Positions 1 to 64,000 of a stretch of 64,000 bases of DNA are shown one piece after another. The position numbers and the translations under genes were made by a program. A model generated the notes under the pieces. That model was not told the DNA's origin. It saw nothing but the letters and a program-made list of their open reading frames with translations, and did not search any database. Source of the DNA: Blastococcus mobilis (lineage in GTDB: Bacteria; Actinomycetota; Actinomycetes; Mycobacteriales; Geodermatophilaceae); assembly GCF_900188025.1 (NCBI RefSeq), contig NZ_FZNO01000024.1, positions 1 to 64,000 of the forward strand, in the 5' to 3' direction. Within the stretch, counting starts at the first letter, position 1. Each line of letters opens with the position of its first letter.

Positions 1-502
1 GCTCGTGCTTGCCGGTCCACGCCTGTCCGCCGTAGTAGACGTGCCCGTGGCGCAGCAGCAGCTTGGAGATCCGGTGCCGGATCCGCATCAGATCGACGCG
101 GACGTCCTCCCGGGCCCGGACCAGGTCCCGGGCGGCCTCCTGGGCCACGGTGGGCACCCGCACGGCCACGATGTCATCCAGGCGCAGCAACCGGGCCAGC
201 AGCAGCGCGTCGCGGGCGTCGGTCTTGATCCGGTCCCCGGACGGCCGAACGATCTTCGACGCGGCGGCGACCTCACACCGGATCCCGGCCGCGGTCAGCG
301 CCCGGGCCAGGCCGAACCCGGTCGGCCCGGCCTCGTAGGCCACCGCCGTCGGCCCGGGCAGGCCGCGCACCCAGTCGAGGACCACCTCTTGGTCCGGCAC
401 CAGCCGCTGCTTGATCAGCTCACCGGTGACACCGTCGATCGCTGTCGCCGACACCGATCGTGCGTGCACATCCAGCCCGACGCTCGTACGCTCCAGACCC
501 AT
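1..502 (-). CDS. IS110-family transposase, N-terminal part (cut by window edge)
   Basis: Transposase/recombinase of the IS110 family, a DEDD-type enzyme that moves an insertion sequence without the usual DDE chemistry. I translated the minus strand by eye from the ATG at 502. The start reads MGLERTSVGLDVHARSVSAT, followed near residue 60 by YEAGPTGFGLAR and near residue 96 by RIKTDARDALLLARLL; these are hallmark IS110 N-terminal blocks and carry the first acidic residues of the RuvC-like site. No stop occurs before base 1, so the frame is intact as far as it can be seen and about 167 residues are present. The C-terminal serine-containing domain and the right end of the element lie outside the window, so it cannot be said whether the element is complete. 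Confidence 0.93.
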   Translation of the reverse strand, partial: MGLERTSVGLDVHARSVSATAIDGVTGELIKQRLVPDQEVVLDWVRGLPGPTAVAYEAGPTGFGLARALTAAGIRCEVAAASKIVRPSGDRIKTDARDALLLARLLRLDDIVAVRVPTVAQEAARDLVRAREDVRVDLMRIRHRISKLLLRHGHVYYGGQAWTGKHE

Positions 503-585
503 CGGGGCCTCCCACACATTGTCGGATAGGCCGGGCAGGGGCTCCTACCTGGCAACCCACGAACCTGTGTGAGTGGGGCCCCGAC
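503..585 (-). ncRNA. possible bridge-RNA/structured leader of the IS110 element
   Basis: The stretch just upstream of the transposase start contains GGGGCC-type blocks at about 575-582 and 503-510 on opposite sides of a roughly 60-base segment, each next to a CACAC/GTGTG block, so the segment can fold back on itself. In the IS110 subgroup the non-coding end upstream of the recombinase is known to encode a guide ('bridge') RNA. Position and foldability fit; no transcript boundary or target-binding loop could be identified by eye. Confidence 0.3.
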
Positions 586-709
586 CCGCAACCCCTCCTC
601 CCGGGAGCGGTCGAGTCATACCGTCTGACCGGCCCGCCGTCGCGGTCGGGAATCGCGACCCCGGGTTCGCGGGGTTTGGTCCGCCGGGCGGCGAGGGCAC
701 CGGGCCCCT

Positions 710-2170
710 GTGACCGCTCCGTCCCTGCGCGCGCAGCTGTTCCGCCGGAAGCCGGTGGCCACCCTGGTCGACGAGGCAGGCCACGACGCCGGCCACGGCG
801 AGGGGCTGGCCCGGCGGATGGGTCCGATCCAGCTGGCCAGCCTGGGCATCGGGGCCACGATCGGCACCGGGATCTTCTTCGTGCTGAGCACCGCCGTCCC
901 CGAGGCTGGCCCGGCCGTCGTCCTCTCGTTCGCGCTGGCCGCGGTCACCGCCGCCCTGACCGCGCTCTGCTACGCCGAGCTGGCCTCAACGATCCCGGTG
1001 GCGGGGTCCTCGTACTCCTACGCCTACGCGACCCTGGGGGAGGTCGTCGCCTACGGCGTGGGCTGGTGCCTGGCCCTGGAATACGGGGTCAGCGCCGCGG
1101 CGGTCAGCGTCGGGTGGAGTGAGTACGTCAACCAGCTGCTCGACGACACGATCGGCGTCCGGCTCCCCGAGGTGCTGTCGGCCGCCCCGGGGGCCGGTGG
1201 CGCGGTGAACCTGCCGGCCATCGTGCTGGTGACGCTCTGTGCGGTGCTGCTCATCGGTGGCGTGCGGGAGTCGGCGCGGGCGAACGTGACGATGGTGGTC
1301 GTCAAGATCGCGGTCCTGCTGTTCTTCGTGGCCGTCGCGTTCAGTGCCTTCGACGCCGGCAACTTCACCCCCTTCGCACCCATGGGCGTGGCCGGGGTGA
1401 GCGTGGCCGCGTCGTCCATCTTCTTCTCGTTCATCGGCCTGGACGCCGTCTCCACTGCCGGCGAGGAGGTGCGCGACCCCCGCCGGACCCTGCCGCTTGC
1501 CATCGTGGGCGCCCTCGTGGTGGTCACCGTCGTCTATCTGCTGGTGGCCGTGTCAGCGGTGGGCGCGCAGCCGGCGTCCCGGTTCGAGGGGCAGGAGGCG
1601 GGGCTCGCCGTGATCCTCGAGGACGTCACCGGCGCCACCTGGCCGGCCGTGGTGCTGGCCGCCGGCGCCGTGGTGTCGATCTTCTCGGTGACGCTCGTGG
1701 TCATGTACGGCCAGACGCGGATCCTGTTCGCGATGAGCCGCGACGGCATGATCCCGTCGCTCTTCGGCCGGGTGGACCACCGCCGGCGGACGCCGGTGCG
1801 CGGCACGATCGCCGTGGCGGTGTTCGTCGGACTGCTGGCCGGCCTGGTACCGCTGGACTTCCTGATCGACCTGACCAGCATGGGCACCCTGGTGGCCTTC
1901 ACGGTCGTGTCGATCGGGGTGATGGTGCTGCGGCGGGTCGCCCCGGATCTGCCGCGCGGCTTCCGGGTGCCCGGCTATCCCGTCGTCCCGGTGCTGTCGA
2001 TCGCGTTCTGCATCTACCTGATCGCCGGCCTCTCCGGGATCACCTTCGCGCTGTTCGCGCTGTGGCTGGCGATCGCGGCGGTGGTCTACGCGACGTACGC
2101 GCGCACCCACTCCACGCTGCGGCGGACGACGACCGAACTCGCCGGGAGCGACACTCCGGGCCCGTCTTGA
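710..2170 (+). CDS. APC-family amino acid permease
   Basis: Polytopic transporter of 486 residues, the usual length for the amino acid-polyamine-organocation superfamily, likely importing amino acids across the cytoplasmic membrane in symport with protons. The first helix carries the substrate-binding signature GIGATIGTGIFF near residues 46-57, followed by about twelve hydrophobic segments; a CYAEL motif near residue 93 and SFIGLDAVSTAGEE near residue 245 are typical of the cationic-amino-acid-transporter/YfnA group. The GTG start at 710 is preceded by a GAGGG box. The substrate cannot be fixed from sequence. It stands alone and is followed by a CRP-like palindrome and two tRNA genes on the other strand. 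Confidence 0.88.
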   Translation: MTAPSLRAQLFRRKPVATLVDEAGHDAGHGEGLARRMGPIQLASLGIGATIGTGIFFVLSTAVPEAGPAVVLSFALAAVTAALTALCYAELASTIPVAGSSYSYAYATLGEVVAYGVGWCLALEYGVSAAAVSVGWSEYVNQLLDDTIGVRLPEVLSAAPGAGGAVNLPAIVLVTLCAVLLIGGVRESARANVTMVVVKIAVLLFFVAVAFSAFDAGNFTPFAPMGVAGVSVAASSIFFSFIGLDAVSTAGEEVRDPRRTLPLAIVGALVVVTVVYLLVAVSAVGAQPASRFEGQEAGLAVILEDVTGATWPAVVLAAGAVVSIFSVTLVVMYGQTRILFAMSRDGMIPSLFGRVDHRRRTPVRGTIAVAVFVGLLAGLVPLDFLIDLTSMGTLVAFTVVSIGVMVLRRVAPDLPRGFRVPGYPVVPVLSIAFCIYLIAGLSGITFALFALWLAIAAVVYATYARTHSTLRRTTTELAGSDTPGPS

Positions 2171-2178
2171 CGAACGCC

Positions 2179-2194
2179 TGTGACACGGCTCACA
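2179..2194. promoter_or_regulatory. CRP/GlxR-like palindrome TGTGA-N6-TCACA
   Basis: A perfect TGTGA-CACGGC-TCACA inverted repeat lies 9 bases after the permease stop codon. This matches the consensus half-sites bound by actinobacterial cAMP receptor proteins (CRP/GlxR). No gene obviously starts downstream on the plus strand, and the nearest minus-strand feature upstream of it is the permease's own 3' end, so its target is unclear. It may be a chance match. The remaining bases to 2450 show no convincing gene. Confidence 0.4.
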
Positions 2195-2450
2195 GTGGTG
2201 GTCGGGCGGGAGAGCCGGCATCAGAGTGGCTATCCACAGCTGGGTAGACCGACCAACGCGGCCAGACCGCCAGGCCCGGCCTCCCGCCCCCACCATCTCC
2301 CCGGACGCGGCGCAGGACGCGTGCCCCGGATTCCGGCACCGGGGCAGCCGCGATGCCGGAACGGCTCCCGCGACGCAGCACGGGCACGAAACGAATCTGC
2401 CGCGCCTCCCCCGTCGGGGCTGCGCGGCAGATCGGTGTCTCAACCAGACG

Positions 2451-2523
2451 TGCACCCGAAGGGATTCGAACCCCTAACCTTCTGATCCGTAGTCAGATGC
2501 TCTATCCGTTGAGCTACGGGTGC
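2451..2523 (-). tRNA. tRNA-Arg (anticodon ACG)
   Basis: On the minus strand the acceptor stem GCACCCG pairs with CGGGTGC, there is a D arm (GCTC...GAGC), an anticodon arm TCTGA-CTACGGA-TCAGA giving anticodon ACG, and a T arm with GGTTCGAATCC. The discriminator base is A and no CCA is encoded. The gene reads CGN arginine codons through wobble inosine. It lies 20 bases downstream of the tRNA-Ser gene on the same strand, so the two are probably co-transcribed. Confidence 0.96.
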
Positions 2524-2543
2524 CTGTGTTCAGTTGTCGTGCG

Positions 2544-2632
2544 CGGAGGCTCCGGGATTTGAACCCGGGATGGGGATTAACCCAAACCGCATTAGCAGTG
2601 CGGCGCCATAGACCGGACTAGGCGAAGCCTCC
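2544..2632 (-). tRNA. tRNA-Ser (anticodon GCU)
   Basis: The minus strand shows a GGAGGCT/AGCCTCC acceptor stem with discriminator G, an anticodon arm with loop CTGCTAA (anticodon GCT), a long variable arm characteristic of class II tRNAs, and a T arm with GGTTCAAATCC. Length is 89 bases. It decodes AGU/AGC serine codons. Confidence 0.96.
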
Positions 2633-2690
2633 CGGGGTCCGAGTCCCCCTCGGAACCACCGAGGAGAGAGACTACCAGCGGCCCCGGCGG

Positions 2691-2723
2691 CACTCCCAGC
2701 CCGGGTGGTCCGGGCCGGGAGTG
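2691..2723 (-). terminator. strong hairpin at the 3' end of the MFS gene
   Basis: Bases 2691-2704 and 2710-2723 form a 14-base-pair inverted repeat with one mismatch and a 5-base loop, starting 6 bases beyond the stop codon of the leftward MFS gene. No T-run follows, as is common for actinobacterial terminators. It would also separate the MFS transcript from the tRNA genes. Confidence 0.7.
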
Positions 2724-2729
2724 CGCAGG

Positions 2730-3938
2730 TCAGGCGGCCACCGACTCGCGAACGGTGCCGACGGACAGGGACGGCCGGCGACCGGGGAGGAGCGTGACGA
2801 CGACGGCCAGCGCCGCACCGAGGGTGGCGAGCACCAGCGCGCCGGACACGCCGGTCGGGCCTTCGATCAGCCCGCCGCCCAGCGCTGCGCCGATCGCGGA
2901 CGCGCCGACGGTGATCGTCGACAGCCAGGTGAAGGCCTCGGTGGTGGCGTGCACCGGCGCCATCGAGCCGACCAGCGTGTTCTGCACCGTGAGCGTGGGG
3001 GCGACCGCCGTCCCGCCCAGGAACAGCAGCACCCCGAGCGCCCAGGGGCTGGAGATCCAGGCCAGCGGCGCCAGGCCGATGGTCACGCCGAGCAGCAGCA
3101 GCCGGTACTGCCGGGGCAGCGAGGTGCTCAGCACGCGGACTCCGAACCACAGACCACCCGCGGTGGAGCCCAGTGCCCACACCGCCAGCAGCAGACCGGA
3201 CAGACCGGGCGAGCCGACGGAGTCGGCGAAGGCCGGGATCGCGACCTCGAGCGCACCGAAGCCGAGCATCAGCGCAGCGCCGCTCAGCAGCAGACGGGGC
3301 ATGCCAGGGGTGAGGACGGTGGAGAAGAGACCCGCCCGGGCGCCGACCACGGGGACGTACGCCCGCGTCGCCGCCGATGTCGCGATGCCCAGAGCCCCGA
3401 TGACGCCGAGCACTCCCGCGAGGGCCACGGCCGCTGCCGGCGAGGCGAGGACGGCGAACGTCGCGACCAGCGACGGCCCGACCACGAACACCAGCTCGGT
3501 CGCCGTCGCGTCCAGCGCGTACGCGGTCGAGCGCAGCCGGACGTCGACCCGCGACCAGAGCGCACGGACCGTGCCGGACACCAGCGGCGTCGCCGTGCCG
3601 GCCAGGGCGGCGGCCCCGATCACCACCGCGTCTGCCGCGCCACCGAGGACGACGGCGATCAGCAGCGCCAGCAGCAGCGGATAGGCCGCCGCCTGTGCGA
3701 AGAGGATCGGGCGAGGGCCCCGCCGATCGGCCAGCCGCCCGAGGACGGGCGCCATGACTGCCGACGCGATACCCAGGGTGGCCGACGCGAGCCCGGCGAC
3801 CGCGTAAGAACCGGTCTGCTGCTGCACCATCAGCAGCAGCGCCAGCGGCACCATGGCGGACGGAAGTCGTCCGGCGAAGCCGGCGAGAAGGAGCACCGGG
3901 GCGGAGGGAATCCGCCACACGCTCAGGTAGGCACGCAC
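2730..3938 (-). CDS. MFS transporter
   Basis: Major facilitator superfamily permease of 402 residues, about the standard 12-helix length, likely an exporter or solute transporter in the cytoplasmic membrane. The loop between helices 2 and 3 carries GRLADRRGPRP at residues 67-77, the MFS signature. Hydrophobic segments run evenly through both halves and the C-terminus is short. The gene is divergent from a CGNR zinc-finger protein, with a large palindrome between them, which suggests that the neighbour or another regulator controls it. The substrate is not recognisable; the overall look is that of small-molecule or sugar exporters. Confidence 0.85.
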   Translation of the reverse strand: MRAYLSVWRIPSAPVLLLAGFAGRLPSAMVPLALLLMVQQQTGSYAVAGLASATLGIASAVMAPVLGRLADRRGPRPILFAQAAAYPLLLALLIAVVLGGAADAVVIGAAALAGTATPLVSGTVRALWSRVDVRLRSTAYALDATATELVFVVGPSLVATFAVLASPAAAVALAGVLGVIGALGIATSAATRAYVPVVGARAGLFSTVLTPGMPRLLLSGAALMLGFGALEVAIPAFADSVGSPGLSGLLLAVWALGSTAGGLWFGVRVLSTSLPRQYRLLLLGVTIGLAPLAWISSPWALGVLLFLGGTAVAPTLTVQNTLVGSMAPVHATTEAFTWLSTITVGASAIGAALGGGLIEGPTGVSGALVLATLGAALAVVVTLLPGRRPSLSVGTVRESVAA

Positions 3939-3966
3939 GTCAGAACTCGTTTCACACTGCAGGGCT

Positions 3967-4010
3967 GGAACAGTAGGCGGTGAAACACCGTTGACCGCCT
4001 ACCTAGTTCC
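3967..4010. promoter_or_regulatory. extended inverted repeat in the MFS/CGNR divergent intergenic region
   Basis: GTAGGCGGT at 3973-3981 is perfectly repeated in inverse as ACCGCCTAC at 3994-4002, and the flanks GGAAC (3967-3971) and GTTCC (4006-4010) continue the symmetry with a 2-base offset. It sits in the centre of the 103-base gap between two divergent genes, the expected place for an operator. A TTGACC hexamer at 3991-3996 could be a -35 element. Confidence 0.5.
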
Positions 4011-4041
4011 CTGAGGCTAGCACCGCGACGTAGGGAGCCAC

Positions 4042-4572
4042 ATGGATTACGACACCTACGGGTCAAGTGCGGTCGAACTGGCCATCGACCTGGCCAACGC
4101 CGAACTGGATCCCCCGGACGGAGTCGTGGCGTTTCTCACAGCGCACGAGGAGTGGTTCGCGCCGGGGACCTCCTTCCACCTGTCACCCGGTGAGACAGCG
4201 CAGGCCGCGAAGACCGGGCAGCTGATCAGGGCCGTCGCGGTCGCCGAGTCGGAGGCCGACGTCCTCACCCGGCTCAACCAGCTCCTCGCTCTCGCGCGCC
4301 CGCGGCCCTACGCGACCGACCACGACGGCGAGCTGCATCTGCACTACGCCCGGCCCGACGCCCCGGCACTGGAGCAGCTCACGACGACGGTGGCGATGGG
4401 GCTCTCCCAGGTCGTGGTCCAGCACGGCTGGCAGCGCCTCGGCGTCTGCTCGGCGGAGGGCTGCGGGAACGTCTACGTCGACACCTCCCGCAACGCCAGC
4501 CGCCGGTACTGCTCCAACACCTGCGCCAGCCGCTCGACGGTCGCCGCCTACCGCGCACGCCAGAAGACCTGA
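4042..4572 (+). CDS. CGNR zinc-finger (ABATE-type) putative regulator
   Basis: Protein of 176 residues with an N-terminal ABATE-type domain and a C-terminal CGNR zinc finger. The finger (about residues 135-165) has the order C-x5-CGN-x-Y-x-D-x-SRN-x2-RRYCS-x2-C, with four cysteines placed to bind zinc and a basic stretch expected to contact nucleic acid. Members of this family are thought to act as stress-related transcriptional regulators, and the divergent MFS transporter is a plausible target. The ATG at 4042 is preceded by AGGGAG at good spacing. Confidence 0.85.
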   Translation: MDYDTYGSSAVELAIDLANAELDPPDGVVAFLTAHEEWFAPGTSFHLSPGETAQAAKTGQLIRAVAVAESEADVLTRLNQLLALARPRPYATDHDGELHLHYARPDAPALEQLTTTVAMGLSQVVVQHGWQRLGVCSAEGCGNVYVDTSRNASRRYCSNTCASRSTVAAYRARQKT

Positions 4573-4646
4573 TCGGCTTCCTCCAGGGACCCGGCCCGAG
4601 CGTGCGAGGGTCGGGCAGGAGGGGGTCCTTCCACTAGCGTCCGACC

Positions 4647-6083
4647 GTGCCCTCACCCCGGCTCTGGGACGCGCGCCTGCACGCCTTCATCGGCGGCCTC
4701 CCCATGACGCCCGCCGACCGCTGGCTGCGGCGCCTGTCCACGTTCGCGAACCACGGTCGGCTGTGGCTGGTCCTCGGCGTCCTGCTCGGCGTGCGCAAGG
4801 GGCCGCTGCGCCGGGGGGCGGTGCGAGGGATCGGCTCGATGGCGTGCTCCAGCGCGCTGGTGAACCTCCTCCTCAAGCGGTTCTTCGGTCGGGTGCGACC
4901 GGATCTGGAGAACCTGCAGAGCCACCGCAGGCTGCGCCGGGAGCCGGGCAGCCTGTCCTTTCCCAGCGGGCACTCGTCCTCCGCCGCGGCGTTCGTGACG
5001 GGACTGGCGATGGAGAGCCCCCTGGCGGGGGGCGCCCTGGCACCGGTGGCGCTCGGCGTCGCCTACTCCCGGGTGCACGTGGGCGTGCACTACCCCGGGG
5101 ACGTCGTCGCCGGGCTCGCGGTGGGCGGCGCCGTCGCGGCCGCCACCCAGCATTGGTGGCCGGTGCGCCCGAAGGAGCCGGCCCGCGTCCGCGATGCCTC
5201 CGATGCGCCCGCACTGCCCGGCGGCGAGGGACTCGTGGTCGCCGTCAACCCACGCTCCGGCCCGGACGACTACGACCCGGCCGCCGACATCCGCCGCGTC
5301 CTGCCCCGCGCCGAGGTGCTGCAGTTGACCGGCGAGGCCGGGGTCGCCGAGCTGCTCGGCGAGGCGGCGGACTCGGGTCGGGCGAAGGCGCTAGGGGTGG
5401 CCGGCGGGGACGGCAGCGTCGCCGCGGCCGCGGCGGTCGCCATCGAGCACGGTCTTCCCCTGGCCGTCATCGCCGCCGGCACGCTGAACCACTTCGCGCG
5501 GGACGTCGGGCTGGAGACGCCGCAGGACACCGCCGACGCCGTCGTCTCCGGGCAGGCCGTCAAGGTCGACGTCGCCGACGTCAACGGGACGCCGTTCCTC
5601 AACACCTCGAGCATCGGCGCCTACCCCGAGATGGTGCGCCGGCGCGACCAGTTGTCGGGCCGGATGGGCAAGTGGCTGGCGCTCACCGTGGCCGCGGCCC
5701 AGGTGCTGCGGCAGCAGGCGCCGGTGTCGCTGGTGGTCAACGGCCAGCCGCTGTCGGTCTGGATCGTCTTCATCGGCAACTGCCTCTACACCCCGCGTGG
5801 GCTCTCCCCCGCCTGGCGGCCACGGTTGGAGGACGGACTGCTCGACGTCCAGTACCTGCGGGCCGATCTGCGCTTCGGCCGCACGCGGGCGGTGCTGGCC
5901 ACGCTGCTCGGCGTGAGCGAGCACACCCGAAGCTACGGCCACTTCGCCGCCGAGGAGGTGCGGGTGGTCTCGCGGTCGGGGCCGAAGCAGGTGGCCTACG
6001 ACGGCGAGATGGGGGAGAAGGCCACCGAGTTCCGCTTCAGCAAGCGCGCCCCCCTCAGCGTGTACTGCTGTCGCACCGACTGA
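4647..6083 (+). CDS. bifunctional PAP2 phosphatase / diacylglycerol kinase-like protein
   Basis: Fusion of 478 residues. The N-terminal half is a membrane PAP2 phosphatase with all three motifs: KRFFGRVRPD near residue 76, PSGH at about 106-109 and SRVHVGVHYPGD near 140. The C-terminal half, from about residue 195, is a diacylglycerol/sphingosine-kinase catalytic domain with GGDGSV near 253 and the AAGTLNHFARD block near 278. Such fusions are known in actinobacteria and presumably interconvert phosphorylated and free lipids at the membrane. Both active sites look intact. The GTG start at 4647 is chosen because the reading continues directly into the first conserved helix; no strong ribosome site is evident. 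Confidence 0.9.
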   Translation: MPSPRLWDARLHAFIGGLPMTPADRWLRRLSTFANHGRLWLVLGVLLGVRKGPLRRGAVRGIGSMACSSALVNLLLKRFFGRVRPDLENLQSHRRLRREPGSLSFPSGHSSSAAAFVTGLAMESPLAGGALAPVALGVAYSRVHVGVHYPGDVVAGLAVGGAVAAATQHWWPVRPKEPARVRDASDAPALPGGEGLVVAVNPRSGPDDYDPAADIRRVLPRAEVLQLTGEAGVAELLGEAADSGRAKALGVAGGDGSVAAAAAVAIEHGLPLAVIAAGTLNHFARDVGLETPQDTADAVVSGQAVKVDVADVNGTPFLNTSSIGAYPEMVRRRDQLSGRMGKWLALTVAAAQVLRQQAPVSLVVNGQPLSVWIVFIGNCLYTPRGLSPAWRPRLEDGLLDVQYLRADLRFGRTRAVLATLLGVSEHTRSYGHFAAEEVRVVSRSGPKQVAYDGEMGEKATEFRFSKRAPLSVYCCRTD

Positions 6084-6213
6084 CGGAGCCAGGCCGCGAT
6101 CGGCTGGGCAGGTGTCCGCCCTTGTCGCTACGGTCGGGCCGGGGGTTGCCGGAGTGATCTTCGGGGCAGTGCACGACCCGACGCACCACAGGTACCGAGG
6201 GAAAGAGGACGCC

Positions 6214-6762
6214 ATGCTGGTCCGCCGGATCGCCCGGCCATTGCTCGCCTCGTCGTTCATCTACGGCGGCATCGACACCCTGCGCAACCCGCAGTCACGG
6301 GTCCCGGGTGCGCAGCCGGTCGTCGAGAAGATCACCGACCAGGCAGACAAGCAGCTGCCCGTGCAGATTCCCCGTGACGTGGAGCAGTGGGTCAGGATCG
6401 ACGCGGGGGTGAAGGTCGGCGCCGGCGTGTTGTTCGCGCTCGGCAAGCTCCCCCGGCTCTCCGCCCTCGCGCTGACGGCGAGCATCGTCCCGACGACGCT
6501 GGCCGGGCACCGCTTCTGGGAGCACGAGGACCCGAAGGAGCGCTTCGGCCAGCTCTCCCACTTCCTGAAGAACCTCGGCCTGCTCGGCGGCCTGCTGCTG
6601 GCCACCGTCGACACCGAGGGCAAGCCGTCGGTGGGCTATCGCGCCCGCCGCGCCGCCAAGAAGACCGCGGCCAGCACCGAGAAGAGCTTCGCGAAGGCCC
6701 AGAGGCGCGCCGCCATGGCGCAGAGGAAGGCCGAGAGGCGCCTGAAGAAGGCGTCCCGCTGA
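6214..6762 (+). CDS. DoxX family membrane protein
   Basis: Protein of 182 residues with the DoxX core: an N-terminal helix followed by a GGIDTLRNP-like turn, a central pair of hydrophobic segments near residues 70-105 with a PTTLAGHRFWE motif, and a fourth segment near 120-138. The C-terminal 40 residues are very rich in Lys, Arg and Ala and may form a basic cytoplasmic coil. DoxX proteins are small four-helix membrane proteins linked to redox stress in mycobacteria. The ATG at 6214 follows a GAGGGAAAGAGG ribosome site, so an upstream in-frame extension is not needed. The end overlaps the next gene. Confidence 0.85.
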   Translation: MLVRRIARPLLASSFIYGGIDTLRNPQSRVPGAQPVVEKITDQADKQLPVQIPRDVEQWVRIDAGVKVGAGVLFALGKLPRLSALALTASIVPTTLAGHRFWEHEDPKERFGQLSHFLKNLGLLGGLLLATVDTEGKPSVGYRARRAAKKTAASTEKSFAKAQRRAAMAQRKAERRLKKASR

Positions 6763-7805
6763 CCGCTCCGCTCCCGCCCGCGGCCGCGCTCCGGAGGATC
6801 GCCTTCCTCCTGGAGCGCGCCCGCGAGCCCAGCTACCGGGTGCAGGCGTTCCGCACGGCCGCGGCGGTGGTCGACGGCCTGGACGACGAGCAGCTCGACC
6901 TCAAGATCCGGACCAACACGCTCAAGGACCTCAGGGGTGTCGGCCCCAAGACCGCGGCCGTCGTCGTCCAGGCGCACAAGGGACAGGTCCCCGAGTACCT
7001 CGCGACCCTCGAGCAGGCCTACGCCGAACTCGTCCCGGCAGCCGACGACGTCGCCGAGTTCCGTACCGCCCTGCGCGGGGATCTGCACGTGCACTCCGAC
7101 TGGTCCGACGGCGGCAGCCCGATCCGCGAGATGGCCGAGGCCGCCATGGCCCTGGGGCACGAGTACATGGCGCTGACCGACCACTCCCCCCGGCTGACCG
7201 TCGCCAACGGGTTGAGCCCCGCCCGGCTGGAGAAGCAGCTGGACGTCGTCGCCGCCCTGAACGAGGAGCTCGCGCCGTTCCGGATCCTCACCGGCATCGA
7301 GTGCGACATCAACGTCGACGGCAGCCTGGACCAGACCGACGAGCTGCTCGGCCGGCTCGATGTCGTCGTCGCCAGCGTGCACTCCGACCTGCGGGCGGAC
7401 TCGAAGTCCATGACGGCGCGGATGCTCTCGGCGGTCGCCAACCCGCACACCGACATCCTGGGCCACTGCACCGGCCGGCTGGTCATCGGCCGACGCCAGC
7501 GCAACGGGACCCAGCGACCCCGGCCGGAGAGCGACTTCGACGCGGCGGCCGTGTTCGAGGCCTGCGTGGAGCACGGCACGGCGGTGGAGATCAACTCCCG
7601 CCCCGAGCGGCTCGACCCGCCGAAGCGACTGCTCGCTCTCGCCGTCGAACTCGGTTGTGAGTTCGCCATCGACACCGACGCCCACGCCCCCGGCCAGCTG
7701 GACTGGCAGGGCAACGGCTGCGAGCGGGCACTGGAGTGCGGCGTGCCCGTGGAACGGGTGGTCAACACCTGGCCCGCCGAGGAGCTCCTCGACTGGACCC
7801 GGTGA
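6759..7805 (+). CDS. PHP domain metal-dependent hydrolase with N-terminal helix-hairpin-helix
   Basis: Protein of about 348 residues resembling the C-terminal part of family X DNA polymerases: a PolX-like helical region with a helix-hairpin-helix (LKDLRGVGPKTAA, residues about 57-69), then a PHP phosphoesterase domain with HVHSDWSDG near 109, ALTDHSP near 141, a central ASVHSDLR, and DTDAHAP near 306 as metal ligands. The polymerase palm is absent. It is probably a phosphoesterase acting on DNA ends or small phosphates. No ATG, GTG or TTG lies where homologous N-termini begin; a CTG at 6759 overlaps the DoxX stop as CTGA and has a GAAGAAGG ribosome-like site, so I take it as the start. Confidence 0.83.
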   Translation: MTAPLPPAAALRRIAFLLERAREPSYRVQAFRTAAAVVDGLDDEQLDLKIRTNTLKDLRGVGPKTAAVVVQAHKGQVPEYLATLEQAYAELVPAADDVAEFRTALRGDLHVHSDWSDGGSPIREMAEAAMALGHEYMALTDHSPRLTVANGLSPARLEKQLDVVAALNEELAPFRILTGIECDINVDGSLDQTDELLGRLDVVVASVHSDLRADSKSMTARMLSAVANPHTDILGHCTGRLVIGRRQRNGTQRPRPESDFDAAAVFEACVEHGTAVEINSRPERLDPPKRLLALAVELGCEFAIDTDAHAPGQLDWQGNGCERALECGVPVERVVNTWPAEELLDWTR

Positions 7806-7828
7806 GTATCCGACTGAGCCCGAGGCGT

Positions 7829-7841
7829 TACCGTTTCGGTA
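7829..7841. promoter_or_regulatory. small palindrome TACCG-TTT-CGGTA
   Basis: A perfect 5-base inverted repeat with a 3-base centre lies 16 bases before the GTG of the low-complexity surface protein gene. It could be an operator or a short hairpin; no other support is visible. Confidence 0.25.
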
Positions 7842-7857
7842 CGTCTGATGCCCATGC

Positions 7858-9399
7858 GTGATCTCCACGCCGTCCAGTGCGCAATGGACGCCCGACCGGT
7901 TGACGCCCAGCGACCCACCGCCGAACGTCTTCCCGGTGACTGCCGTGGCCCCGGCTCCGAGCCGGGAGCTGCAGCCGGGGCCGCTCCGACCGGTGGAGCC
8001 CGGCCCCGTCGCCGCGCCCGGCGATCCCGTCGCATCGAGGTGGCTGCCCCGACTGGTTGCCGGGTGCCTCCTGACGCTGGCCATCTGGGTGATCCTCTCC
8101 GTCCTCGCCGGTGCCGCTCGGGCGCACGAACCGGTGACCGCCTCGGGGGGCGACTCGCCGCAGGCGCAGACGGCGACGGACGAGACCGCATCCGCTGCAG
8201 GGGACGGCAATCAGGCTGCCGTTCCCGCGGCGAGCCCCCCGCCGGTGACCGAGCCGCCGGCCTCGTCTGCGCACACACACCCGACGACCACGGCGACGCC
8301 GACGACGCCCAGCGCGCCGAGCGAGCCGGTTTCCGATGACGCCTCCCCGGCCGCTCCGACCCCCGCTCCCACCTCGGCCTCGACGCCCGGTCCGGCCCCG
8401 GCTCCGGCTCCGGTCAAGGCTCAGTCCCTCGTTCCGGTCCCGGGACCGGCGCCGACCACGAGCCCGAGCCCGGCTCAAGGCTCCTCGACCGTGACCGCCC
8501 CGCAGACGACGCCTGCCACCGCTCCCCCGCCGCCGACGGCCCCCGGCACACCGTCGACGGCCGTGCCGAACTCGCCCGCAGCGAGCCCCACCGGGAGCTG
8601 CGGTGTCCCCCCGGGCGCACCGTCGGTCGCGTCCCTGTCAACCGTGACCGTGACCGTGTCCGTGACCTCGGCCGGTTCGTCCGCACAGGGCACGAACGCC
8701 ACGGCCCGGGAGACGGCCGCCCCAGCACAGTGCGCTCCCGCCGCCGCGCCGCGCCAAACCACTCCTCCGCACGGCGCTGTCGTCTGTGTCCCCGCCAACG
8801 GACCCGCCGCCCCCGCCGCCCCCCCGGCAGCACCGCACACCTGCTCCGGCACGCCCACGCCGGGCACTTCGACCTCGAGCGCCTCGACCCCGAGCACCTC
8901 GATCCCGAGCACCTCGACTCCGAGCCCGAGCACCTCGACGACACCCTCGCTCGACAGCTCGGCGACTGCCGAGGCGGGACGCGCATGCGATCCGCTCGAG
9001 GCGGCACGGACCGTGGCCGGTCCCGCATCACGCAGCGCAGCACCGGCGGTTCCCGCCGGGGCTCCGGTGCGGACGCACGGCGACGCGCGGACCGGAGCAC
9101 CCTCCGGCGACCTTCCCGCCGCCCCGGCCGCCACCCCCGCGCCCCCGCCGTCGACGCCCACCGGGCCGGGCCCCTCGCTCCCGCCGATGCCCCCTCCGAC
9201 GCCCACGACCCTGACGGGGGCCGGCTGCGGGCCGACCGGCCTCGGGCGCGCGGACCTCGGCCGCGGCGGGGAGCCGGTGGCCGCGGCGACCGCCGGCGAG
9301 GCCGTGCCCAGGCCGGTGGGACCGGCGCTGCGGGCGACCCCCGCCGACTGTACGCATCCCGTCTCCCGCACGGATGATCCGGCCAGCCGACCCGACTGA
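7858..9399 (+). CDS. Pro/Ala/Thr/Ser-rich membrane-anchored or exported protein
   Basis: Protein of 513 residues with no recognisable enzyme domain. A basic/proline-rich leader of about 60 residues precedes one hydrophobic segment (about residues 62-84, PRLVAGCLLTLAIWVILSVL) ending in AGAARAHE, which could be a signal peptide or an anchor. The rest is extended low-complexity sequence dominated by Pro, Ala, Thr and Ser, with short repeats such as STPSTS and several isolated cysteines that could form disulfides. It is likely a surface-exposed stalk. It resembles in design the larger repeat protein at 45.8 kb, and both lie at the edge of polysaccharide gene groups. The GTG start is tentative: no good ribosome site precedes it. 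Confidence 0.6.
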   Translation: MISTPSSAQWTPDRLTPSDPPPNVFPVTAVAPAPSRELQPGPLRPVEPGPVAAPGDPVASRWLPRLVAGCLLTLAIWVILSVLAGAARAHEPVTASGGDSPQAQTATDETASAAGDGNQAAVPAASPPPVTEPPASSAHTHPTTTATPTTPSAPSEPVSDDASPAAPTPAPTSASTPGPAPAPAPVKAQSLVPVPGPAPTTSPSPAQGSSTVTAPQTTPATAPPPPTAPGTPSTAVPNSPAASPTGSCGVPPGAPSVASLSTVTVTVSVTSAGSSAQGTNATARETAAPAQCAPAAAPRQTTPPHGAVVCVPANGPAAPAAPPAAPHTCSGTPTPGTSTSSASTPSTSIPSTSTPSPSTSTTPSLDSSATAEAGRACDPLEAARTVAGPASRSAAPAVPAGAPVRTHGDARTGAPSGDLPAAPAATPAPPPSTPTGPGPSLPPMPPPTPTTLTGAGCGPTGLGRADLGRGGEPVAAATAGEAVPRPVGPALRATPADCTHPVSRTDDPASRPD

Positions 9400-9578
9400 T
9401 CAGCGGCGCCGTGGCACCGCCCTGCCCTCGTCCGGAGCCCGCGACGTGACGGGCGGGCGGCGACCGTCGGGCAGACCCCTCGGCTGACTGCTCCGTTGCA
9501 CCTCTCCCCATCGCATCCCGGCTGGTTGCCGGGCTCGCTCGGCGCGGCTCGCGGCCGCGCCCGAAGGACGTGATCCGC

Positions 9579-9692
9579 ATGACGATGATCGCCCGTGGCT
9601 GCACCTGCACGGCCTCCGCACCGACCGCCTCTCCGTCCCTTCTCCGGCATGCCTTCCCGGAGCTGCAGGAGAGGCGGCCGACATGTCGCTAG
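9579..9692 (+). CDS. possible short leader ORF overlapping the sugar transferase start
   Basis: A 37-residue frame begins at an ATG at 9579 and ends with a TAG inside the first codons of the phosphoglycosyl transferase gene (the ATGTCGCTAG region). It has a CTCT cysteine pair and no known family. The overlap would allow translational coupling; it may equally be chance. The rest of 9400-9682 contains nothing else I can support. Confidence 0.2.
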   Translation: MTMIARGCTCTASAPTASPSLLRHAFPELQERRPTCR

Positions 9693-10246
9693 ACCGGTCC
9701 CTGCCACCGCACCCCGCCACCGACCGTCCACTTGCCAAAGCGGTGCTGGACCGCGGGGGCGCTGCCGTCCTGCTGGTGCTCTGCGCACCCTGGCTCCTGC
9801 TGATCGCCCTGCTGCTGTGGATCCAGGAGGACGGCCCGGTCCTGGCCCGCGACAGGCGCGTGGGGCAATGGGGGCGCAGCTTCGATCTGCTGCGGTTCCG
9901 TACCGGCGTCTCGCGCACGGGCGCCGCTCTCCGCCGGTACAACCTCGACGACCTGCCGCAGCTGGTGAACGTGCTCAAGGGGGACCTGTCCTTCGTCGGT
10001 CCGCGTGCACCCGCCGGGGATGCCTGGCCAGGCATCCCGGCCCCCTATCCGTGGCTGTCGGTGAAGCCCGGTCTCATCGGCCCGTGGGTCTCGGGCAGGG
10101 CGCCCCGCACGCGCGAGACCGCCGCGATCGAACTCGAGCGGTACCTGCAGAACTGGTCGCTGACCGTGGACCTGACCATCCTGTGGCACTCACTGTGCGC
10201 CGCCCTGCGCGGGCCGGTGAGCGGACGGACCGGGGACCACCCCTGA
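9683..10246 (+). CDS. short phosphoglycosyl transferase-like protein (bacterial sugar transferase family)
   Basis: Protein of 187 residues related to PglC/WcaJ-type monotopic enzymes that move a sugar phosphate from a nucleotide sugar to undecaprenyl phosphate. One hydrophobic segment (residues about 26-46) is followed by RDRRVGQWGRSFDLLRFRTG, then LDDLPQLVNVLKGDLSFVGPR and a weakened VKPGLIGPWVSGR block. Two features are odd: the segment between the RFRT block and the LDDLPQ block is about 20 residues shorter than usual, and the family's catalytic Asp-Glu pair reads Asp-Asp. Activity is therefore doubtful or altered. The ATG at 9683 has a strong AGGAGAGG ribosome site. Confidence 0.8.
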   Translation: MSLDRSLPPHPATDRPLAKAVLDRGGAAVLLVLCAPWLLLIALLLWIQEDGPVLARDRRVGQWGRSFDLLRFRTGVSRTGAALRRYNLDDLPQLVNVLKGDLSFVGPRAPAGDAWPGIPAPYPWLSVKPGLIGPWVSGRAPRTRETAAIELERYLQNWSLTVDLTILWHSLCAALRGPVSGRTGDHP

Positions 10247-10431
10247 GACCCGGGGCCCCTCACGGGGACAGGGGGCGGACCGTCACGAGTGGCTCAGGAC
10301 GTCGATGACGTCGGAGCAAGGACCGCCGGATTCACCCGTCGGACCGCCATGCCGACATCCGCACGGGCTCGGCACGCCGTCCCACCGCCACCGGGAGGGG
10401 GCCGCTGCCGAGGCCGCCGTCTCCCTCGTCG

Positions 10432-10782
10432 TCAGGACGTCGGTCGCTCCGGGCGTCCCGGCCCGTCGTGCCGCCGCGGCCGGGGAACGGCGGGTGGCAC
10501 GGCGGCCGAACTCCGCCGGGGACGGCCCGCCGACCTGCGTCCCGGGTCGCCCGAGAGCTCGGACAGGTCGAGCGGATCCACGAGAGCCGGCGGGCAGAAC
10601 GTCGACTGCTCTCGTCCGCCGGCGACCGACTCCGGAAGCCGGCGCGCGCCCTGCGTCGCCCAGTCCCGCTGCGCCTGCTCCTCGTCGTGCACGTCCGCGT
10701 TGCGGATGGCCCGGCCGATCAGGATGCACATCACCGCGGTGAGCGACAGCCACACGAGCCCGATGATCAGCAGTGGGATCAT
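10432..10782 (-). CDS. small single-pass membrane protein, unknown function
   Basis: Protein of 116 residues that I do not recognise. It starts with MIPLLIIGLVWLSLTAVMC, a single membrane helix, then IGRAIRNADVHDEEQAQRDW and a basic, proline-rich C-terminal half that would lie in the cytoplasm. The ATG at 10782 has an AGAGGG ribosome site 8 bases upstream on the minus strand, better than any earlier start in the same frame. It is convergent with the sugar transferase and divergent from the methyltransferase. Confidence 0.6.
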   Translation of the reverse strand: MIPLLIIGLVWLSLTAVMCILIGRAIRNADVHDEEQAQRDWATQGARRLPESVAGGREQSTFCPPALVDPLDLSELSGDPGRRSAGRPRRSSAAVPPAVPRPRRHDGPGRPERPTS

Positions 10783-11062
10783 GGGTCCCTCTTCGTCCGC
10801 CTGGAATTCGCAGTACGGGGCCCGCCTGTCACAGGATGGCCCGCTCATCATCCACCGGCCGCCGATCGGGGACAAGGGAACGCACGCCCACGGGGTAGGA
10901 ACTACGTGGCGCGACACGACGATGGCGATGCGCTGACCCGGGCGGCGCGCCAGCACTCACGACCCCGAGTTGTGGGCCGGTCGATTGACCGGCCGAGGCC
11001 CTCGACGTTTCGTTGCGCCCACACGGACCGGACCCGGCGGCGACGAGCGGCGAGGACCACGA

Positions 11063-11818
11063 GTGATCATCTCGACGGTGGCGTGGAAGATTTCCCGAGC
11101 AGGCCAGCGGCTCACGGCGTCCCTGCGGCGCGACGGGCTTCGGGGCCTGGGCGCCGAGGCGGTCCGGCTCGCCGGTGAGCTGTCCCGGGCGCCCCTGGCA
11201 CTCGCGGCGGAGTACCTGTTCGACCTGCGGCGCGGCATACGGACCCGCGGCTTCGTACGCAACGAGCGGGACCTGGCCGGGATATCGGTCGGGGGTGACC
11301 CGAACTACTACCAGCCCATCGGTCTACCGCTGCTGCGGCGCCTCGTCTCGACGGTCCCCGTGGAGCGCGGGGCGACGACGTTCCTGGATCTGGGTGCCGG
11401 TCGCGGCCGCGCCGTCATCCTGGCCGCGGAACTCGGATTCGGCCGAGTGGTCGGTGTCGAGCTGGACGGTGAGCTGGCGGCCGAGGGGGCGGAGAACGTA
11501 CGCCGCTGGCGGTCGGGTCGACGCGGCCGGACGTCCGGCAGTCAGGAGGTCGACGTCATCCAGGGCGACGCCGCCGCGTGCCCGCTGCCCGAGGGGCCGC
11601 TCCTCATCGCGCTGTTCAACTCGTTCGGCCCGACCACCCTGCGGCTGCTGCTCGGCCATCTCTGCGACAGCCGGAAGGAGGCCGGGGACCCGGTCTACTT
11701 CGCCTACATCAACCCCGTGCACGAGAAGACCCTCGAGGAGTTCCCGCGCCTGGTTCCGCACTCGCGGGCGCGGGGATGGTCGGTCTACCGCCTGGAGCCC
11801 GAGCCAACCAGCGCGTGA
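11063..11818 (+). CDS. class I SAM-dependent methyltransferase (DOT1/KMT-like fold)
   Basis: Protein of 251 residues with a Rossmann methyltransferase core: FLDLGAGRGRAVILAAELGF at about 107-126 is the SAM-binding glycine loop, GVELDGELAAEGAENV the second strand with its acidic residue, and ALFNSFGP near 192 replaces the usual D/N-P-P-Y motif. The N-terminal third contains the GGDPNYYQPIG segment. The layout resembles another methyltransferase at 56,957-57,628, and both lie among sugar genes, so methylation of a sugar or lipid-linked intermediate is possible; the substrate is unknown. The GTG at 11063 is the first start near the conserved region and has a CGAGGA site. Confidence 0.75.
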   Translation: MIISTVAWKISRAGQRLTASLRRDGLRGLGAEAVRLAGELSRAPLALAAEYLFDLRRGIRTRGFVRNERDLAGISVGGDPNYYQPIGLPLLRRLVSTVPVERGATTFLDLGAGRGRAVILAAELGFGRVVGVELDGELAAEGAENVRRWRSGRRGRTSGSQEVDVIQGDAAACPLPEGPLLIALFNSFGPTTLRLLLGHLCDSRKEAGDPVYFAYINPVHEKTLEEFPRLVPHSRARGWSVYRLEPEPTSA

Positions 11819-11979
11819 CCCCCGCGGGGACGCCGCACACGGGCCCCCGTGCCGGTCGGTCGGGCTGATCTCCGGGCGGCGTCCCGGGAGTCGGCCCGAC
11901 GCAGCAGGCGTCCGCCGAGCAGTCCGAGTGCCACCGCCAGAGCAGGCCACCCGAGTGCCGCCGCGAGCAGGGCCGTCAT
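11785..11979 (-). CDS. possible small hydrophobic protein
   Basis: A 64-residue frame starting MTALLAAALGWPALAVALGL has one potential membrane helix and an Arg-rich tail. The ATG at 11979 has a GAGGCGG ribosome-like site. It overlaps the last 34 bases of the convergent methyltransferase gene. No family is recognised, and in DNA this GC-rich the frame could be spurious. The remaining bases to 12131 show no gene. Confidence 0.35.
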   Translation of the reverse strand: MTALLAAALGWPALAVALGLLGGRLLRRADSRDAARRSARPTGTGARVRRPRGGHALVGSGSRR

Positions 11980-12131
11980 CGAATCCGCCTCGTGTCCGGT
12001 CCCGGACCGAAGTCACCCGGGAGTCGAAGTGTCGTGCGGACCTTACCCATCGCATGCGGACGGCTACCGATACGGAACTGGTCGGAAGTCGCGGGTTCCC
12101 CGAGGAACGGATCCCGGATCGACCCGAGAGG

Positions 12132-13727
12132 TCACGGACCGGACGACAGGGCCCCCGCCTGCGGGCCGCACGTGGCGGAGTCGATGTCGTCGAAGGCGTT
12201 TCCGCGCAGGACGACATCGCGCACGTCCGCGCCGTCGACCCAGTTGGCGTAGACGGCACACGACCCCGGGACGGCGCCACCGAGCCGGATGCGGTTGTCG
12301 GCCACGGTGATGTTCTGGGCACCGAATGCGGGCTTGCGCGGGGTGGTGGAGCTGCCGTCGAACGACAGCGCGATGGCCGGCAGGTCCAGCGGCGCCTGCC
12401 ACTGGATGTCGTTGTTCTCGACCAGCACGTTGCGGGTGTCCCAGGGAGAGCTCGACAGCTCGAGCGCGGTGCCCGCGATCTCCTCCATGCGGTTGCCCAC
12501 GATCACCGCACTGTGGATCTGCGACAGCCGGATCGTGGCATCGGACGCGGCGCCGCCCCCGCGGAAGGTGTTCCAGCTGATGGACAGGTTCGTGACGATG
12601 TGGTGGTAGGTCCAGTTGCCTTCCGGTGGCATGTCCTGGTCGATGGCCCGAACGGGCTCGTCCTCGAAAGCAGGGAAGAGCGCCATGTCGAAGACGTTGT
12701 CGACGATGCTGACCACGTCGATGTCCCCGGTGCCCAGGGCATTGAAGACGACGCCCCGCCCGCAGTCCACGAACTGGTTGCGGGCGACCTCGATGTCGCG
12801 CTGGACCTCCAGACCCGAGTACACGTCGGGGCCGATGTAGACCGCCGGCCAGCTCCTGCGGATCTCGCTGTCGGTCACCGACTCCTCGGAGCCGTGCAGC
12901 TCCACTCCCCCGCTGAACGTGAAGGGGGCCTCGTCGTGGTCGATGACGATCCGCTCGACCTGCACCCCGGTGGACGTGAAGTACAGGGCGGAGAAGTCGG
13001 TCTGCTCGCGGTTGTCGGGGATCGACGTACCCCCGTTCAGGAAGGTCGAGTCCGCGACCCTGATGTCACTGCCGCCACCCTGCGTGACGACGTAGTTCTG
13101 GCCAGGTGTGTCCCGCATGGTGACGCCCTCGATCGTGACCCGCTCGGCGGCGTACAGGTACAGGCCGTAGCCGGTGATGGTCCGTCCCGCCGGCACCAGG
13201 TTGTTGGCGCCGTTCATGTCCAGGGTGAGGCCCGAGATCGTCACGTCGCTCGTGCCGTCGGCGAGGAACATGTTGCCGCCCCATGCCGCGGGCGAGGCGG
13301 GGATGACTCCGTCGGCCATCGTGAACACTGCGCCGGGATCGGCGGTGATCCGCTGGCCGTCCCGCAGGCGGAAGACGAAATCGGCATCGATCACGGTGAA
13401 CCGCGGTCGGACGTAGCTGCTCAGCCGGTAGGTCCCCGCCGGGACGTGCACCGCCGTAGCGCTCTTCAGGGCCCGCCGGATCGCCGGCGCGTCATCGGTG
13501 ACGCCGTCGCCCGTCGCGCCGAAGTCGCGGACGTCCACGGCGTCGGCCGGCACGGTGACCTCCCAGGACGGTGCCGGCCCCGCGCCTCCCGGCGATCCAT
13601 CCGCGCCCGGTTGCTCGTCGCTCCCCACGGTGACCCAGAGGAGGCCCAGCCCCAGCAGGATCACCACGGCCACCACCACGCCGACGCGCCTCCGGGAGGA
13701 CGGCGGAGCGGCAGAGCCAGGCGACAT
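12132..13727 (-). CDS. membrane-anchored pectate lyase-like (right-handed beta-helix) protein
   Basis: Protein of 531 residues with an N-terminal membrane anchor (about 15-34) and then a pectate-lyase superfamily entry motif VDVRDFGATGDGVTDDAPAI near residues 64-83. The rest is a series of strands rich in N, V and I (for example VTISGLTLDMNGAN, VRVIDH-type turns), typical of parallel beta-helices with NosD/PbH1-like repeats. Such proteins bind or cleave acidic polysaccharides or serve as epimerases; the outside-facing location fits trimming or modification of the polysaccharide made here. The ATG at 13727 lies 13 bases after the preceding glycosyltransferase gene, in a three-gene leftward operon. 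Confidence 0.82.
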   Translation of the reverse strand: MSPGSAAPPSSRRRVGVVVAVVILLGLGLLWVTVGSDEQPGADGSPGGAGPAPSWEVTVPADAVDVRDFGATGDGVTDDAPAIRRALKSATAVHVPAGTYRLSSYVRPRFTVIDADFVFRLRDGQRITADPGAVFTMADGVIPASPAAWGGNMFLADGTSDVTISGLTLDMNGANNLVPAGRTITGYGLYLYAAERVTIEGVTMRDTPGQNYVVTQGGGSDIRVADSTFLNGGTSIPDNREQTDFSALYFTSTGVQVERIVIDHDEAPFTFSGGVELHGSEESVTDSEIRRSWPAVYIGPDVYSGLEVQRDIEVARNQFVDCGRGVVFNALGTGDIDVVSIVDNVFDMALFPAFEDEPVRAIDQDMPPEGNWTYHHIVTNLSISWNTFRGGGAASDATIRLSQIHSAVIVGNRMEEIAGTALELSSSPWDTRNVLVENNDIQWQAPLDLPAIALSFDGSSTTPRKPAFGAQNITVADNRIRLGGAVPGSCAVYANWVDGADVRDVVLRGNAFDDIDSATCGPQAGALSSGP

Positions 13728-13740
13728 GTCCGGTCCCGGC

Positions 13741-14949
13741 TCAGCGCGTGCGGTCCGGCGCGGGCGCGGCCCCCCCGGCCCGACCCGGGGCGGACGCCTG
13801 CCGGGCGGGGCCGGTTCCCGGACGCTCCGGCAGATGGACCGAGCGCAGGAACTCCGACTGCCAGGCGTCGAAGCTGTAGTGGTCCTCGACGGCACGGCGC
13901 GCCGCATGGCCGCGGGTCCGGCGCCTGGCCTCCGGCTCCTGCACCATGCCGAGGAGTGCCTCCGCCCACGACTCGGCGTCGGCCGGCGCGAGCCCGTCGA
14001 GCTGCTCGATGACCTGGGCGTTGACGCCGACCGGCGACGCCACCGCCGGGAGCCCCGCCGCGCCGTACTGCAGCAGCTTGTACGCGCACTTGCCCCGGGT
14101 GAACGGCGTGTCGGGAAGCGGCATGATGCCGCAGTCCGCGTCGGCCAGCAAGGCGTCGGTCCGGGGTCCGTCCCACGTCACCCGGTCGGTCATGACGTCG
14201 AGCTCCCCCAGCGGACGCCGCCCCGCGCTCACCACGGTGAGTCGGGCACCGGTGAGGCGGTGCACCCGCAGCAGGGCGGGTGCGACGGGCTGCAGGAACG
14301 GTTCGGTGGACGGTGAGCCCATCCAGATCAACCGCGGGACGGGACCGACCGCGTACGACGTCTTGCGGGGGTAGTCCCGCGGCTCCACGCAGCTGGGGAT
14401 CACCCGCACCTCGGGATGGATCCGTGCGGCGGCCTCGGCCAAGGAGGCGTTGCCCGCGATGACCAGGTCCGCGCCGCGCACGGCGGTCGACCATCCCGCC
14501 GCCTCCCCGAAGAAGTGATGGACACCACCGCGCGCATCCGCGTAGAGGGCGTCGTCGAAGTCGTAGACGCCCCAGCCGGCCCGCTGCAGCAGCGCGGCCT
14601 CCAGCCGCCCCCGCGTGAAGGGTCCCATCGACCGGGACACCAGCAGCCGTTCCCACGCGGGCCGCCGACCCAGGCTCCGCAGCCGTCGTTCCGCCGCGAC
14701 GACGCGCAGCGGCTGCCGCAGGAGGGTGCCCGGCCGGACATTGGGCGTCCCGAGGTAGTCCAGGACCTCTGCCTCGAGCCGGAGGAACCGCAACCAGTCC
14801 AGTACGCGGACGCGCATGCTGGCGCCTGCAGCCCCGTAGGACGACCCGATGACGAGCTGTCCCCCGGTCATGGGCGCCACTGTAGGGGCGCCGTCACCGG
14901 CGACGGGCGGTTCCGCCCGCGGGCCCCCGCCCCGCTTCCCGTCGTCCAC
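13741..14949 (-). CDS. glycosyltransferase, GT4-like (GT-B fold)
   Basis: Protein of 402 residues with GT-B features: an N-terminal domain with VYDFDDALYAD near residue 127, and a C-terminal nucleotide-sugar half with RLIWMGSPST near 208, VTWDGPRTDALLADADCGIM near 275 and YKLLQYGAAGLPAVASPVG near 318, the GT4 donor-binding loop. It probably adds a sugar to a lipid-linked or growing chain in the cytoplasm. The gene starts 2 bases after the stop of the OmpA-like gene, which supports the GTG at 14949, though an internal ATG about 26 codons in is also possible. The first 26 residues are low-complexity. Confidence 0.82.
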   Translation of the reverse strand: MDDGKRGGGPRAEPPVAGDGAPTVAPMTGGQLVIGSSYGAAGASMRVRVLDWLRFLRLEAEVLDYLGTPNVRPGTLLRQPLRVVAAERRLRSLGRRPAWERLLVSRSMGPFTRGRLEAALLQRAGWGVYDFDDALYADARGGVHHFFGEAAGWSTAVRGADLVIAGNASLAEAAARIHPEVRVIPSCVEPRDYPRKTSYAVGPVPRLIWMGSPSTEPFLQPVAPALLRVHRLTGARLTVVSAGRRPLGELDVMTDRVTWDGPRTDALLADADCGIMPLPDTPFTRGKCAYKLLQYGAAGLPAVASPVGVNAQVIEQLDGLAPADAESWAEALLGMVQEPEARRRTRGHAARRAVEDHYSFDAWQSEFLRSVHLPERPGTGPARQASAPGRAGGAAPAPDRTR

Positions 14950-14951
14950 GA

Positions 14952-16133
14952 TCAGATGCAGGTCACCGGCTCGGTGAACTCGATGATCACGGTCCGGTTG
15001 AGCGCCGCGGTCGCCGGGATGAGGTGACCGGTGGCGTCCCGGTCCGGCACGTACTCCGGGAAGTCGCTGCCGAAGCCCTTGACGCGCAGTTGCGGAATGG
15101 GCACACCGTGCGCGATCAGCACGTTGGCCACCTCCTGGGCCCGCAGCTCGGTCAGCTCCGTCACCGCCGCGGGCTCACCCTCGGAGTACCTGCCGAACAC
15201 CTCGGCCACGAGCGTGCCGCGGCTGATCATCTGCTCGGCGTAGGGCCGGAGGACGTCCGCGACCCGGCTGGGGTCCCGCAGCACCGCCCCGCCGGGACGG
15301 AAGCCCAGGCCGCCACCGGAGAGCGTGAGACGCGTGGGCGTGCAGGTGAACCCCGGATCGACGGCCACCGGCCGGACGGGCGGCAGCCCCGGTTCCGGGG
15401 TGCCGGCCAGCGGTGAGACCTCGATGTCGACGACCGCCGCACCCGCCCGCTCGACGACGGTCGTCCACAGCTCCACCAGCTGGGTGCGCCGGGCCGCGTC
15501 GAGCGGCTGCTGCGGCGGGGCCGTGTCACCCAGGCCCTGGAACACGACCGAGAAGCCGTCGAGGTCGGGCAGCTGCCCGAAGTCGGCCAAGGTGTCCGCG
15601 ACCTCCCGCGGGTCGGCGTCGAACATGCCGGGCCGTCCGAAGTCCATCGGACCGGTGGTGGACAGCCCGGAGTCGACGACCACGAGGGTCCGCAGTCCTG
15701 GCCGGTCGACGATGCTGGCACCGGCCAGGGTGAGGGCGGTGAGCAGATCGGTCTCCGGCGTCCTGGCACGCGCCGCCGCGACGGCGTCGTCGACCCGTCG
15801 CCGGTTCGCCTCCCGCTGCTCGTCGCGATCGGCCTCGAGTGCGGCGTCGGCGGTCAGTGGTCCGGGCCGGCCGAGCGTGTACGGAGCACCGTCGGCGACG
15901 ACGACGGAGAGATAGGACTGCTGCGCCACCGCGAGGTCCCGCGCCGACGCCGCGGCGCCGTCCAGGCTCGGCCGCGGCATGTTGCTGCGCGCCCCGACGA
16001 CGACGGCTAGGGCCCCGCTGGGCTCGTCGGCGGCCGAACGACCCGCGTTCACCACGGCGCCGCCCGCCAGGCCGATCGCGACCAGCGCGATGAGCGCGAC
16101 CGAGCAGCCACGTAGAACAGCGGACCTCGTCAC
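14952..16133 (-). CDS. exported OmpA-family C-terminal domain protein
   Basis: Protein of 393 residues with an N-terminal signal/anchor (VTRSAVLRGCSVALIALVAI, residues 1-20) and a large extracytoplasmic region. The middle part (about 40-220) alternates strands and helices with LRTLVVVDSGLSTTG and a serine-rich turn, reminiscent of a von Willebrand A-like fold. The last 110 residues form an OmpA-like peptidoglycan-binding module: TELTELRAQEVANVLIAHGV, VKGFGSDFP and ALNRTVIIEF. In an actinobacterium this would tether the protein to the wall. The GTG at 16133 has a GGAGGGGAG ribosome site. It heads a leftward operon and faces the Wzz operon. Confidence 0.8.
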   Translation of the reverse strand: MTRSAVLRGCSVALIALVAIGLAGGAVVNAGRSAADEPSGALAVVVGARSNMPRPSLDGAAASARDLAVAQQSYLSVVVADGAPYTLGRPGPLTADAALEADRDEQREANRRRVDDAVAAARARTPETDLLTALTLAGASIVDRPGLRTLVVVDSGLSTTGPMDFGRPGMFDADPREVADTLADFGQLPDLDGFSVVFQGLGDTAPPQQPLDAARRTQLVELWTTVVERAGAAVVDIEVSPLAGTPEPGLPPVRPVAVDPGFTCTPTRLTLSGGGLGFRPGGAVLRDPSRVADVLRPYAEQMISRGTLVAEVFGRYSEGEPAAVTELTELRAQEVANVLIAHGVPIPQLRVKGFGSDFPEYVPDRDATGHLIPATAALNRTVIIEFTEPVTCI

Positions 16134-16516
16134 GTGCGCTCCCCTCGTCCGCCGCCGTGGCTCCCGGTGCGGGCGGGGAGTGACCATGCGGGCGACCACC
16201 GACGCTCGTCCGCGCCGCCGCAGCCCTCGCGCGGACCGCCCGGCCCCCGGGATGGCGTCGGACTATAGCCACTCCCGGCCCCCGGAAGCGGCTCGCGCGT
16301 CGCCGTCGCAGTGACCGCCGGCACACGGAGGCGGCCGGAGCTGGGCGCCCGCGCCCCGTGGAGCTGCCGGAACAGCGGACGATCACCGGGACGCGAGGGG
16401 TTAACGGGACCCGTTCTCGCAGGTACCTTGTGGCTGCCTCCGGCCACCAGGACAGGGGCAGCAGTCTGCCGGAAGCTTTGTTCAGGCACGGGCTCGTCAT
16501 CTCGAGCGGGGGCACA
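16134..16516. other. divergent promoter region between OmpA-like and Wzz operons
   Basis: No gene is supported here. The stretch holds the rightward promoter at 16401-16429 with its internal palindrome and a possible leftward -10 (TATAGT) at 16262-16267 for the OmpA-like operon, about 130 bases before its start. Confidence 0.6.
16401..16429 (+). promoter_or_regulatory. promoter of the Wzz/flippase operon with overlapping palindrome
   Basis: TTAACG at 16401-16406 and TACCTT at 16424-16429 are separated by 17 bases, fitting a housekeeping sigma promoter. The perfect 13-base palindrome AACGGG-A-CCCGTT (16403-16415) overlaps the -35 and the spacer, so a repressor bound there would block polymerase. 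The transcript would start about 80 bases before the TTG at 16517. Confidence 0.6.
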
Positions 16517-17995
16517 TTGACGTTGACGAATGCACTGCACGCGGTGCGCGAGCGGTGGTGGGTCCTGATCGCCGGGCTCCTCATCGGCCTCGCCGCCGCG
16601 GCGGCCGCGTCCTGGACCGCGGTGCCCGTGTACACGTCGACCACCCGGCTGTTCGTGGGTGCGACCGGCGAGGCGGAGAATGCCGACGCCTATGCGGGGG
16701 GCCTGTTCGCCCAGCAGCGCGTGCAGTCCTACGTGCGGGTGCTGGAAGGCGACCGGCTGGGCCGCCGCGTCATCGCCGATGTCGGCCTGCAGGTCACCCC
16801 CGACGAGCTGGCCGCCAAGGTGACGGTGCGGCCGGTCCCGGAGACGGCGATCCTCGAGGTGACGGTCTCCGACGGCTCGCCGGAGCGCGCACGGGCGATC
16901 GCCGATTCGTTCGGCCGGCACGCCATCGAGCAGGTGACCGTCCTGGAGACGACCGCGGGCGCGGTCGATCCAGCAGTTCGGGTGACGACGTTGGACGCGG
17001 CCACGCTCGAGACCGAGCCCGTGAGCCCCGACGTGACGCGCAACGTCGCCCTCGGGATCTCGCTCGGGTTGCTGGCCGGCCTGATGGCCGTCCTGCTGCC
17101 CGCCCGGTTCGGGCGAGGGATCGTGACCCGTGAACAGGTGCGCGAGTGCACCGGGCGGGACGTGCTGGGGGCGCTCGTGGAGGACCACCGCTTCCGGGAC
17201 GTCGGCCCGCTCGCGGGGCTGCGCGCCGACTCCCCCAACCGCGAGGCGCTGCGCGCCGTCCGCGGCCGGCTGCTGCACGCTCACCGGGACACCCCGCCGC
17301 GGGTCCTCGTCGTCACGAGCGCTCTGCGCGGCGAAGGCTCGTCGGTGCTCGCCGCGAACCTGGCCGTCACCGTGGCCCAGGCCGGAGCCAGGACACTGCT
17401 GATCGACGCCGACGTGCGCAACCCCAGCGTGTCCCGGTACCTGGACCTGCCCGAGGACACCGGGCTGACCGATGTGCTCAGCGGGCGGGCCTCCCTCGAG
17501 GACGCCGTCCGGCCGTGGGGTGAGGACTCGCTCCTCGTCCTGACCGCGGGATCGGTCCCACTGGACCCGAGCGCCCTGCACGACTCGCTGTCGCTACGCG
17601 CCCTCGTCGACACCCTGAAGGACAGCTACGACGTCGTGATCATCGACGCGCCGGCGCTCGCTCCGGTGGCCGATGCCGCGGTCATGGCCGCGTGGGCCGA
17701 CGGCTGCATCCTGGTCACGCGTTACGGCGGAACGCCGCGCGAGCATCTCTCGGGTGCGGCCGCCGTGCTGGCGCGGGAGCGGGCGGAGCTGCTCGGCGTC
17801 GTCCTCAACCGGGTGCCCCCGAGGTCCGCGCGTGCCCGGGGATACCGCCACCCCTATCCGGCCGACCCGGACCGCCGGGCGCGGCGTGACCTGATCGACC
17901 GGCGCCTCCACATCGGCGCCCCCGGGCGCGGAGCGCCTCGGACGGCGAACTCCGCCGTGGCGGTCAGCCCCACGGCGCGGCCGGAACGGCCGTGA
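16517..17995 (+). CDS. Wzz/BY-kinase-like polysaccharide chain-length protein, degenerate Walker A
   Basis: Protein of 492 residues joining a Wzz-type membrane domain (helices near 14-34 and 175-195, with a periplasmic-side loop) to a cytoplasmic CpsD/BY-kinase-like domain. Walker A' (LLIDADVRNPS) and Walker B (VVIIDAPAL) are present, but the Walker A motif reads RGEGSSVLAANLA, so the invariant lysine at residue 275 is serine. A short tyrosine-poor tail (GYRHPYP) follows. The protein probably controls polymer length and export, but kinase activity is doubtful. The TTG at 16517 follows a GGGGG site and gives the N-terminus expected for the family. It overlaps the flippase start (GTGA). Confidence 0.85.
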   Translation: MTLTNALHAVRERWWVLIAGLLIGLAAAAAASWTAVPVYTSTTRLFVGATGEAENADAYAGGLFAQQRVQSYVRVLEGDRLGRRVIADVGLQVTPDELAAKVTVRPVPETAILEVTVSDGSPERARAIADSFGRHAIEQVTVLETTAGAVDPAVRVTTLDAATLETEPVSPDVTRNVALGISLGLLAGLMAVLLPARFGRGIVTREQVRECTGRDVLGALVEDHRFRDVGPLAGLRADSPNREALRAVRGRLLHAHRDTPPRVLVVTSALRGEGSSVLAANLAVTVAQAGARTLLIDADVRNPSVSRYLDLPEDTGLTDVLSGRASLEDAVRPWGEDSLLVLTAGSVPLDPSALHDSLSLRALVDTLKDSYDVVIIDAPALAPVADAAVMAAWADGCILVTRYGGTPREHLSGAAAVLARERAELLGVVLNRVPPRSARARGYRHPYPADPDRRARRDLIDRRLHIGAPGRGAPRTANSAVAVSPTARPERP

Positions 17996-19344
17996 GCACA
18001 GAGCACCGGGTTCCGGCCGTGTTGCCGGAGGAGACTGCGAGCGAGCCGCCCCGTGACCCGGCGGCCGGGCGCACGCCGTCACGGGTGGGCCGGGTGCTCC
18101 AGGGGCCGCTGGGCCTGCTCCGCTCCGGGGGGTTCCTCGACCTGCTGATCGCCCAGGTCGTCCCCCTCGGGGTCAGCTTCGCCCTCACCCTGGTGACGGC
18201 GGCATTCCTGGGACCTGAGCTGCGGGGCGTCCTCACCTATCTGATGACCGGCGCGCTGCTGTGCGGCGCACTGGCGTACGGCAGCCTGCACGTGCCCGTG
18301 GTGGAGAACCTCCGCACCAGGGACCGCAGCGCGTTCCGGCACGGCGTCCGACTGGTCGGGGGGCTCTCGGCGATCCTGTCGCTCACCGGCCTGGTCCTCG
18401 TGCTGGTCGGCAGCTCCGGAGACACCACGTCGAACGGCATCCCCTCGACGGTGACCCAGACCGGCTGGGTCCTCGTCGGTGGCGCCCTCGTCGTCGTCCA
18501 GCTCTTCTCCGGCCGTGTCCTGCAGGGACTGGCCCGCAACCGCGAGTACCAGGTCACGGTCGTCGTCCAGAGCCTGCTCTACCTCCTCGGCGCCGGCGCG
18601 ACCCTGCTCACCACCCGGTCCCCGTTGCCGGTGTTCGCGGCCTGGGCCCTGTCGGTGGTGGCCGGCGTCGTCCTGACGGCGTACTACCTCCGCCGGCACT
18701 TCCGCGAAGGTGGTCCCTGGGTCTGGAGCGGCAGCCCGTGGGGGCGGTTCCTGCGCTCGGCGACGGCCAACAACATCGGCAGCATCGGTCAGATGGTCAT
18801 GCTGCGCGCCGACGTCCTCGTCGTGGCGCTCCTGCTGGGTCCGGCCGCGGCGGGCGTCTACGGCCTGGCGCTGTCGCTGACCGAGCTCGCGCTCATCATC
18901 CCCGAGGTCTTCGCCCTGTCGGTGTTCGGCAGCCGGGCCCGGCTCGACGGGGAACGGTGGGCCGGTGAGCTGCACCGGACCGTCCGCCTGAACGCGGCCC
19001 TCTCGGTGGTCGCGGCACTGGGCATCGCGGTGCTCGCCCTCCTCCTCGCGCTCGGCCCGTTGTCGGACTTCGACGGCCTGGTCACGCTCGTGCTGATCGT
19101 GCTCCCCGGTGTGGTCGTCGCCGGGTACTCGCGCGTCGCGCTCAGCGGGCTGCAGGCACTCGGGTCCAGCGCCCACGTGTGGATGTTCGGGGTGCTGGCC
19201 CTCGCGCTCTCCGTGGGCTACGTCCCCGCGGCGATGATCGGCGGTTCCGTCGGGACGGCCGTGATGTCGAGCGTCGCGTACGCCGTCACCGCGGTCTTCC
19301 TGAAGCGGAGCCTGCGCTCGGCGCTGTCCGGGAGCGCAGCGTGA
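17992..19344 (+). CDS. Wzx-type flippase / polysaccharide biosynthesis membrane protein
   Basis: Protein of 450 residues of the MOP superfamily that turns lipid-linked repeat units across the membrane. After about 40 polar residues there are about 12-14 helices; the segment FLDLLIAQVVPLGVSFALT begins the first and SATANNIGSIGQMVMLRADV near residue 258 is the typical start of the second half of Wzx/polysaccharide transporters. The GTG overlaps the stop of the Wzz gene and its own end overlaps the next GT2 start, so the four genes from 16.5 to 20.2 kb are clearly one operon. Confidence 0.85.
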   Translation: MSTEHRVPAVLPEETASEPPRDPAAGRTPSRVGRVLQGPLGLLRSGGFLDLLIAQVVPLGVSFALTLVTAAFLGPELRGVLTYLMTGALLCGALAYGSLHVPVVENLRTRDRSAFRHGVRLVGGLSAILSLTGLVLVLVGSSGDTTSNGIPSTVTQTGWVLVGGALVVVQLFSGRVLQGLARNREYQVTVVVQSLLYLLGAGATLLTTRSPLPVFAAWALSVVAGVVLTAYYLRRHFREGGPWVWSGSPWGRFLRSATANNIGSIGQMVMLRADVLVVALLLGPAAAGVYGLALSLTELALIIPEVFALSVFGSRARLDGERWAGELHRTVRLNAALSVVAALGIAVLALLLALGPLSDFDGLVTLVLIVLPGVVVAGYSRVALSGLQALGSSAHVWMFGVLALALSVGYVPAAMIGGSVGTAVMSSVAYAVTAVFLKRSLRSALSGSAA

Positions 19345-20222
19345 TCCGGACAGCGGTGGTCGTGGTGGCATTCCGTTCCGCCGAGCACCTCCGGCACGGG
19401 CTGCCCCCGGTGATGGCCGACCCGGACGTCGGCGACATCGTCGTCGTGGACAACAGCAGCGACCCGGCCACCGCCGAGGTCGTCAGGCGAACCGGCGGCC
19501 GCGTCCGCTACATCGACCCCGGCGCCAACCTTGGGTTCGCCACGGCGTGCAACATCGGGTACCGGGCCACCGGGGATCCGGTCGTCACCTTCCTCAATCC
19601 CGACGTGGTCCTCGAGCGCGGGGTGGGTGAGCTGGTGAAGGCCTGCGCTGCCGACGGGTCCCTGGTCGTCGCCGGTGGCCTGGCCAGCGGCGACGAGGAC
19701 GTGCTGCTCAACGCGCGCTACCGGGTCACGTTGTGGAACGAGCTCCGCCGCGCGGTCCTGGGTGCGCGCGTCTCCTTCGACCCCCGGCCGTTCGGGACGA
19801 CGACGACGCCCGTGGCCCAGGTGGACGGCGCCTTCCTCATGGCCGCACGGACGTTCCTCGATGCGCTCGGCGGCTTCGACGAACGGTTCGAGCTGTACTT
19901 CGAGGACGTCGACCTCTGCGACCGCGCACGGGAGCGCGGCCACGTCGTCATGGACACCCAGCGGTACGGCACCCACGCGGCCGGCGCGAGCTCGCGGACG
20001 GTGGCCGCCGCGTCGTACTGCGTCTTCCGGGTCTCCCGGATCCGCTACTTCGCGGCGCGCGCGGGCACGCTCGCTGCTGCCGCCGCCGTGGCGATCACCG
20101 CCGTCGAGCTGGTCGTCCGCACCCTGACGCGGCAGCCGGAGGGCTGGTCGGTGCGGCTGCGCGCGCTGCGCCTGGCCGCCCGGGAACTGCTGCGCCCGGG
20201 CACTGTCAGGGTGCTGTCGTGA
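19341..20222 (+). CDS. glycosyltransferase family 2 (rhamnosyltransferase-like)
   Basis: GT-A glycosyltransferase of 293 residues. It has VVVVAFRSAEHL at the N-terminus, DIVVVDNSSDP near 37, GANLGFATACNIGYRATGDP near 63 with the LNPDV metal-binding motif near 87, and GGFDERFELYFEDVDLCDRA near 181 with the ED acceptor-base motif. This group includes WbbL-type rhamnosyltransferases, but the donor is not certain. One C-terminal hydrophobic stretch near 245 may contact the membrane. The GTG at 19341 overlaps the flippase stop. Confidence 0.85.
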   Translation: MIRTAVVVVAFRSAEHLRHGLPPVMADPDVGDIVVVDNSSDPATAEVVRRTGGRVRYIDPGANLGFATACNIGYRATGDPVVTFLNPDVVLERGVGELVKACAADGSLVVAGGLASGDEDVLLNARYRVTLWNELRRAVLGARVSFDPRPFGTTTTPVAQVDGAFLMAARTFLDALGGFDERFELYFEDVDLCDRARERGHVVMDTQRYGTHAAGASSRTVAAASYCVFRVSRIRYFAARAGTLAAAAAVAITAVELVVRTLTRQPEGWSVRLRALRLAARELLRPGTVRVLS

Positions 20223-20271
20223 CTGCCGGGAGCGGGCACGGCCGGCCGCTCGGCCGGGCGTAGGGAGAGCC

Positions 20272-21690
20272 ATGTCGACCGCACTGCTCATCATCGGCTG
20301 CATCGCCCTGTTCGTGCCCTGCTACGCGCGCTTCGGCCTCCTCCACCCGTTGACGCTCACGGTGGCGCTGTGGCTGTCCATCTCCCTGCTCTTCGCCGCC
20401 CACCCGGCCGACCTCGTGCCGCCCCGGATGCGGGTCGCCGCAGCCATCCTGCTGGGGCTGACCGCCCTGGCGATGCCCTCCCTGCTGCTCGGCCGGTCGC
20501 CTCGCCGGGAGGCGCCCTCCCGTCCCGGGGAGAACCCCCGCGCCCCGGTGCCCGTGACCTTCCACGTCGGACGCCTGGTGCTCGTGACCGTCATCGTGCT
20601 GGGCATCGTCGGCTGGGGCGTCGTCCAGTACCGGAGCGCGATCTCGGCGGCCCTGGGCCGGCCGTTCGGCGAGGCGGACGCGAAGCTGGTCCGCTGGGCG
20701 GAGCTCTACGGGGACCTGGCGCTCAGCGGCAGCGTGGGAGTCGCCATGGCGTTGGCCCCGCTCCTGGGGGCCTTCGCGGTGATCGGGGGCCTGTGCCACC
20801 GGTGGTGGTGGTACCTGCTGCTTCCGGTGGCCCTGACCGCGACGATGCAGTCACCCTCGCGGACGGCCACTGTCACGGTGCTCGTGACCAGCGTCTTCTT
20901 CTTCGTCCTGCTCTCCAGGACGCCTGGGCTGCCCCGCAGGAGGCCACCCGTCGCGCCGTCGCACTGGCGAACGGCGAGCCTGTTCTCCTTCGTGGGCGCG
21001 CTGGGTCTGGTCTATTTCTCCTTCGTCGGGCAGGCGCTCGAGAAGTCGGAGGTCGAGCCGGGGCTGCGGACCGCCGGCTGGCTGCCCGACTTCCTGGTGC
21101 AGCCGCTGCTGTACCAGCTGGGCAGCGTCAGCGCCTTCTCCGCTGCGCTGGACGAACCGCCCGACGGCGAGGGGCCCTATGGCGCCTTCGGCCGGTCGGT
21201 CTACGCGGTCGTGAAGCTGGTGCAACTGGTGGGCGTCGACATCCCCACCCCCGCCCCGTTCGCCAGCTACGTCGAGATCCCCATCCCCTTCAACACCTAC
21301 ACGGCGTTCGGCGACGCCTACTTCGACTTCGGGCTGACCGGGGTCCTCGTCGTGTTCCTGTTCACGGGCCTCGCCCTGCACACCCTGACCGTCTGGCCAC
21401 GGCGCGGTCATCCCGGCTCGGCATGGGCGCTGAGCATGCTGATGGCCGTCCTGACGGCCACGCCCATCCACATGCGCGTCCTCGACGGGGACATCCTCAT
21501 CCCCGCCGCCATCGGCTGCGCCATGGTCGCGTTCGTGCTCCGCCCGGCAACTGCCCGCACGGCCGGGCCGGCGGCCGTCCGGGCCGGGGGGCCCATGTTC
21601 ACACCCCGGGGGGTGCCGCCCACGGACGGCAGCCCGGACCGCGGGGGACCGACCCCGTCCGGACGCGAGACGGAGGCGCGTGGCCGGTGA
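20272..21690 (+). CDS. O-antigen/polysaccharide polymerase-like membrane protein (Wzy)
   Basis: Polytopic protein of 472 residues with about 10-12 hydrophobic segments and a long external loop between about residues 240 and 340 carrying a GPYGAFGRSVYAVVKLVQL segment and a TAFGDAYFDFGL motif, both common in O-antigen polymerase families. Position after Wzz, flippase and GT2 fits Wzy, which joins flipped repeat units outside the membrane. Sequence identity of Wzy proteins is low, so the call rests on topology and context. The ATG has an AGGGAGAG site. The C-terminal 50 residues are polar and low-complexity. Confidence 0.75.
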   Translation: MSTALLIIGCIALFVPCYARFGLLHPLTLTVALWLSISLLFAAHPADLVPPRMRVAAAILLGLTALAMPSLLLGRSPRREAPSRPGENPRAPVPVTFHVGRLVLVTVIVLGIVGWGVVQYRSAISAALGRPFGEADAKLVRWAELYGDLALSGSVGVAMALAPLLGAFAVIGGLCHRWWWYLLLPVALTATMQSPSRTATVTVLVTSVFFFVLLSRTPGLPRRRPPVAPSHWRTASLFSFVGALGLVYFSFVGQALEKSEVEPGLRTAGWLPDFLVQPLLYQLGSVSAFSAALDEPPDGEGPYGAFGRSVYAVVKLVQLVGVDIPTPAPFASYVEIPIPFNTYTAFGDAYFDFGLTGVLVVFLFTGLALHTLTVWPRRGHPGSAWALSMLMAVLTATPIHMRVLDGDILIPAAIGCAMVAFVLRPATARTAGPAAVRAGGPMFTPRGVPPTDGSPDRGGPTPSGRETEARGR

Positions 21691-22793
21691 CCGACGTGCA
21701 CGGGAAAGGGGACGGCGTGCCTGATCGACCCGTCCGGGTAGGACTGGTGACCAGCGTGGGGCGCACGCTGGACGCCTTCTTCCCGGCGATCGTGGAGCGG
21801 CTCGAGGAACGAGGGTTCGCGGTCTCCTCGGCGAGCGGCACGCAGTCCCGGCTGCCCGCCTGGACCCCGCTGGCCGGCTTCAGCCAGCGACCGTCCTGGA
21901 GCGTTCCGACCGCCATCCGGGCCGTCCGGGCCTGGTCCCGGGAACTCGACCACGACGTCGTCATCACCAACACCGCCACCGCCTCGGCCCTGGTGCGAGC
22001 GGCTCGCCTGCGCGCCCCGGTCATCTACTTCTGCCATGGCCTGCACTGGGGCCGGGACACCGAACCCGGTGCGCTCCCCTGGCGGGTCGTGGAGACGGCC
22101 CTGCTCCGCCGGACGGCCGGCGTGATCACGATCAACCGCGACGACCAGGCCTGGTTCGAGCGGCACGGCGGGCCGCGGGTGCACCGGCTGCCGTACGGCG
22201 TCGGCGTCCCGCTGGAGGACTATCCGCAGGCCGACGTCCCCGACGGGAGCCTGGACCTGCTGTGGGTGGGTGACTTCACGCCACGCAAGCGGCCCCTCCT
22301 GGCGGTCGCGGTGATCCGGCGGCTGGTCGACCGAGGCTGCGACGTGCGGCTGCGCATGCTGGGCGACGGGCCACTGCACACTGCGGTCCTGCGGGAGATC
22401 GCCGCGCAGGGGCTCGACCGGGTCATCCGGGCGGACGGCCGGGGCCGCGTCGCCCCGGCGCTGGCATCTGCCACCGCCCTCCTCCACACCGCCGAGTGGG
22501 AGGGCCTGCCCCGGGTGGCGCTCGAGGCGGCGGCGGTCGGGCGCTGGAGCTACGGCTTCGACGTGAAGGGCCTCCGCGATGCGCCCCTGGTGCGGGTCGC
22601 GCCGGACGGCGACGTCGACTCCCTGGCCCGGCTGATCCAGGACGACGACGCGCGGGGCGCCCTCAGGGAGGTACCGGACGTGCGGACCTCGCTCAGCGTG
22701 ACCGCTGCGGCCGACGGCATCGGCGCAGCCATCCTCGACACGCTGGGCCGCTCGCAGCCGGCGCACCGGGACGGGAGCCGCCCGACCGAGTGA
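21687..22793 (+). CDS. glycosyltransferase family 4
   Basis: GT-B enzyme of 368 residues. N-terminal half: VRVGLVTSVGRTLDAFFPAIV near 17-37 and VITNTATASALVRAARLRAP with IYFCHGLHWG near 113. C-terminal half: DLLWVGDFTPRKRPLLAV near 191, RMLGDGPLHTAV near 227, and ATALLHTAEWEGLPRVALEAAAVG near 265, the EGLPRVALEA block that places the donor phosphate in GT4. It probably adds one sugar of the repeat unit. The GTG overlaps the polymerase stop (GTGA). A 48-base gap separates its end from a convergent FemAB-like gene. Confidence 0.86.
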   Translation: MTDVHGKGDGVPDRPVRVGLVTSVGRTLDAFFPAIVERLEERGFAVSSASGTQSRLPAWTPLAGFSQRPSWSVPTAIRAVRAWSRELDHDVVITNTATASALVRAARLRAPVIYFCHGLHWGRDTEPGALPWRVVETALLRRTAGVITINRDDQAWFERHGGPRVHRLPYGVGVPLEDYPQADVPDGSLDLLWVGDFTPRKRPLLAVAVIRRLVDRGCDVRLRMLGDGPLHTAVLREIAAQGLDRVIRADGRGRVAPALASATALLHTAEWEGLPRVALEAAAVGRWSYGFDVKGLRDAPLVRVAPDGDVDSLARLIQDDDARGALREVPDVRTSLSVTAAADGIGAAILDTLGRSQPAHRDGSRPTE

Positions 22794-22841
22794 AGCGCGG
22801 GCCGGCGAGCCGCCCTCCGGGCTGCTGTCCGGCAGCCGTGC

Positions 22842-23915
22842 TCAGGGGGCGCGCCAGGGTGGGAAGAACCCGTCCGTGTCATCGGTCCCCGCCAGCTCCC
22901 GGTACCGCAGGCGGTCGTGGACGATCTTGGCGATGTGGAACGGCAGCGGCTCGCTCTGTGGGTCGTAGCGGTGCTTGAAGACGTACAGCGAGGACTCCGC
23001 CGAGCCGCCGACCCCGCCGCCGAGGTGGAAGAGCGTCATGCCGCGGGCCTGCGCCCACTCGGCCGCAGCGAGGAAGCAGCGGTTGGAGGCACCGATCGAG
23101 CGGGCCGCCTCGTCCGAGGCGCCCAGGTGGTAGTGCAGCCGGGAACCTTCGGCGAAGCACAGCAGTGAGGCGACGAGCCGGCCCTCGAGCCGGCCCTCGA
23201 CGAGGACGGGTTGCAGGGTCCCGCCGTCGGCCAGCAGGGCCTCCCAGTACTCGGTCGGGAAGTAGAAGAAGGGGTGTGCCTGCTGGCGGCGCATGGTGGC
23301 GACGTAGAGCTCGCGGAAGTCGGCCAGCGAGTCCGGTCGGGGCACGACGGCGACCTCGAGGCCGGCTCGCTCGGCTCGGCGCGCCGCCCGTCGGTGGTGC
23401 GGATGCATGCCGGCCGTCAGGTCTCGCCCGGGCGACACGTCCCACGCCACGGTGGAACCGACGAGGACGGTCTCGGCCCTGGCCGGGAGCAACCGGTGGT
23501 TGTCGAGCAGGGGGTGGCATCGCAGGAACGTCGCCACGACCCCGTTGGCTCGGGCCCACGTGTCGAGGGCGCGTCCGAACGCGGGACGAGCGCCGCCCGT
23601 CCTCGCCGTCGGCCCGCCGTACCCGTAGGCGCTGGTGGCGTCCCAGCCCGTCCCGTCCGGCAGCAGCCGCAGCAGCAGCGGCAGCGCCATCTCGCCGGTC
23701 CGGTGCCGGAAGTGCAGCAGCACCGGCTCGGTCCCGGGCACCTCCAGCAGCGCCGAGGCACGGTGGTACGCCGCCCGGGTGTAGGTGTCCAGTCCGCCGA
23801 GGCGGGCGATCAGCGCGTCCCACTCGTCCAGGGGGACGACCTCGACGTCGCCCACCGAGGCGACGGATGCGGGCTCGGGCGCGCTCGACGGCGGCTGCAA
23901 CTCCGGGCTGGCCAC
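22842..23915 (-). CDS. FemAB-related GNAT-fold acyl/aminoacyl transferase
   Basis: Protein of 357 residues with the double-GNAT layout of FemAB/BioF2-like enzymes (acetyltransferase, GNAT 6 type). The first half carries TSAYGYGGPTAR near 93 and a HPHHRRAARRAERAGLEV block near 173; the second has LYVATMRRQQAHPFFYFP near 205, AEGSRLHYHLGASDEAARS near 256 and MTLFHLGGGVGGSAESSLYVFK near 296. Such enzymes transfer amino acids or acyl groups onto peptidoglycan or sugar amines. It is convergent with the polymerase operon. The GTG start at 23915 lacks a clear ribosome site; in-frame starts slightly downstream remain possible. Confidence 0.78.
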   Translation of the reverse strand: MASPELQPPSSAPEPASVASVGDVEVVPLDEWDALIARLGGLDTYTRAAYHRASALLEVPGTEPVLLHFRHRTGEMALPLLLRLLPDGTGWDATSAYGYGGPTARTGGARPAFGRALDTWARANGVVATFLRCHPLLDNHRLLPARAETVLVGSTVAWDVSPGRDLTAGMHPHHRRAARRAERAGLEVAVVPRPDSLADFRELYVATMRRQQAHPFFYFPTEYWEALLADGGTLQPVLVEGRLEGRLVASLLCFAEGSRLHYHLGASDEAARSIGASNRCFLAAAEWAQARGMTLFHLGGGVGGSAESSLYVFKHRYDPQSEPLPFHIAKIVHDRLRYRELAGTDDTDGFFPPWRAP

Positions 23916-24444
23916 CGTCAGCCGCGCTCGACGCGCCCGCGAGGGACGGACAGAGGGGTCGGCCGTCCCTCGGGGAGTCGGGAGAAGTCCACGTCCCGGA
24001 GGCTAACGCCGCCGGGCGGGGTCCATAAGGCCTCACGCTGCGTGAATGCACCGAGGAGAGGACCGCTGTCACGGCGAGGTCGTCCCACCGCGTCTTGGGC
24101 GGTGGCGGACCCCGGCCGGCACCGGACATGCCGCCGTCACCAGCGACGGACTGCCCGGGCCGTCGCTGTCGACAGCGCAGACGCAATCGCGAGGTGACGG
24201 AGGATGACGACAGACCGTTGCGTCACCGCGCAGTTCCTCAACCACTGTGCGTCATATCCGCAGAACGATGCGCCGATCCTCGGCGAACCGCCGCGCCCAC
24301 GGTCCCCGTCGTCCCAACTGCCGCGCAGAACGAAGGTCACACGACCCACTTGCGGCATTACCGTCCGCCCCTGGTCGCTCGACCGACACAGCGACACACG
24401 TGCGGACTCCACTGGGAGGAGTCCGCTGGTGAAACGGGGGGCGC
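23916..24444. other. divergent intergenic region upstream of the second Wzz operon
   Basis: 529 bases with no supported gene. A weak leftward -10-like TAGCCT near 24001-24006 and a CACGC-T-GCGTG palindrome near 24036 occur, and a strong hairpin lies next to the Wzz start. A frame beginning at 24204 is open but shows no family signature. Confidence 0.5.
24402..24426 (+). promoter_or_regulatory. 9-base-pair hairpin/operator before the second Wzz gene
   Basis: GCGGACTCC (24402-24410) is perfectly repeated in inverse as GGAGTCCGC (24418-24426) with a 7-base centre, ending 18 bases before the GTG at 24445. It could be a repressor site or an mRNA hairpin next to the GGGGGG ribosome site. Confidence 0.45.
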
Positions 24445-25896
24445 GTGCAGGGCAACGTCACGCTCAGGTCCTTACGGGACCACAGCTACTTCATCGTCCT
24501 CGGCGTGCTCCTCGGGCTGGGCGCGGCCGGCCTGCTGACCTGGACGACCGAGCGGACCTACACCTCGTCGACACAGCTCTTCGTGGGCGCGGTCGGTGCC
24601 ACGGACACGGCCGACGCCTACGAGGGCAACCTCTTCTCGCAGGAACGGGTCGCGTCCTACGCCCAGATACTCACCTCACCGGACCTCGCCGAGCGGGTCG
24701 TCGACGAGCTCGGGCTCGATCTGACCGCCGGGGAGCTGGCGGCGAAGGTGACCGCCGCACCCGTGCCGGAGACCGTGGTCCTCGAGGTCAAGGTCACCGA
24801 CACGTCGGCCGAGCGCGCACAGGCCATCGCGACGTCCCTGGGACGCCAGTTCGCCAGCCGGGTGACCGAGCTGGAGACCCCCGCGGGCGCGTCCTCGTCG
24901 ACCGTCGCCGTCAGCACGATCCAGACACCCGACTTCAACCCCGAACCGGCGAGCCCCGACGTTCCCGGCACCCTCGGTCGTGGAGCTGCCATCGGCCTGG
25001 TCCTGGGCACGGGGGTCGCCCTGCTGCGGACCCGGACCGACCGGGCCGTCCGGAGGGACGACGACGTGGAGGAGGCGGCCGGCGCCCACGTGGTCGGGCG
25101 GGTCCTCGAGCAGCATCGATGGGCCCGGACCCGCCTGCCCGCCGATGTGTTCGGCCAGTCCCCGGCCGCGGAGGCCTACCGGGCTCTGCGGGTGAATCTC
25201 CGCCACCTCGACGGGCGGCGTCGGCCGCAGGCCGTCGTCGTGACCGGCCCGTTGCCCGGCGCCGGCGCCTCCACCGTCGCGGTCAACCTGTCGGCCTCGC
25301 TGGCCGCGTCCGGTCAGCGGGTACTCCTCATCGACGGCGACCTGCGCCGCCCGCGGGTCACCCACTGCCTGGGTCTCCCGGACGGTCCAGGCCTGACCGA
25401 CGTCCTGACCGGGTCGGCAGAGCTGCACGACGTGGTGCGGCCCTGGCGTGGCGGGCGACTGTCCGTCCTGGGTGCCGGTCCCCTTCCCTCCGACCCCGAG
25501 GCGTTGCTCGGTTCGGCCAGGATGCGCTCGTTGCTGGACGTGCTGCGCGACCAGTACGACCAGGTGATCCTCGATGCGCCACCCCTGCTCTCCGTCGTCG
25601 ACGCCGCCGTGCTGAGCGCCGTCGCCGACAGCTGCCTGCTGGTCGCCCGTTACGGCCGGACCAGGCGCGAGCACCTGGCCGAGGCCGCGGCCATGGTGAC
25701 CCGCGTGCGCGTCCCCTCCCTCGGCGTGGTGCTCAACCGGGTGCCCCGGCGGGCCGCCGTCGGCTCCCCGGGAGCCCGCGGTTACCGGGCCGAGGGCCAT
25801 CGCAGGACGACCGAGACCATGGTCGCCGGATCGTCGGCCGACCCCGATGCGCGCCCCGGCGCGGGCGCTCCCGACCGACTCCCGCCCCACGAGTGA
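24445..25896 (+). CDS. second Wzz/BY-kinase-like chain-length protein, degenerate Walker A
   Basis: Paralogue of the protein at 16.5 kb, 483 residues, same layout: helices near 12-33 and 173-190 around a Wzz loop (TYTSSTQLFVGAVGATDTAD), then a CpsD-like domain with Walker A' (LLIDGDLRRP) and Walker B (VILDAPPLL). The Walker A reads LPGAGASTVAVNL, so the catalytic lysine is alanine at residue 275, the same position changed in the paralogue. A single tail tyrosine (RGYRAEG) remains. It probably regulates length of the module B polymer without being an active kinase. The GTG follows a run of six G. It opens the bacillosamine-type gene group. Confidence 0.85.
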   Translation: MQGNVTLRSLRDHSYFIVLGVLLGLGAAGLLTWTTERTYTSSTQLFVGAVGATDTADAYEGNLFSQERVASYAQILTSPDLAERVVDELGLDLTAGELAAKVTAAPVPETVVLEVKVTDTSAERAQAIATSLGRQFASRVTELETPAGASSSTVAVSTIQTPDFNPEPASPDVPGTLGRGAAIGLVLGTGVALLRTRTDRAVRRDDDVEEAAGAHVVGRVLEQHRWARTRLPADVFGQSPAAEAYRALRVNLRHLDGRRRPQAVVVTGPLPGAGASTVAVNLSASLAASGQRVLLIDGDLRRPRVTHCLGLPDGPGLTDVLTGSAELHDVVRPWRGGRLSVLGAGPLPSDPEALLGSARMRSLLDVLRDQYDQVILDAPPLLSVVDAAVLSAVADSCLLVARYGRTRREHLAEAAAMVTRVRVPSLGVVLNRVPRRAAVGSPGARGYRAEGHRRTTETMVAGSSADPDARPGAGAPDRLPPHE

Positions 25897-25997
25897 GCGG
25901 CATGCGACGCCGTCGCGCACTGGTCCGCGGGACGGCGAACCCCTCCGAAGGGACTGGACAGGCACCGACACGGCAGGCATCGGGATCGGAGGCTGGC

Positions 25998-27839
25998 ATG
26001 GCCGGCAAGGACCGCAACTGGCGCTGGACGATCATCCGCCTCGCGATGCTGGGCGGCGACCTGATCTCCCTCGCAGCCGGGCTGGTCCTCGCCACGACGG
26101 CCAGGTACACGGGCTCGCTGGACCAGATGAACACCAACGGGCTGCTGGTCGGGATGGCGCTGACGACGCTGGTCTTCCCCATCGCCTCGACCGTGCTGCG
26201 GCTCCACCAGGGCCGCTACGCGGTGGGCAGCGCCGAGGAGTTGAAGAGCCTGGGCGCCGCCGTCGGTATCACCGCGCTCGCGGTCCTGACCGTCGTCGCC
26301 CTGGCGGGTTCCCCCCGCCTGCTCCCGTTGAGCGTCCCGGCCATCGCCGCCGTCCTCTCCTTCGTCATCATGATCGGCTTCCGGCTGGCCCTCAGGAGCC
26401 AGCGGGAGGGCGCCGTCCGCCCGCGGACCGGGCAGCGCACCCTCGTGTTCGGGGCCGGCATCGCCGGCGAGCAGCTGGTCCGGTCGATGCTGGCCGATCC
26501 GGCCAGTCCCTATCTGCCGGTGGGCCTCCTGGACGACGACCCGACCAAGCGGCATCTCCGCATCCGCGGGGTCCGCATGATGGGCGGGCGCGAGCGGCTG
26601 GGCGCCGCGGCGGCCGCGACCGGCGCCGAGGTGGTGGTGGTGGCGCTGCCCTCGGCGGGATCGGAGCTGGTCCGCGACATCTCGCAGCGGGCTTCCGAGG
26701 CGGACCTGGTGGTGAAGGTGCTCCCGCGCGTGGCCGACCTGCTCAACCGGCGCGTGGGCATCCGGGACGTCCGCGACATCGATGTCGCCGACCTGCTCGG
26801 CCGGCGGCAGATCGACACGAACGTCACCGAGATCGCGCACTACCTCCGCGGGAAGCGGGTCCTGGTCACCGGCGCCGGCGGCTCCATCGGCTCCGAGCTC
26901 TGCCGCCAGATCCACCGGTTCGGCCCCGGCGAGCTGCTGATGCTCGACCGGGACGAGTCGGCACTGCACGCGCTCGAGCTGTCGATCTTCGGCGAGGCCC
27001 GCCTCGATCTCCCCCAGGCCATCCTCGCCGACATCCGGGACGCCGCGACGCTGGAGAGCCTGTTCGCCGAACGGCGCCCCGACGTGGTGTTCCACGCCGC
27101 CGCCCTCAAGCACGTGAACATGCTCGAGCAGTATCCGGACGAGGGCTGGAAGACCAACGTGCTCGGCACGCGGAACGTCCTGTCCGCGGCGACCGCCGTC
27201 GGCGTCACGCACTTCATCAACGTCTCGACGGACAAGGCCGCGGACCCGGCCAACGTCCTCGGTCACACCAAGCGCATCGCGGAGCAGCTGACCGCGGCCT
27301 ACGCCCAGCGCGGCACCGGCCAGTACCTGTCGGTGCGGTTCGGCAACGTCCTGGGCAGCCGGGGATCGGTCCTCGAGACGTTCGCCGCCCAGATCGCCCG
27401 CGGCGGCCCCGTCACGATCACCCACCCCGAGGTGACCCGGTACTTCATGACGATCCCCGAGGCGGTCCAGCTGGTCATCCAGGCCGGTGCGATCGGGAGG
27501 AACGGGGAGGCGCTGGTCCTGGACATGGGCACTCCGGTACGCATCCGCGACGTGGCCACCCACCTGATCAATCTGGAGGGGCGGCCCATCGACATCGAGA
27601 TCACCGGGCTGCGGCCCGGCGAGAAGCTGCACGAGGACCTGTTCGGCTCCGGCGAGCACGGCAGCCGCCCGATCCATCCCATGATCAGCCACGTGGCCGT
27701 TCCGCCGCTCTCCCCGACGGACCTGGACCGTCTGCCGAGGCGGTACGTCCTCGAGTCGAACACGACCGCGGACCCCCCCGACGGATCCCTGCGGCTGGGG
27801 AACACCGCCGTGGGCGACTCGCGAAGTGTTGCGTCGTGA
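25998..27839 (+). CDS. membrane UDP-GlcNAc 4,6-dehydratase (PglF/CapD/WbpM type)
   Basis: Protein of 613 residues: four N-terminal helices (to about residue 125), a first Rossmann domain (LVFGAGIAGEQLV near 150) and a catalytic SDR domain from about 286 (VLVTGAGGSIGSELCRQIHR) with DVVFHAAALKHVNMLEQYPD near 365, VSTDKAADPANVLGHTKR near 409 and RFGNVLGSRGSV near 447. In this family Lys of GHTKR is catalytic; the usual Met of the S-M-K triad is Leu here. Expected reaction: UDP-GlcNAc to the 4-keto-6-deoxy sugar, the first step to bacillosamine. ATG at 25998 has GGAGG; the end overlaps the aminotransferase start (GTGA). Confidence 0.88.
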   Translation: MAGKDRNWRWTIIRLAMLGGDLISLAAGLVLATTARYTGSLDQMNTNGLLVGMALTTLVFPIASTVLRLHQGRYAVGSAEELKSLGAAVGITALAVLTVVALAGSPRLLPLSVPAIAAVLSFVIMIGFRLALRSQREGAVRPRTGQRTLVFGAGIAGEQLVRSMLADPASPYLPVGLLDDDPTKRHLRIRGVRMMGGRERLGAAAAATGAEVVVVALPSAGSELVRDISQRASEADLVVKVLPRVADLLNRRVGIRDVRDIDVADLLGRRQIDTNVTEIAHYLRGKRVLVTGAGGSIGSELCRQIHRFGPGELLMLDRDESALHALELSIFGEARLDLPQAILADIRDAATLESLFAERRPDVVFHAAALKHVNMLEQYPDEGWKTNVLGTRNVLSAATAVGVTHFINVSTDKAADPANVLGHTKRIAEQLTAAYAQRGTGQYLSVRFGNVLGSRGSVLETFAAQIARGGPVTITHPEVTRYFMTIPEAVQLVIQAGAIGRNGEALVLDMGTPVRIRDVATHLINLEGRPIDIEITGLRPGEKLHEDLFGSGEHGSRPIHPMISHVAVPPLSPTDLDRLPRRYVLESNTTADPPDGSLRLGNTAVGDSRSVAS

Positions 27840-28993
27840 CGGCGGCACCTGCCCAGCGGGGCGCGCGGATCCTGCTGTCGTCCCCCGACGTGGGCGGCCG
27901 CGAGCAGGAACTGGTCGCCGAGGCCATCGCGTCGGGGTGGATCGCCCCGCTGGGGCCGATGGTCGACGCATTCGAGGAGCGGATCGCCGAGCGGTGCGGC
28001 CGTCGTCACGCCGTCGCCCTCTCATCGGGCACGGCCGCCCTCCATCTGGGGCTGCTGGAACTGGGCGTGCGCCCCGGGACGGCGGTGATCGTCCCGACGC
28101 TGACGTTCGCGGCCACCGCGAACGCCGTGACCTACTGCGGCGCCGAGCCGGTGTTCGTCGACTGCGACCCCGACTCCGGCGTCCTCAGCCCGGAGCTCCT
28201 CGAGCACGCGCTGCTGTCCCTGCAGCAGGCGGGCACGGACGTGTCCGCGGTCGTGCCGGTGGACCTGCTGGGTCGCTGTGCCGACTACACCGCGCTGGAC
28301 CCGGTGTGTGACCGCTTCGGCGTCCCGGTCGTCTCCGACGCGGCCGAGTCCCTGGGTGCCGCGCACGCCTCCCGGCCCGCCGGGTCGTTCGGGGCCGTCG
28401 CCGCGCTCTCGTTCAACGGCAACAAGATCATGACCACCAGCGGCGGAGGGATGCTGCTGACCGACGACCCGCGGACCGCCGATCGGGTCCGCTATCTCAG
28501 CACCCAGGCCCGGCAACCGGCCGTGCACTACGAGCACACCGAGATCGGCTTCAACTACCGGATGAGCAACGTGCTCGCCGCACTCGGCCTGGCCCAGCTG
28601 GAGCGGCTGGACGGGATGATCGGCCGGCGCCGTGCGCTGCGCGAGCGGTACGCGGAGGTGTTCACCGGCATCCCGGGTGCCGACATCTTCCAGCGGTCCG
28701 GGGACCGGTCCGACAACTGCTGGCTCACCGCGGTGATCGTGGACCGGGACCGGACGGGTTGGTCGGTCGAGGAGTTGCGGGCGGCACTGGAGGCGGCCGG
28801 CATCGAGTCCCGGCCACTGTGGAAGCCGATGCACCAGCAGCCGGTGTTCGCCGGTGCGCCTACCTACCTCGACGGCTCCGCCGACCGGTTGTTCGACTGC
28901 GGGCTGACCCTGCCGAGCGGTTCGGCGCTCCGGGACGACCAGGTGGACACCGTCATGGGTGCCCTCGGCGCCTTCCTGGGAGAGCGGCGATGA
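27836..28993 (+). CDS. DegT/DnrJ/EryC1 sugar aminotransferase (PglE-like)
   Basis: PLP-dependent aminotransferase of 385 residues. SSGTAALHLGLLELGV near 63 binds cofactor phosphate, FVDCDPDSG near 106 and VSDAAESLGA near 167 precede SFNGNKIMTTSGGGML near 192 with the PLP lysine at 197, followed by GFNYRMSNVLAALGLAQLE near 239. The GLTLPSGS tail is typical of PglE/WbpE. It should aminate the 4-keto sugar made by the preceding dehydratase, giving a 4-amino-6-deoxy sugar. GTGA and ATGA overlaps with both neighbours show tight operon structure. Confidence 0.88.
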   Translation: MTAAPAQRGARILLSSPDVGGREQELVAEAIASGWIAPLGPMVDAFEERIAERCGRRHAVALSSGTAALHLGLLELGVRPGTAVIVPTLTFAATANAVTYCGAEPVFVDCDPDSGVLSPELLEHALLSLQQAGTDVSAVVPVDLLGRCADYTALDPVCDRFGVPVVSDAAESLGAAHASRPAGSFGAVAALSFNGNKIMTTSGGGMLLTDDPRTADRVRYLSTQARQPAVHYEHTEIGFNYRMSNVLAALGLAQLERLDGMIGRRRALRERYAEVFTGIPGADIFQRSGDRSDNCWLTAVIVDRDRTGWSVEELRAALEAAGIESRPLWKPMHQQPVFAGAPTYLDGSADRLFDCGLTLPSGSALRDDQVDTVMGALGAFLGERR

Positions 28994-29622
28994 GCCGGTC
29001 GCGCCGCGCGCTCTACCTCCCGGCGAAACGGGCCCTCGACGTGCTCGTCGCCGGCGTGGGGCTCCTGGTCTCGGCACCGGTCATGGCCGTCCTCGCGGTC
29101 GCCGTGCGGCGCGACGTGGGTTCCCCCGTGCTCTTCCGGCAGCTGCGTCCCGGCCGGCACGGTGAGCCGTTCGAGCTGGTCAAGTTCCGCACGATGCGGA
29201 CACTGGGCAGCTCGGACAGCGTCGCCAACGATGCGGAGCGGCTGACGCCGTTCGGCCGCTGGCTGCGGAGCACCAGCCTGGACGAGCTGCCGACCCTGTG
29301 GAACGTGCTGCGCGGGGACATGAGCCTCGTCGGGCCGCGGCCGCTGCTCATGGAGTATCTCGACCGGTACACCCCGGTGCAGGCGCGCCGGCACGACGTC
29401 CGGCCCGGAGTGACGGGACTGGCCCAGGTCCGCGGGCGGAACCTGCTGAGCTGGGAGGAGAAGTTCGCCGCCGACGTCGAGTACGTCGACCGGATGGGCC
29501 CGGTCCTGGACGCGCGGATCCTGGCGGCGACGCTGGCCACGGTGCTGCGCCGCCAGGGCATCTCCGCGCCCGATGCCGCGACGATGCACCTGTTCACCGG
29601 CGAGCGTCGGGACGCCGCCTGA
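28990..29622 (+). CDS. PglC-like monotopic phosphoglycosyl transferase
   Basis: Protein of 210 residues, the length of PglC. One N-terminal reentrant helix (about 13-38) precedes LFRQLRPGRHGEPFELVKFRTM, TSLDELPTLWNVLRGDMSLV near 95 with the intact catalytic Asp-Glu pair, GPRPLLMEYL and RPGVTGLAQVRGRN near 138. It should transfer the diacetyl-bacillosamine-type sugar phosphate to undecaprenyl phosphate, starting the repeat unit of module B. Compared with the protein at 9.7 kb all motifs are present. ATG overlaps the aminotransferase stop. Confidence 0.9.
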   Translation: MSRSRRALYLPAKRALDVLVAGVGLLVSAPVMAVLAVAVRRDVGSPVLFRQLRPGRHGEPFELVKFRTMRTLGSSDSVANDAERLTPFGRWLRSTSLDELPTLWNVLRGDMSLVGPRPLLMEYLDRYTPVQARRHDVRPGVTGLAQVRGRNLLSWEEKFAADVEYVDRMGPVLDARILAATLATVLRRQGISAPDAATMHLFTGERRDAA

Positions 29623-29661
29623 GGGGCACGACCCCGAGCACCACGCCGGCAGGGCCCTGGA

Positions 29662-29691
29662 CGGCCGCCTCCGATGTCAGGAAGGCGGCCG
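29662..29691. terminator. hairpin between convergent genes
   Basis: CGGCCGCCT (29662-29670) and AGGCGGCCG (29683-29691) form a perfect 9-base-pair stem with a 12-base loop, 40 bases after the transferase stop and 12 bases before the end of the convergent FAD-protein gene. It could act for both strands. No T-run follows. Confidence 0.6.
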
Positions 29692-29702
29692 CGCGTCGAC
29701 CG

Positions 29703-31319
29703 TCACCCGGCGGGCAGCGGCTCGGTGGCGAGGCTCCGCGCCAGCCGGGGGCCTAGGGACGAGCCGAACGCGCTGATCCGGCCGCAGTGCTCCATGTGCC
29801 AGACCGGCGAGCCGTTGATGACGTTGCCGGCCAGGAGCGGCCCCATCACGAAGAAGCCGGGCGCGGCCGACAACGACGCGTCGACGGCGATCCCGCCGCC
29901 GTACGGGGTCGCGCGGCACACGCCGCTGCTGATCAGGTCCGCGACGAGGGAGGGCGCGGTGTCCTGCAGCGTCGGGGCCGGGCCACCACAGTTGATGACG
30001 ACGTCGGCCGGGCGGTCGAGCTCATGAGCCACGCCGTCCCGGTCGAACCGGACGCGGACACCGCGGCCGTCCGCATCCCCGAGGCCGACGAAGCTCCCGG
30101 CCACCGCCGTCAGCCGGCCCTGCGCCACGAGCTCGTCCACGACCTCGCAGTACTCCCACCCGGCCCGCCGCTGATGGCGACCGAGCTCCACGCCCCAGTG
30201 GCCGGCGAACTCGAGGGCCTCCTCGCTGGACAGGCGCGGAAGGACGGCGACGACGCCGTCGGAGATCGGCTTGAGGGTGTCGGCGACGGAGTAACCGGCG
30301 TCCCGGCCGCGGGCGAGGTCGCCGACCGCGGCCTCGTAGACGGCGGCAGCGCGGACCGACTCCTGGTCTGCCAGCGCCTGCAGCAGCTCGGCACGGAATG
30401 CCGAACCCGGACGGGGGCGATCCATCAGCTCCGGGAGTTCCCCGCGGGGCGAGAGCACCGTGAACCGGGCTCGCCGTGCGGCGACCACCGGGATGTCGGC
30501 GACCTGGTACAGCATGTCCATGGTGCTGGCGTTGCCACCGATGAGCAGGATGTGCGGCGGCTCCTGTCCGGCGGCTCGACGGGTCACGAGCCGCTCGATG
30601 CGGTCCAGAGCCGCGTCCATGCCCTCGAAGGGGCTGTCGAGCAGCACCGCGCCGCCCTCGACCTCCCCGGCGGGCAGGCGGGGCCGGACCGGTGAGGAGC
30701 CGGTGGCGAGGACGACGCGTCCTGCCCGCAGCACGCGGTCGCGGCACCGGAGCAGGTAGTCCGGTCGCCCGCCCTCGATCGAGCGGACGTCGTCCTGGAT
30801 CACCTCGGTCGTCGCGAGGCCGGCGTCCGCAGCGGCGGCGATCGCCCGCCTGGTCCGACGGACCAGGTAGTCGCCGAAGATGTACCGGGGCAGGAACAGG
30901 TCGTCGAACGCGTTGCTCTCGACGGCGGCACGGTGCCTGACCCACCAGCGGGCCGAGACCGGCCCCTCCGCGGCGAGGAACTCGCCGAAGGCCCAGCGCT
31001 TGTTCTCGGCGAGCCAGTCGGTGAACAGCCGGAGCTCGCCCGGGGGCAGGAAGTCCCGCAGCGGCGTGATGAGCAACGCCGTGCGGGCCGCGCGTCCCCC
31101 GTAGGCGATCCCGGAGAAGGCATCGGGGGCGCGCTCGACGACGCCGATCCGGAGCGGGGCGGCCGGCGGGGTGTCGGCGAGCGAGGTGAGCAACGAGATC
31201 AGGACGTAGGCCGTCGAGGCCCCGGCGCCGACGAACGCGAGGTCGTAGGTGTCGGACTCCGCCGTGCCGCGGGCGGGGATCCCCCGGGCGCCGAACGGCG
31301 CGAACGCCTGCTGTGTCAT
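29703..31319 (-). CDS. FAD/NAD(P)-binding oxidoreductase, YdhS-like
   Basis: Protein of 538 residues of the FAD-NAD(P)-binding family (PF13454 kind). DLAFVGAGASTAYVLISLL near 26 is the FAD Rossmann motif, VVERAPDAFSGIAYGG near 62 the strand-2 acid followed by the family GxAY turn, VVLATGSSPVRPRLP near 203 the second FAD contact, ILLIGGNASTMDMLYQVADI near 251 an NAD(P)-binding motif, and VINCGGPAPTLQDTAP near 445 a third. The ATG overlaps the stop of the acetyltransferase gene (ATGA), so both are translated together. No member of known bacillosamine pathways needs this activity; oxidation or hydroxylation of the amino sugar is one possibility. Substrate unknown. Confidence 0.75.
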   Translation of the reverse strand: MTQQAFAPFGARGIPARGTAESDTYDLAFVGAGASTAYVLISLLTSLADTPPAAPLRIGVVERAPDAFSGIAYGGRAARTALLITPLRDFLPPGELRLFTDWLAENKRWAFGEFLAAEGPVSARWWVRHRAAVESNAFDDLFLPRYIFGDYLVRRTRRAIAAAADAGLATTEVIQDDVRSIEGGRPDYLLRCRDRVLRAGRVVLATGSSPVRPRLPAGEVEGGAVLLDSPFEGMDAALDRIERLVTRRAAGQEPPHILLIGGNASTMDMLYQVADIPVVAARRARFTVLSPRGELPELMDRPRPGSAFRAELLQALADQESVRAAAVYEAAVGDLARGRDAGYSVADTLKPISDGVVAVLPRLSSEEALEFAGHWGVELGRHQRRAGWEYCEVVDELVAQGRLTAVAGSFVGLGDADGRGVRVRFDRDGVAHELDRPADVVINCGGPAPTLQDTAPSLVADLISSGVCRATPYGGGIAVDASLSAAPGFFVMGPLLAGNVINGSPVWHMEHCGRISAFGSSLGPRLARSLATEPLPAG

Positions 31320-32023
31320 CGGGCCCACAGCCCACTCCGGACCCGGCCGCCGGACCGGATGAACTCCGGATCGGGCGGCACCTCCCCGCTGCGGTCGGGC
31401 AGTATGCGCGCCGGGTTCCCCACGGCCGTCACGTGGTCGGGCAGATCGCGGATCACCACGGTCCCGGCGCCGACCTTGCACCACCGGCCCACGCGCACCT
31501 TCGGGATGACCACGGCGCCCACGCCGATGTGCGTGCCCTCACCGATGCTGACGTGTCCGCTCAGCGCCGCCTGCGGGCTGATGTGCGCGTAGTCCCCCAC
31601 CACGCAGTCGTGGTCGACGCTGGCCCCGGTGTTGATCAGGACGTGCCGCCCGATCGACGCGTTCGGCTGGATCATGGCGCCGGTCAGCACCACCGTCCCC
31701 TCGCCGATCCGCGCGGACGGCGCGATGAGGGCCGAGGGATGGACGGCGGTTCCGAACTGCGCGTCGAGCACCTGCGCGAGCTCGGCGCGCTCACCGTTGA
31801 TCCCGACCGCCAGGACGAGGGGGACGTCGAGCTCGGGGAACTGGTCGGGCCCCACGATGCGGATGCCCGGCAGCACGTTCTGGCTGGCCGGGTGCTGGTT
31901 CTCCGGCACGTCGTTGTACATGCGCCGGATCCGGATGCCGCGGGCCCTGAGCACATCGATGACGACCTGAGCGTGGCCACCCGCGCCGTACACGTCGAAC
32001 GTCGACCGGTCGCGGAAGGTCAC
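31316..32023 (-). CDS. PglD/NeuD-family sugar O/N-acetyltransferase
   Basis: Protein of 235 residues with a Rossmann-like nucleotide-sugar domain (DVYGAGGHAQVVIDVLRARG near 9-28) and a C-terminal left-handed beta-helix of hexapeptide repeats (HPSALIAPSARIGEGTVV, NASIGRHVLINTGASVDHDC) with the catalytic His in SVDHDCVVGDYAHISP. These are PglD features, so it should acetylate the 4-amino-6-deoxy sugar to give the diacetyl form. The GTG at 32023 follows GAGGAGG. It precedes the FAD-protein gene and is on the strand opposite to pglF/E/C-like genes. Confidence 0.88.
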   Translation of the reverse strand: MTFRDRSTFDVYGAGGHAQVVIDVLRARGIRIRRMYNDVPENQHPASQNVLPGIRIVGPDQFPELDVPLVLAVGINGERAELAQVLDAQFGTAVHPSALIAPSARIGEGTVVLTGAMIQPNASIGRHVLINTGASVDHDCVVGDYAHISPQAALSGHVSIGEGTHIGVGAVVIPKVRVGRWCKVGAGTVVIRDLPDHVTAVGNPARILPDRSGEVPPDPEFIRSGGRVRSGLWAR

Positions 32024-32111
32024 CTGGCCTCCTCCTCGGTCCGCAGACCGTCGCAGCTCCCCGTAGAAGGCCTCTTCCAGGCCTCGCCGGCAGCACGCGG
32101 AGTCTAATGCG

Positions 32112-32149
32112 GTATCGGCGCAGGTAGGGGGTCTCGACCCTGCCGATAC
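32112..32149 (-). terminator. bulged hairpin downstream of the PAP2-like gene
   Basis: GTATCGGC (32112-32119) and AGG (32122-32124) pair with CCT-GCCGATAC (32039-type half at 32139-32149), an 11-base-pair stem with a 2-base bulge and a 14-base loop, 43 bases beyond the PAP2-like stop codon. It probably ends that transcript before the acetyltransferase gene. A TAGACT hexamer on the minus strand just after it may be the -10 of the acetyltransferase. Confidence 0.5.
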
Positions 32150-32191
32150 GTGGTTCCGGACCGGTCGGTGCAGGTGCGGCCGGAGCCGCTC

Positions 32192-32761
32192 CTACGGTAT
32201 CGGGCCGCGGGCCGTCCCGAGGCGCCGCTCGGAGCCGGCCGGGCGCGGGTCGAGCACGAGGGAGGCCCCCAGGCCCAGCGCCGCGCCGAGCAACCAGCCG
32301 GCGAGCACGTCGCTGAGCCAGTGCGCCCCCAGGTACACCATGCTGGCGCCGACGAGCACCGTTCCGGCGACCAGCAGGGCGACGACGACGTACGCCGTGC
32401 GGCGTCCGGAACGGAGCCCCCACAGGATCAACGGCGTCGCCGCGCCCGCCGTCAGCGCCCCGATGGACGACGGCATGGCGAACCCGTCGGTCGGTACCAG
32501 CGCCAGCTCGGCCGGTGGCCGGGGCCGGCCGATGAACTCCTTGGCGTACTCCGCGATCACGGTCGCGACGACGGAGGCGAGCATCGCGGCGGCGACGGAG
32601 CGCCAGGCGCGGAAGACCCAGGCGAACACGAGGGCGAGGACCGCCGCGGCGACGTAGGTCGAGGTCGGCTGCCCCGCGTCCATCAGCCCCTGGGCCACAG
32701 CGTCGGCCCATTCGGTGCGGTGCCCCGCCAGCGCCTCGAGCAGCGCCACGTCCCATCCCAT
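32192..32761 (-). CDS. PAP2-superfamily membrane protein with altered catalytic motifs
   Basis: Protein of 189 residues with five to six helices. Motif C1 (KEFIGRPRP near 72) is intact, but C2 reads MPSSIGAL near 95 in place of PSGH, losing the histidine proton donor, and C3 reads SMVYLGAHWLSDVLAG, losing the arginine but keeping the nucleophilic His and Asp. It may be inactive or act by a changed mechanism; a role in undecaprenyl or prenyl phosphate handling would fit the context. The start is uncertain: ATG at 32761 gives the usual N-terminus, an in-frame ATG at 32809 adds 16 residues, and neither has a good ribosome site. Confidence 0.7.
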   Translation of the reverse strand: MGWDVALLEALAGHRTEWADAVAQGLMDAGQPTSTYVAAAVLALVFAWVFRAWRSVAAAMLASVVATVIAEYAKEFIGRPRPPAELALVPTDGFAMPSSIGALTAGAATPLILWGLRSGRRTAYVVVALLVAGTVLVGASMVYLGAHWLSDVLAGWLLGAALGLGASLVLDPRPAGSERRLGTARGPIP

Positions 32762-33221
32762 GCGCGCCAGTATCGGAGGTCGAGGTGGAGCGACCAACCG
32801 CCTCGACATGGCGAGCGATCAGCGCGCCGGGCCGATCCTCGACGCCGAGGCGTCGGTCACAGGGACCGCGCGATGCCCCCCTTCCGAGGGAAAACATGGG
32901 CCGATATGAGCGAAGCGTCACGACCTGCCACGAAAGTGTCAATCCGTCAGGTGGACGAGCACCCATACGTCCAGCTAGAAAGGTCCCTGTCATTCGGCGG
33001 ACCGAGTATCTCGTGACGGTGAGTGACGGGGACGGGTGCTCACGGACGACGCCGTCACCGCGGGGGACCGCTCGTTCGACCGAGTGCGCACCACAGGCCC
33101 CCTCGTAGCGTCAGCATCAGCTCCACGGGGTTAGCGATGACCCGCCGGGCGCCATCTGGTCGCCATAGCCCGGCGGTGAGCAGAGGCGAAACCGGACCCG
33201 TCTCGTACGAGAGGATCCGGC
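32762..33221. other. intergenic region between PAP2-like gene and GT2 gene
   Basis: About 460 bases with no supported gene. A perfect palindrome TCTCGTACGAGA at 33201-33212 overlaps the ribosome site (GAGAGGA) of the GT2 gene and may be a translational or transcriptional control site. Confidence 0.4.
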
Positions 33222-34094
33222 ATGCGCAACGGCGCAGTCATCGACCTGTTCGGCACCGACCTGCCTGGGCAGCGACGTCCCCGCGTGAGCGTGGTGATAC
33301 CGACCTACAACGAGGCCAGGAACCTGCCGCACGTCTTCGCCCTGCTTCCTGCCGACCTGCACCAGGTCATCGTCGTGGACGGGCACAGCGTCGACGGCAC
33401 CGTGGACGTGGCCCGGGAGCTGCGGCCGGACGTGACGGTCGTGCGTCAGAACCGCCGCGGCAAGGGCAACGCGATGGCGTGCGGGTTCGCCGCGGTGACC
33501 GGCGACGTCGTGGTGATGCTGGACGCCGACGGATCGGCCGACCCGCGGGAGATCGAGCGCTACGTCGACGCCCTGGTGGCCGGCGCGGACTTCGCGAAGG
33601 GCTCCCGGTTCGTCGCCGGTGGCGGGAGCGACGACATCACGGCCATGCGCGCGTGGGGCAACCGCTGGCTCAACCGGGCCGTCAACGTCCTGTTCGGCAC
33701 TCGGTACACCGATCTCTGCTACGGCTACAACGCCTTCTGGGCGCACTGCCTGCCCACGCTGGAGCTCGAGGTCGAGGACCGCGGTCGGTCGAGGAAACTG
33801 TGGGGCGACGGCTTCGAGATCGAGACGATCATCAACACCCGGGTGGCCAAGGCGGACCTGCGCATCGTGGAGGTGCCGAGCTTCGAGTTCGCGCGCATCC
33901 ACGGGCAGAGCAACCTGAACACGTGGCGCGACGGATTCCGGGTGCTCGGTGCGCTCGTCGTCGAGCGCCTCAACCGCAAGGGCGCACGCCGGCGCCCGGC
34001 CGCGGTCGCTTCCCTCCCGTGCGGCGCCGATCCCGCCGAGGGCAACCGGACGCCCCTGCCGGAACCCCGGACGCTGGGCGTGCAGTCCGCCTGA
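33222..34094 (+). CDS. glycosyltransferase family 2 (DPM1-like)
   Basis: GT-A enzyme of 290 residues: SVVIPTYNEARNLPHVFALL near 24, QVIVVDGHSVDGTVDVA near 50, RRGKGNAMACGFAAVTGD near 78, VVMLDADGSADP near 98 with the metal-binding DAD, KGSRFV near 128 and GFEIETIINTR near 204. It belongs to the polyprenyl-phosphate-sugar synthase group that makes sugar-phospho-lipid donors, though other donors are possible. There is no C-terminal membrane anchor; the last 40 residues are polar. The ATG has an AGAGGAT site. It overlaps the start of the next gene if that begins at CTG. Confidence 0.85.
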   Translation: MRNGAVIDLFGTDLPGQRRPRVSVVIPTYNEARNLPHVFALLPADLHQVIVVDGHSVDGTVDVARELRPDVTVVRQNRRGKGNAMACGFAAVTGDVVVMLDADGSADPREIERYVDALVAGADFAKGSRFVAGGGSDDITAMRAWGNRWLNRAVNVLFGTRYTDLCYGYNAFWAHCLPTLELEVEDRGRSRKLWGDGFEIETIINTRVAKADLRIVEVPSFEFARIHGQSNLNTWRDGFRVLGALVVERLNRKGARRRPAAVASLPCGADPAEGNRTPLPEPRTLGVQSA

Positions 34095-34120
34095 GCGACG
34101 CGGCACCCCTACGGCAGGTC

Positions 34121-34696
34121 GTGGCCGGGACCGGGATCGCCCGCGCCACGGCTCCGCTCGGACCGGTTGCGGCGGTGGCCGTGATCTGCGCGCTGGACGC
34201 CGTCCAGGCCGCCCGCTCGTGGGCTGTGCCGGTCGTGGGCGTGCTGGACGAGCCGGCCCACCTCCTCACCGCCTGGGTGCTGCTGGCCGCCCTCCCGTTC
34301 GGCCGGCCGCGCGGATGGCTTCCGTGGGCACTCGCCGGTTCGGTCCTGATCGACGTCGACCATCTCCCGCTGTACCTAGGGTCCGCGGACGTGGCCGCCG
34401 CGGGAGGCCGCCCCTTCTCGCACTCGTCGGCGACCCTCGCCGTCCTGGCGCTCATCGCCGGCGGCGCGCGCGGCCGAGCCCGCATCGCCCTGCTCGGCCT
34501 CGCGACCGGGGTCACGCTGCATCTGGTCCGGGATCTGGCGACCGGACCGGGCGTGCCCCTGTTCTGGCCGTTGCGGCAGACGAGCGTCGAGGTGCCCTAC
34601 GGCGCCTATCTCGTCGTTCTGGTGGCCGCGGCGGCTCTGGCGGCGGCCCGTCGCCACCGCGCCCACCTGCGACCGGTCACCGGCCCGCGAGCCTGA
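34121..34696 (+). CDS. YdjM/LexA-induced type membrane-bound metal-dependent hydrolase
   Basis: Membrane protein of about 191 residues with four to five helices. EPAHLLTAWVL near 38, SVLIDVDHLPLYLG near 66, SHSSATLAV near 96 and LHLVRDLATGPGVPLFWPLR near 130 carry the His/Asp residues that define the YdjM family. Its enzyme activity is unknown; many members lie near cell-surface genes. The GTG at 34121 is chosen, but a CTG at 34091 overlapping the GT2 stop as CTGA would add 10 residues, repeating the arrangement at 6759. Its end overlaps the convergent small Cys-rich gene by 20 bases. Confidence 0.75.
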   Translation: MAGTGIARATAPLGPVAAVAVICALDAVQAARSWAVPVVGVLDEPAHLLTAWVLLAALPFGRPRGWLPWALAGSVLIDVDHLPLYLGSADVAAAGGRPFSHSSATLAVLALIAGGARGRARIALLGLATGVTLHLVRDLATGPGVPLFWPLRQTSVEVPYGAYLVVLVAAAALAAARRHRAHLRPVTGPRA

Positions 34697-34973
34697 ACAG
34701 GCGACCGAGGAGCGGACGGCGATACCGCCCGCACGAGCACAGGGCGCAGTCCTTGCCCCGCCGGTAGTGCTCGTGCGCCTGCTTCCCGTGCCCGCAGGTG
34801 CAGGGCGCGCCGGGCACGTCGGGAACCCGGCGCAGCGGCGCGGCAGGGGGCTCCCCTGCCGGGGTCCGGCCGCCTCCCGCAGCACCGTGCTCGCCGTCGC
34901 CCGAGGGCGGCGGCGTGGAACGGAGCGGGTGCACGGCGGTCCTCGAGGTCGGTGTGCGCGTGGCGGGCACCAC
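34677..34973 (-). CDS. small Cys/His-rich protein (probable metal-binding)
   Basis: Protein of 98 residues. The first 55 residues are Pro/Arg-rich and disordered; the last 45 hold CTCGHGKQAHEHYRRGKDCA followed by LCSCGRYRR, that is C-x-CGH-x4-H-x7-C-x2-C-x-C, a spacing fit to bind zinc. It ends in a short basic tail. No function is known for such proteins, though similar Cys/His modules occur as short actinobacterial proteins. The GTG at 34973 has an AGAAGG site 8 bases upstream. It is divergent from the GT2 gene at 35,112. Confidence 0.6.
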   Translation of the reverse strand: MVPATRTPTSRTAVHPLRSTPPPSGDGEHGAAGGGRTPAGEPPAAPLRRVPDVPGAPCTCGHGKQAHEHYRRGKDCALCSCGRYRRPLLGRLFRLAGR

Positions 34974-35111
34974 GCGGGGGCCTTCTGACGTTAGTCGCTC
35001 CCGGGTCCTGGCGGGGTCAGCGCGCCGCGGCCGGACCGGGCCGGCCCGACGCGGGCGCGGCAGGCCCGACGCACAGCGATCGCCGGTCGGCGCGCTTGTA
35101 GTGTTCGGCCC

Positions 35112-36062
35112 ATGACTGCCGGCCCCGTTCCTGCGGGCCCGCAGACCCTCACCGCGATCGTCTGCGCGTACACGCTCGACCGGTGGAGCGACATCGAGGC
35201 CGCCGTGGAGAGCCTGCGCCGGCAGACCCGCCCGGCGGAGGAGATCGTGCTGGTCTCCGACCACAACGCCGAGCTGCTCGAGCGCGCTCGCGCCGCCTTC
35301 CCGGACGTCGTCTGCGTCCCGAACGCCGAGTCGCGGGGCCTGTCCGGGGCTCGGAACACCGGCGTCCGTACCGCCACCGGTGACGTCGTGGCCTTCCTGG
35401 ACGACGACGCCGTGGCCGACCCGGCGTGGATCGAGCACATGCTCGAGGCCTACCGGCAGCCGGACGTCGTGGGGGTCGGCGGCCGGGTCGTCCCGCTCTG
35501 GCGGGCCCCGCGGCCGGCCTGGTTCCCCGACGAGTTCCTGTGGGTGGTCGGCTGCAGCTACGCGGGGCTGCCCACCGACCGCGCGGACATCCGCAACCCG
35601 ATCGGCGCGAACATGAGCTTCCTCCGGGAGGTGTTCGACCGGGTGGGCGGCTTCGACGCCACGATGGGCCGCCTGGGCAAGGACGCCGCCGGATGCGAGG
35701 AGACCGAGTTCGCGATCCGCGCGCGCCGCTCCGACAAGGGACGGATCGTGCTCGAACCCTCGGCCCTCTGCTTCCACAGCGTCTCCCCCGACCGCGTCAC
35801 GCGGCGGTACTTCCGGCGTCGCTGCCGCGCGGAGGGGCGGTCCAAGGCGCTGGTCAGCGCGCTGGCCGGTGCCGAGGCGGCCCTGGAGACCGAGCGCACC
35901 TACGTCCGGCGGACGCTGCCGCGAGGGGTCCTGCGCGGTGTCGGGCAGCTGGTCGGCGGCGATCCTGCGGGCGGCGCCCGCGCCTGGACCATCGTCGAGG
36001 GCACGGCCCTGACGGCCGGCAGCTATCTGCTCGCCCGACTCCGCCGCCGACGGTCGTCGTAG
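35112..36062 (+). CDS. glycosyltransferase family 2
   Basis: GT-A enzyme of 316 residues: TAIVCAYTLDRWSDIEAAVE near 14, EIVLVSDHNAELLERA near 44, NAESRGLSGARNTGVRTATG near 71, VVAFLDDDAVADPAWIEHML near 93 with the DDD metal site, GANMSFLREVFDRVGGFDATM near 167 and CEETEFAIRARR near 196. The family includes glucuronosyl- and mannosyltransferases of surface glycans. It sits alone, divergent from the small Cys-rich gene and convergent with the GH16 gene, with only 12 bases between stops. Confidence 0.85.
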   Translation: MTAGPVPAGPQTLTAIVCAYTLDRWSDIEAAVESLRRQTRPAEEIVLVSDHNAELLERARAAFPDVVCVPNAESRGLSGARNTGVRTATGDVVAFLDDDAVADPAWIEHMLEAYRQPDVVGVGGRVVPLWRAPRPAWFPDEFLWVVGCSYAGLPTDRADIRNPIGANMSFLREVFDRVGGFDATMGRLGKDAAGCEETEFAIRARRSDKGRIVLEPSALCFHSVSPDRVTRRYFRRRCRAEGRSKALVSALAGAEAALETERTYVRRTLPRGVLRGVGQLVGGDPAGGARAWTIVEGTALTAGSYLLARLRRRRSS

Positions 36063-36074
36063 GCGCGCGGTTCG

Positions 36075-36941
36075 TCAGCCGGCCTGCTCCGCCGGCGCCC
36101 ACACGCGCACCCAGTCGACCAGCATGTGCGCTCCCGCCTCGGGCTCGTAGCCACCGCGGACGGAGAGGTTGAGGATGATCATCATCGGGAGGTCGGTGAC
36201 GTTCCCGGTGGCGGCGACCTCCTCGTACGGCCTGCCGTCCAGGTAAGGGACGACACGGGAGTCCTCCCAGAGGGCGCCGTAGGTGTGGAACTCGTCCCGG
36301 TGGTCGACGTCGGGGTCGCCGTACATGTCGGGACCGGTCTTCTCCTCCGAGGGGAGGATGTAGTTGAAGTGCGGCTGGCTCTCGCTGCCGCTCTCCAGGA
36401 ACTCGGCGATGTCGATCTCCGGCGGCCAGCGGTCGAGCGGGTGCAGCCAGAAGGCGGGCCAGCAGCCGTCGCAGCCGGGGAAGCGGATCCGCGCCTCCAC
36501 GTACCGCGACGGCCGGAGCGCGATCGCTGCGTTGGACTGGACCATGCCGGAGCTGTAGCCGTACGTCCGGCCGGCCAGCGTCCGGCGTCGCTCCTCGACG
36601 GTGAGGACGAGGGAGCCGTCGGCGACGGCCACGTTCGCCGCATCGAACCAGGCGTCCTCGATGCCGGGGTTGAACGGGATGCCCGCCAGGTCCCCCTCCC
36701 GGTCGGGCTGCCACACGTCCGCGTCGAGCTTCCGGCCGGTGAACTCGTCGCCGAAGACCTGGGCCCACCCGCTTGGCGGGCCGCTGACCCCGCGGACGCC
36801 GGCCGGCTGCCAGGGCTGGGTCAGCACGAGCAGCAGGACCAGCACGGTGACCCCCACCCCCACGGCGGTCCACCACAGGCGGCGCCGTCCCGGAACGGCG
36901 TGACCGCCCAGGGCCCGGTGCCGGCCACGCCTCGGCGCCAC
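36075..36941 (-). CDS. membrane-anchored GH16 glycanase
   Basis: Protein of 288 residues with an N-terminal membrane anchor (about 22-44) and a concanavalin-like glycoside hydrolase family 16 domain. GWAQVFGDEFTGRKLDADVW near 60 opens the jelly roll, and the catalytic motif is EIDIAEF near 174-180, with nucleophile and acid/base Glu flanking the Asp. DMYGDPDVDHRDEFHTYGAL follows. It should cut beta-1,3/1,4-linked glycans outside the cell, probably trimming or releasing the polymer made by the operon. The GTG at 36941 is preferred; a CTG overlapping the upstream stop is also possible. Last gene of the leftward operon. Confidence 0.85.
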   Translation of the reverse strand: MAPRRGRHRALGGHAVPGRRRLWWTAVGVGVTVLVLLLVLTQPWQPAGVRGVSGPPSGWAQVFGDEFTGRKLDADVWQPDREGDLAGIPFNPGIEDAWFDAANVAVADGSLVLTVEERRRTLAGRTYGYSSGMVQSNAAIALRPSRYVEARIRFPGCDGCWPAFWLHPLDRWPPEIDIAEFLESGSESQPHFNYILPSEEKTGPDMYGDPDVDHRDEFHTYGALWEDSRVVPYLDGRPYEEVAATGNVTDLPMMIILNLSVRGGYEPEAGAHMLVDWVRVWAPAEQAG

Positions 36942-36964
36942 GGCGTCGCTGGGACCGACGGGGC

Positions 36965-38797
36965 TCAGCCCCGGCACTGGTAGAGGACGGTCTCCCCGTC
37001 CTCGAAGACGCGGGTGAAGGACGGGTCCTCGGCGATCGCCCGTTCGTAGGCCCGGTACACGTACAGCCGCACCGTCCCGAACAACCGCACGTTGTCCTCG
37101 GCGGACGGGCCCAGCGCTAGGTAGACCGGTCCGCTGCCGGCGCGGGTGTCGCAGGCGTCGTGGGTGAACTGCCGGAGGACGGCCTCGTCGGTGGCGGCCG
37201 CGGAAAACCCGGGGAGGTCGGTGAGCCCTTCCACGCCCTCGGTGGCCGGCGGCAGGTGGTCCGCGTAGTGCTGGGTGGCCCGCAGCGGATAGGAGGAGGC
37301 GAACGGCAGCAGCACCGAGCCGTCCGGTGTCTCCTCCTCGAACCAGACGTCGGCGGTGACGTCGGAGGCCGCCACGCGGTAGCTCATCTCTCCGGCGAAG
37401 TTGGCGGGCAGGGTCAGGGTGGCGACGGCGACGACGGCCAGACCGGCCAGCAGCCGGCGCTCGGGGGTCCAGGCCGGCACCTCGTCGAAGAGCTGCAGCG
37501 CGATGACGAAGGCCATCCACGGCAGGGCGAACAGGTAGGCGCGGAAGATGCCCTCGTTCCCGTACGGCTGGCCGAGGATCAGGACCAGCGGCACGGCAGC
37601 CATGCCGAGGGGGACGACCATCCGGCTGGCGCGGCCGCGCCAGCCGGCGGCGGCCAGCACGCTCCACCCGGTGAGCAGGGCCACGACCGCCATCAGCAAG
37701 GGGGCTGCCCACAGCGCGACCGTGTAGCCCGGCAGCGGGTCGGCGACGGCCACCTGCGGCGGTGAGACGTTGTGGAAGCCGAAGTCGAACAGGTCGTAGG
37801 TGCTGTTCAGGAACGGCCAGGCCTGGAGCAGCCAGGCCTCCTCGATGGCGAGGAACACCACCGGGAGCCACGGCCGCACCGGCCGCAGCAGGATGCAGAC
37901 CAGCGTCGACTGCGCGAGCAGGAGCAGCGGAGAGAGCGGGTGGGACACCGCGACGTAGACGAACCCCAGGACGAGCAGGACCGTGGCCGACCGCGTGCGC
38001 CAGAACCGGCTCGGCCGGGGCAGGTCGGCCTCGGCCGCCCTCGGGAAGCGGGCGGCGAGCCGGGCGAAGCGCAGACCCTCCGCGCCGGGCGGGACGGAGC
38101 GCAGCAGCCCGCCGAGCACGAGCAGGGCCACTGGGAAGGCCAGCGCCTGGGGCGCGAAGTAGTTCTGCCCGATCCAGTCGCCGAGCGTGTACAGCAGGAC
38201 GCCGCCGTAGCGGACGCGCCGGGAGGTGCTGAGCCCGCCGATCAGCCAGTAGACGGCAGCCGCGGCGATCAGGGCGAGAGTGGGCTGGGCCCACTGGGCC
38301 AGGTCCTGCACGGGGATGCCGGTCAGCCGGTGCAGGCCGGCCACGAGGACGAAGAACCCCGGGAAGTTGTGGTAGATGTCGATCGACCGGTCGACTCCCC
38401 CGTTCGCCAGGAGGTACTCGACCACCCCGATGTGCTTGTACGTCCACGGGTACCGGGGGACGTCGTACACGAGGGCCGTGGTGGCGAAGAGGATCGCGAC
38501 GAGGAGCACCTGCGGCGCCACGAGCAGGTGCGAGACCGGTCGCCGCGAGATCAGCGCCCACAGGTAGACCAGGACCGTCAGCGCGAAGGCGGCGTACCAG
38601 CTCACCGGCAGGGCGGAGAGCAGGCCCCAGCCGCCGGTGTCGTCGAGTCGGACGTCGCCGAGCGACCACAACCACAGCGCGAGCGCCCCGAGGGTGCCCA
38701 CCGGCAGCACCCAGGTGCTCCACTCCTGCCAGGGGTGGGCGCGGTACCGCGGAGCCATGGCCGACGGCTCTCGTGCAGTGAGGGTCCCGGTCGTCAT
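36965..38797 (-). CDS. large polytopic membrane protein, GT-C-like
   Basis: Protein of 610 residues with about 12-13 hydrophobic segments in the first 480 residues and a soluble C-terminal part of about 120 residues. It is not clearly assigned. An early loop after the first helices (YDVPRYPWTYKHIGVVEYLL near 118) and the YHNFPGFFVLVAGLHRL segment near 143 are similar in style to GT-C glycosyltransferases or polymer-length/ligase proteins using lipid-phosphate donors. Between a GT2 and a GH16 gene, a role in adding side-chain sugars or polymerising outside is likely. ATG overlaps the GT2 stop (ATGA). Confidence 0.65.
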   Translation of the reverse strand: MTTGTLTAREPSAMAPRYRAHPWQEWSTWVLPVGTLGALALWLWSLGDVRLDDTGGWGLLSALPVSWYAAFALTVLVYLWALISRRPVSHLLVAPQVLLVAILFATTALVYDVPRYPWTYKHIGVVEYLLANGGVDRSIDIYHNFPGFFVLVAGLHRLTGIPVQDLAQWAQPTLALIAAAAVYWLIGGLSTSRRVRYGGVLLYTLGDWIGQNYFAPQALAFPVALLVLGGLLRSVPPGAEGLRFARLAARFPRAAEADLPRPSRFWRTRSATVLLVLGFVYVAVSHPLSPLLLLAQSTLVCILLRPVRPWLPVVFLAIEEAWLLQAWPFLNSTYDLFDFGFHNVSPPQVAVADPLPGYTVALWAAPLLMAVVALLTGWSVLAAAGWRGRASRMVVPLGMAAVPLVLILGQPYGNEGIFRAYLFALPWMAFVIALQLFDEVPAWTPERRLLAGLAVVAVATLTLPANFAGEMSYRVAASDVTADVWFEEETPDGSVLLPFASSYPLRATQHYADHLPPATEGVEGLTDLPGFSAAATDEAVLRQFTHDACDTRAGSGPVYLALGPSAEDNVRLFGTVRLYVYRAYERAIAEDPSFTRVFEDGETVLYQCRG

Positions 38798-40122
38798 CGT
38801 CCACCTCTCGCATGGGCGCGCAGGTCGCGCCGGGACCGCAGGTACAGCGCGGGACCGGCCCCGAAGCCGAGGAACTCCCGCAGCAGAGCGCCTCGGGGAG
38901 CGGCCGCGTCGGCGAGCCTCTCCCCCGTCTGGGCGCGGATGCCCGCCATCCGGCGCAGCCCCAGCGGGATGCGGCCGAGCACCTCACGGCGGGTGCCGGG
39001 CTGCAGCAGGCACTTGGTGATGAACGCCGACAGGCCCGTTCCGTAGCCGAACATCTGGGCGAGCAGCGCGGCCCGGTCGGCGCGGTGATGGTGCCAGACC
39101 AGGGCCGCCGGCTCGTAGGCGATCGTCCGGCCGGCCCGCAGGACCCGCACGAACACGTCCAGGTCCTCGCCTCCCCGGGTGCGCGTGCCGGCGCCGAGCG
39201 CTTCGTCGAAGCCGCCCAGCTCGACGAGGAACGCGCGGTCGAAGGCCAGGTTCGCACCGGTGCCGAAGATCCCGGGCGAGTACGGGTGCAGCGCATCCTG
39301 TGTACCCGCGGTGTCCTGGCTGCCGTCGACGGCCGGCGTCACCTGACCGCGCCGGTCGAACAGCGCCGGCTCGCACCGGGTCGACCAGGAGGCGGCCCGG
39401 GCGTCGAAGTACTCCTCGGCGGCGCCGTCGATCCCGGCGGTTGCGACCAGACCGGTGACGCAGCCGACGTCGGCCCGGCGACCGAAGCCCCGGACGAGGC
39501 CCTGCACCCAGTCGGGGTCGACCGCGACGTCGTCGTCGGTGTAGGCCAGCCAGGTGCCGCGCGCCTCGGCCAGTCCGCGGTTGCGGGCGCGGGACAGGCC
39601 CGGCCGCGGCTCGACGACGTAGCGGAACCGCTGGTCGGCCACCGCCTCGACCACCTGCCGGGTGGAGTCGTCGGACGGGGCGTTGTCGACGATCACGATC
39701 TCGAGGTGCGGATAGGTCAGCTGCCGCAACCGATCGAGGCAGCCGGCCAGGGTCGCGGCGCGGTCGCGGGTGCAGACGACGACGGTCACGAGCTCCTCGG
39801 CGGCGGTGCGGTTCGGGCACGAGGGCTGCGCCGCCGGGTACGGGCCGTTCCCGTCACCGGCCAGTCCCTCCGCGACGAGGTGGGCCGTGATCCGGTCGGC
39901 GAACTGCCGATGCGCCGTGCGGGCGAGGTCGCCGGGGTCGGGGTCGGCGCCGTCGAGGGGCACCACCAGGTATCCGAGCGGCTCCCCGTGCAGGCGCACG
40001 AGCACCCGCGCGGTGGCCTGGGCCGTCCGCGGCCGGACAGCCCGGAGCGCGCGGTCACCCGACATCTCCCACTCGGCGCACCACGTGCCCGCCTCGGTCG
40101 GCGGGACGTTCGCGGCGGTCAT
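38794..40122 (-). CDS. glycosyltransferase family 2 with N-terminal extension
   Basis: Protein of 442 residues. An N-terminal part of about 110 residues (WCAEWEMSGDRALRAVRP, VLVRLHGEPLGYLVVPLDG) resembles an accessory beta domain and is followed by a GT-A core: LVTVVVCTRDRAATLAGCLD near 112, LEIVIVDNAPSDDSTR near 142, PRPGLSRARNRGLAEARGTW near 174, LAYTDDDVAVDPDWV near 194 and GANLAFDRAFLVELGGFDEAL near 280. It probably adds a sugar in the cytoplasm. Start and stop overlap both neighbours (ATGA). Confidence 0.82.
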   Translation of the reverse strand: MTAANVPPTEAGTWCAEWEMSGDRALRAVRPRTAQATARVLVRLHGEPLGYLVVPLDGADPDPGDLARTAHRQFADRITAHLVAEGLAGDGNGPYPAAQPSCPNRTAAEELVTVVVCTRDRAATLAGCLDRLRQLTYPHLEIVIVDNAPSDDSTRQVVEAVADQRFRYVVEPRPGLSRARNRGLAEARGTWLAYTDDDVAVDPDWVQGLVRGFGRRADVGCVTGLVATAGIDGAAEEYFDARAASWSTRCEPALFDRRGQVTPAVDGSQDTAGTQDALHPYSPGIFGTGANLAFDRAFLVELGGFDEALGAGTRTRGGEDLDVFVRVLRAGRTIAYEPAALVWHHHRADRAALLAQMFGYGTGLSAFITKCLLQPGTRREVLGRIPLGLRRMAGIRAQTGERLADAAAPRGALLREFLGFGAGPALYLRSRRDLRAHARGGR

Positions 40123-41600
40123 CGGACGGCCTCCTTGCGCGGGGATCGGACGGTCGTGCAGGCCCGGGCGAACCACCCGAGGCAGGCCACCGCGAGGACC
40201 GCCCGGAGGACCAGGCCCGGAGCGGTGACCGGCAGCAGCACCGCCAGCAGCGCCATGACGACCCCGGCCAGCGTCTGCACGAGTCGGGTCCGGGTGCCGC
40301 TGAGCGGCCGCCCGCGGGTCGGCACCAGCAGCAGCAGGTGCTGCACCGAGTACGCGGCCGCCGTGGCCAGGGCCGCGCCGAGGATGCCGAACACCGGGAT
40401 CCACCACAGGTTCAGCACGACGTTCACCACCGAGGCCACGACGGCAGATCCGGCGATCATCCGGGTGCGAGACGCGGTGAGCAGGGTCCGGGTGGCGGAC
40501 AGGCCCGCGGTGTAGGGGACGGCGCTGACGATGACGACCGCCGTCACCAGCAGCAGGTCGTCGGGCCGGAACTCGGCCGGCGCCCACACCCGCAGGACCA
40601 GGGGCGCCGCGACCGACAGCCCGACCATCACCGGCGCGAGCAGGCGGTACAGGGCGTCGCGACTGGCCGTGACCACCGCGTCGCCGTCGGCCCCCGCGCC
40701 GGCGGCGAAGAAGCGGGGCAGCCACACCGAGTTGAGCACGCTCAGGACGAGCATGGGCAGCGCGGCGATGTTGTAGGCAACCGAGTACTGCGCGACCGCC
40801 GCCTCGCCCAGGTGCTCCTGGATCAGGAACCGGTCGGCCGCGCCGAGGACGAACGACCCCAGCATGGCCGGCACCAGTGGGAGACCGAAGACCAGCGCGC
40901 CCCGCACGAGTGGCAGGTCCCCGGGCCGCAGCGACCGCAGCCGGGTGAGGGACAGCCCCACCGCGACGGCCAGCACCTGGGCTACCAGGCGTCCGAGCAC
41001 GAAGGCCTCGGCGGTCGGGGCGAGGACGACCAGCATGACCAGGGCGAGGATCTCGGCGGCCACCGACTGCAGCAGGCTGACCACGCTGAAGCCGAGCAGC
41101 CGGTCCTGGCTGCGCAGCAGCGCGAGGACGGTCGCGGTGATCGCGGAGGCGCCGGCCCAGAGGACGGCCAGCCGGACGGCGCCGTCGTATCCGCCGAACC
41201 CCAGGGCGTCGCTCCACCAGTGCCCGGTGAGGTCGGCGAGGGCGGTGATCGCGACGGCGGCGACGATGCCGAGCGCGAGCAGCCGGCGAGCGGCGTCCGC
41301 GCCGCGCTCCTCGAAGTACTTCTGGACGGCGACCTGCAGCCCGAGCCCGGCGACGACGTAGAGCACCTGCATGAGCGCGTTGGCCGCCGCGAAGGTGCCG
41401 AACTCGGGGGCGCCCAGCAAGCGGGTGGCCAGCGGCGTCGCGAGGGCGCCGACCAGGACCTGCAGGAACCAGAACAGCAGGTAGAGGGAGTCCCGGCCGA
41501 AGAGGCCGCTCATCGTGGAGGCCACCGCCTCGTCGCTCGCCGTCGGGCGCACGGTCGTCGCCTCCCGGGGCTCGGCGCCCGGGTGTGGGGTCCTGGTCAC
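40119..41600 (-). CDS. Wzx-type flippase
   Basis: MOP-superfamily protein of 493 residues with about 14 hydrophobic segments. After about 30 polar residues, SLYLLFWFLQVLVGALATPL and TRLLGAPEFGTFAAANALMQ begin the first helices, and GALVFGLPLVPAMLGSFVLG with AADRFLIQEHLGEAAVAQYS near 235-272 is the typical polysaccharide-flippase middle. It should export the lipid-linked unit made with rhamnose by this operon. GTG at 41600 overlaps the preceding stop; the end overlaps the GT2 start. Confidence 0.85.
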   Translation of the reverse strand: MTRTPHPGAEPREATTVRPTASDEAVASTMSGLFGRDSLYLLFWFLQVLVGALATPLATRLLGAPEFGTFAAANALMQVLYVVAGLGLQVAVQKYFEERGADAARRLLALGIVAAVAITALADLTGHWWSDALGFGGYDGAVRLAVLWAGASAITATVLALLRSQDRLLGFSVVSLLQSVAAEILALVMLVVLAPTAEAFVLGRLVAQVLAVAVGLSLTRLRSLRPGDLPLVRGALVFGLPLVPAMLGSFVLGAADRFLIQEHLGEAAVAQYSVAYNIAALPMLVLSVLNSVWLPRFFAAGAGADGDAVVTASRDALYRLLAPVMVGLSVAAPLVLRVWAPAEFRPDDLLLVTAVVIVSAVPYTAGLSATRTLLTASRTRMIAGSAVVASVVNVVLNLWWIPVFGILGAALATAAAYSVQHLLLLVPTRGRPLSGTRTRLVQTLAGVVMALLAVLLPVTAPGLVLRAVLAVACLGWFARACTTVRSPRKEAVR

Positions 41601-43339
41601 CGGCGGAGGCTCCCGACGGTGCGCAACAGACGGCGGGCCACGCCCCGGAGCTCGCGCTCCACCTCGCGCGCCGGGTGCCGCGGCGGGTGGCGGACAGCGT
41701 CGACGAGCGCCTCGGGCGTGGTGTCGCGCCGCACCTCGATCCGCGGGAGGGCGAACCGCCCCCGCGCCCCCGTCGACGGCCGGCGGCCCTCGAGCGCGAA
41801 GGCCGCCGCGTAGCCCGCCCGGCGGGTGGCCGCCCGCACGCGGGCGTCGTGCTCGCCGTGCGGATAGGCGAGGACCGGCTCGACCGGCAGCCCGCGTGCC
41901 CGGAGACCGGCCAGCGGTTCGGTCAGCTCCCGGCCCAGCGTGGCGTCGTCGAGCTGGGTCAGGTGCGCGTGCGTATGGGAGTGCGCGCCGAGGGACCAGC
42001 CGCGGGCGACCAGCTCGTGGAGCTGCTCCTCGGTGAGCAGCGGGAGCTTTCCGGCGCCGCGGCGGGCGTCCCACTCGTTCCAGCCGCCGATCTGGTCGCT
42101 GACGAGTAGGACCACCGCGGGTATGCCGCGCCGCTCGAGGGCGGGGGCGGCGTGCTGGAGCAGGTCGGCGTACCCGTCGTCGAAGGTGAGCAGCACGGCA
42201 CGGTCCGGCAGCGGCGCGCCGTCCAGCCACGCGAGCAGATCACCGAGCCCGATCCAGCTGACCCCGGCGGCGGTCAGCGCGTCCAGCTGCCGCTCGAAGA
42301 GCTCCGGGCCGACGCACCAGTCGCCGATGACGGCGTCGTCGACGTCCTCGACGGCGTGGTAGGCCAGGAGCACGGCAGCGCCGGTCCGGAGGCCCCCGCC
42401 CTCCGCGAGACCCCGCCAGTACTGGGCGTCACGCACGCGGGCGAAGGCCCAGCGGGTGAGCAGGTCCGAGCCGCCCGTGCGGGCGCGTGCCACGACGGGA
42501 GCGGCCAGCGCCCGCGCGACCCGGGAGGGGACCGACGGCGCCCACCGGGCCAGCAGCCGGCCGGTCGGCGTCTTCGCGCCGTGCTGCTCGGCCAGCGTGT
42601 CGGCCAGTGCCGGGTGCTTGCGGACGAGGGCGGCGTCGGCCCGGCCACCCTGCCGCCACTGGCGCAGGTACTGGTCCGGCGTCACCACGTACCGCTGGGA
42701 CGTGATCGCGCCCGGGGCGTACCGGACGACGGCGCCGCTGCTCAGCAGCCGGTGCAGGAAGTCGGTGTCCTCGGCGCCGAAGGCCCCGTTCACGTTGAAG
42801 CTTTCGTCGAATCCACCGGCGGCCTGGAAGACCGCGGCCCGGACAGAGAGCTGGCCGGTGAGCAGGTCGCCGAGCGCGAGCTGCCCCTGGGTGCGGGTGA
42901 GCCGCTCGTGGCGCAGGCGCACCCACCGCTCCACGCCGGGGGTCAGCAGCGTGCGGGGGGAGTCCGGGTGCAGCGGGATGTGGCCGACGGCGGCGTCCGC
43001 GCCCTGACGGAGCACCGCGTCGTGCTCGACGAGGAGCCGCGGGTCGGCGACCATGTCGTCGTCGAGGAAGAGCAGGAACTCGCCGGTGGCGGAGGCGGCA
43101 CCGGCGTTGCGTGCCGCGGCGGCGCCACGGTTGGGCTGCTCGACCACGGTCAGTGGGAACGGGAGGGGGACGGCGCGGGCGGCGTCGGCGGTGCCGTCGG
43201 TGGAGCCGTCGACGACCACGACCAGCTCGATCGGCCAGGGCGTCTCCAGCCGGGCGAGGGCGGTCATGGTCCCGAGGAGCACGTCGCGTCGCTGGTAGGT
43301 CGGCACGACGATGCTGAACCGGGCCCCGCTCGGCGTCAC
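41597..43339 (-). CDS. glycosyltransferase 2 - polysaccharide deacetylase fusion
   Basis: Bifunctional protein of 580 residues. Residues 1-250: GT-A domain with SIVVPTYQRRDVLLGTMTAL, LVVVVDGSTDGTADAARAV, NRGAAAARNAGAASATGEFL and LFLDDDMVADPRLL. Residues about 320-540: NodB-type deacetylase with YHAVED near 325, VLLTFDDGYADLL near 382-394, SLGAHSHTHAHL near 447-458 (two zinc-binding His) and PVLAYPHGEHD near 482. GT and deacetylase parts are normally separate proteins acting on opposite membrane sides; here no helix joins them, so both presumably act in one compartment on a cytoplasmic intermediate. First of the polymer-specific genes after rmlBD. Confidence 0.85.
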   Translation of the reverse strand: MTPSGARFSIVVPTYQRRDVLLGTMTALARLETPWPIELVVVVDGSTDGTADAARAVPLPFPLTVVEQPNRGAAAARNAGAASATGEFLLFLDDDMVADPRLLVEHDAVLRQGADAAVGHIPLHPDSPRTLLTPGVERWVRLRHERLTRTQGQLALGDLLTGQLSVRAAVFQAAGGFDESFNVNGAFGAEDTDFLHRLLSSGAVVRYAPGAITSQRYVVTPDQYLRQWRQGGRADAALVRKHPALADTLAEQHGAKTPTGRLLARWAPSVPSRVARALAAPVVARARTGGSDLLTRWAFARVRDAQYWRGLAEGGGLRTGAAVLLAYHAVEDVDDAVIGDWCVGPELFERQLDALTAAGVSWIGLGDLLAWLDGAPLPDRAVLLTFDDGYADLLQHAAPALERRGIPAVVLLVSDQIGGWNEWDARRGAGKLPLLTEEQLHELVARGWSLGAHSHTHAHLTQLDDATLGRELTEPLAGLRARGLPVEPVLAYPHGEHDARVRAATRRAGYAAAFALEGRRPSTGARGRFALPRIEVRRDTTPEALVDAVRHPPRHPAREVERELRGVARRLLRTVGSLRR

Positions 43340-43476
43340 GACTCCCCTTCCCCCGTGTTTCCGGGAGCGACGCGTGCCCGGACCTGCGAAACTACGCGTC
43401 AGCGGGGTCTTCCTGCTGCCCCCTGTCCCCCCATGGGAGGGGCCGCGGGGGCCGGCTCGAAGCGGGTCGAAGCGGC

Positions 43477-45786
<2,310 letters not shown>

Positions 45787-47592
45787 TTGAACGGTGGCAC
45801 GTCGGCCGCATCACCGGGCACGACGGTGATGCCCGGGAGTTCCGCGTCACCGTGCCGTCGGCCCGAGCAACCAACGCCCGCCCCGCAGACGCAGTCCATC
45901 GCGGACGGAGGCACCTCCGTCGAGCGCCCTTCGCGCTGGTCGTGGTGCCGCCGGCTGTTCCTGGTCCTCGTCTTCCTCGTCAGCCTCTGGGCGTCGCTGA
46001 CTGCTGTGGCCCACGCGGCCCCGAACGAGTCGAACGACAGGCCAGGCCCATCCGCACCGCCACTCTCCGGTCCGATGTCCGACGTGACCGGTCAGGCCCC
46101 CCACGGTCCGCCGGCGTCACCGGCGGGCAAGTCCCCGACGAAACCACCACGGGCAGAAGCCCCGCTCATCGACCTGCCCGCACCCAAGACCGACCGATCG
46201 GGCGCCACCGCGCCACCGGTAGCAGCACCGGCCGCGGCCACGCCACCCGCCGTCGACTCCGCCAAGCCCCCGGCCACGCCACCCACCGTCGACTCCGCCA
46301 AGCCCCCGGCCACGCCAGCCCGCGTCGACTCCACCAAGCCCCCGAACACGCCCAAGACCGACCGCCCGGTCGCCACCGCGCAGAAGGTCGGCGCTCCCAG
46401 CGACCCGACACCGCCCAAGCCCGGCCGCCGGGGCGCCTCCTCGGAGCTGCCGGCGACCACCCCGGCCCCGGTCTCGCCGTCCCGCGTCGACTCCGCCGGC
46501 CCCCCGAACACGCCCAAGACCGACCGCCCGGTCGCCACCGCGCAGAAGGTCGGCGCTGGCAGCGACCCGACACCGCCCAAGCCCGGCCGCCGGGGCGCCT
46601 CCTCGGAGCTGCCGGCGACCACCCCGGCCCCGGTCTCGCCGTCCCGCGTCGACTCCACCAAGCCCCCGAACACGCCCAAGACCGACCGCCCGGTCGCCAC
46701 CGCGCAGAAGGTCGGCGCTCGCAGCGACCCGACACCGCCCAAGCCCGGCCGCCGGGGCGCCTCCTCGGAGCTGCCGGCGACCACCCCGGCCCCGGTCACC
46801 CATCTCGGCGCCACGCGTGTCACCGGCGGCGGCGCTGCCCCACCCACAAGGATCGGCACCGCTGTTGCGGTCGAGCGCCGACACGGTCACGCCCGCACCG
46901 CTCCGCTCCCGGTCCCGATGCCGGTCCCGGTCGCGGTCCCGACCCCGGTCCGGGTCCCGTCGGTCGGATCGCAGTCCGCTGCAACTGGAGCCGGTGGCGG
47001 GCCCGTCGCTGACACGGCCTCGACCAGGACCGCGACGGCGACGACCCCCAGCACAGCACCACCCTCCGGACTTCTGCTGCCCCCCGTCGGAACGACGCCG
47101 ACGGAAGCGGCAGGCCCACGGGCGGTTCCGCCGGCCGCGCCGTCCATCCCCTGCCTCGGCGTGATCTCGAATGCCGTCGACCAGTGGACTTCCACCACGG
47201 GGCAGGCAGCCGCGGTCACTCGGTACGTCGAGTCCGGCAGCCTCGGCGGACGGACGAGCTCTCAGGTGCGCGTCGCCACGACGCTCGCTGTGACAACCCC
47301 GGTGGCACTGTCGGCGCCGTCCTCCGAGGAACTGCCGCTCCGCGCGCCCCCTCCCCTGCCTCCGGCCGCCCCTGCCGCCCTGGCTGCGCCGCCGGCGCCG
47401 ACCGCGCCGACCGCGCCGTGTTCCGGCAGCAGCTCGGCGTCAGGAACCCATTACGGCCACCATTCCGGTACCGCACTCGCGGTCCTCAGCGGGGATGCCG
47501 GGGCCCTGCGCGCCCAGGCATCCACCCGCTCCTCCGACCCCGGTCGTCCGGTCGTCGGCCGACCGGACGACCCGCACACTCGCCCCGGCTGA
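45787..47592 (+). CDS. exported Pro-rich protein with 54-residue tandem repeats
   Basis: Protein of 601 residues without an enzyme signature. A leader of about 50 residues precedes a basic/hydrophobic segment (LFLVLVFLVSLWASL near 56-70) ending in AVAHA-AP, a fine signal-peptidase site. The exported part is rich in Pro, Ala, Thr and Lys, with two 12-residue units (VDSAKPPATPPT) and three 54-residue units (KTDRPVATAQKVGA, then PGRRGASSELPATTPAP), followed by a Val/Pro section and a C-terminal Cys/His part. Basic charge suggests binding to an acidic polymer or wall. TTG at 45787 has a GGGGAG site 8 bases upstream, so the earlier open frame is not used. Confidence 0.7.
   Translation: MNGGTSAASPGTTVMPGSSASPCRRPEQPTPAPQTQSIADGGTSVERPSRWSWCRRLFLVLVFLVSLWASLTAVAHAAPNESNDRPGPSAPPLSGPMSDVTGQAPHGPPASPAGKSPTKPPRAEAPLIDLPAPKTDRSGATAPPVAAPAAATPPAVDSAKPPATPPTVDSAKPPATPARVDSTKPPNTPKTDRPVATAQKVGAPSDPTPPKPGRRGASSELPATTPAPVSPSRVDSAGPPNTPKTDRPVATAQKVGAGSDPTPPKPGRRGASSELPATTPAPVSPSRVDSTKPPNTPKTDRPVATAQKVGARSDPTPPKPGRRGASSELPATTPAPVTHLGATRVTGGGAAPPTRIGTAVAVERRHGHARTAPLPVPMPVPVAVPTPVRVPSVGSQSAATGAGGGPVADTASTRTATATTPSTAPPSGLLLPPVGTTPTEAAGPRAVPPAAPSIPCLGVISNAVDQWTSTTGQAAAVTRYVESGSLGGRTSSQVRVATTLAVTTPVALSAPSSEELPLRAPPPLPPAAPAALAAPPAPTAPTAPCSGSSSASGTHYGHHSGTALAVLSGDAGALRAQASTRSSDPGRPVVGRPDDPHTRPG
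46252..46797 (+). repeat. tandem DNA repeats (2 x 36 bp, then 3 x 162 bp)
   Basis: GTCGACTCC units begin at 46252, 46288 and 46324 (36-bp period), then 162-bp units begin at 46324, 46486 and 46648, differing at only a few bases until they diverge near 46797. All are in frame with the exported protein. The near identity indicates recent duplication or gene conversion. Confidence 0.9.
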
Positions 47593-47719
47593 GCAGGGCG
47601 CGCATCGCCACGACGGCGCGCCCATCCGGATCGCCGTGACGTTTCGAACGATGTCTGGAGCCCGGCTCAGGCCGGTCACTCCTTCAGGGATCCCGCGCAT
47701 CCCCTCAGCACTTCACTTC

Positions 47720-47737
47720 GCGCTTGCGAACAAGCGC
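47720..47737 (+). promoter_or_regulatory. hairpin GCGCTTG-CGAA-CAAGCGC before the oxidoreductase
   Basis: A perfect 7-base-pair stem with a CGAA tetraloop ends 23 bases before the GTG at 47761. It may be a weak terminator of the repeat-protein transcript or an operator for the next operon. Confidence 0.45.
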
Positions 47738-47760
47738 ACAGACGGTCAAGGGCAAGTCAG

Positions 47761-48966
47761 GTGAGACACGCCATGCACGCTCCATCCAACCCCTCCAACC
47801 CCGAAACCACAGTCCCTGCGTGGAACAGCACGGCGCGCAGGCAACAGGACGCGGCTGCGTCCCGTGATCGCATCGCCGTCATCGGCTACGGCTACTGGGG
47901 CTCGAAGCACGTCCGCGTCCTGAGCAGCACCCCCGGCGTCGACGTCACCATCGTCGACGGCCAGTCGGCGCGCCTCGTGGAGGCGGCAGCCCACTACCCC
48001 TCGGCGAGGCTGGCGTCCCATCTTGGTGACGTCCTCGACGACATCGACGCGGTGGTGGTCGCTACGCCACCCGGCAGCCACGCGCCCATCGCACACCGGG
48101 CGCTCGAGGCCGGCAAGCACGTGCTGGTGGAGAAGCCGCTGGCCACGTCCGTGCAGGACGCGGAGCGTCTGGTGAAGGCCGCCGCCCAGCACGGACGGCA
48201 CCTCATGGTCGGCCACACCTTCGAGTACAACGCCGCGGTGTGGAAGCTCCGGGAGCTCGTACGGTCCGGGGCACTGGGGCGGATCCTCTACGTCGACACG
48301 TCGCGGTTGAGTCTCGGCCGGTACCAGAGCGACGTGAACGTGATCTGGGATCTCGCCCCGCACGACATCTCGATCGTCTCGTACATCCTCGACGAGATGC
48401 CGGCCTGCGCCACCGTGTGGGCGCACAGCCACATCAGCAGGCAGCATGCCGACGTCGCGTACCTCCGCCTGGACTTCCCTCGGTCACAGACCCGGGCCTA
48501 CGTCCACGTCAGCTGGCTGACGCCCAACAAGGTCCGGCAGGTCACCGTCGTCGGTGAGCAGAAGATGGCCGTCTACGACGACCTGTCGGACAACGAACGG
48601 ATCCGCGTCTACGACATCGGTGTCGACGTCCAGGAGATCGACGATCCGGCGGAAGCCCATGCGTTGCCCGTGTCCTACCGCACCGGCGACATCGTCTCCC
48701 CGTACATCCCGTTCCAGGAGCCGCTCCTGGTTCAGGATCAGCACTTCATCGACTGCATCCGGACGGGGGCTCGGCCCGACACTTCCGGCGAGCGTGGCCT
48801 CGAAGTGGTCCGGGTGCTTGCTGCGACGGACGAGATGACCCAGGTCGCGGGCGAGGACGTGCGTGCCGGAGCGGGCGCGTCCACGGACCAGCCCAGCACC
48901 GGATCGGCCCCGGAGGGACCGTCACGAGACGGCCACCGCCCCCGTTCGACACGGATCGCGTCGTGA
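47761..48966 (+). CDS. Gfo/Idh/MocA-family sugar oxidoreductase (WlbA/WbpB-like)
   Basis: NAD(P)-dependent oxidoreductase of 401 residues. The N-terminal Rossmann core has AVIGYGYWGSKHVRVLSST near 39, DAVVVATPPGSHAPIAHRAL near 93 and HVLVEKPLATS near 120 with the EKP catalytic lysine; the C-terminal alpha/beta domain has GHTFEYNAAVWKLRELV near 150 and WDLAPHDISIVSYIL near 197 with the family His. It probably oxidises C3 of a UDP-HexNAc(A), feeding the aminotransferase that follows (GTGA overlap). The first 35 residues are polar; ATG at 47773 is an alternative start. The C-terminal 40 residues are low-complexity. Confidence 0.82.
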   Translation: MRHAMHAPSNPSNPETTVPAWNSTARRQQDAAASRDRIAVIGYGYWGSKHVRVLSSTPGVDVTIVDGQSARLVEAAAHYPSARLASHLGDVLDDIDAVVVATPPGSHAPIAHRALEAGKHVLVEKPLATSVQDAERLVKAAAQHGRHLMVGHTFEYNAAVWKLRELVRSGALGRILYVDTSRLSLGRYQSDVNVIWDLAPHDISIVSYILDEMPACATVWAHSHISRQHADVAYLRLDFPRSQTRAYVHVSWLTPNKVRQVTVVGEQKMAVYDDLSDNERIRVYDIGVDVQEIDDPAEAHALPVSYRTGDIVSPYIPFQEPLLVQDQHFIDCIRTGARPDTSGERGLEVVRVLAATDEMTQVAGEDVRAGAGASTDQPSTGSAPEGPSRDGHRPRSTRIAS

Positions 48967-50087
48967 CCGACGCGTCGATCCCGTTCCTCGACGTCCAGGG
49001 GATCACCCAACTCGTGCGCGAGGACCTGGACCTGCGCTGGAAGGGCGTGCTCACTCACGGCCGCTTCATCGGCGGTCCGGAGGTCGAGACGTTCGAGGCG
49101 CGGTTCGCGGAGTACTGCGAGAGCAGGCACTGCGTGGGGGTCGCCAACGGTACGGACGCGCTCGAGCTGGTCCTCGCCGCGCTGGGCATCGGACCGGGCG
49201 ACGAGGTCATCGTGCCCGCCAACACGTTCGTCGCGACTGTGGAAGCCGTGTGCGCCGTGGGCGCACGACCTCGGTTCGTCGACGTGGAACCGGACACGCT
49301 GGAGATCGATACCGACGCGGCCGCAGCTGCCGTAGGCCCCCGGACGGCGGCGGTCATGGCGGTGCACATGTTCGGCCAGATGGCCGACGTCGACCGTCTG
49401 GTCCCACTCGCGCAGCGGCATGGGCTGGCGATCGTCGAGGACGCCGCCCAGGCGCACGGGGCGCGATTCGGAGGCCGGAGAGCCGGCAGCGTCGGTGTCG
49501 CTGCGGGCTTCAGCTTCTACCCAGGGAAGAATCTCGGAGCGCTGGGTGACGCCGGTGCCGTGGTCTCCAGCGACGAGGCGCTCGTGGCGCGCATCCGGCA
49601 GCTGGCGAACCACGGCCGGGCAAGCAGCGGCCGGCACCTGCACGAGCTCCGCGGCCGGAACAGCCGGCTGGACACCCTGCAGGCCGCGGTCCTGGCCGTC
49701 AAGCTGCGCAGCCTCGACGCGGACAACGACCGCAGGCGGTGGGCGATGCGGCGCTATCGGGAGCGCCTACCGGCCGGGTGCCTCCCCCTGGCCGAGCATC
49801 CGCGGGCCGAACCGGTGCACCACCTGGCCGTCGTACAGGTGGCGGACCGCGCCGCAGCCACCGCGGCCTTGGACGCTGCGGGCATCGGCTGGGGTCTGCA
49901 CTACCCGGTGCCCTGCCACCGTCAGCCCGCCTTCGTCGAGTTCGCCGACGAGCCTCTCCCGACCACCGAGCTGGCCGCGCAGCGCATCCTCTCCCTGCCG
50001 ATGTCCCCGACCCTGACCGTGGCCCAGATCGGCCGTGTGTGCCAGGTCCTCGACCAGGCGACGGGGCCCGACCGCCGGCCTCCCTGA
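48963..50087 (+). CDS. DegT/DnrJ/EryC1 sugar aminotransferase (WlbC/WbpE-like)
   Basis: PLP enzyme of 374 residues: FIGGPEVETFEARFAEYCES near 35, GVANGTDALELVLAALGIGP near 60, FVDVEPDTLEID near 105, EDAAQAHGARFGGR near 159, SFYPGKNLGALGDAGAVV near 184 with the PLP lysine at 189, and GRNSRLDTLQAAVLAVKL near 231. The SFYPGKNLG form is typical of enzymes making 3-amino sugars. With the preceding oxidoreductase it should make a 3-amino (or 2,3-diamino) nucleotide sugar; the matching acetyltransferase is not adjacent. It is convergent with the metallophosphoesterase gene. Confidence 0.86.
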   Translation: MTDASIPFLDVQGITQLVREDLDLRWKGVLTHGRFIGGPEVETFEARFAEYCESRHCVGVANGTDALELVLAALGIGPGDEVIVPANTFVATVEAVCAVGARPRFVDVEPDTLEIDTDAAAAAVGPRTAAVMAVHMFGQMADVDRLVPLAQRHGLAIVEDAAQAHGARFGGRRAGSVGVAAGFSFYPGKNLGALGDAGAVVSSDEALVARIRQLANHGRASSGRHLHELRGRNSRLDTLQAAVLAVKLRSLDADNDRRRWAMRRYRERLPAGCLPLAEHPRAEPVHHLAVVQVADRAAATAALDAAGIGWGLHYPVPCHRQPAFVEFADEPLPTTELAAQRILSLPMSPTLTVAQIGRVCQVLDQATGPDRRPP

Positions 50088-50146
50088 ACCCGATGCGCCG
50101 CCGCTCCCGCGCACGTGGAACCCTTGTCATCCGCCGTGGGCGAGGT

Positions 50147-50944
50147 TCAGATGCGGCTGGCTCGAGTGCCGCGGACGGGGCGGAGGATCCGGCGGGCCAC
50201 TCCGCGGATCCGACCCCGCACCCGCGGCGGCGCGTGCAGACAGCGATCAGGCAACCCCAGTTGCTGGAGTGCCCGCCGGCTGGAGTCCACGTCGTAGTGC
50301 AGCCGGATGAACTCCACACTGACCGTGCTGCTGTCGTACAGCGCAAACCGCGCTCGGGGGCGGCTCTCGCGCTGCCGCGACTGGCCGACGCTCCCCGGAT
50401 TCAGTAGGCGCGCGGTTCCGGGCAGGGGAAGTCGGCCTTGTGGGCGCAGGGCCCCGTGATCCGCAACCACGCACCACTGCCGGTGGGTGTGCCCCAGGAC
50501 GAGCGTGTCGCTCCCGGGAGCCTCGAGCGGCATGCGGCGCAACAGTTCTCCTGCCCGCCTCTCGTCGACGACGTACTCCTCGGGGCTGTCCAGGGAGCCG
50601 TGAGTCATGAGGATGGGATCCACGTGCAACCGCACAGGGAGCGCCTCGAGGAACGCCCGAACGTCGGCCGAGATCAACGATCGGGTCAGGTCCGCGCTAT
50701 GGCGAGCGAGCGGCGGGAACCGAGTGGGCGGCAGCCGATCGAGGACGAAGAGGTCATGGTTTCCGGCGACGCACTCCGCGCCGACCGCGACCAGTCGTTC
50801 GACACACTCGTTGGGCTGGGGGCCATAACCCACGAGATCCCCGGCGACCAGCAGCCGCTCCGCCCCGTGGTCCTCGAGCCATCGCAGGGCCGCCTGCAGT
50901 GCGGCGTGGTTGGCGTGCACATCCGACAGCAGGCCGATCCGCAT
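50147..50944 (-). CDS. metallophosphoesterase
   Basis: Calcineurin-like phosphoesterase of 265 residues with a complete dimetal site: MRIGLLSDVHANHAALQAAL at 1-20 (D-x-H), VAGDLVGYGPQP near 37 (GD), CVAGNHDLFVLD near 59 (GNHD), MTHGSLDSP near 114 and LVLGHTHRQW near 148 (GHTH). The C-terminal 40 residues are basic. The family contains phosphodiesterases and phosphatases; substrate unknown. The ATG overlaps the ATP-grasp stop by one base (TGATG), so both proteins are made together and probably act in one pathway. Confidence 0.85.
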   Translation of the reverse strand: MRIGLLSDVHANHAALQAALRWLEDHGAERLLVAGDLVGYGPQPNECVERLVAVGAECVAGNHDLFVLDRLPPTRFPPLARHSADLTRSLISADVRAFLEALPVRLHVDPILMTHGSLDSPEEYVVDERRAGELLRRMPLEAPGSDTLVLGHTHRQWCVVADHGALRPQGRLPLPGTARLLNPGSVGQSRQRESRPRARFALYDSSTVSVEFIRLHYDVDSSRRALQQLGLPDRCLHAPPRVRGRIRGVARRILRPVRGTRASRI

Positions 50945-52353
50945 CAGCTCGTCCGTCGGGATCGCCGCTGCCGGCTCCCAGATGCCCGCCTCGGGGACGC
51001 GCCGGCCGTCAGGGCGTCACGCTTCCGGATCCCGAGGGCCATCAGCACGGGCCGTGTGGGAGAACCGCCTGTGTCATGCGACGAGCTCCGTCGGCCAGTG
51101 GTCGGGAGATGCTCGCGGATCCATGCACCGCACGCCGCGAGCAGCGGCAACGGATCGTTCCATGCCCAGAAGGCCTTCGCGTCGCATCGGGCCGCCCAGA
51201 TCAACCAGCGCAGCATCGGGACACCCGCCCGCCGCGCCGCGAGGACGTCCTTGGGGTGGACCCAGGTTGCAGCGGTCGCACGCTCCGTCGGGCTGCTCAC
51301 CCATCGACCACCAGTGAGGTCGGCGTACACCATCGCGGGGATGTTGACTCCCACCCTGGCTCCCAGGTGATGCCAGAGACTGAAGCGCGCGTTGATCTCC
51401 AGCAGGTACAGCTTCCCTCGGGCTGAGCGCTTGAAGTCGAACTTGGCCACCCCGCGCAGCCCGATGAGGGTGACCAGCTCCCGGCCGAGATCCCTGACGT
51501 CCGTGGCCGCGGTGAGGGTCAACGCCGTGGAGTGCCCGAACTCGGCCGGCATCGTCCGGATCTTGCGGCCGGTGAACTCCGCGCGGACCGAGCCCCGGCC
51601 ATCCACGTACACGTGGTAGCTCTCGATCGCGGACTCCGGGCCGGGCACGCACTCCTGGACGACGAACCGCTGCTCCGATGCCCGGAACGTCTGAGCAAGG
51701 GCTCTCAGCTCAGCGAGATCGTCGACGCGGAGCGCCTTGGCCGGCTCCGCGGACGCCCAGGTCGTGCTGCGCAGAGCCGGCTTCACGATCAGCGGAAAGA
51801 GGTGTGCGTCGTAGTAGGCATCCGCGAAAGCCTGGGCCGACTCGACGACACGGGTGGCGGGCACCGGAAGCGACAGCCGCGCGCTCAGGCTGCTGAAGCG
51901 CTGCTTGTCCGACACGTCCTCCACAAGATCCGGCGATGCCACGGCGAAGCGGAAGGTCGGTTCGAGCCGGGTCCGGAAGCGGGAGGTGAACATCACCGCC
52001 TGGTCCGAACAGAAGAACAGCACCGGCGGCTCGCTCTGTCGACGGCCGAACTCGAGGAGGCGTTCGAGCAACTGCTCGCCGCATTCCTCGATGGGAAGCC
52101 CCCAGTCCCAGTCGAAGATCGTGGTTGCGTACCGCGAGTACCGCGCTTCGTCATGACGGGGCGCGACCACCGCGGAGGGCACGCCGGCGAGCGCCAGCGC
52201 GCGGACGATCTCCACGCAGCCGGATCCGATCACGACAGCTGGCGCGTGCCCGGAATCGGGCTCCCGGACGGCCGGGGCCGGGCGTCGTTCCGCAGTGAAC
52301 CCGTCGAAGACTCCTACGTGCCCCTCCGAGTCGGTACTCGGTGCTGGCTGCAT
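50944..52353 (-). CDS. ATP-grasp ligase-like protein
   Basis: Protein of 469 residues with an N-terminal Rossmann-like domain (APAVVIGSGCVEIVRALALA near 37, SDQAVMFTSRFRTRLEP) and an ATP-grasp fold: DKQRFSSLSARLSLPVPATR near 148, FPLIVKPALRSTTWASAE near 184 with the ATP-binding Lys, RFVVQECVPGPESAIESYHV near 228, and VAKFDFKRSARGKLYLLEIN near 297 with metal-binding Glu/Asn. Members join a carboxylate to an amine, as in carnosine or peptide ligases. A role in attaching an amino acid to a sugar amine is an inference. ATG at 52353 has GAGGAAG; a GTG at 52431 would extend it by 26 residues. Confidence 0.8.
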   Translation of the reverse strand: MQPAPSTDSEGHVGVFDGFTAERRPAPAVREPDSGHAPAVVIGSGCVEIVRALALAGVPSAVVAPRHDEARYSRYATTIFDWDWGLPIEECGEQLLERLLEFGRRQSEPPVLFFCSDQAVMFTSRFRTRLEPTFRFAVASPDLVEDVSDKQRFSSLSARLSLPVPATRVVESAQAFADAYYDAHLFPLIVKPALRSTTWASAEPAKALRVDDLAELRALAQTFRASEQRFVVQECVPGPESAIESYHVYVDGRGSVRAEFTGRKIRTMPAEFGHSTALTLTAATDVRDLGRELVTLIGLRGVAKFDFKRSARGKLYLLEINARFSLWHHLGARVGVNIPAMVYADLTGGRWVSSPTERATAATWVHPKDVLAARRAGVPMLRWLIWAARCDAKAFWAWNDPLPLLAACGAWIREHLPTTGRRSSSHDTGGSPTRPVLMALGIRKRDALTAGASPRRASGSRQRRSRRTS

Positions 52354-52610
52354 GAAGTGCTTCCTCACCACTGGCTGATCCCGCGGACGGAGTTCAGTGT
52401 GCCTCGGATTGATCAGCTCTGACGTGCTCACGGCTGCGGTTCGACGGTTTGTCCGCCGGCGACCACGGCCACGGCCACCTGCAGGTCGTTCGGTAGGCGC
52501 GCGAGCGCCGGCAGGCTCAGGCCCGTCTCTCCGAGTGGCCGGCCTCAGGTGATCGTGAACGGCAGGACGTCGGCGCCTACCACCGTGCGGCGGTCGTGGC
52601 TCGTGCCGGC
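52354..52610 (-). other. short gap with possible decayed reading frame
   Basis: Reading in the frame of the transglycosylase-like gene past its stop gives two short open stretches, one ending VVGADVLPFTIT and one SLPALARLPNDLQVAVAVVA, the latter stopping with a GTGA overlap to a possible GTG start of the ATP-grasp gene. These could be remnants of a small cistron. Evidence is thin. Confidence 0.2.
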
Positions 52611-53447
52611 TCAGCTTCCACGGATCGCCGTGGGCGGGGCCCCCGCAGCCGAGCTCCACTGCAGCCACGGCTTGGTCCGCTCGTACTCGAGCACATCGTC
52701 GGTGTAGAAGTACCACGTCGACTCGTCCGGGTCGCCGGAGTAGTGGACGCCGATGCAGGCCTCCAGGTTGCCCCGCAGCTCCGGGTACCACATGACCCCG
52801 TCGTAGCAGGCACGGCGCAGCCCCATTGCCCAGTCGGCATTGAAGGCCGTCGAAGCCGACGAGTTGGGGTGTCCGCCCCACACCTCTCTCTTCATCTGGA
52901 ACAGACCGTGCGACTGTCCGCCGTCGCCAGCGGCAGCCTGGTCCCAGGCCGACTCGACGACGGCTTGAGCCCGGTTCACGTCAGTGGGGAACCCCCACTT
53001 GCAGGACGCCCACTGGATGATTTCGTCGGTGGTGCCGGTGAAGCTCCCGTCGACGCGCCCCCGGTAATCGGGGCCGTCGGCTGCGGCGGTGGTCCAAGAG
53101 CTCATGCCGTAGGGGGCGGGGCCGGCAGGGGGGGTCGCATTGGCGGTGGCATTCTCCGGCCTGGGCTCCCACGCGTCGCGCTGCACGCGTGTGGCGCACT
53201 CCTCACCCGAGGGCAGGGCGCTGCCCGGCGGCAGGAGGGGGAAGACGCCGCCGACGGCCTGGTCGGCCGTCTTCTGCGCAGCTGCCTCCACCAGAGAAGG
53301 GATGGACACCGGTGGCGCGGTGGACGTCGACGTGGACTCAGGACTGGGGGCCGATGTGGCGAACGTGCCGGCCAGAAGGAGGAGCAAGGCGAGGCCGGCT
53401 ACCCAGAAGGTAGGGAGGGACTGTGCGGGGGCGCTGTGCCGGGTCAC
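52611..53447 (-). CDS. exported lysozyme-fold (transglycosylase-like) protein
   Basis: Protein of 278 residues with a signal/anchor segment (LPTFWVAGLALLLLLAGTFA, about 14-33), a Ser/Thr/Pro linker, and a C-terminal domain from about 140 whose core AQAVVESAWDQAAAGDGG followed by SHGLFQMKREVWGGHP near 175-210 resembles soluble lytic transglycosylase motifs (ES, GLFQ). It probably cleaves or remodels peptidoglycan to let polymer pass. Two cysteines (GEECATRV, RRACYDGV, LEACIGVH) may form disulfides. A clear promoter at 53481-53509 places the transcript start just before the GTG at 53447, which supports this start over longer ones. Confidence 0.78.
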   Translation of the reverse strand: MTRHSAPAQSLPTFWVAGLALLLLLAGTFATSAPSPESTSTSTAPPVSIPSLVEAAAQKTADQAVGGVFPLLPPGSALPSGEECATRVQRDAWEPRPENATANATPPAGPAPYGMSSWTTAAADGPDYRGRVDGSFTGTTDEIIQWASCKWGFPTDVNRAQAVVESAWDQAAAGDGGQSHGLFQMKREVWGGHPNSSASTAFNADWAMGLRRACYDGVMWYPELRGNLEACIGVHYSGDPDESTWYFYTDDVLEYERTKPWLQWSSAAGAPPTAIRGS

Positions 53448-53480
53448 GACGCGCGCCGGTTGGGGGTGAGCACGGCCAGC

Positions 53481-53509
53481 AAGGTAACGAGCGGATAACG
53501 GATCGTCAA
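53481..53509 (-). promoter_or_regulatory. promoter of the transglycosylase-like gene
   Basis: On the minus strand TTGACG (53509-53504) and TACCTT (53486-53481) are separated by 17 bases, a near-consensus housekeeping promoter. The -10 hexamer is identical to that at 16424. A transcript starting about 7 bases later leaves a leader of about 27 bases before the GTG. Confidence 0.65.
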
Positions 53510-53729
53510 CTGACGGAAAGCGCTCTCGTGCGGAAGTGACACCCTCACCGGCCCGGCGGTCCGCACCAGACGGACGTCGGGCGCCCATGTCGCCTCCGAC
53601 GGCCGGCCAGGGCGCCGTCGTCCCGGTGCGATGGGGGATGAGGCCAGGCCGCCACGACTCCCCCGGCTATCCAGCACGAGCACGGCACGACCGGACGACC
53701 CGACGGGACGCCGACGGCGCCGATCCGGG

Positions 53730-53758
53730 TTGACGGTCGCTCGTCCGCGGACCAATGT
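53730..53758 (+). promoter_or_regulatory. probable promoter of the module D sugar-transferase operon
   Basis: TTGACG at 53730-53735 and CAATGT at 53753-53758 are separated by 17 bases. The -35 matches well, the -10 is fair. It lies about 210 bases upstream of the transferase ATG. Confidence 0.45.
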
Positions 53759-53967
53759 TCCACGACAGAGCCAGGGAACTCGGCACGGCGACGTCAATCA
53801 ACCCTGGCCCGGTGCTGAGACGTGCGCCTCCTCGCACGCCAGCGGTGCCACGTCCCACGCGGAGGACCAGTTGGGGTCTCGGCAGGCAGCAGAGCGCGTG
53901 GCCGTCGTCTGCCAGTCCCACCACCGATGGACTCGTGGGCACCCCTCCGCTCCCCGGCCCGGAACCC

Positions 53968-54624
53968 ATGGACGTTAGTCAGCCGGTGGAGGACGGGACG
54001 CCGGCATGGGACGAGGTGGCCCGTCGGGGAATGGACCTCGTCGGCGCTGCCCTGCTCTTACTGCTCACGGCACCGCTGTCCTTGATCCTTGCCGTCTGGA
54101 TCCGGCTGGACACCCCCGGCCCGGCACTCTTCCGCCAGCAACGGGTCGGCCAGGGGCGACGGCCATTCACGCTCTACAAGTTCCGCACCATGCGCGTCGG
54201 CGCGGACGATGCGGCACATCGCGCGCTGATCGCGGCGGAGTTGCGCGGCGAGGACACGCGCCGTCGTGGCAGCACGAAGATCGACGACGATGCCCGGATC
54301 ACACGCGCCGGGCGTTTCCTGCGCAGGACGAGCTGCGACGAGCTGCCGCAGCTGCTGAACGTCGTCCGCGGTGACATGTCCCTGGTCGGGCCGCGGCCGT
54401 GCTTGCCGTGGGAGGCCGACATGTTCCCGGCGAAGTACGCCGAGCGGTTCACCGTCCGACCCGGGCTGACGGGGCTCTGGCAAGTGCGAGGCCGGAGTGT
54501 CCTGGGAACGCTGGACATGCTCGAGCTGGATCTGGAGTACGTGCGCACTCGACGGCTGGGCACCGACCTGGCGATCGTCATGGCCACGATCCCGGCCCTC
54601 CTCCGCGGGGACGGTGCCCGATGA
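53968..54624 (+). CDS. bacterial sugar transferase (phosphoglycosyl transferase)
   Basis: Protein of 218 residues: a single helix near 24-46 ([20 protein letters not shown]), [20 protein letters not shown] near 53, [20 protein letters not shown] near 109 with the catalytic Asp-Glu pair, [20 protein letters not shown] near 128 and [15 protein letters not shown] near 164. It should start the repeat unit of module D by loading a sugar phosphate on undecaprenyl phosphate. All family motifs are intact. The ATG is the start nearest the conserved region; ribosome site is weak (GGAACC). First gene of a rightward operon. Confidence 0.9.
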
Positions 54625-54676
54625 GCCTGCCGCAGCTGTCCGCCTCCGGCGTGCCTGTCGAGGGGAGCCGCCGTCC

Positions 54677-55717
54677 GTGACCGCGGTCCAGCGCGTCGAT
54701 CCGCGTACCCATCCGCTGTGGCAGGAGCTGGCGAGCGGACCCGGCGGCAGTCTCTTCACGTCTCCGCCGTGGATCACGGCCGTCAGCGACATGTACGACT
54801 TCACGCCGTCGGGGCGTGTCCTGGTCGATGGCCTCGGGCGCCCACGAGCCGGGTTCGCCTGGACCGACGTGGACGATCTGCGTGGCCTGCGGCGCCTGGC
54901 CCTGCCCTTCTCCGACCGGGCCGACCCCATCGCCGCCGACCTGGCGTCGTGGCAGGCCGTCGCCGCCGACGCGCTGGCAGGAGGCGTCCCCCTGACCCTG
55001 CGGTGCCTGGACACCTCACCGGCCGCCCACGACCCGCGGCTCGATCACACCGGCGAAGCGGCGTGGCACGCGACGCCGCTGACCTGTCCGCTGCACGAGC
55101 TGCGCGCACGGTTCCGCCCGCAGACCCGGCGGAACATCGCGACGGCCGAGCGGGCCGGCGTCGACGTGGTCGTCAGTGCCGAGTGGGAGGCGGTGCGGGA
55201 GTACCACCGGCTCCACGTGGAGCTGCGCAAGCGCAAGTACCGGCTGCTCGCCCAGCCCCGCGAGTTCTTCGATCGCATCTGGAAGGCCTTCGCCCCGGCA
55301 GACGGGATCCGTACCGCCCTCGCCATCGTCGATGGCCGGCCGGTCGCCGGCGCGCTGTACCTGGTCTGGCAGGACACCGTCTACTACAAGTTCGGTGCGT
55401 CACAAGCGGAGTACCTGCCGCTGCGACCGAACGACGCAATCCACTGGCACGTGATCCAGTGGGCCCACGGGCGGGGGATCCGGATGCTCGACTGGGGGCT
55501 GTCCGACCTCGACCAGCCCGGGTTGTGCAGGTACAAGCTCGGATGGGCCGGCGTCGAGGGCCGGATCCGCACACTCAACGCCGGAGGGCAGCCCCTCGGC
55601 CGCCGGACCGACGTGGAGGAGACCCTCGCGGCGATCACCGACCTTCTCACCGACCCGTCCGTGCCGCATGTGGTGACCGAGCGCGCCGGGGCCGCCCTCT
55701 ACCGGTTCTTCTGCTGA
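54677..55717 (+). CDS. FemAB-like GNAT-fold transferase
   Basis: Protein of 346 residues of the FemAB/GNAT 6 type. [20 protein letters not shown] near 26 is the usual N-terminal block; [20 protein letters not shown] near 140 and [20 protein letters not shown] near 160 form the central helix-strand, and [20 protein letters not shown] near 234 plus [20 protein letters not shown] near 264 end the second GNAT unit. Predicted to transfer an acyl or aminoacyl group to an amine. GTG follows GGGGAG. It lies between a sugar transferase and another FemAB-like gene, so modification of an amino sugar is plausible. Confidence 0.8.
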
Positions 55718-55763
55718 CCATGGGACCGCAGTCATCCGGCAGCACGCCACGACGGGAGCCACT

Positions 55764-56960
55764 GTGAGCGGCCCGCACACCCCCACGACGAGCTCCATGT
55801 CGGTCGTGGTCTGCACGACCCCGAACGAGTCCACGCTCGGTGAGTGGGACAACCTGGTCTGCTCGAATCCGCTCGCCGACGTCGCGCAACTATCGGCATG
55901 GACCCGCATCCGCGGGCTCGTCGGATACGGCGCGATGTACATCCTCGTCGTCCACGGCAAGCGGTTGGTGGGCGGCGCGCAGATCATGGTGCGCCGCATT
56001 CCCGGGATCGGCACCCTGGGCTACGTCCCGTACGGCCCGGTCGTATCGCACGCCACCGAGGATCCGGACTCAGTGCACGACATGATCGCGAGCGCGCTCG
56101 CGCAGTTGAGCCGCCGTCGATTCCGCATGCTGGCTGTGCAACCGCCCGAAGGGGCCGAACGCGCCTCGGAGGCGCTGCTCGCGCATGGTTTCCGGGACTC
56201 CGACGCGGATGTCGCCCCGGCGGCATCACTGCGCGTCGACCTCCGCTTCGACGAGGACCACTTGCGCCGCGCCCTCAGTAAGCGGCTGCGGACCTGGACG
56301 AACGCATGGGAGGAACGAGGGGTGATTGTTCGTCGCGGGAATGAGCAGGACCTGCCGACCCTCGCCGAATTGCTCGCCGAGACAGCCGAGCACCAGGGTT
56401 TCACACCCTTCGACATCGAGTACCTGCGCGCCATGTACCGGGAGCTGGCCCCGGCGGGACACCTCGTCGTGTTCGTCGGCGAGGTCCGCGGCCGTCCGGT
56501 GGCGATGACCGTGTTCACTGCCTGCGGCACCGTCTTGAAGGTTCGCCTGCTCGGCCTGGACCGCTCCGACGAGGGGCGGCGGCTCAACGTGCCTGCCGCG
56601 GTGTACTGGAACGCCATGAAGTGGGCCAAGGCGAGCGGCTACCACTGGTTCGACCTGGGCGGGGTGCTCCCGGCGTCGGTGCCCGCGCTGCTGTCCGGAG
56701 GCAAGGGGGATCTCGATGCGCTTTCCGGCCCCGACCGGTACAAGACCCGCTTCGGTGGCCGGGTCTTCCGTTACCCGCCGCCCGTGGAGCTGATCCCCAA
56801 CCCGATCGTGAGGGCCGGATACGACATGGCGCGCCAGACGGCCGCCGGACGCCATCTCGTCGCCTGGGCGAAGCGGAGGTGCCGCGCCGGCAATCGCGTG
56901 CGCCCCCGCTCGATCGGCCGGACCGTCAGGCGGGGAATCGCTCGTGGAGCGTCCCAATGA
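55764..56960 (+). CDS. second FemAB-like transferase
   Basis: Protein of 398 residues with stronger likeness to FemX/peptidoglycan-bridge enzymes: NPLADVAQLSAWTRIRGLVG near 36, GGAQIMVRRIPGIGTLGYVP near 71 with YGPVV, LRRALSKRLRTWTNAWEERG near 169, TAEHQGFTPFDIEYLRAMYR near 210 and ASGYHWFDLGGVLPASVPAL near 291. The YHWFDLGG block is typical of lipid II aminoacyl ligases using charged tRNA. The C-terminal 45 residues are basic. GTG follows GGGAG. It overlaps the methyltransferase start (ATGA). Confidence 0.82.
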   Translation: MSGPHTPTTSSMSVVVCTTPNESTLGEWDNLVCSNPLADVAQLSAWTRIRGLVGYGAMYILVVHGKRLVGGAQIMVRRIPGIGTLGYVPYGPVVSHATEDPDSVHDMIASALAQLSRRRFRMLAVQPPEGAERASEALLAHGFRDSDADVAPAASLRVDLRFDEDHLRRALSKRLRTWTNAWEERGVIVRRGNEQDLPTLAELLAETAEHQGFTPFDIEYLRAMYRELAPAGHLVVFVGEVRGRPVAMTVFTACGTVLKVRLLGLDRSDEGRRLNVPAAVYWNAMKWAKASGYHWFDLGGVLPASVPALLSGGKGDLDALSGPDRYKTRFGGRVFRYPPPVELIPNPIVRAGYDMARQTAAGRHLVAWAKRRCRAGNRVRPRSIGRTVRRGIARGASQ

Positions 56961-57628
56961 TCGGCTACGTGTTCGAGAAGGTCGTGAAGCCACCGTACGT
57001 GCGAGCGCGGCGCTTCGTGGGGAACGCCCTCTTCGACCGCCGATATCACGTCGAGACCGACGGCGAGGTCAGCATCGCCGAACTCGGCCTGTCCGATCCC
57101 CGGTCGGTTCGGTACCAGCCGGCCGGCGTCATGAGGCTGCGCCGGATCCTGCCCCCTCGGGAGGTGTCCGAGGACGACGTGTTCATCGACTTCGGTTCCG
57201 GCAAGGGGCGTGCCGTGCTGCAGGCGGCCCTGCACTACCCGTTCCGGCGGGTCTACGGCGTCGAGCTCTCCGAGCGCATGCACGAGATTGCCCAGCGCAA
57301 CGTCGAGACGTGCCGGAACCGGCTGCGCTGTCGTGACGTGCGGCTGATCCGTGCGGACGCGGCCACCTTCGACATTCCCGACGAGGTGACGGTGGCCCTG
57401 TTCAACAACCCGTTCGTGGGCGGGCTGTTCGAGGCTGTCGTCGCCCGGCTGCTGGAGTCCGTGGACCGCCATCCGCGCCGGTTGCGGATCGTCTACGGCA
57501 ACCCGGTGGAGGAGGATGCACTCCTTCGCACCGGCCGGGTGCGGCCGGTGCGGACGCTGCGCGGCTGGCGCCCCGAGAAGGAATGGGCGCGGTCGAATGC
57601 CTTCCGGTTGTACGAGGTGACCCGATGA
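56957..57628 (+). CDS. class I SAM-dependent methyltransferase (DOT1-like)
   Basis: Protein of 223 residues. FIDFGSGKGRAVLQAALHYP near 76 is the SAM-binding loop, RVYGVELSERMHEIAQRNVE near 97 the second strand, LIRADAATFDIP near 130, and ALFNNPFVGG near 147 the catalytic-site motif. This arrangement matches the protein at 11.1 kb. The substrate is unknown; location after two FemAB-like genes suggests methylation of the same glycan or lipid intermediate. The ATG overlaps the preceding stop. Confidence 0.78.
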   Translation: MIGYVFEKVVKPPYVRARRFVGNALFDRRYHVETDGEVSIAELGLSDPRSVRYQPAGVMRLRRILPPREVSEDDVFIDFGSGKGRAVLQAALHYPFRRVYGVELSERMHEIAQRNVETCRNRLRCRDVRLIRADAATFDIPDEVTVALFNNPFVGGLFEAVVARLLESVDRHPRRLRIVYGNPVEEDALLRTGRVRPVRTLRGWRPEKEWARSNAFRLYEVTR

Positions 57629-57785
57629 TCCGCACTCCGGCTCGGCGACCTCCGTTGACGCCCCACAGCCGCCCAGCGCCCCGTGGCTTGAGCTGGCCGT
57701 TCCCCTGCGGAGCGCACCGCCCGGTGCTGGTGGTGACCGACCCGCAGGCAATCCGGGTCTGTGGCGTACTCCGGGGTGGCGAGCC

Positions 57786-58745
57786 GTGATGGCCGAGGCG
57801 CCGCAGCCGGGCCCGGACCGGATCCCGGCCGCGGCGACGTCCACCGAGGCCAGGACCGACGGTGGTGGGGAACCCGGACAGGAACCGTCGGCCGGAAGGC
57901 ACGCCGCCTCCGGACACCACCTGACCAGGGCACAGTGGCTACGACTCGCACTGTTGGCCATGGTGATCACGCTCCTGGGCGGGATCGTGGGTTATGTCGG
58001 CTCGTCGCTGTTGCCCGAGCAGTACGCGGCACGTGCGGAGCTGCACTACAACCTGGCAGAGGCAAAACCGAACGAGTTGCTGCGCGAGGACCGCACCTTG
58101 AACACCCAGCTGGTGGTGCTCCGCAGCCGCACGATCCTCGGGCCGGTGGCGTCGATGAACGGTCTGACCGCCGAGGAACTGGGTAGCAAGGTGACCGCGC
58201 TCGTCGTCGAAGGCAGCGAGATCATCCAGGTCGAGGTGCGGGACTCCTCCAGCGCGCGCAGCCAGCAGCTGCTGGAGGACATCACGGCCCGCTATCTCGC
58301 CCGGGCGAACACGACCGAGGAGAGCCCCGACCGCGAGTCCGTGGAATCGCAGCTTCGCGAGGTACGGGACAGCCTGAGCACACCTGGCCTGTCAACAGAA
58401 CGAGCGGAGGTCCTGGCTCTGCGGGAGGCGTCGCTTCTCGGTCAGCTGGAAGGATTCCGGCTCGCCGAGCAAGACCCGGTCAACCTGCTGACGCCTCCGT
58501 ACTCCGTCTCGGAGCCGGTCAGCCCACGGCCACGGTTCGCGGCAGCGACCGGAGCCCTCACCGCGTTGCTGCTCGCCGCCGCGGCGGTCGCGCTGCTGGC
58601 GCGGCGGTGGATGGGGAGCGCAAGGACGACGGATCCGGTGACGTCGCCGGCGCCCCCAGAAGCTGTTCCGCGGCGCGGGAGGGGCGGAGCGAGGGGCGCG
58701 TCGGTGGCTGCGCCCGTTGCTGCCGACCGTACGGCATCGCTGTGA
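57786..58745 (+). CDS. Wzz-type chain-length protein without kinase domain
   Basis: Protein of 319 residues: a polar N-terminal region of about 55 residues, helix near 57-80 (LRLALLAMVITLLGGIVGYV), an extracytoplasmic part with coiled-coil potential (ESVESQLREVRDSL and RAEVLALREASLLGQLEG), and a second helix near 257-277 followed by a basic low-complexity tail. This is the Wzz/GumC layout but with no CpsD-like ATPase domain. It would set chain length for the module D polymer. GTG overlaps no gene; its stop overlaps the ligase start (GTGA). Confidence 0.75.
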   Translation: MMAEAPQPGPDRIPAAATSTEARTDGGGEPGQEPSAGRHAASGHHLTRAQWLRLALLAMVITLLGGIVGYVGSSLLPEQYAARAELHYNLAEAKPNELLREDRTLNTQLVVLRSRTILGPVASMNGLTAEELGSKVTALVVEGSEIIQVEVRDSSSARSQQLLEDITARYLARANTTEESPDRESVESQLREVRDSLSTPGLSTERAEVLALREASLLGQLEGFRLAEQDPVNLLTPPYSVSEPVSPRPRFAAATGALTALLLAAAAVALLARRWMGSARTTDPVTSPAPPEAVPRRGRGGARGASVAAPVAADRTASL

Positions 58746-60268
58746 CGGCGCGAGCGACCGCCGGAGTCGACGACCTGCAGCCGTCCCGGCAGGCCCCGGG
58801 CCGCCGCACTGCCACCTTGGCCCTGGCGGCTGCCGCGATGGCTGGTCTGCTCGCCGCACTGGCCGGGCCGGTGATCGCGCTGCTCGCCGCGGCGCTCGGG
58901 CTGCTGGCGTTCACGGCATGGCGTCCGGTCACCGCGACCTACGTCTACCTCGGCACGCTTCCCTTCATCGCCGGGATCCAACGGGGCACGCTGATACCGC
59001 TGGTCCGTCCGAACGAAGCGCTGCTGGTCCTGCTGATCGCCGGCGCGTGCGCCGGCGGATACGCCCGGTTCCTCACCGGCCGTCCGCTCGCGCTGCGACT
59101 GCATCCGCTGGACCTGCCACTGGCGACGTTCGCCGTGTTGGCCACGCTGTGGCCGATCGTCTCGCTGATGCTCCGTGGCGCCACCCCGACGGGGACGGAA
59201 CTCGTCGCGGTGTTCCCGATGGTGAAGCTCGTCGGGCTCATTCTCCTGGTCCGCGCGACCGTGCGCACGGCCTCTCAGCTTCGGCGCTGCGTCCGTCTCG
59301 TCATCTGGACCGCAGGCGCCCTCGCCGGTATCGCCGTCCTGCAGACGTTGGGGGTGCCTCCTGTGCTGTCCTTCCTGGGCACCTGGTGGGGGATCGACCC
59401 AGGACTCCCGGAATCGAGCGCCCGTGGCTCGGCGACGCTGGGGCATTCGATCGCCACCGGCGACTACATCGTCATCGGCCTCGGCCTGCTCATCTCGGCT
59501 GCCGTCCGCGGCCTCATCGGGCGCAAGGAGGGGCTTCTCCTCGGTTTCGTCCTGGCGACCGGGGTGCTTGCCTCCGGCCAGTTCTCCACGTGGTTGGCAG
59601 CGCTCGTGGCCGGCGGAATCGTCCTGCACCGGATCCCGCAGGCGCGGCGCCGGGCCACCCGTGTCGTCCCGGTCGCCGCCTTGGCCCTCGTCGTCGGCGC
59701 ACCGGCTGTTCTCAGCCGGTTGCAAGGGATCGGCGGGGAACTGGGGGTGCCGCAGAGCTGGCTCGTCCGCTGGGACAACGTGACCTATCTGTACCTGCCG
59801 CCGCTCTTCGAGGATCGTGGGTTCGTCATCGGCGTCTCTCCGGACTCGGTACTCACGGCTCCGGACATCTGGCGGGACGTCATCTGGATCGAGTCGGGAT
59901 ACCTGCAGTTCTTGTGGATGGGCGGACTCCCCCTCTTGGCCGGCTTCGTCTGGCTCTCGGTCGCCGTGCTCCGCCACGCGCGTGCACTCTCGCGTCGACC
60001 CGATGCCCTCGGCGCCTGCGGCTCCTGTCTCGAGATCGCCTGGGGTGTGCTGATCGTCGTCTCGGCCTTCGACCCGCACATCTTCCTGCGCGGTACGGGA
60101 GACATCCTGTTCGCCCTCGTCGCGCTGACCACCGGCAGACTCCTCGACGACGGGAGGGTGCGCGGGCCGACTACACCGCGCGCGGGCTCCGGCAACTACT
60201 CATCGCACGATCACCGGACCCGCGGGTCCCTCTTGGCTGCCGGCTCCTCGCCGGTGACGGAGCGCTGA
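58742..60268 (+). CDS. O-antigen ligase/polymerase-like membrane protein
   Basis: Polytopic protein of 508 residues with about 11-12 hydrophobic segments. SARGSATLGHSIATGDYIVI near 228 followed by helices and a long external loop (about 330-400, with LPPLFEDRGFVIGVSPDSVL) match the O-antigen ligase (Wzy_C) pattern. It should polymerise repeat units or attach glycan to a carrier outside the membrane. The last 70 residues are polar. Its 3' end overlaps the end of the convergent GT2 gene by 58 bases. GTG overlaps the Wzz stop. Confidence 0.78.
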   Translation: MTARATAGVDDLQPSRQAPGRRTATLALAAAAMAGLLAALAGPVIALLAAALGLLAFTAWRPVTATYVYLGTLPFIAGIQRGTLIPLVRPNEALLVLLIAGACAGGYARFLTGRPLALRLHPLDLPLATFAVLATLWPIVSLMLRGATPTGTELVAVFPMVKLVGLILLVRATVRTASQLRRCVRLVIWTAGALAGIAVLQTLGVPPVLSFLGTWWGIDPGLPESSARGSATLGHSIATGDYIVIGLGLLISAAVRGLIGRKEGLLLGFVLATGVLASGQFSTWLAALVAGGIVLHRIPQARRRATRVVPVAALALVVGAPAVLSRLQGIGGELGVPQSWLVRWDNVTYLYLPPLFEDRGFVIGVSPDSVLTAPDIWRDVIWIESGYLQFLWMGGLPLLAGFVWLSVAVLRHARALSRRPDALGACGSCLEIAWGVLIVVSAFDPHIFLRGTGDILFALVALTTGRLLDDGRVRGPTTPRAGSGNYSSHDHRTRGSLLAAGSSPVTER

Positions 60269-61278
60269 GCCGGCGTCGGCGACCCCGCCGTGGTCACGCC
60301 CAGCGAGCGCTCGGGCATGCGAGCAGGAACCGGTCGACGCGGATTCTGGACCCGACGCACCATGCGCATGTACATGTGCCAGGCGATCTTCCAGAGCACC
60401 AGGAATGCGTAGTCCGGATTCTCGCGCAGCACCTGGCCCAGCGCGAGGAAGTCACGGCGTCGGACCAACTCGAAGATCTGCTGCTTGGCGATGGATGCGC
60501 GCGACTGACGATGATGGCGCCGCAGAGCAGACGTGACGTTCCGGTCAGCGTTGACGGCCGGGTCCGAGAGGATCGCCATCGAGCTGACGAGGTGCTGACG
60601 GACGACCGCGTCCGGACTCAGTGTCAGCGAATTGGCGTGCCTCAGGTAGAGGTAGTAGCCGTCCGGGAGCTGTCTCCAGCGAGCTCCCGCGGCGAGGATT
60701 CGGAAGTAGAGGTAGTAGTCCTCGGTGACACGAAGGTTGGTGTCGTACCACATCTCGTGCGCTGTGAGGAAGTCACGTCGCATGATCGGCTTCAGGAGCC
60801 CGAGGTCGTAACGGATGAATTCAGCCAAGGTGAGCCAGTACGGTCGCCGACGCCGGAGACCGACCCATCCGCACAGACTCCAGTAATCCACGGCAGTGGT
60901 ACCGGTGCGTGACTCATTGATGAAGAGAAGGTCATCACAGACGACGTCAGCGCCATTCGCGGCTGCCAGCAGCGCTTCCAGCCTCTGCGGAAGCCATGTG
61001 TCGTCCGCATCGAGCAGGGCGATCCATTCGCCTGACGCAAGCGCAATGGCTCGATTTCGACTGGCCGAGACGCCGCTGTTCTCGCCATTCCTCAGCGCTC
61101 GGACCCGCCTGTCCTCCTCGGCGATGCGGAGCGCTACGCCGGAGGTTGCGTCGGCCGACCCGTCGTCGACGACGATCACTTCGAGGTCGCGGTGGGTCTG
61201 GGCGAGCGCGGAGCGGACTGCCCGCTCGAGGAATTCCTCCGCGTTGTACGCCGGGATGATCACACTCACCTTGGCCAC
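60211..61278 (-). CDS. glycosyltransferase family 2
   Basis: GT-A enzyme of 355 residues: KVSVIIPAYNAEEFLERAVR near 3, LEVIVVDDGSADATSGVAL near 35, NSGVSASRNRAIALASGEWI near 70, ALLDADDTWLPQRLEALL near 90 with the DAD site, and LRVTEDYYLYFRILAAGARW near 183. It is the only leftward gene in the right part of module D. The C-terminal 60 residues are basic and proline-rich. GTG at 61278 fits the family N-terminus; an ATG 14 codons upstream is an alternative. Confidence 0.83.
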   Translation of the reverse strand: MAKVSVIIPAYNAEEFLERAVRSALAQTHRDLEVIVVDDGSADATSGVALRIAEEDRRVRALRNGENSGVSASRNRAIALASGEWIALLDADDTWLPQRLEALLAAANGADVVCDDLLFINESRTGTTAVDYWSLCGWVGLRRRRPYWLTLAEFIRYDLGLLKPIMRRDFLTAHEMWYDTNLRVTEDYYLYFRILAAGARWRQLPDGYYLYLRHANSLTLSPDAVVRQHLVSSMAILSDPAVNADRNVTSALRRHHRQSRASIAKQQIFELVRRRDFLALGQVLRENPDYAFLVLWKIAWHMYMRMVRRVQNPRRPVPARMPERSLGVTTAGSPTPAQRSVTGEEPAAKRDPRVR

Positions 61279-61567
61279 TTGCCGAGCGTAGCGCCGACTG
61301 CACCGGCTGGGTGCTGGCATGATGGCGCCCGCACTATCGCCATCGCACCACCGAGTCGCCTGAATCCGGCCCTCCCCTCGTACACGGGGGTGGTCGGGCA
61401 CGGTGGACCGACGAACAGTGGAGTCGTCGGCGTGCGTCCGCCGATTCGGGACCTCACCAACCTGCACGCTGTGCCATCCTGAGGGCCCCTCAGCGCTCCA
61501 TCACCTCTCGTCCGCTCCGTCCGCTCGACGCCAACGTCCTGCGCTGGCCGAAGCGCAGGAGGTTGAA

Positions 61568-62686
61568 GTGACCGTCGACAACGGCGAACGACGCAGTCTC
61601 ATCCTCGTCCCCGCGTGGCCGGGGCAGCCCAGTTCCGAGGAACTCATGCGATCGGCTCTCGCGGGAGAGCGACCGCGAACCGACTACGTGGAGTTGGCCC
61701 AGGCCATCAACGGCGACGTGATGGACATGGCGTACCTCAATGACCGGGCGACCTGGATCGCTCGCGCGATCACGGCGCGCGGCCGCACAGTCCCTGCCCA
61801 GGTCACCGAGGCGTTCTTGCGCCGTCGGCAGTACCAGAACATCGTGGCGAGAGCCGACCGACTCGGTCTTCCGTTGGCGGGAATGTTCAAGGCGGCGCGG
61901 TCCCGTCGCGACCTCGTGCTGATCTCCGTGTGGCTGTCCCCGCGGAAGAAGGCTGCGTTCCTGCAGCCGTTGCGGGTTGACTCGCACCTCAAGGCGATCG
62001 TCGCCTACAGCAGCGTGCAGATGGAGTACGCAGCCGAACATCTCGGCGTTCCGCGAGCCAAGCTGCACCACGTCCGCATGCAGGCTGATGAGCGCTTCTG
62101 GCGCCATGACGGCCGGCCGTCGGAAAATCTCATCTGCGCGGTCGGCGCCGAAGCCCGGGACTACGCCACGCTGCTGGAGGCCGTCCGAGGCCTTGACGTG
62201 CAGGTCGAGATCGCGGTCGGCAGCAGTGTGTTGCGCAGCGGGAACGCGGCCCTCGACCTCGGCCCCACGGTCCGTCCCATTCTCGCCTCCGACCTGCCAC
62301 CGAACGTCCGGCTCCGACAGCAGCTCGACCATCGTGAGCTCCGGGAGTTGTACGCACGAGCCCGGCTCGTGGTCGTGCCTCTCAGGGACGTCGACTTCGA
62401 TGCGGGGGGCACGGTGATCAGCGAGGCGATGATGATGGGCAAGCCGGTCGTCCTGACGCAGATACGTGGGCAGGCCGACTTCATCCGCGATGGAGAAACC
62501 GGACTGTACGTACCCCCCGCCGATCCGGGGGCCCTTCGCGTAGCCCTCGAGCGCCTCCTCACCAATCCCGAAGAAGCCGAGCGGATGGGGGGAGCGGCCA
62601 AGCGGTTCGCCGAGACCCATTTGACACTGGACGGATGGGTGGCGGCCGTCGCCGAGGTCATCCGTGCGCCCGCCGACTCAGCGTAA
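61568..62686 (+). CDS. glycosyltransferase, GT4-like
   Basis: GT-B enzyme of 372 residues. The N-terminal half is divergent; the C-terminal half has NLICAVGAEARDYATLLEAV near 188, LRELYARARLVVVPLRDVDF near 257, GGTVISEAMMMGKPVVLTQI near 279 with the SEAMMMGKPVV donor-binding block, and GLYVPPADPGALRVALERLL near 313. It probably adds a sugar to the lipid-linked unit. GTG at 61568 follows AGGAGG at good spacing. It is divergent from the GT2 gene; the 289-base gap between them shows no gene. Confidence 0.83.
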   Translation: MTVDNGERRSLILVPAWPGQPSSEELMRSALAGERPRTDYVELAQAINGDVMDMAYLNDRATWIARAITARGRTVPAQVTEAFLRRRQYQNIVARADRLGLPLAGMFKAARSRRDLVLISVWLSPRKKAAFLQPLRVDSHLKAIVAYSSVQMEYAAEHLGVPRAKLHHVRMQADERFWRHDGRPSENLICAVGAEARDYATLLEAVRGLDVQVEIAVGSSVLRSGNAALDLGPTVRPILASDLPPNVRLRQQLDHRELRELYARARLVVVPLRDVDFDAGGTVISEAMMMGKPVVLTQIRGQADFIRDGETGLYVPPADPGALRVALERLLTNPEEAERMGGAAKRFAETHLTLDGWVAAVAEVIRAPADSA

Positions 62687-62836
62687 CGGTGCTTGTAGCC
62701 GGCGCGCGCGTGTTGCGCATCAACGCCTCCTGGCAGGCGACGATGGGGTGGACGTCGGCATGATCGCGACTCGCAGCGCCGACATCCCGACCGACTCACC
62801 TGCGAAGGGGCAGGTGCCGAGGCTGGGTGGTGAGCC

Positions 62837-64000
62837 GTGACGCCTGCTCCGGAACCGGAGGGTTTCCGAGAAAAGGTCCTACGAGGAGGCCGCTACCTCG
62901 TCCTGCGTCAAGCGCTGGGGCTCGCCATCGGAGTGGGCGGCGTGCTCCTCCTGACTCGGCTGATCGGGCCCGCCAACTACGGCCTCTACGCGGGCGGACT
63001 GGCAATCGTCACGTTCGTTTCGGACGTTGCCAGGCTCGGGGTCGAGGTGCACCTGGTGCGCAGGGAGCAGGAGCCCGACCGATTCGTCTACTCCCAGGCA
63101 GTCACCTTGCTCCTGCTCGTCGGAGTAGCGGTGGCCGGCCTCTCGGTCCTCGCTCAACCGCTGCTGCGCCAGTGGTTCGAGGACCAACGGTTCATCCCTC
63201 CCTTACAAGCGCTGTTTCTCGCGGTCCCGCTGGTGCTGGTCTACCAACCGGCTTTCGCCGCACTGGAGCGCGAACTCGACTTTCGCAAGGTCGCGTTCCT
63301 GGAACTGGCCGGCCAGCTCATCTTCTATGCGGCAGCGATCTCACTCGCTCTTCTCACAGGGAGCGTCTGGAGCGCGGTTGTCGGCTTCTGGCTGTGGCAG
63401 ACCTGGCTGGTCGTGGGGAGCTTCTGGGCGGCCCGTCTTCGGCCGACGCTCGCATGGTCCCCCGTACTGGTGCGAGAGATGGTGCGGTACGGGCTGAGCT
63501 ATTCGGCGGCCAACTGGATCTGGAGCGCTCGACTCCTGGTGAACCCGCTCATAGTAGGGCGGTATCTCGGGCCCGAGAGCGTCGCATACGTGAGCCTGGC
63601 CATGCGTCTGGTCGACGTTCTCTCCTTCGTCCGAGCGGCGACCTGGCGCTTGTCGATCGCTGCACTCGCCAAGGTGCAGGGCGACCTCGTCCGGCTCCGC
63701 CGGGTCATGGATGAGGCGACGATGTTGCAGGCGCTGGGCGTCGCCCCCTTCCTCTGCGTGGGCGCCGCCGGGGTCTTGGCGCTCCCCGCTCTGCTGGGCG
63801 AATCGTGGCATCCGGTGATCGAGATCTTCCCTTTCATCGCCCTGGGCTCCCTCGCGAACGCCGTGTTCAGCATGCACTCGTCCGTCCTGTACGTGCTCAA
63901 GCGCAACCGCGACGTCGCCGTCTTCCATCTCGCCCACGTCGGGCTCCTCGCCGGGGGCGCCCTGCTCTTCGTGCCGGTGATCGGACTGATCGGGTACGGC
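62837..64000 (+). CDS. Wzx-type flippase, N-terminal part (cut by window edge)
   Basis: I read this frame directly from the sequence; it is open from the GTG at 62837 to the last base (388 codons). The start reads VTPAPEPEGFREKVLRGGRY, followed by helices (LALAIGVGGVLLLTRLIGPA near 25-45) with GPANYGLYAGGLAIVTFVSD and LGVEVHLVRREQEPDRFVYS, the lipopolysaccharide/teichuronic-acid flippase family signature, and RYGLSYSAANWIWSARLLVN near 217. About 10 of the expected 12-14 helices are present. It is the third flippase in the window and should serve the module D polymer. The C-terminus lies outside. Confidence 0.85.
   Translation, partial: MTPAPEPEGFREKVLRGGRYLVLRQALGLAIGVGGVLLLTRLIGPANYGLYAGGLAIVTFVSDVARLGVEVHLVRREQEPDRFVYSQAVTLLLLVGVAVAGLSVLAQPLLRQWFEDQRFIPPLQALFLAVPLVLVYQPAFAALERELDFRKVAFLELAGQLIFYAAAISLALLTGSVWSAVVGFWLWQTWLVVGSFWAARLRPTLAWSPVLVREMVRYGLSYSAANWIWSARLLVNPLIVGRYLGPESVAYVSLAMRLVDVLSFVRAATWRLSIAALAKVQGDLVRLRRVMDEATMLQALGVAPFLCVGAAGVLALPALLGESWHPVIEIFPFIALGSLANAVFSMHSSVLYVLKRNRDVAVFHLAHVGLLAGGALLFVPVIGLIGYG

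Follow-up and report, generated by a model that had tools for sequence, protein, structure and literature searches.

The Campylobacter pgl pathway, in which PglF, PglE, PglD and PglC lead to UDP-di-N-acetylbacillosamine, comprises the same four enzyme families as a gene cassette of Blastococcus mobilis, located within the 64,000-nucleotide stretch of contig NZ_FZNO01000024.1 that was analysed here (hereafter the window). A dehydratase, an aminotransferase, a hexapeptide acyltransferase and a phosphoglycosyl transferase family all occur together in this locus, as is characteristic of a bacillosamine-type (PglFEDC) cassette. Its acyltransferase, hereafter PglD*, likewise keeps the catalytic histidine of Campylobacter PglD, but constitutes a separate subtype with a flavoprotein as its constant partner, and the pair is convergent to pglFEC. 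An N-acetyltransferase takes part together with the flavin enzyme FrbG in the FR-900098 pathway. According to PMC7347517, FrbG converts a nucleotide-linked amine, CMP-aminopropylphosphonate, towards a hydroxamate, and its likeness to the flavoprotein would lie in this chemistry. Among literature titles and abstracts, no description of a flavoprotein-PglD pair, of PF13454 or of bacillosamine in Geodermatophil- taxa was found; bacillosamine together with a flavoprotein led to one paper, on Rhizobium pssA.

Organization of the cassette

The original prediction of a bacillosamine-type cassette with PglF-, PglE-, PglC- and PglD-like proteins, accompanied by an additional flavin-fold protein, is borne out by family matches for all five genes, each of which is an open reading frame (Table 1). 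The pglFEC block (25998-29622, forward strand) and the PglD*/flavoprotein pair (32023-29703, reverse strand) are convergent, and the opposite strand of the pair indicates that the five genes do not form one operon.

Table 1. Features of the cassette and accessory genes in the window
Feature	Coordinates	Strand	Evidence
PglF-like membrane UDP-HexNAc 4,6-dehydratase	25998..27839	+	PF02719, 340 bits; kept beside the pair in relatives
PglE/LegC-like PLP aminotransferase	27836..28993	+	PF01041, 322 bits; TIGR04181, 370 bits, below its cut-off of 420
PglC-like phosphoglycosyl transferase	28990..29622	+	PF02397, 199 bits
YdhS-like FAD/NAD(P)-binding-fold protein, 538 aa	29703..31319	-	PF13454, 58 bits (cut-off 21.8); hhalign with YdhS-like proteins, E 6.5e-27; predicted models
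PglD*, NeuD/PglD-type hexapeptide acyltransferase, 235 aa, GTG start	31316..32023	-	TIGR03570 (NeuD/PglB/VioB), 212 bits, above its cut-off
ATGA overlap, PglD* stop/flavoprotein start	31316..31319	-	Both codons share ATGA at 31319-31316
PAP2 phosphatase, accessory gene tracking the pair	32192..32809	-	PF01569, 54 bits
FemAB/GNAT-like transferase, accessory gene tracking the pair	22842..23915	-	PF13480, 62 bits; PF02388, 30 bits

The predicted ATGA overlap between the PglD-like and flavoprotein genes is present, and an overlap is retained in all seven genomes carrying the pair. The proposal that the implied translational coupling points to a shared substrate is, however, too strong. Further four-base overlaps occur in the window at 27836-27839, 28990-28993, 17992-17995, 38794-38797 and 48963-48966, as listed from open reading frame coordinates with mechanical starts, except for the chosen starts of pglE and pglC. 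Such overlaps are thus frequent, and on its own the overlap is little evidence for a substrate common to both enzymes.

PglD* shows similarity to PglD (3bss; E 3.3e-19), perosamine N-acetyltransferase (4ea7; E 9.8e-38) and VioB (7txp). Its catalytic histidine is intact in 7/7 copies, while the same position is altered in 4eaa and 4eab. The subtype is marked by an NDxPxNQHPAS loop and an RxGExPPD tail. When seven ordinary PglD-like proteins were compared, two likewise proved to have C-terminal tails, of other sequence.

Co-occurrence of the pair in the family and beyond

A survey of 112 genomes of the family, as suggested with the original prediction, located the flavoprotein in seven genomes and PglD* (at least 70% identity) in the identical seven, with the next-best PglD match sharing 40% identity. 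No case of PglD* without the flavoprotein was observed among the 112 genomes. The two genes are adjacent and overlapping in all seven, by four bases in six genomes and by one base (TGATG) in the other, in each case with pgl genes no more than 5 kb away. The neighbourhood is thus conserved, and the original prediction withstands the check named with it. The pair is intact despite differing surroundings, being situated approximately 4.4 kb from pglF in locus L016 and accompanied by an intervening epimerase-like gene in L020. Eight further genomes encode a PglE of 70-73% identity and lack the flavoprotein. In six of these an ordinary PglD-like gene (33-44% identity) is found near PglE, the match being to the hexapeptide part alone in three, while no PglD-like gene is present within the stretch read at the remaining two loci. 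Taken together, the co-occurrence in the same seven genomes, the adjacency and the ordinary PglD of the flavoprotein-free cassettes suggest that PglD* and the flavoprotein look like a two-gene module replacing the ordinary PglD, although independence of the seven cassettes cannot be assumed.

A scan of 229 genomes of the order with the PglD* profile gave scores of 474 and 469 bits for a pair of form-B genomes, no other genome exceeding 144 bits. Searches for the flavoprotein in wider samples scored fewer candidates per genome and are thus less sensitive than the family search. The order sample (239 genomes; six candidates scored per genome) yielded G000, G093, G944 and, weakly, G976; the class sample (394 genomes; three candidates) yielded, besides the own genome, seven genomes with weak local matches; and the phylum sample (396 genomes; three candidates) yielded the own genome and G603. 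The relative in G944 is full-length and shares 28% identity, with its locus (L150) located at a contig end such that one flank is visible. No orthologs were found on plasmids, and none of the 27 pattern matches among viral contigs is a relative. That PF13454 proteins generally reside beside PglD was rejected. Unlike the flavoprotein loci, with their PglD neighbour, none of 35 comparator loci, most with short flanks, has a PglD-like frame beside it (30 PF13454 loci with approximately 1.5 kb on each side and five loci of weaker relatives).

Two accessory genes track the pair. The FemAB-like gene is present in 9/112 genomes (E 1e-30) and the PAP2 gene in 8/112 (E 1e-20), each including all seven with the flavoprotein. 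The flavoprotein may therefore have its role at a different step encoded by the polysaccharide locus, involving another sugar, the lipid carrier or an amino acid decoration, and lie beside PglD* through inheritance of the locus. The commonness of short overlaps in the window is in keeping with this explanation, which we nevertheless regard as rather unlikely, as both genes are found without the flavoprotein in G010 and the FemAB-like gene in G052, whereas PglD* never is among the 112 genomes, and the pair stays together even where its surroundings differ. In light of the co-tracking accessory genes and the common overlaps, a substrate shared by PglD* and the flavoprotein is likely, but unproven.

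Predicted fold and altered residues of the flavoprotein

The flavoprotein has matches neither among NCBIfam models nor among PDB sequences. The label 'YdhS-like' given in the original prediction is appropriate, with the profile comparison extending over 448 columns and the full length of the protein, which makes the flavoprotein a divergent member of the YdhS-like group. FAD binding may be inferred. In a Foldseek search, the predicted model retrieved the aspartate N-hydroxylase FzmM (8cp5) first (E 2.8e-16; TM 0.60 by query length), while SidA was the first structural match of an earlier predicted model. Alignment with 8cp2 covers 453 residues (Z 20.8; rmsd 4.3), and the longest structural matches are N-hydroxylases; thioredoxin-reductase-like chains attain equal or higher Z over approximately 300 residues. 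The predicted fold is of the N-hydroxylase type and would share a pair of nucleotide domains and a helical portion with FzmM/CreE-type and SidA/PvdA enzymes, to which profile similarity is weak (2.4e-5 and 2.2e-6).

Several residues differ, however, from those of the comparators, among which one of 26 PF13454 frames (14 residues, wrong start) was left out. The flavin-contacting asparagine of the LLN motif, kept by 30/30 comparators, is replaced by leucine or isoleucine, depending on the alignment mode, in all seven copies. In the FAD loop (GxGxxG) the last glycine is threonine in 7/7, compared to glycine in 29/30 comparators and threonine in one, while in the NADPH loop (GxG) the second glycine is asparagine (GxN) in 7/7, compared to glycine in 28/30. 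Dinucleotide loops can tolerate change, and the frame of the FAD domain is retained. FzmM-like aspartate N-hydroxylation was rejected, as counterparts of Arg13, Arg276, Asn413, Arg416 and Arg577 are missing at the aligned places in all seven copies, the last four being placed unsurely since the helical domain aligns poorly. A resemblance of the LLITPLRD segment to the active-site motif of SidA finds no support in the profile alignment. An asparagine (or aspartate/glutamate) over flavin C4a is ascribed a role in class B monooxygenases in PMC10404684, and no such residue occurs at this position in any of the seven copies. The N- or C-oxidation originally proposed is consistent with the predicted N-hydroxylase-type fold, but is weakened by the loss of this asparagine.

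The flavoprotein could be a true NADPH/O2-dependent N-hydroxylase acting on the UDP-4-amino sugar, or on its amide, with PglD* acylating the product to a sugar hydroxamate. This narrower form of the module hypothesis has analogs in siderophore N-hydroxylase and acyltransferase pairs and, on a nucleotide-linked amine, a precedent in FrbG with its CMP conjugate (PMC7347517), and the proximity of the predicted fold to FzmM and SidA agrees with it. We nonetheless consider it unlikely given the lost asparagine, the GxN loop, the non-conserved FzmM substrate residues and the equal or higher Z of the thioredoxin-reductase-like chains. The lost asparagine and changed NADPH loop, in a protein otherwise strongly conserved (mean column identity 69%) and constantly adjoining PglD*, would accord with a dehydrogenase or oxidase, or with a redox-silent partner binding or stabilising PglD*, rather than a monooxygenase. 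The retained FAD-domain frame and a predicted fold closest, over its length, to N-hydroxylases make this improbable as well. Together, the altered loops and missing asparagine leave even a redox role of the flavoprotein unproven.

Proposed function of the pair

We propose, with roughly even confidence, that PglD* and the flavoprotein form a two-enzyme module in the place of the ordinary PglD, with the flavoprotein providing a redox step in a pglFEC cassette that supplies the sugar with which a surface polysaccharide begins. Judging by their families, PglF and PglE would convert UDP-GlcNAc to a UDP-4-amino-4,6-dideoxy sugar, PglD* would acylate the 4-amino group and PglC would transfer the sugar phosphate to undecaprenyl phosphate. 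The putative flavoprotein step may be directed at that amino group, at the acyl group it carries or at the donor of the acyl group, such that the primer sugar would be unlike plain di-N-acetylbacillosamine. Oxidation of the 4-amino sugar, for example to a hydroxamate, is possible. We doubt the more specific outcome that the flavoprotein and its matched acyltransferase convert the 4-amino group of the UDP-linked bacillosamine-type sugar to a hydroxamate or an oxime/nitro group, with the polysaccharide starting with an N-oxidised and possibly metal-binding sugar. The tracking of the pair by the FemAB-like (seven of nine genomes) and PAP2 (seven of eight) genes suggests that the flavoprotein may instead function elsewhere in polysaccharide synthesis. 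Also counting against the module is that flavoprotein relatives from other genomes lack a neighbouring PglD gene.

No described function was found in the literature for YdhS-like flavoproteins, and one of them hereby gains a candidate partner enzyme and substrate. Should this flavoprotein prove to act on the sugar, a redox step would be added to a well-studied amino-sugar pathway, and a new type of decoration to bacterial surface polysaccharides.

Gene organization of the polysaccharide locus

A bacillosamine-type cassette of five genes had been predicted, and all five were found in the 5.1 Mb host genome at the predicted positions, with the families as assigned. Consecutive genes of the pglF-E-C run share 4-base overlaps, while the flavoprotein gene and that of the PglD-like hexapeptide acyltransferase paired with it (hereafter the paired acyltransferase) are convergent to this run and overlap at ATGA.

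Positions of the cassette and associated genes in the window
Feature	Position	Strand
Wzz/tyrosine-autokinase-type proteins (two)	16358-17995 and 24445-25896	+
FemAB/GNAT-like	22842-23915	-
PglF-like	25998-27839	+
PglE-like	27836-28993	+
PglC-like	28990-29622	+
YdhS-like flavoprotein	29703-31319	-
Paired acyltransferase	31316-32023	-
PAP2 phosphatase	32192-32809	-
Gfo/Idh oxidoreductase and second DegT-type aminotransferase	47761-50087	+

The two Wzz/tyrosine-autokinase-type proteins are encoded within a single polysaccharide locus. The overlapping Gfo/Idh-DegT pair is conserved in L019, another flavoprotein-bearing locus, at 76-78% identity, and its oxidoreductase resembles UDP-GlcNAc 3-dehydrogenase (184 bits; cut-off 450). 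Together, the two enzymes might supply a 3-amino sugar.

Co-occurrence of the flavoprotein and the paired acyltransferase

Hexapeptide proteins matching the PglD query occur in 107/112 genomes of the family (E 0.001), presumably the Geodermatophilaceae. At an identity of at least 70%, the paired acyltransferase is restricted to seven, the next match being 40%, and these are the same seven that encode the flavoprotein (58-66% identity, the window's own copy left out), four of which are the named Modestobacter excelsi and three Blastococcus strains. Fisher's value for this distribution (7, 0, 0, 105) is 2.8e-11, which ignores kinship and gauges the completeness of the match only. The two genes adjoin in all seven genomes, overlapping by four bases in six and by one base in the other. 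The pair converges with pglC or pglE across a gap within ~100 bases in the window, L015, L017, L018 and L019, while it lies ~4.4 kb from pglF in L016 and ~1.5 kb from it in L020, with an epimerase-like gene in between. In G109, the genome of L017, pglF is truncated by the contig end, and pglC, instead of lying between the flavoprotein gene and pglE, is found beside the FemAB-like gene close to the edge of a different contig (L138).

Two forms of the pgl cassette

PglE is found at an identity of at least 70% in 15/112 family genomes, comprising the seven with the flavoprotein and eight without. Comparison of the latter over stretches of 16-20 kb around PglE identified PglF in 7/8, PglC in 6/8 and the flavoprotein in none. 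Six of the eight encode an ordinary PglD-like protein (33-44% identity), four directly after pglC and two 2-5 kb away; in L072, L075 and L076 the match covers the hexapeptide part only. There are therefore two cassette forms, an ordinary one and one in which the acyltransferase-flavoprotein pair replaces PglD. The flavoprotein form does not constitute one supported clade in the PglE tree, where L016 and L020 cluster with ordinary-form cassettes (98/97) and a long branch makes the root unsafe. One switch plus loss or transfer may be enough to explain its spread, and the seven cassettes are not seven independent cases.

The closest solved structures to the paired acyltransferase are perosamine N-acetyltransferase 4ea7 (E 9.8e-38), pilin glycosylation protein 4m98, VioB 7txp and PglD 3bss (E 3.3e-19), and the residue replaced in the variant entries 4eaa and 4eab, a His, is conserved in 7/7. 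All seven share an NDxPxNQHPAS loop and an RxGExPPD tail, neither of which was found in the seven other PglD-like proteins aligned (three incomplete). A profile of the paired acyltransferase, run against 229 genomes of the order, reached 474 and 469 bits in two that have the flavoprotein form; no other score exceeded 144 bits.

Predicted fold and active site of the flavoprotein

PF13454 is the sole family matched by the flavoprotein sequence, which retrieved no solved structure; its profile retrieved two at chance level (E 0.04 and 0.85). In profile comparisons YdhS-like proteins rank best (E 6.5e-27; 448 columns), with Lys/Orn N-hydroxylases at 2.2e-6 (394 columns) and FzmM-like proteins at 2.4e-5 (174 columns). 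Two models were predicted (mean pLDDT 78 and 80), the second with YdhS-like sequences added, towards which it may lean; their top Foldseek matches are SidA and FzmM, respectively. In VIA-align, 449 residues of the first model and 453 of the second align with FzmM 8cp2 (Z 18.9 and 20.8, respectively); thioredoxin and bacillithiol disulfide reductases reach at best Z 20.0 and 22.3, over ~300 residues.

All 30 aligned comparators carry Asn over flavin C4a; at this position the seven flavoproteins have either Leu or Ile, depending on the alignment mode, and a Thr nearby. They also have Thr in place of the final FAD-loop Gly (Gly in 29/30 comparators) and Asn in place of the second NADPH-loop Gly (Gly in 28/30); conservation among the seven is otherwise high (mean column identity 69%). 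Models and sequences together suggest an N-hydroxylase-like frame with an altered active site, which may or may not be capable of monooxygenation. True N-hydroxylation, within or beside the module reading given below, appears unlikely, and a dehydrogenase or silent partner is likewise improbable.

The Asn is retained in all of the nearest extra-family proteins (G944/L150, 28%; G603/L109 and G409/L110, 23-24%), and inspection of their surroundings revealed no cassette gene. The closest full-length one, L150:655-2271, retains GxGxxG and has a C-terminal MGPLLAG stretch like that of the flavoprotein; the flavoprotein aside, 27 window genes had no match in the 19.9-kb L150. By eye, the genes surrounding L109 appear to encode flavin reductases and luciferase-like monooxygenases.

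Accessory genes and possible role

The FemAB/GNAT-like transferase, whose role might be to attach an amino acid to the polysaccharide, is encoded in 9/112 family genomes (E 1e-30), and the PAP2 phosphatase, located upstream of the paired acyltransferase and with weak similarity to the undecaprenyl-diphosphatase SepP (42 bits; cut-off 250), in 8/112 (E 1e-20). Both sets include all seven flavoprotein genomes, which weakens the claim that the flavoprotein is linked to the paired acyltransferase alone; it is doubtful, though conceivable, that the flavoprotein acts on a different substrate within the same locus. Genome G010 has both genes without the flavoprotein or the paired acyltransferase, and G052 the FemAB-like gene without the flavoprotein; among these genes, the paired acyltransferase alone never occurs without it in the 112 genomes.

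The nearest chemical precedent found is FrbG, a flavin enzyme that N-hydroxylates a CMP-borne amine en route to a hydroxamate (PMC7347517). The readings of a two-gene module, N-hydroxylation, a dehydrogenase or silent partner and another substrate overlap, and their likelihoods are not shares of one whole. We suggest, as the best account and with about an even chance of being correct, that the acyltransferase and flavoprotein constitute a two-gene module, which would decorate a 4-amino sugar in a manner that ordinary PglD does not.
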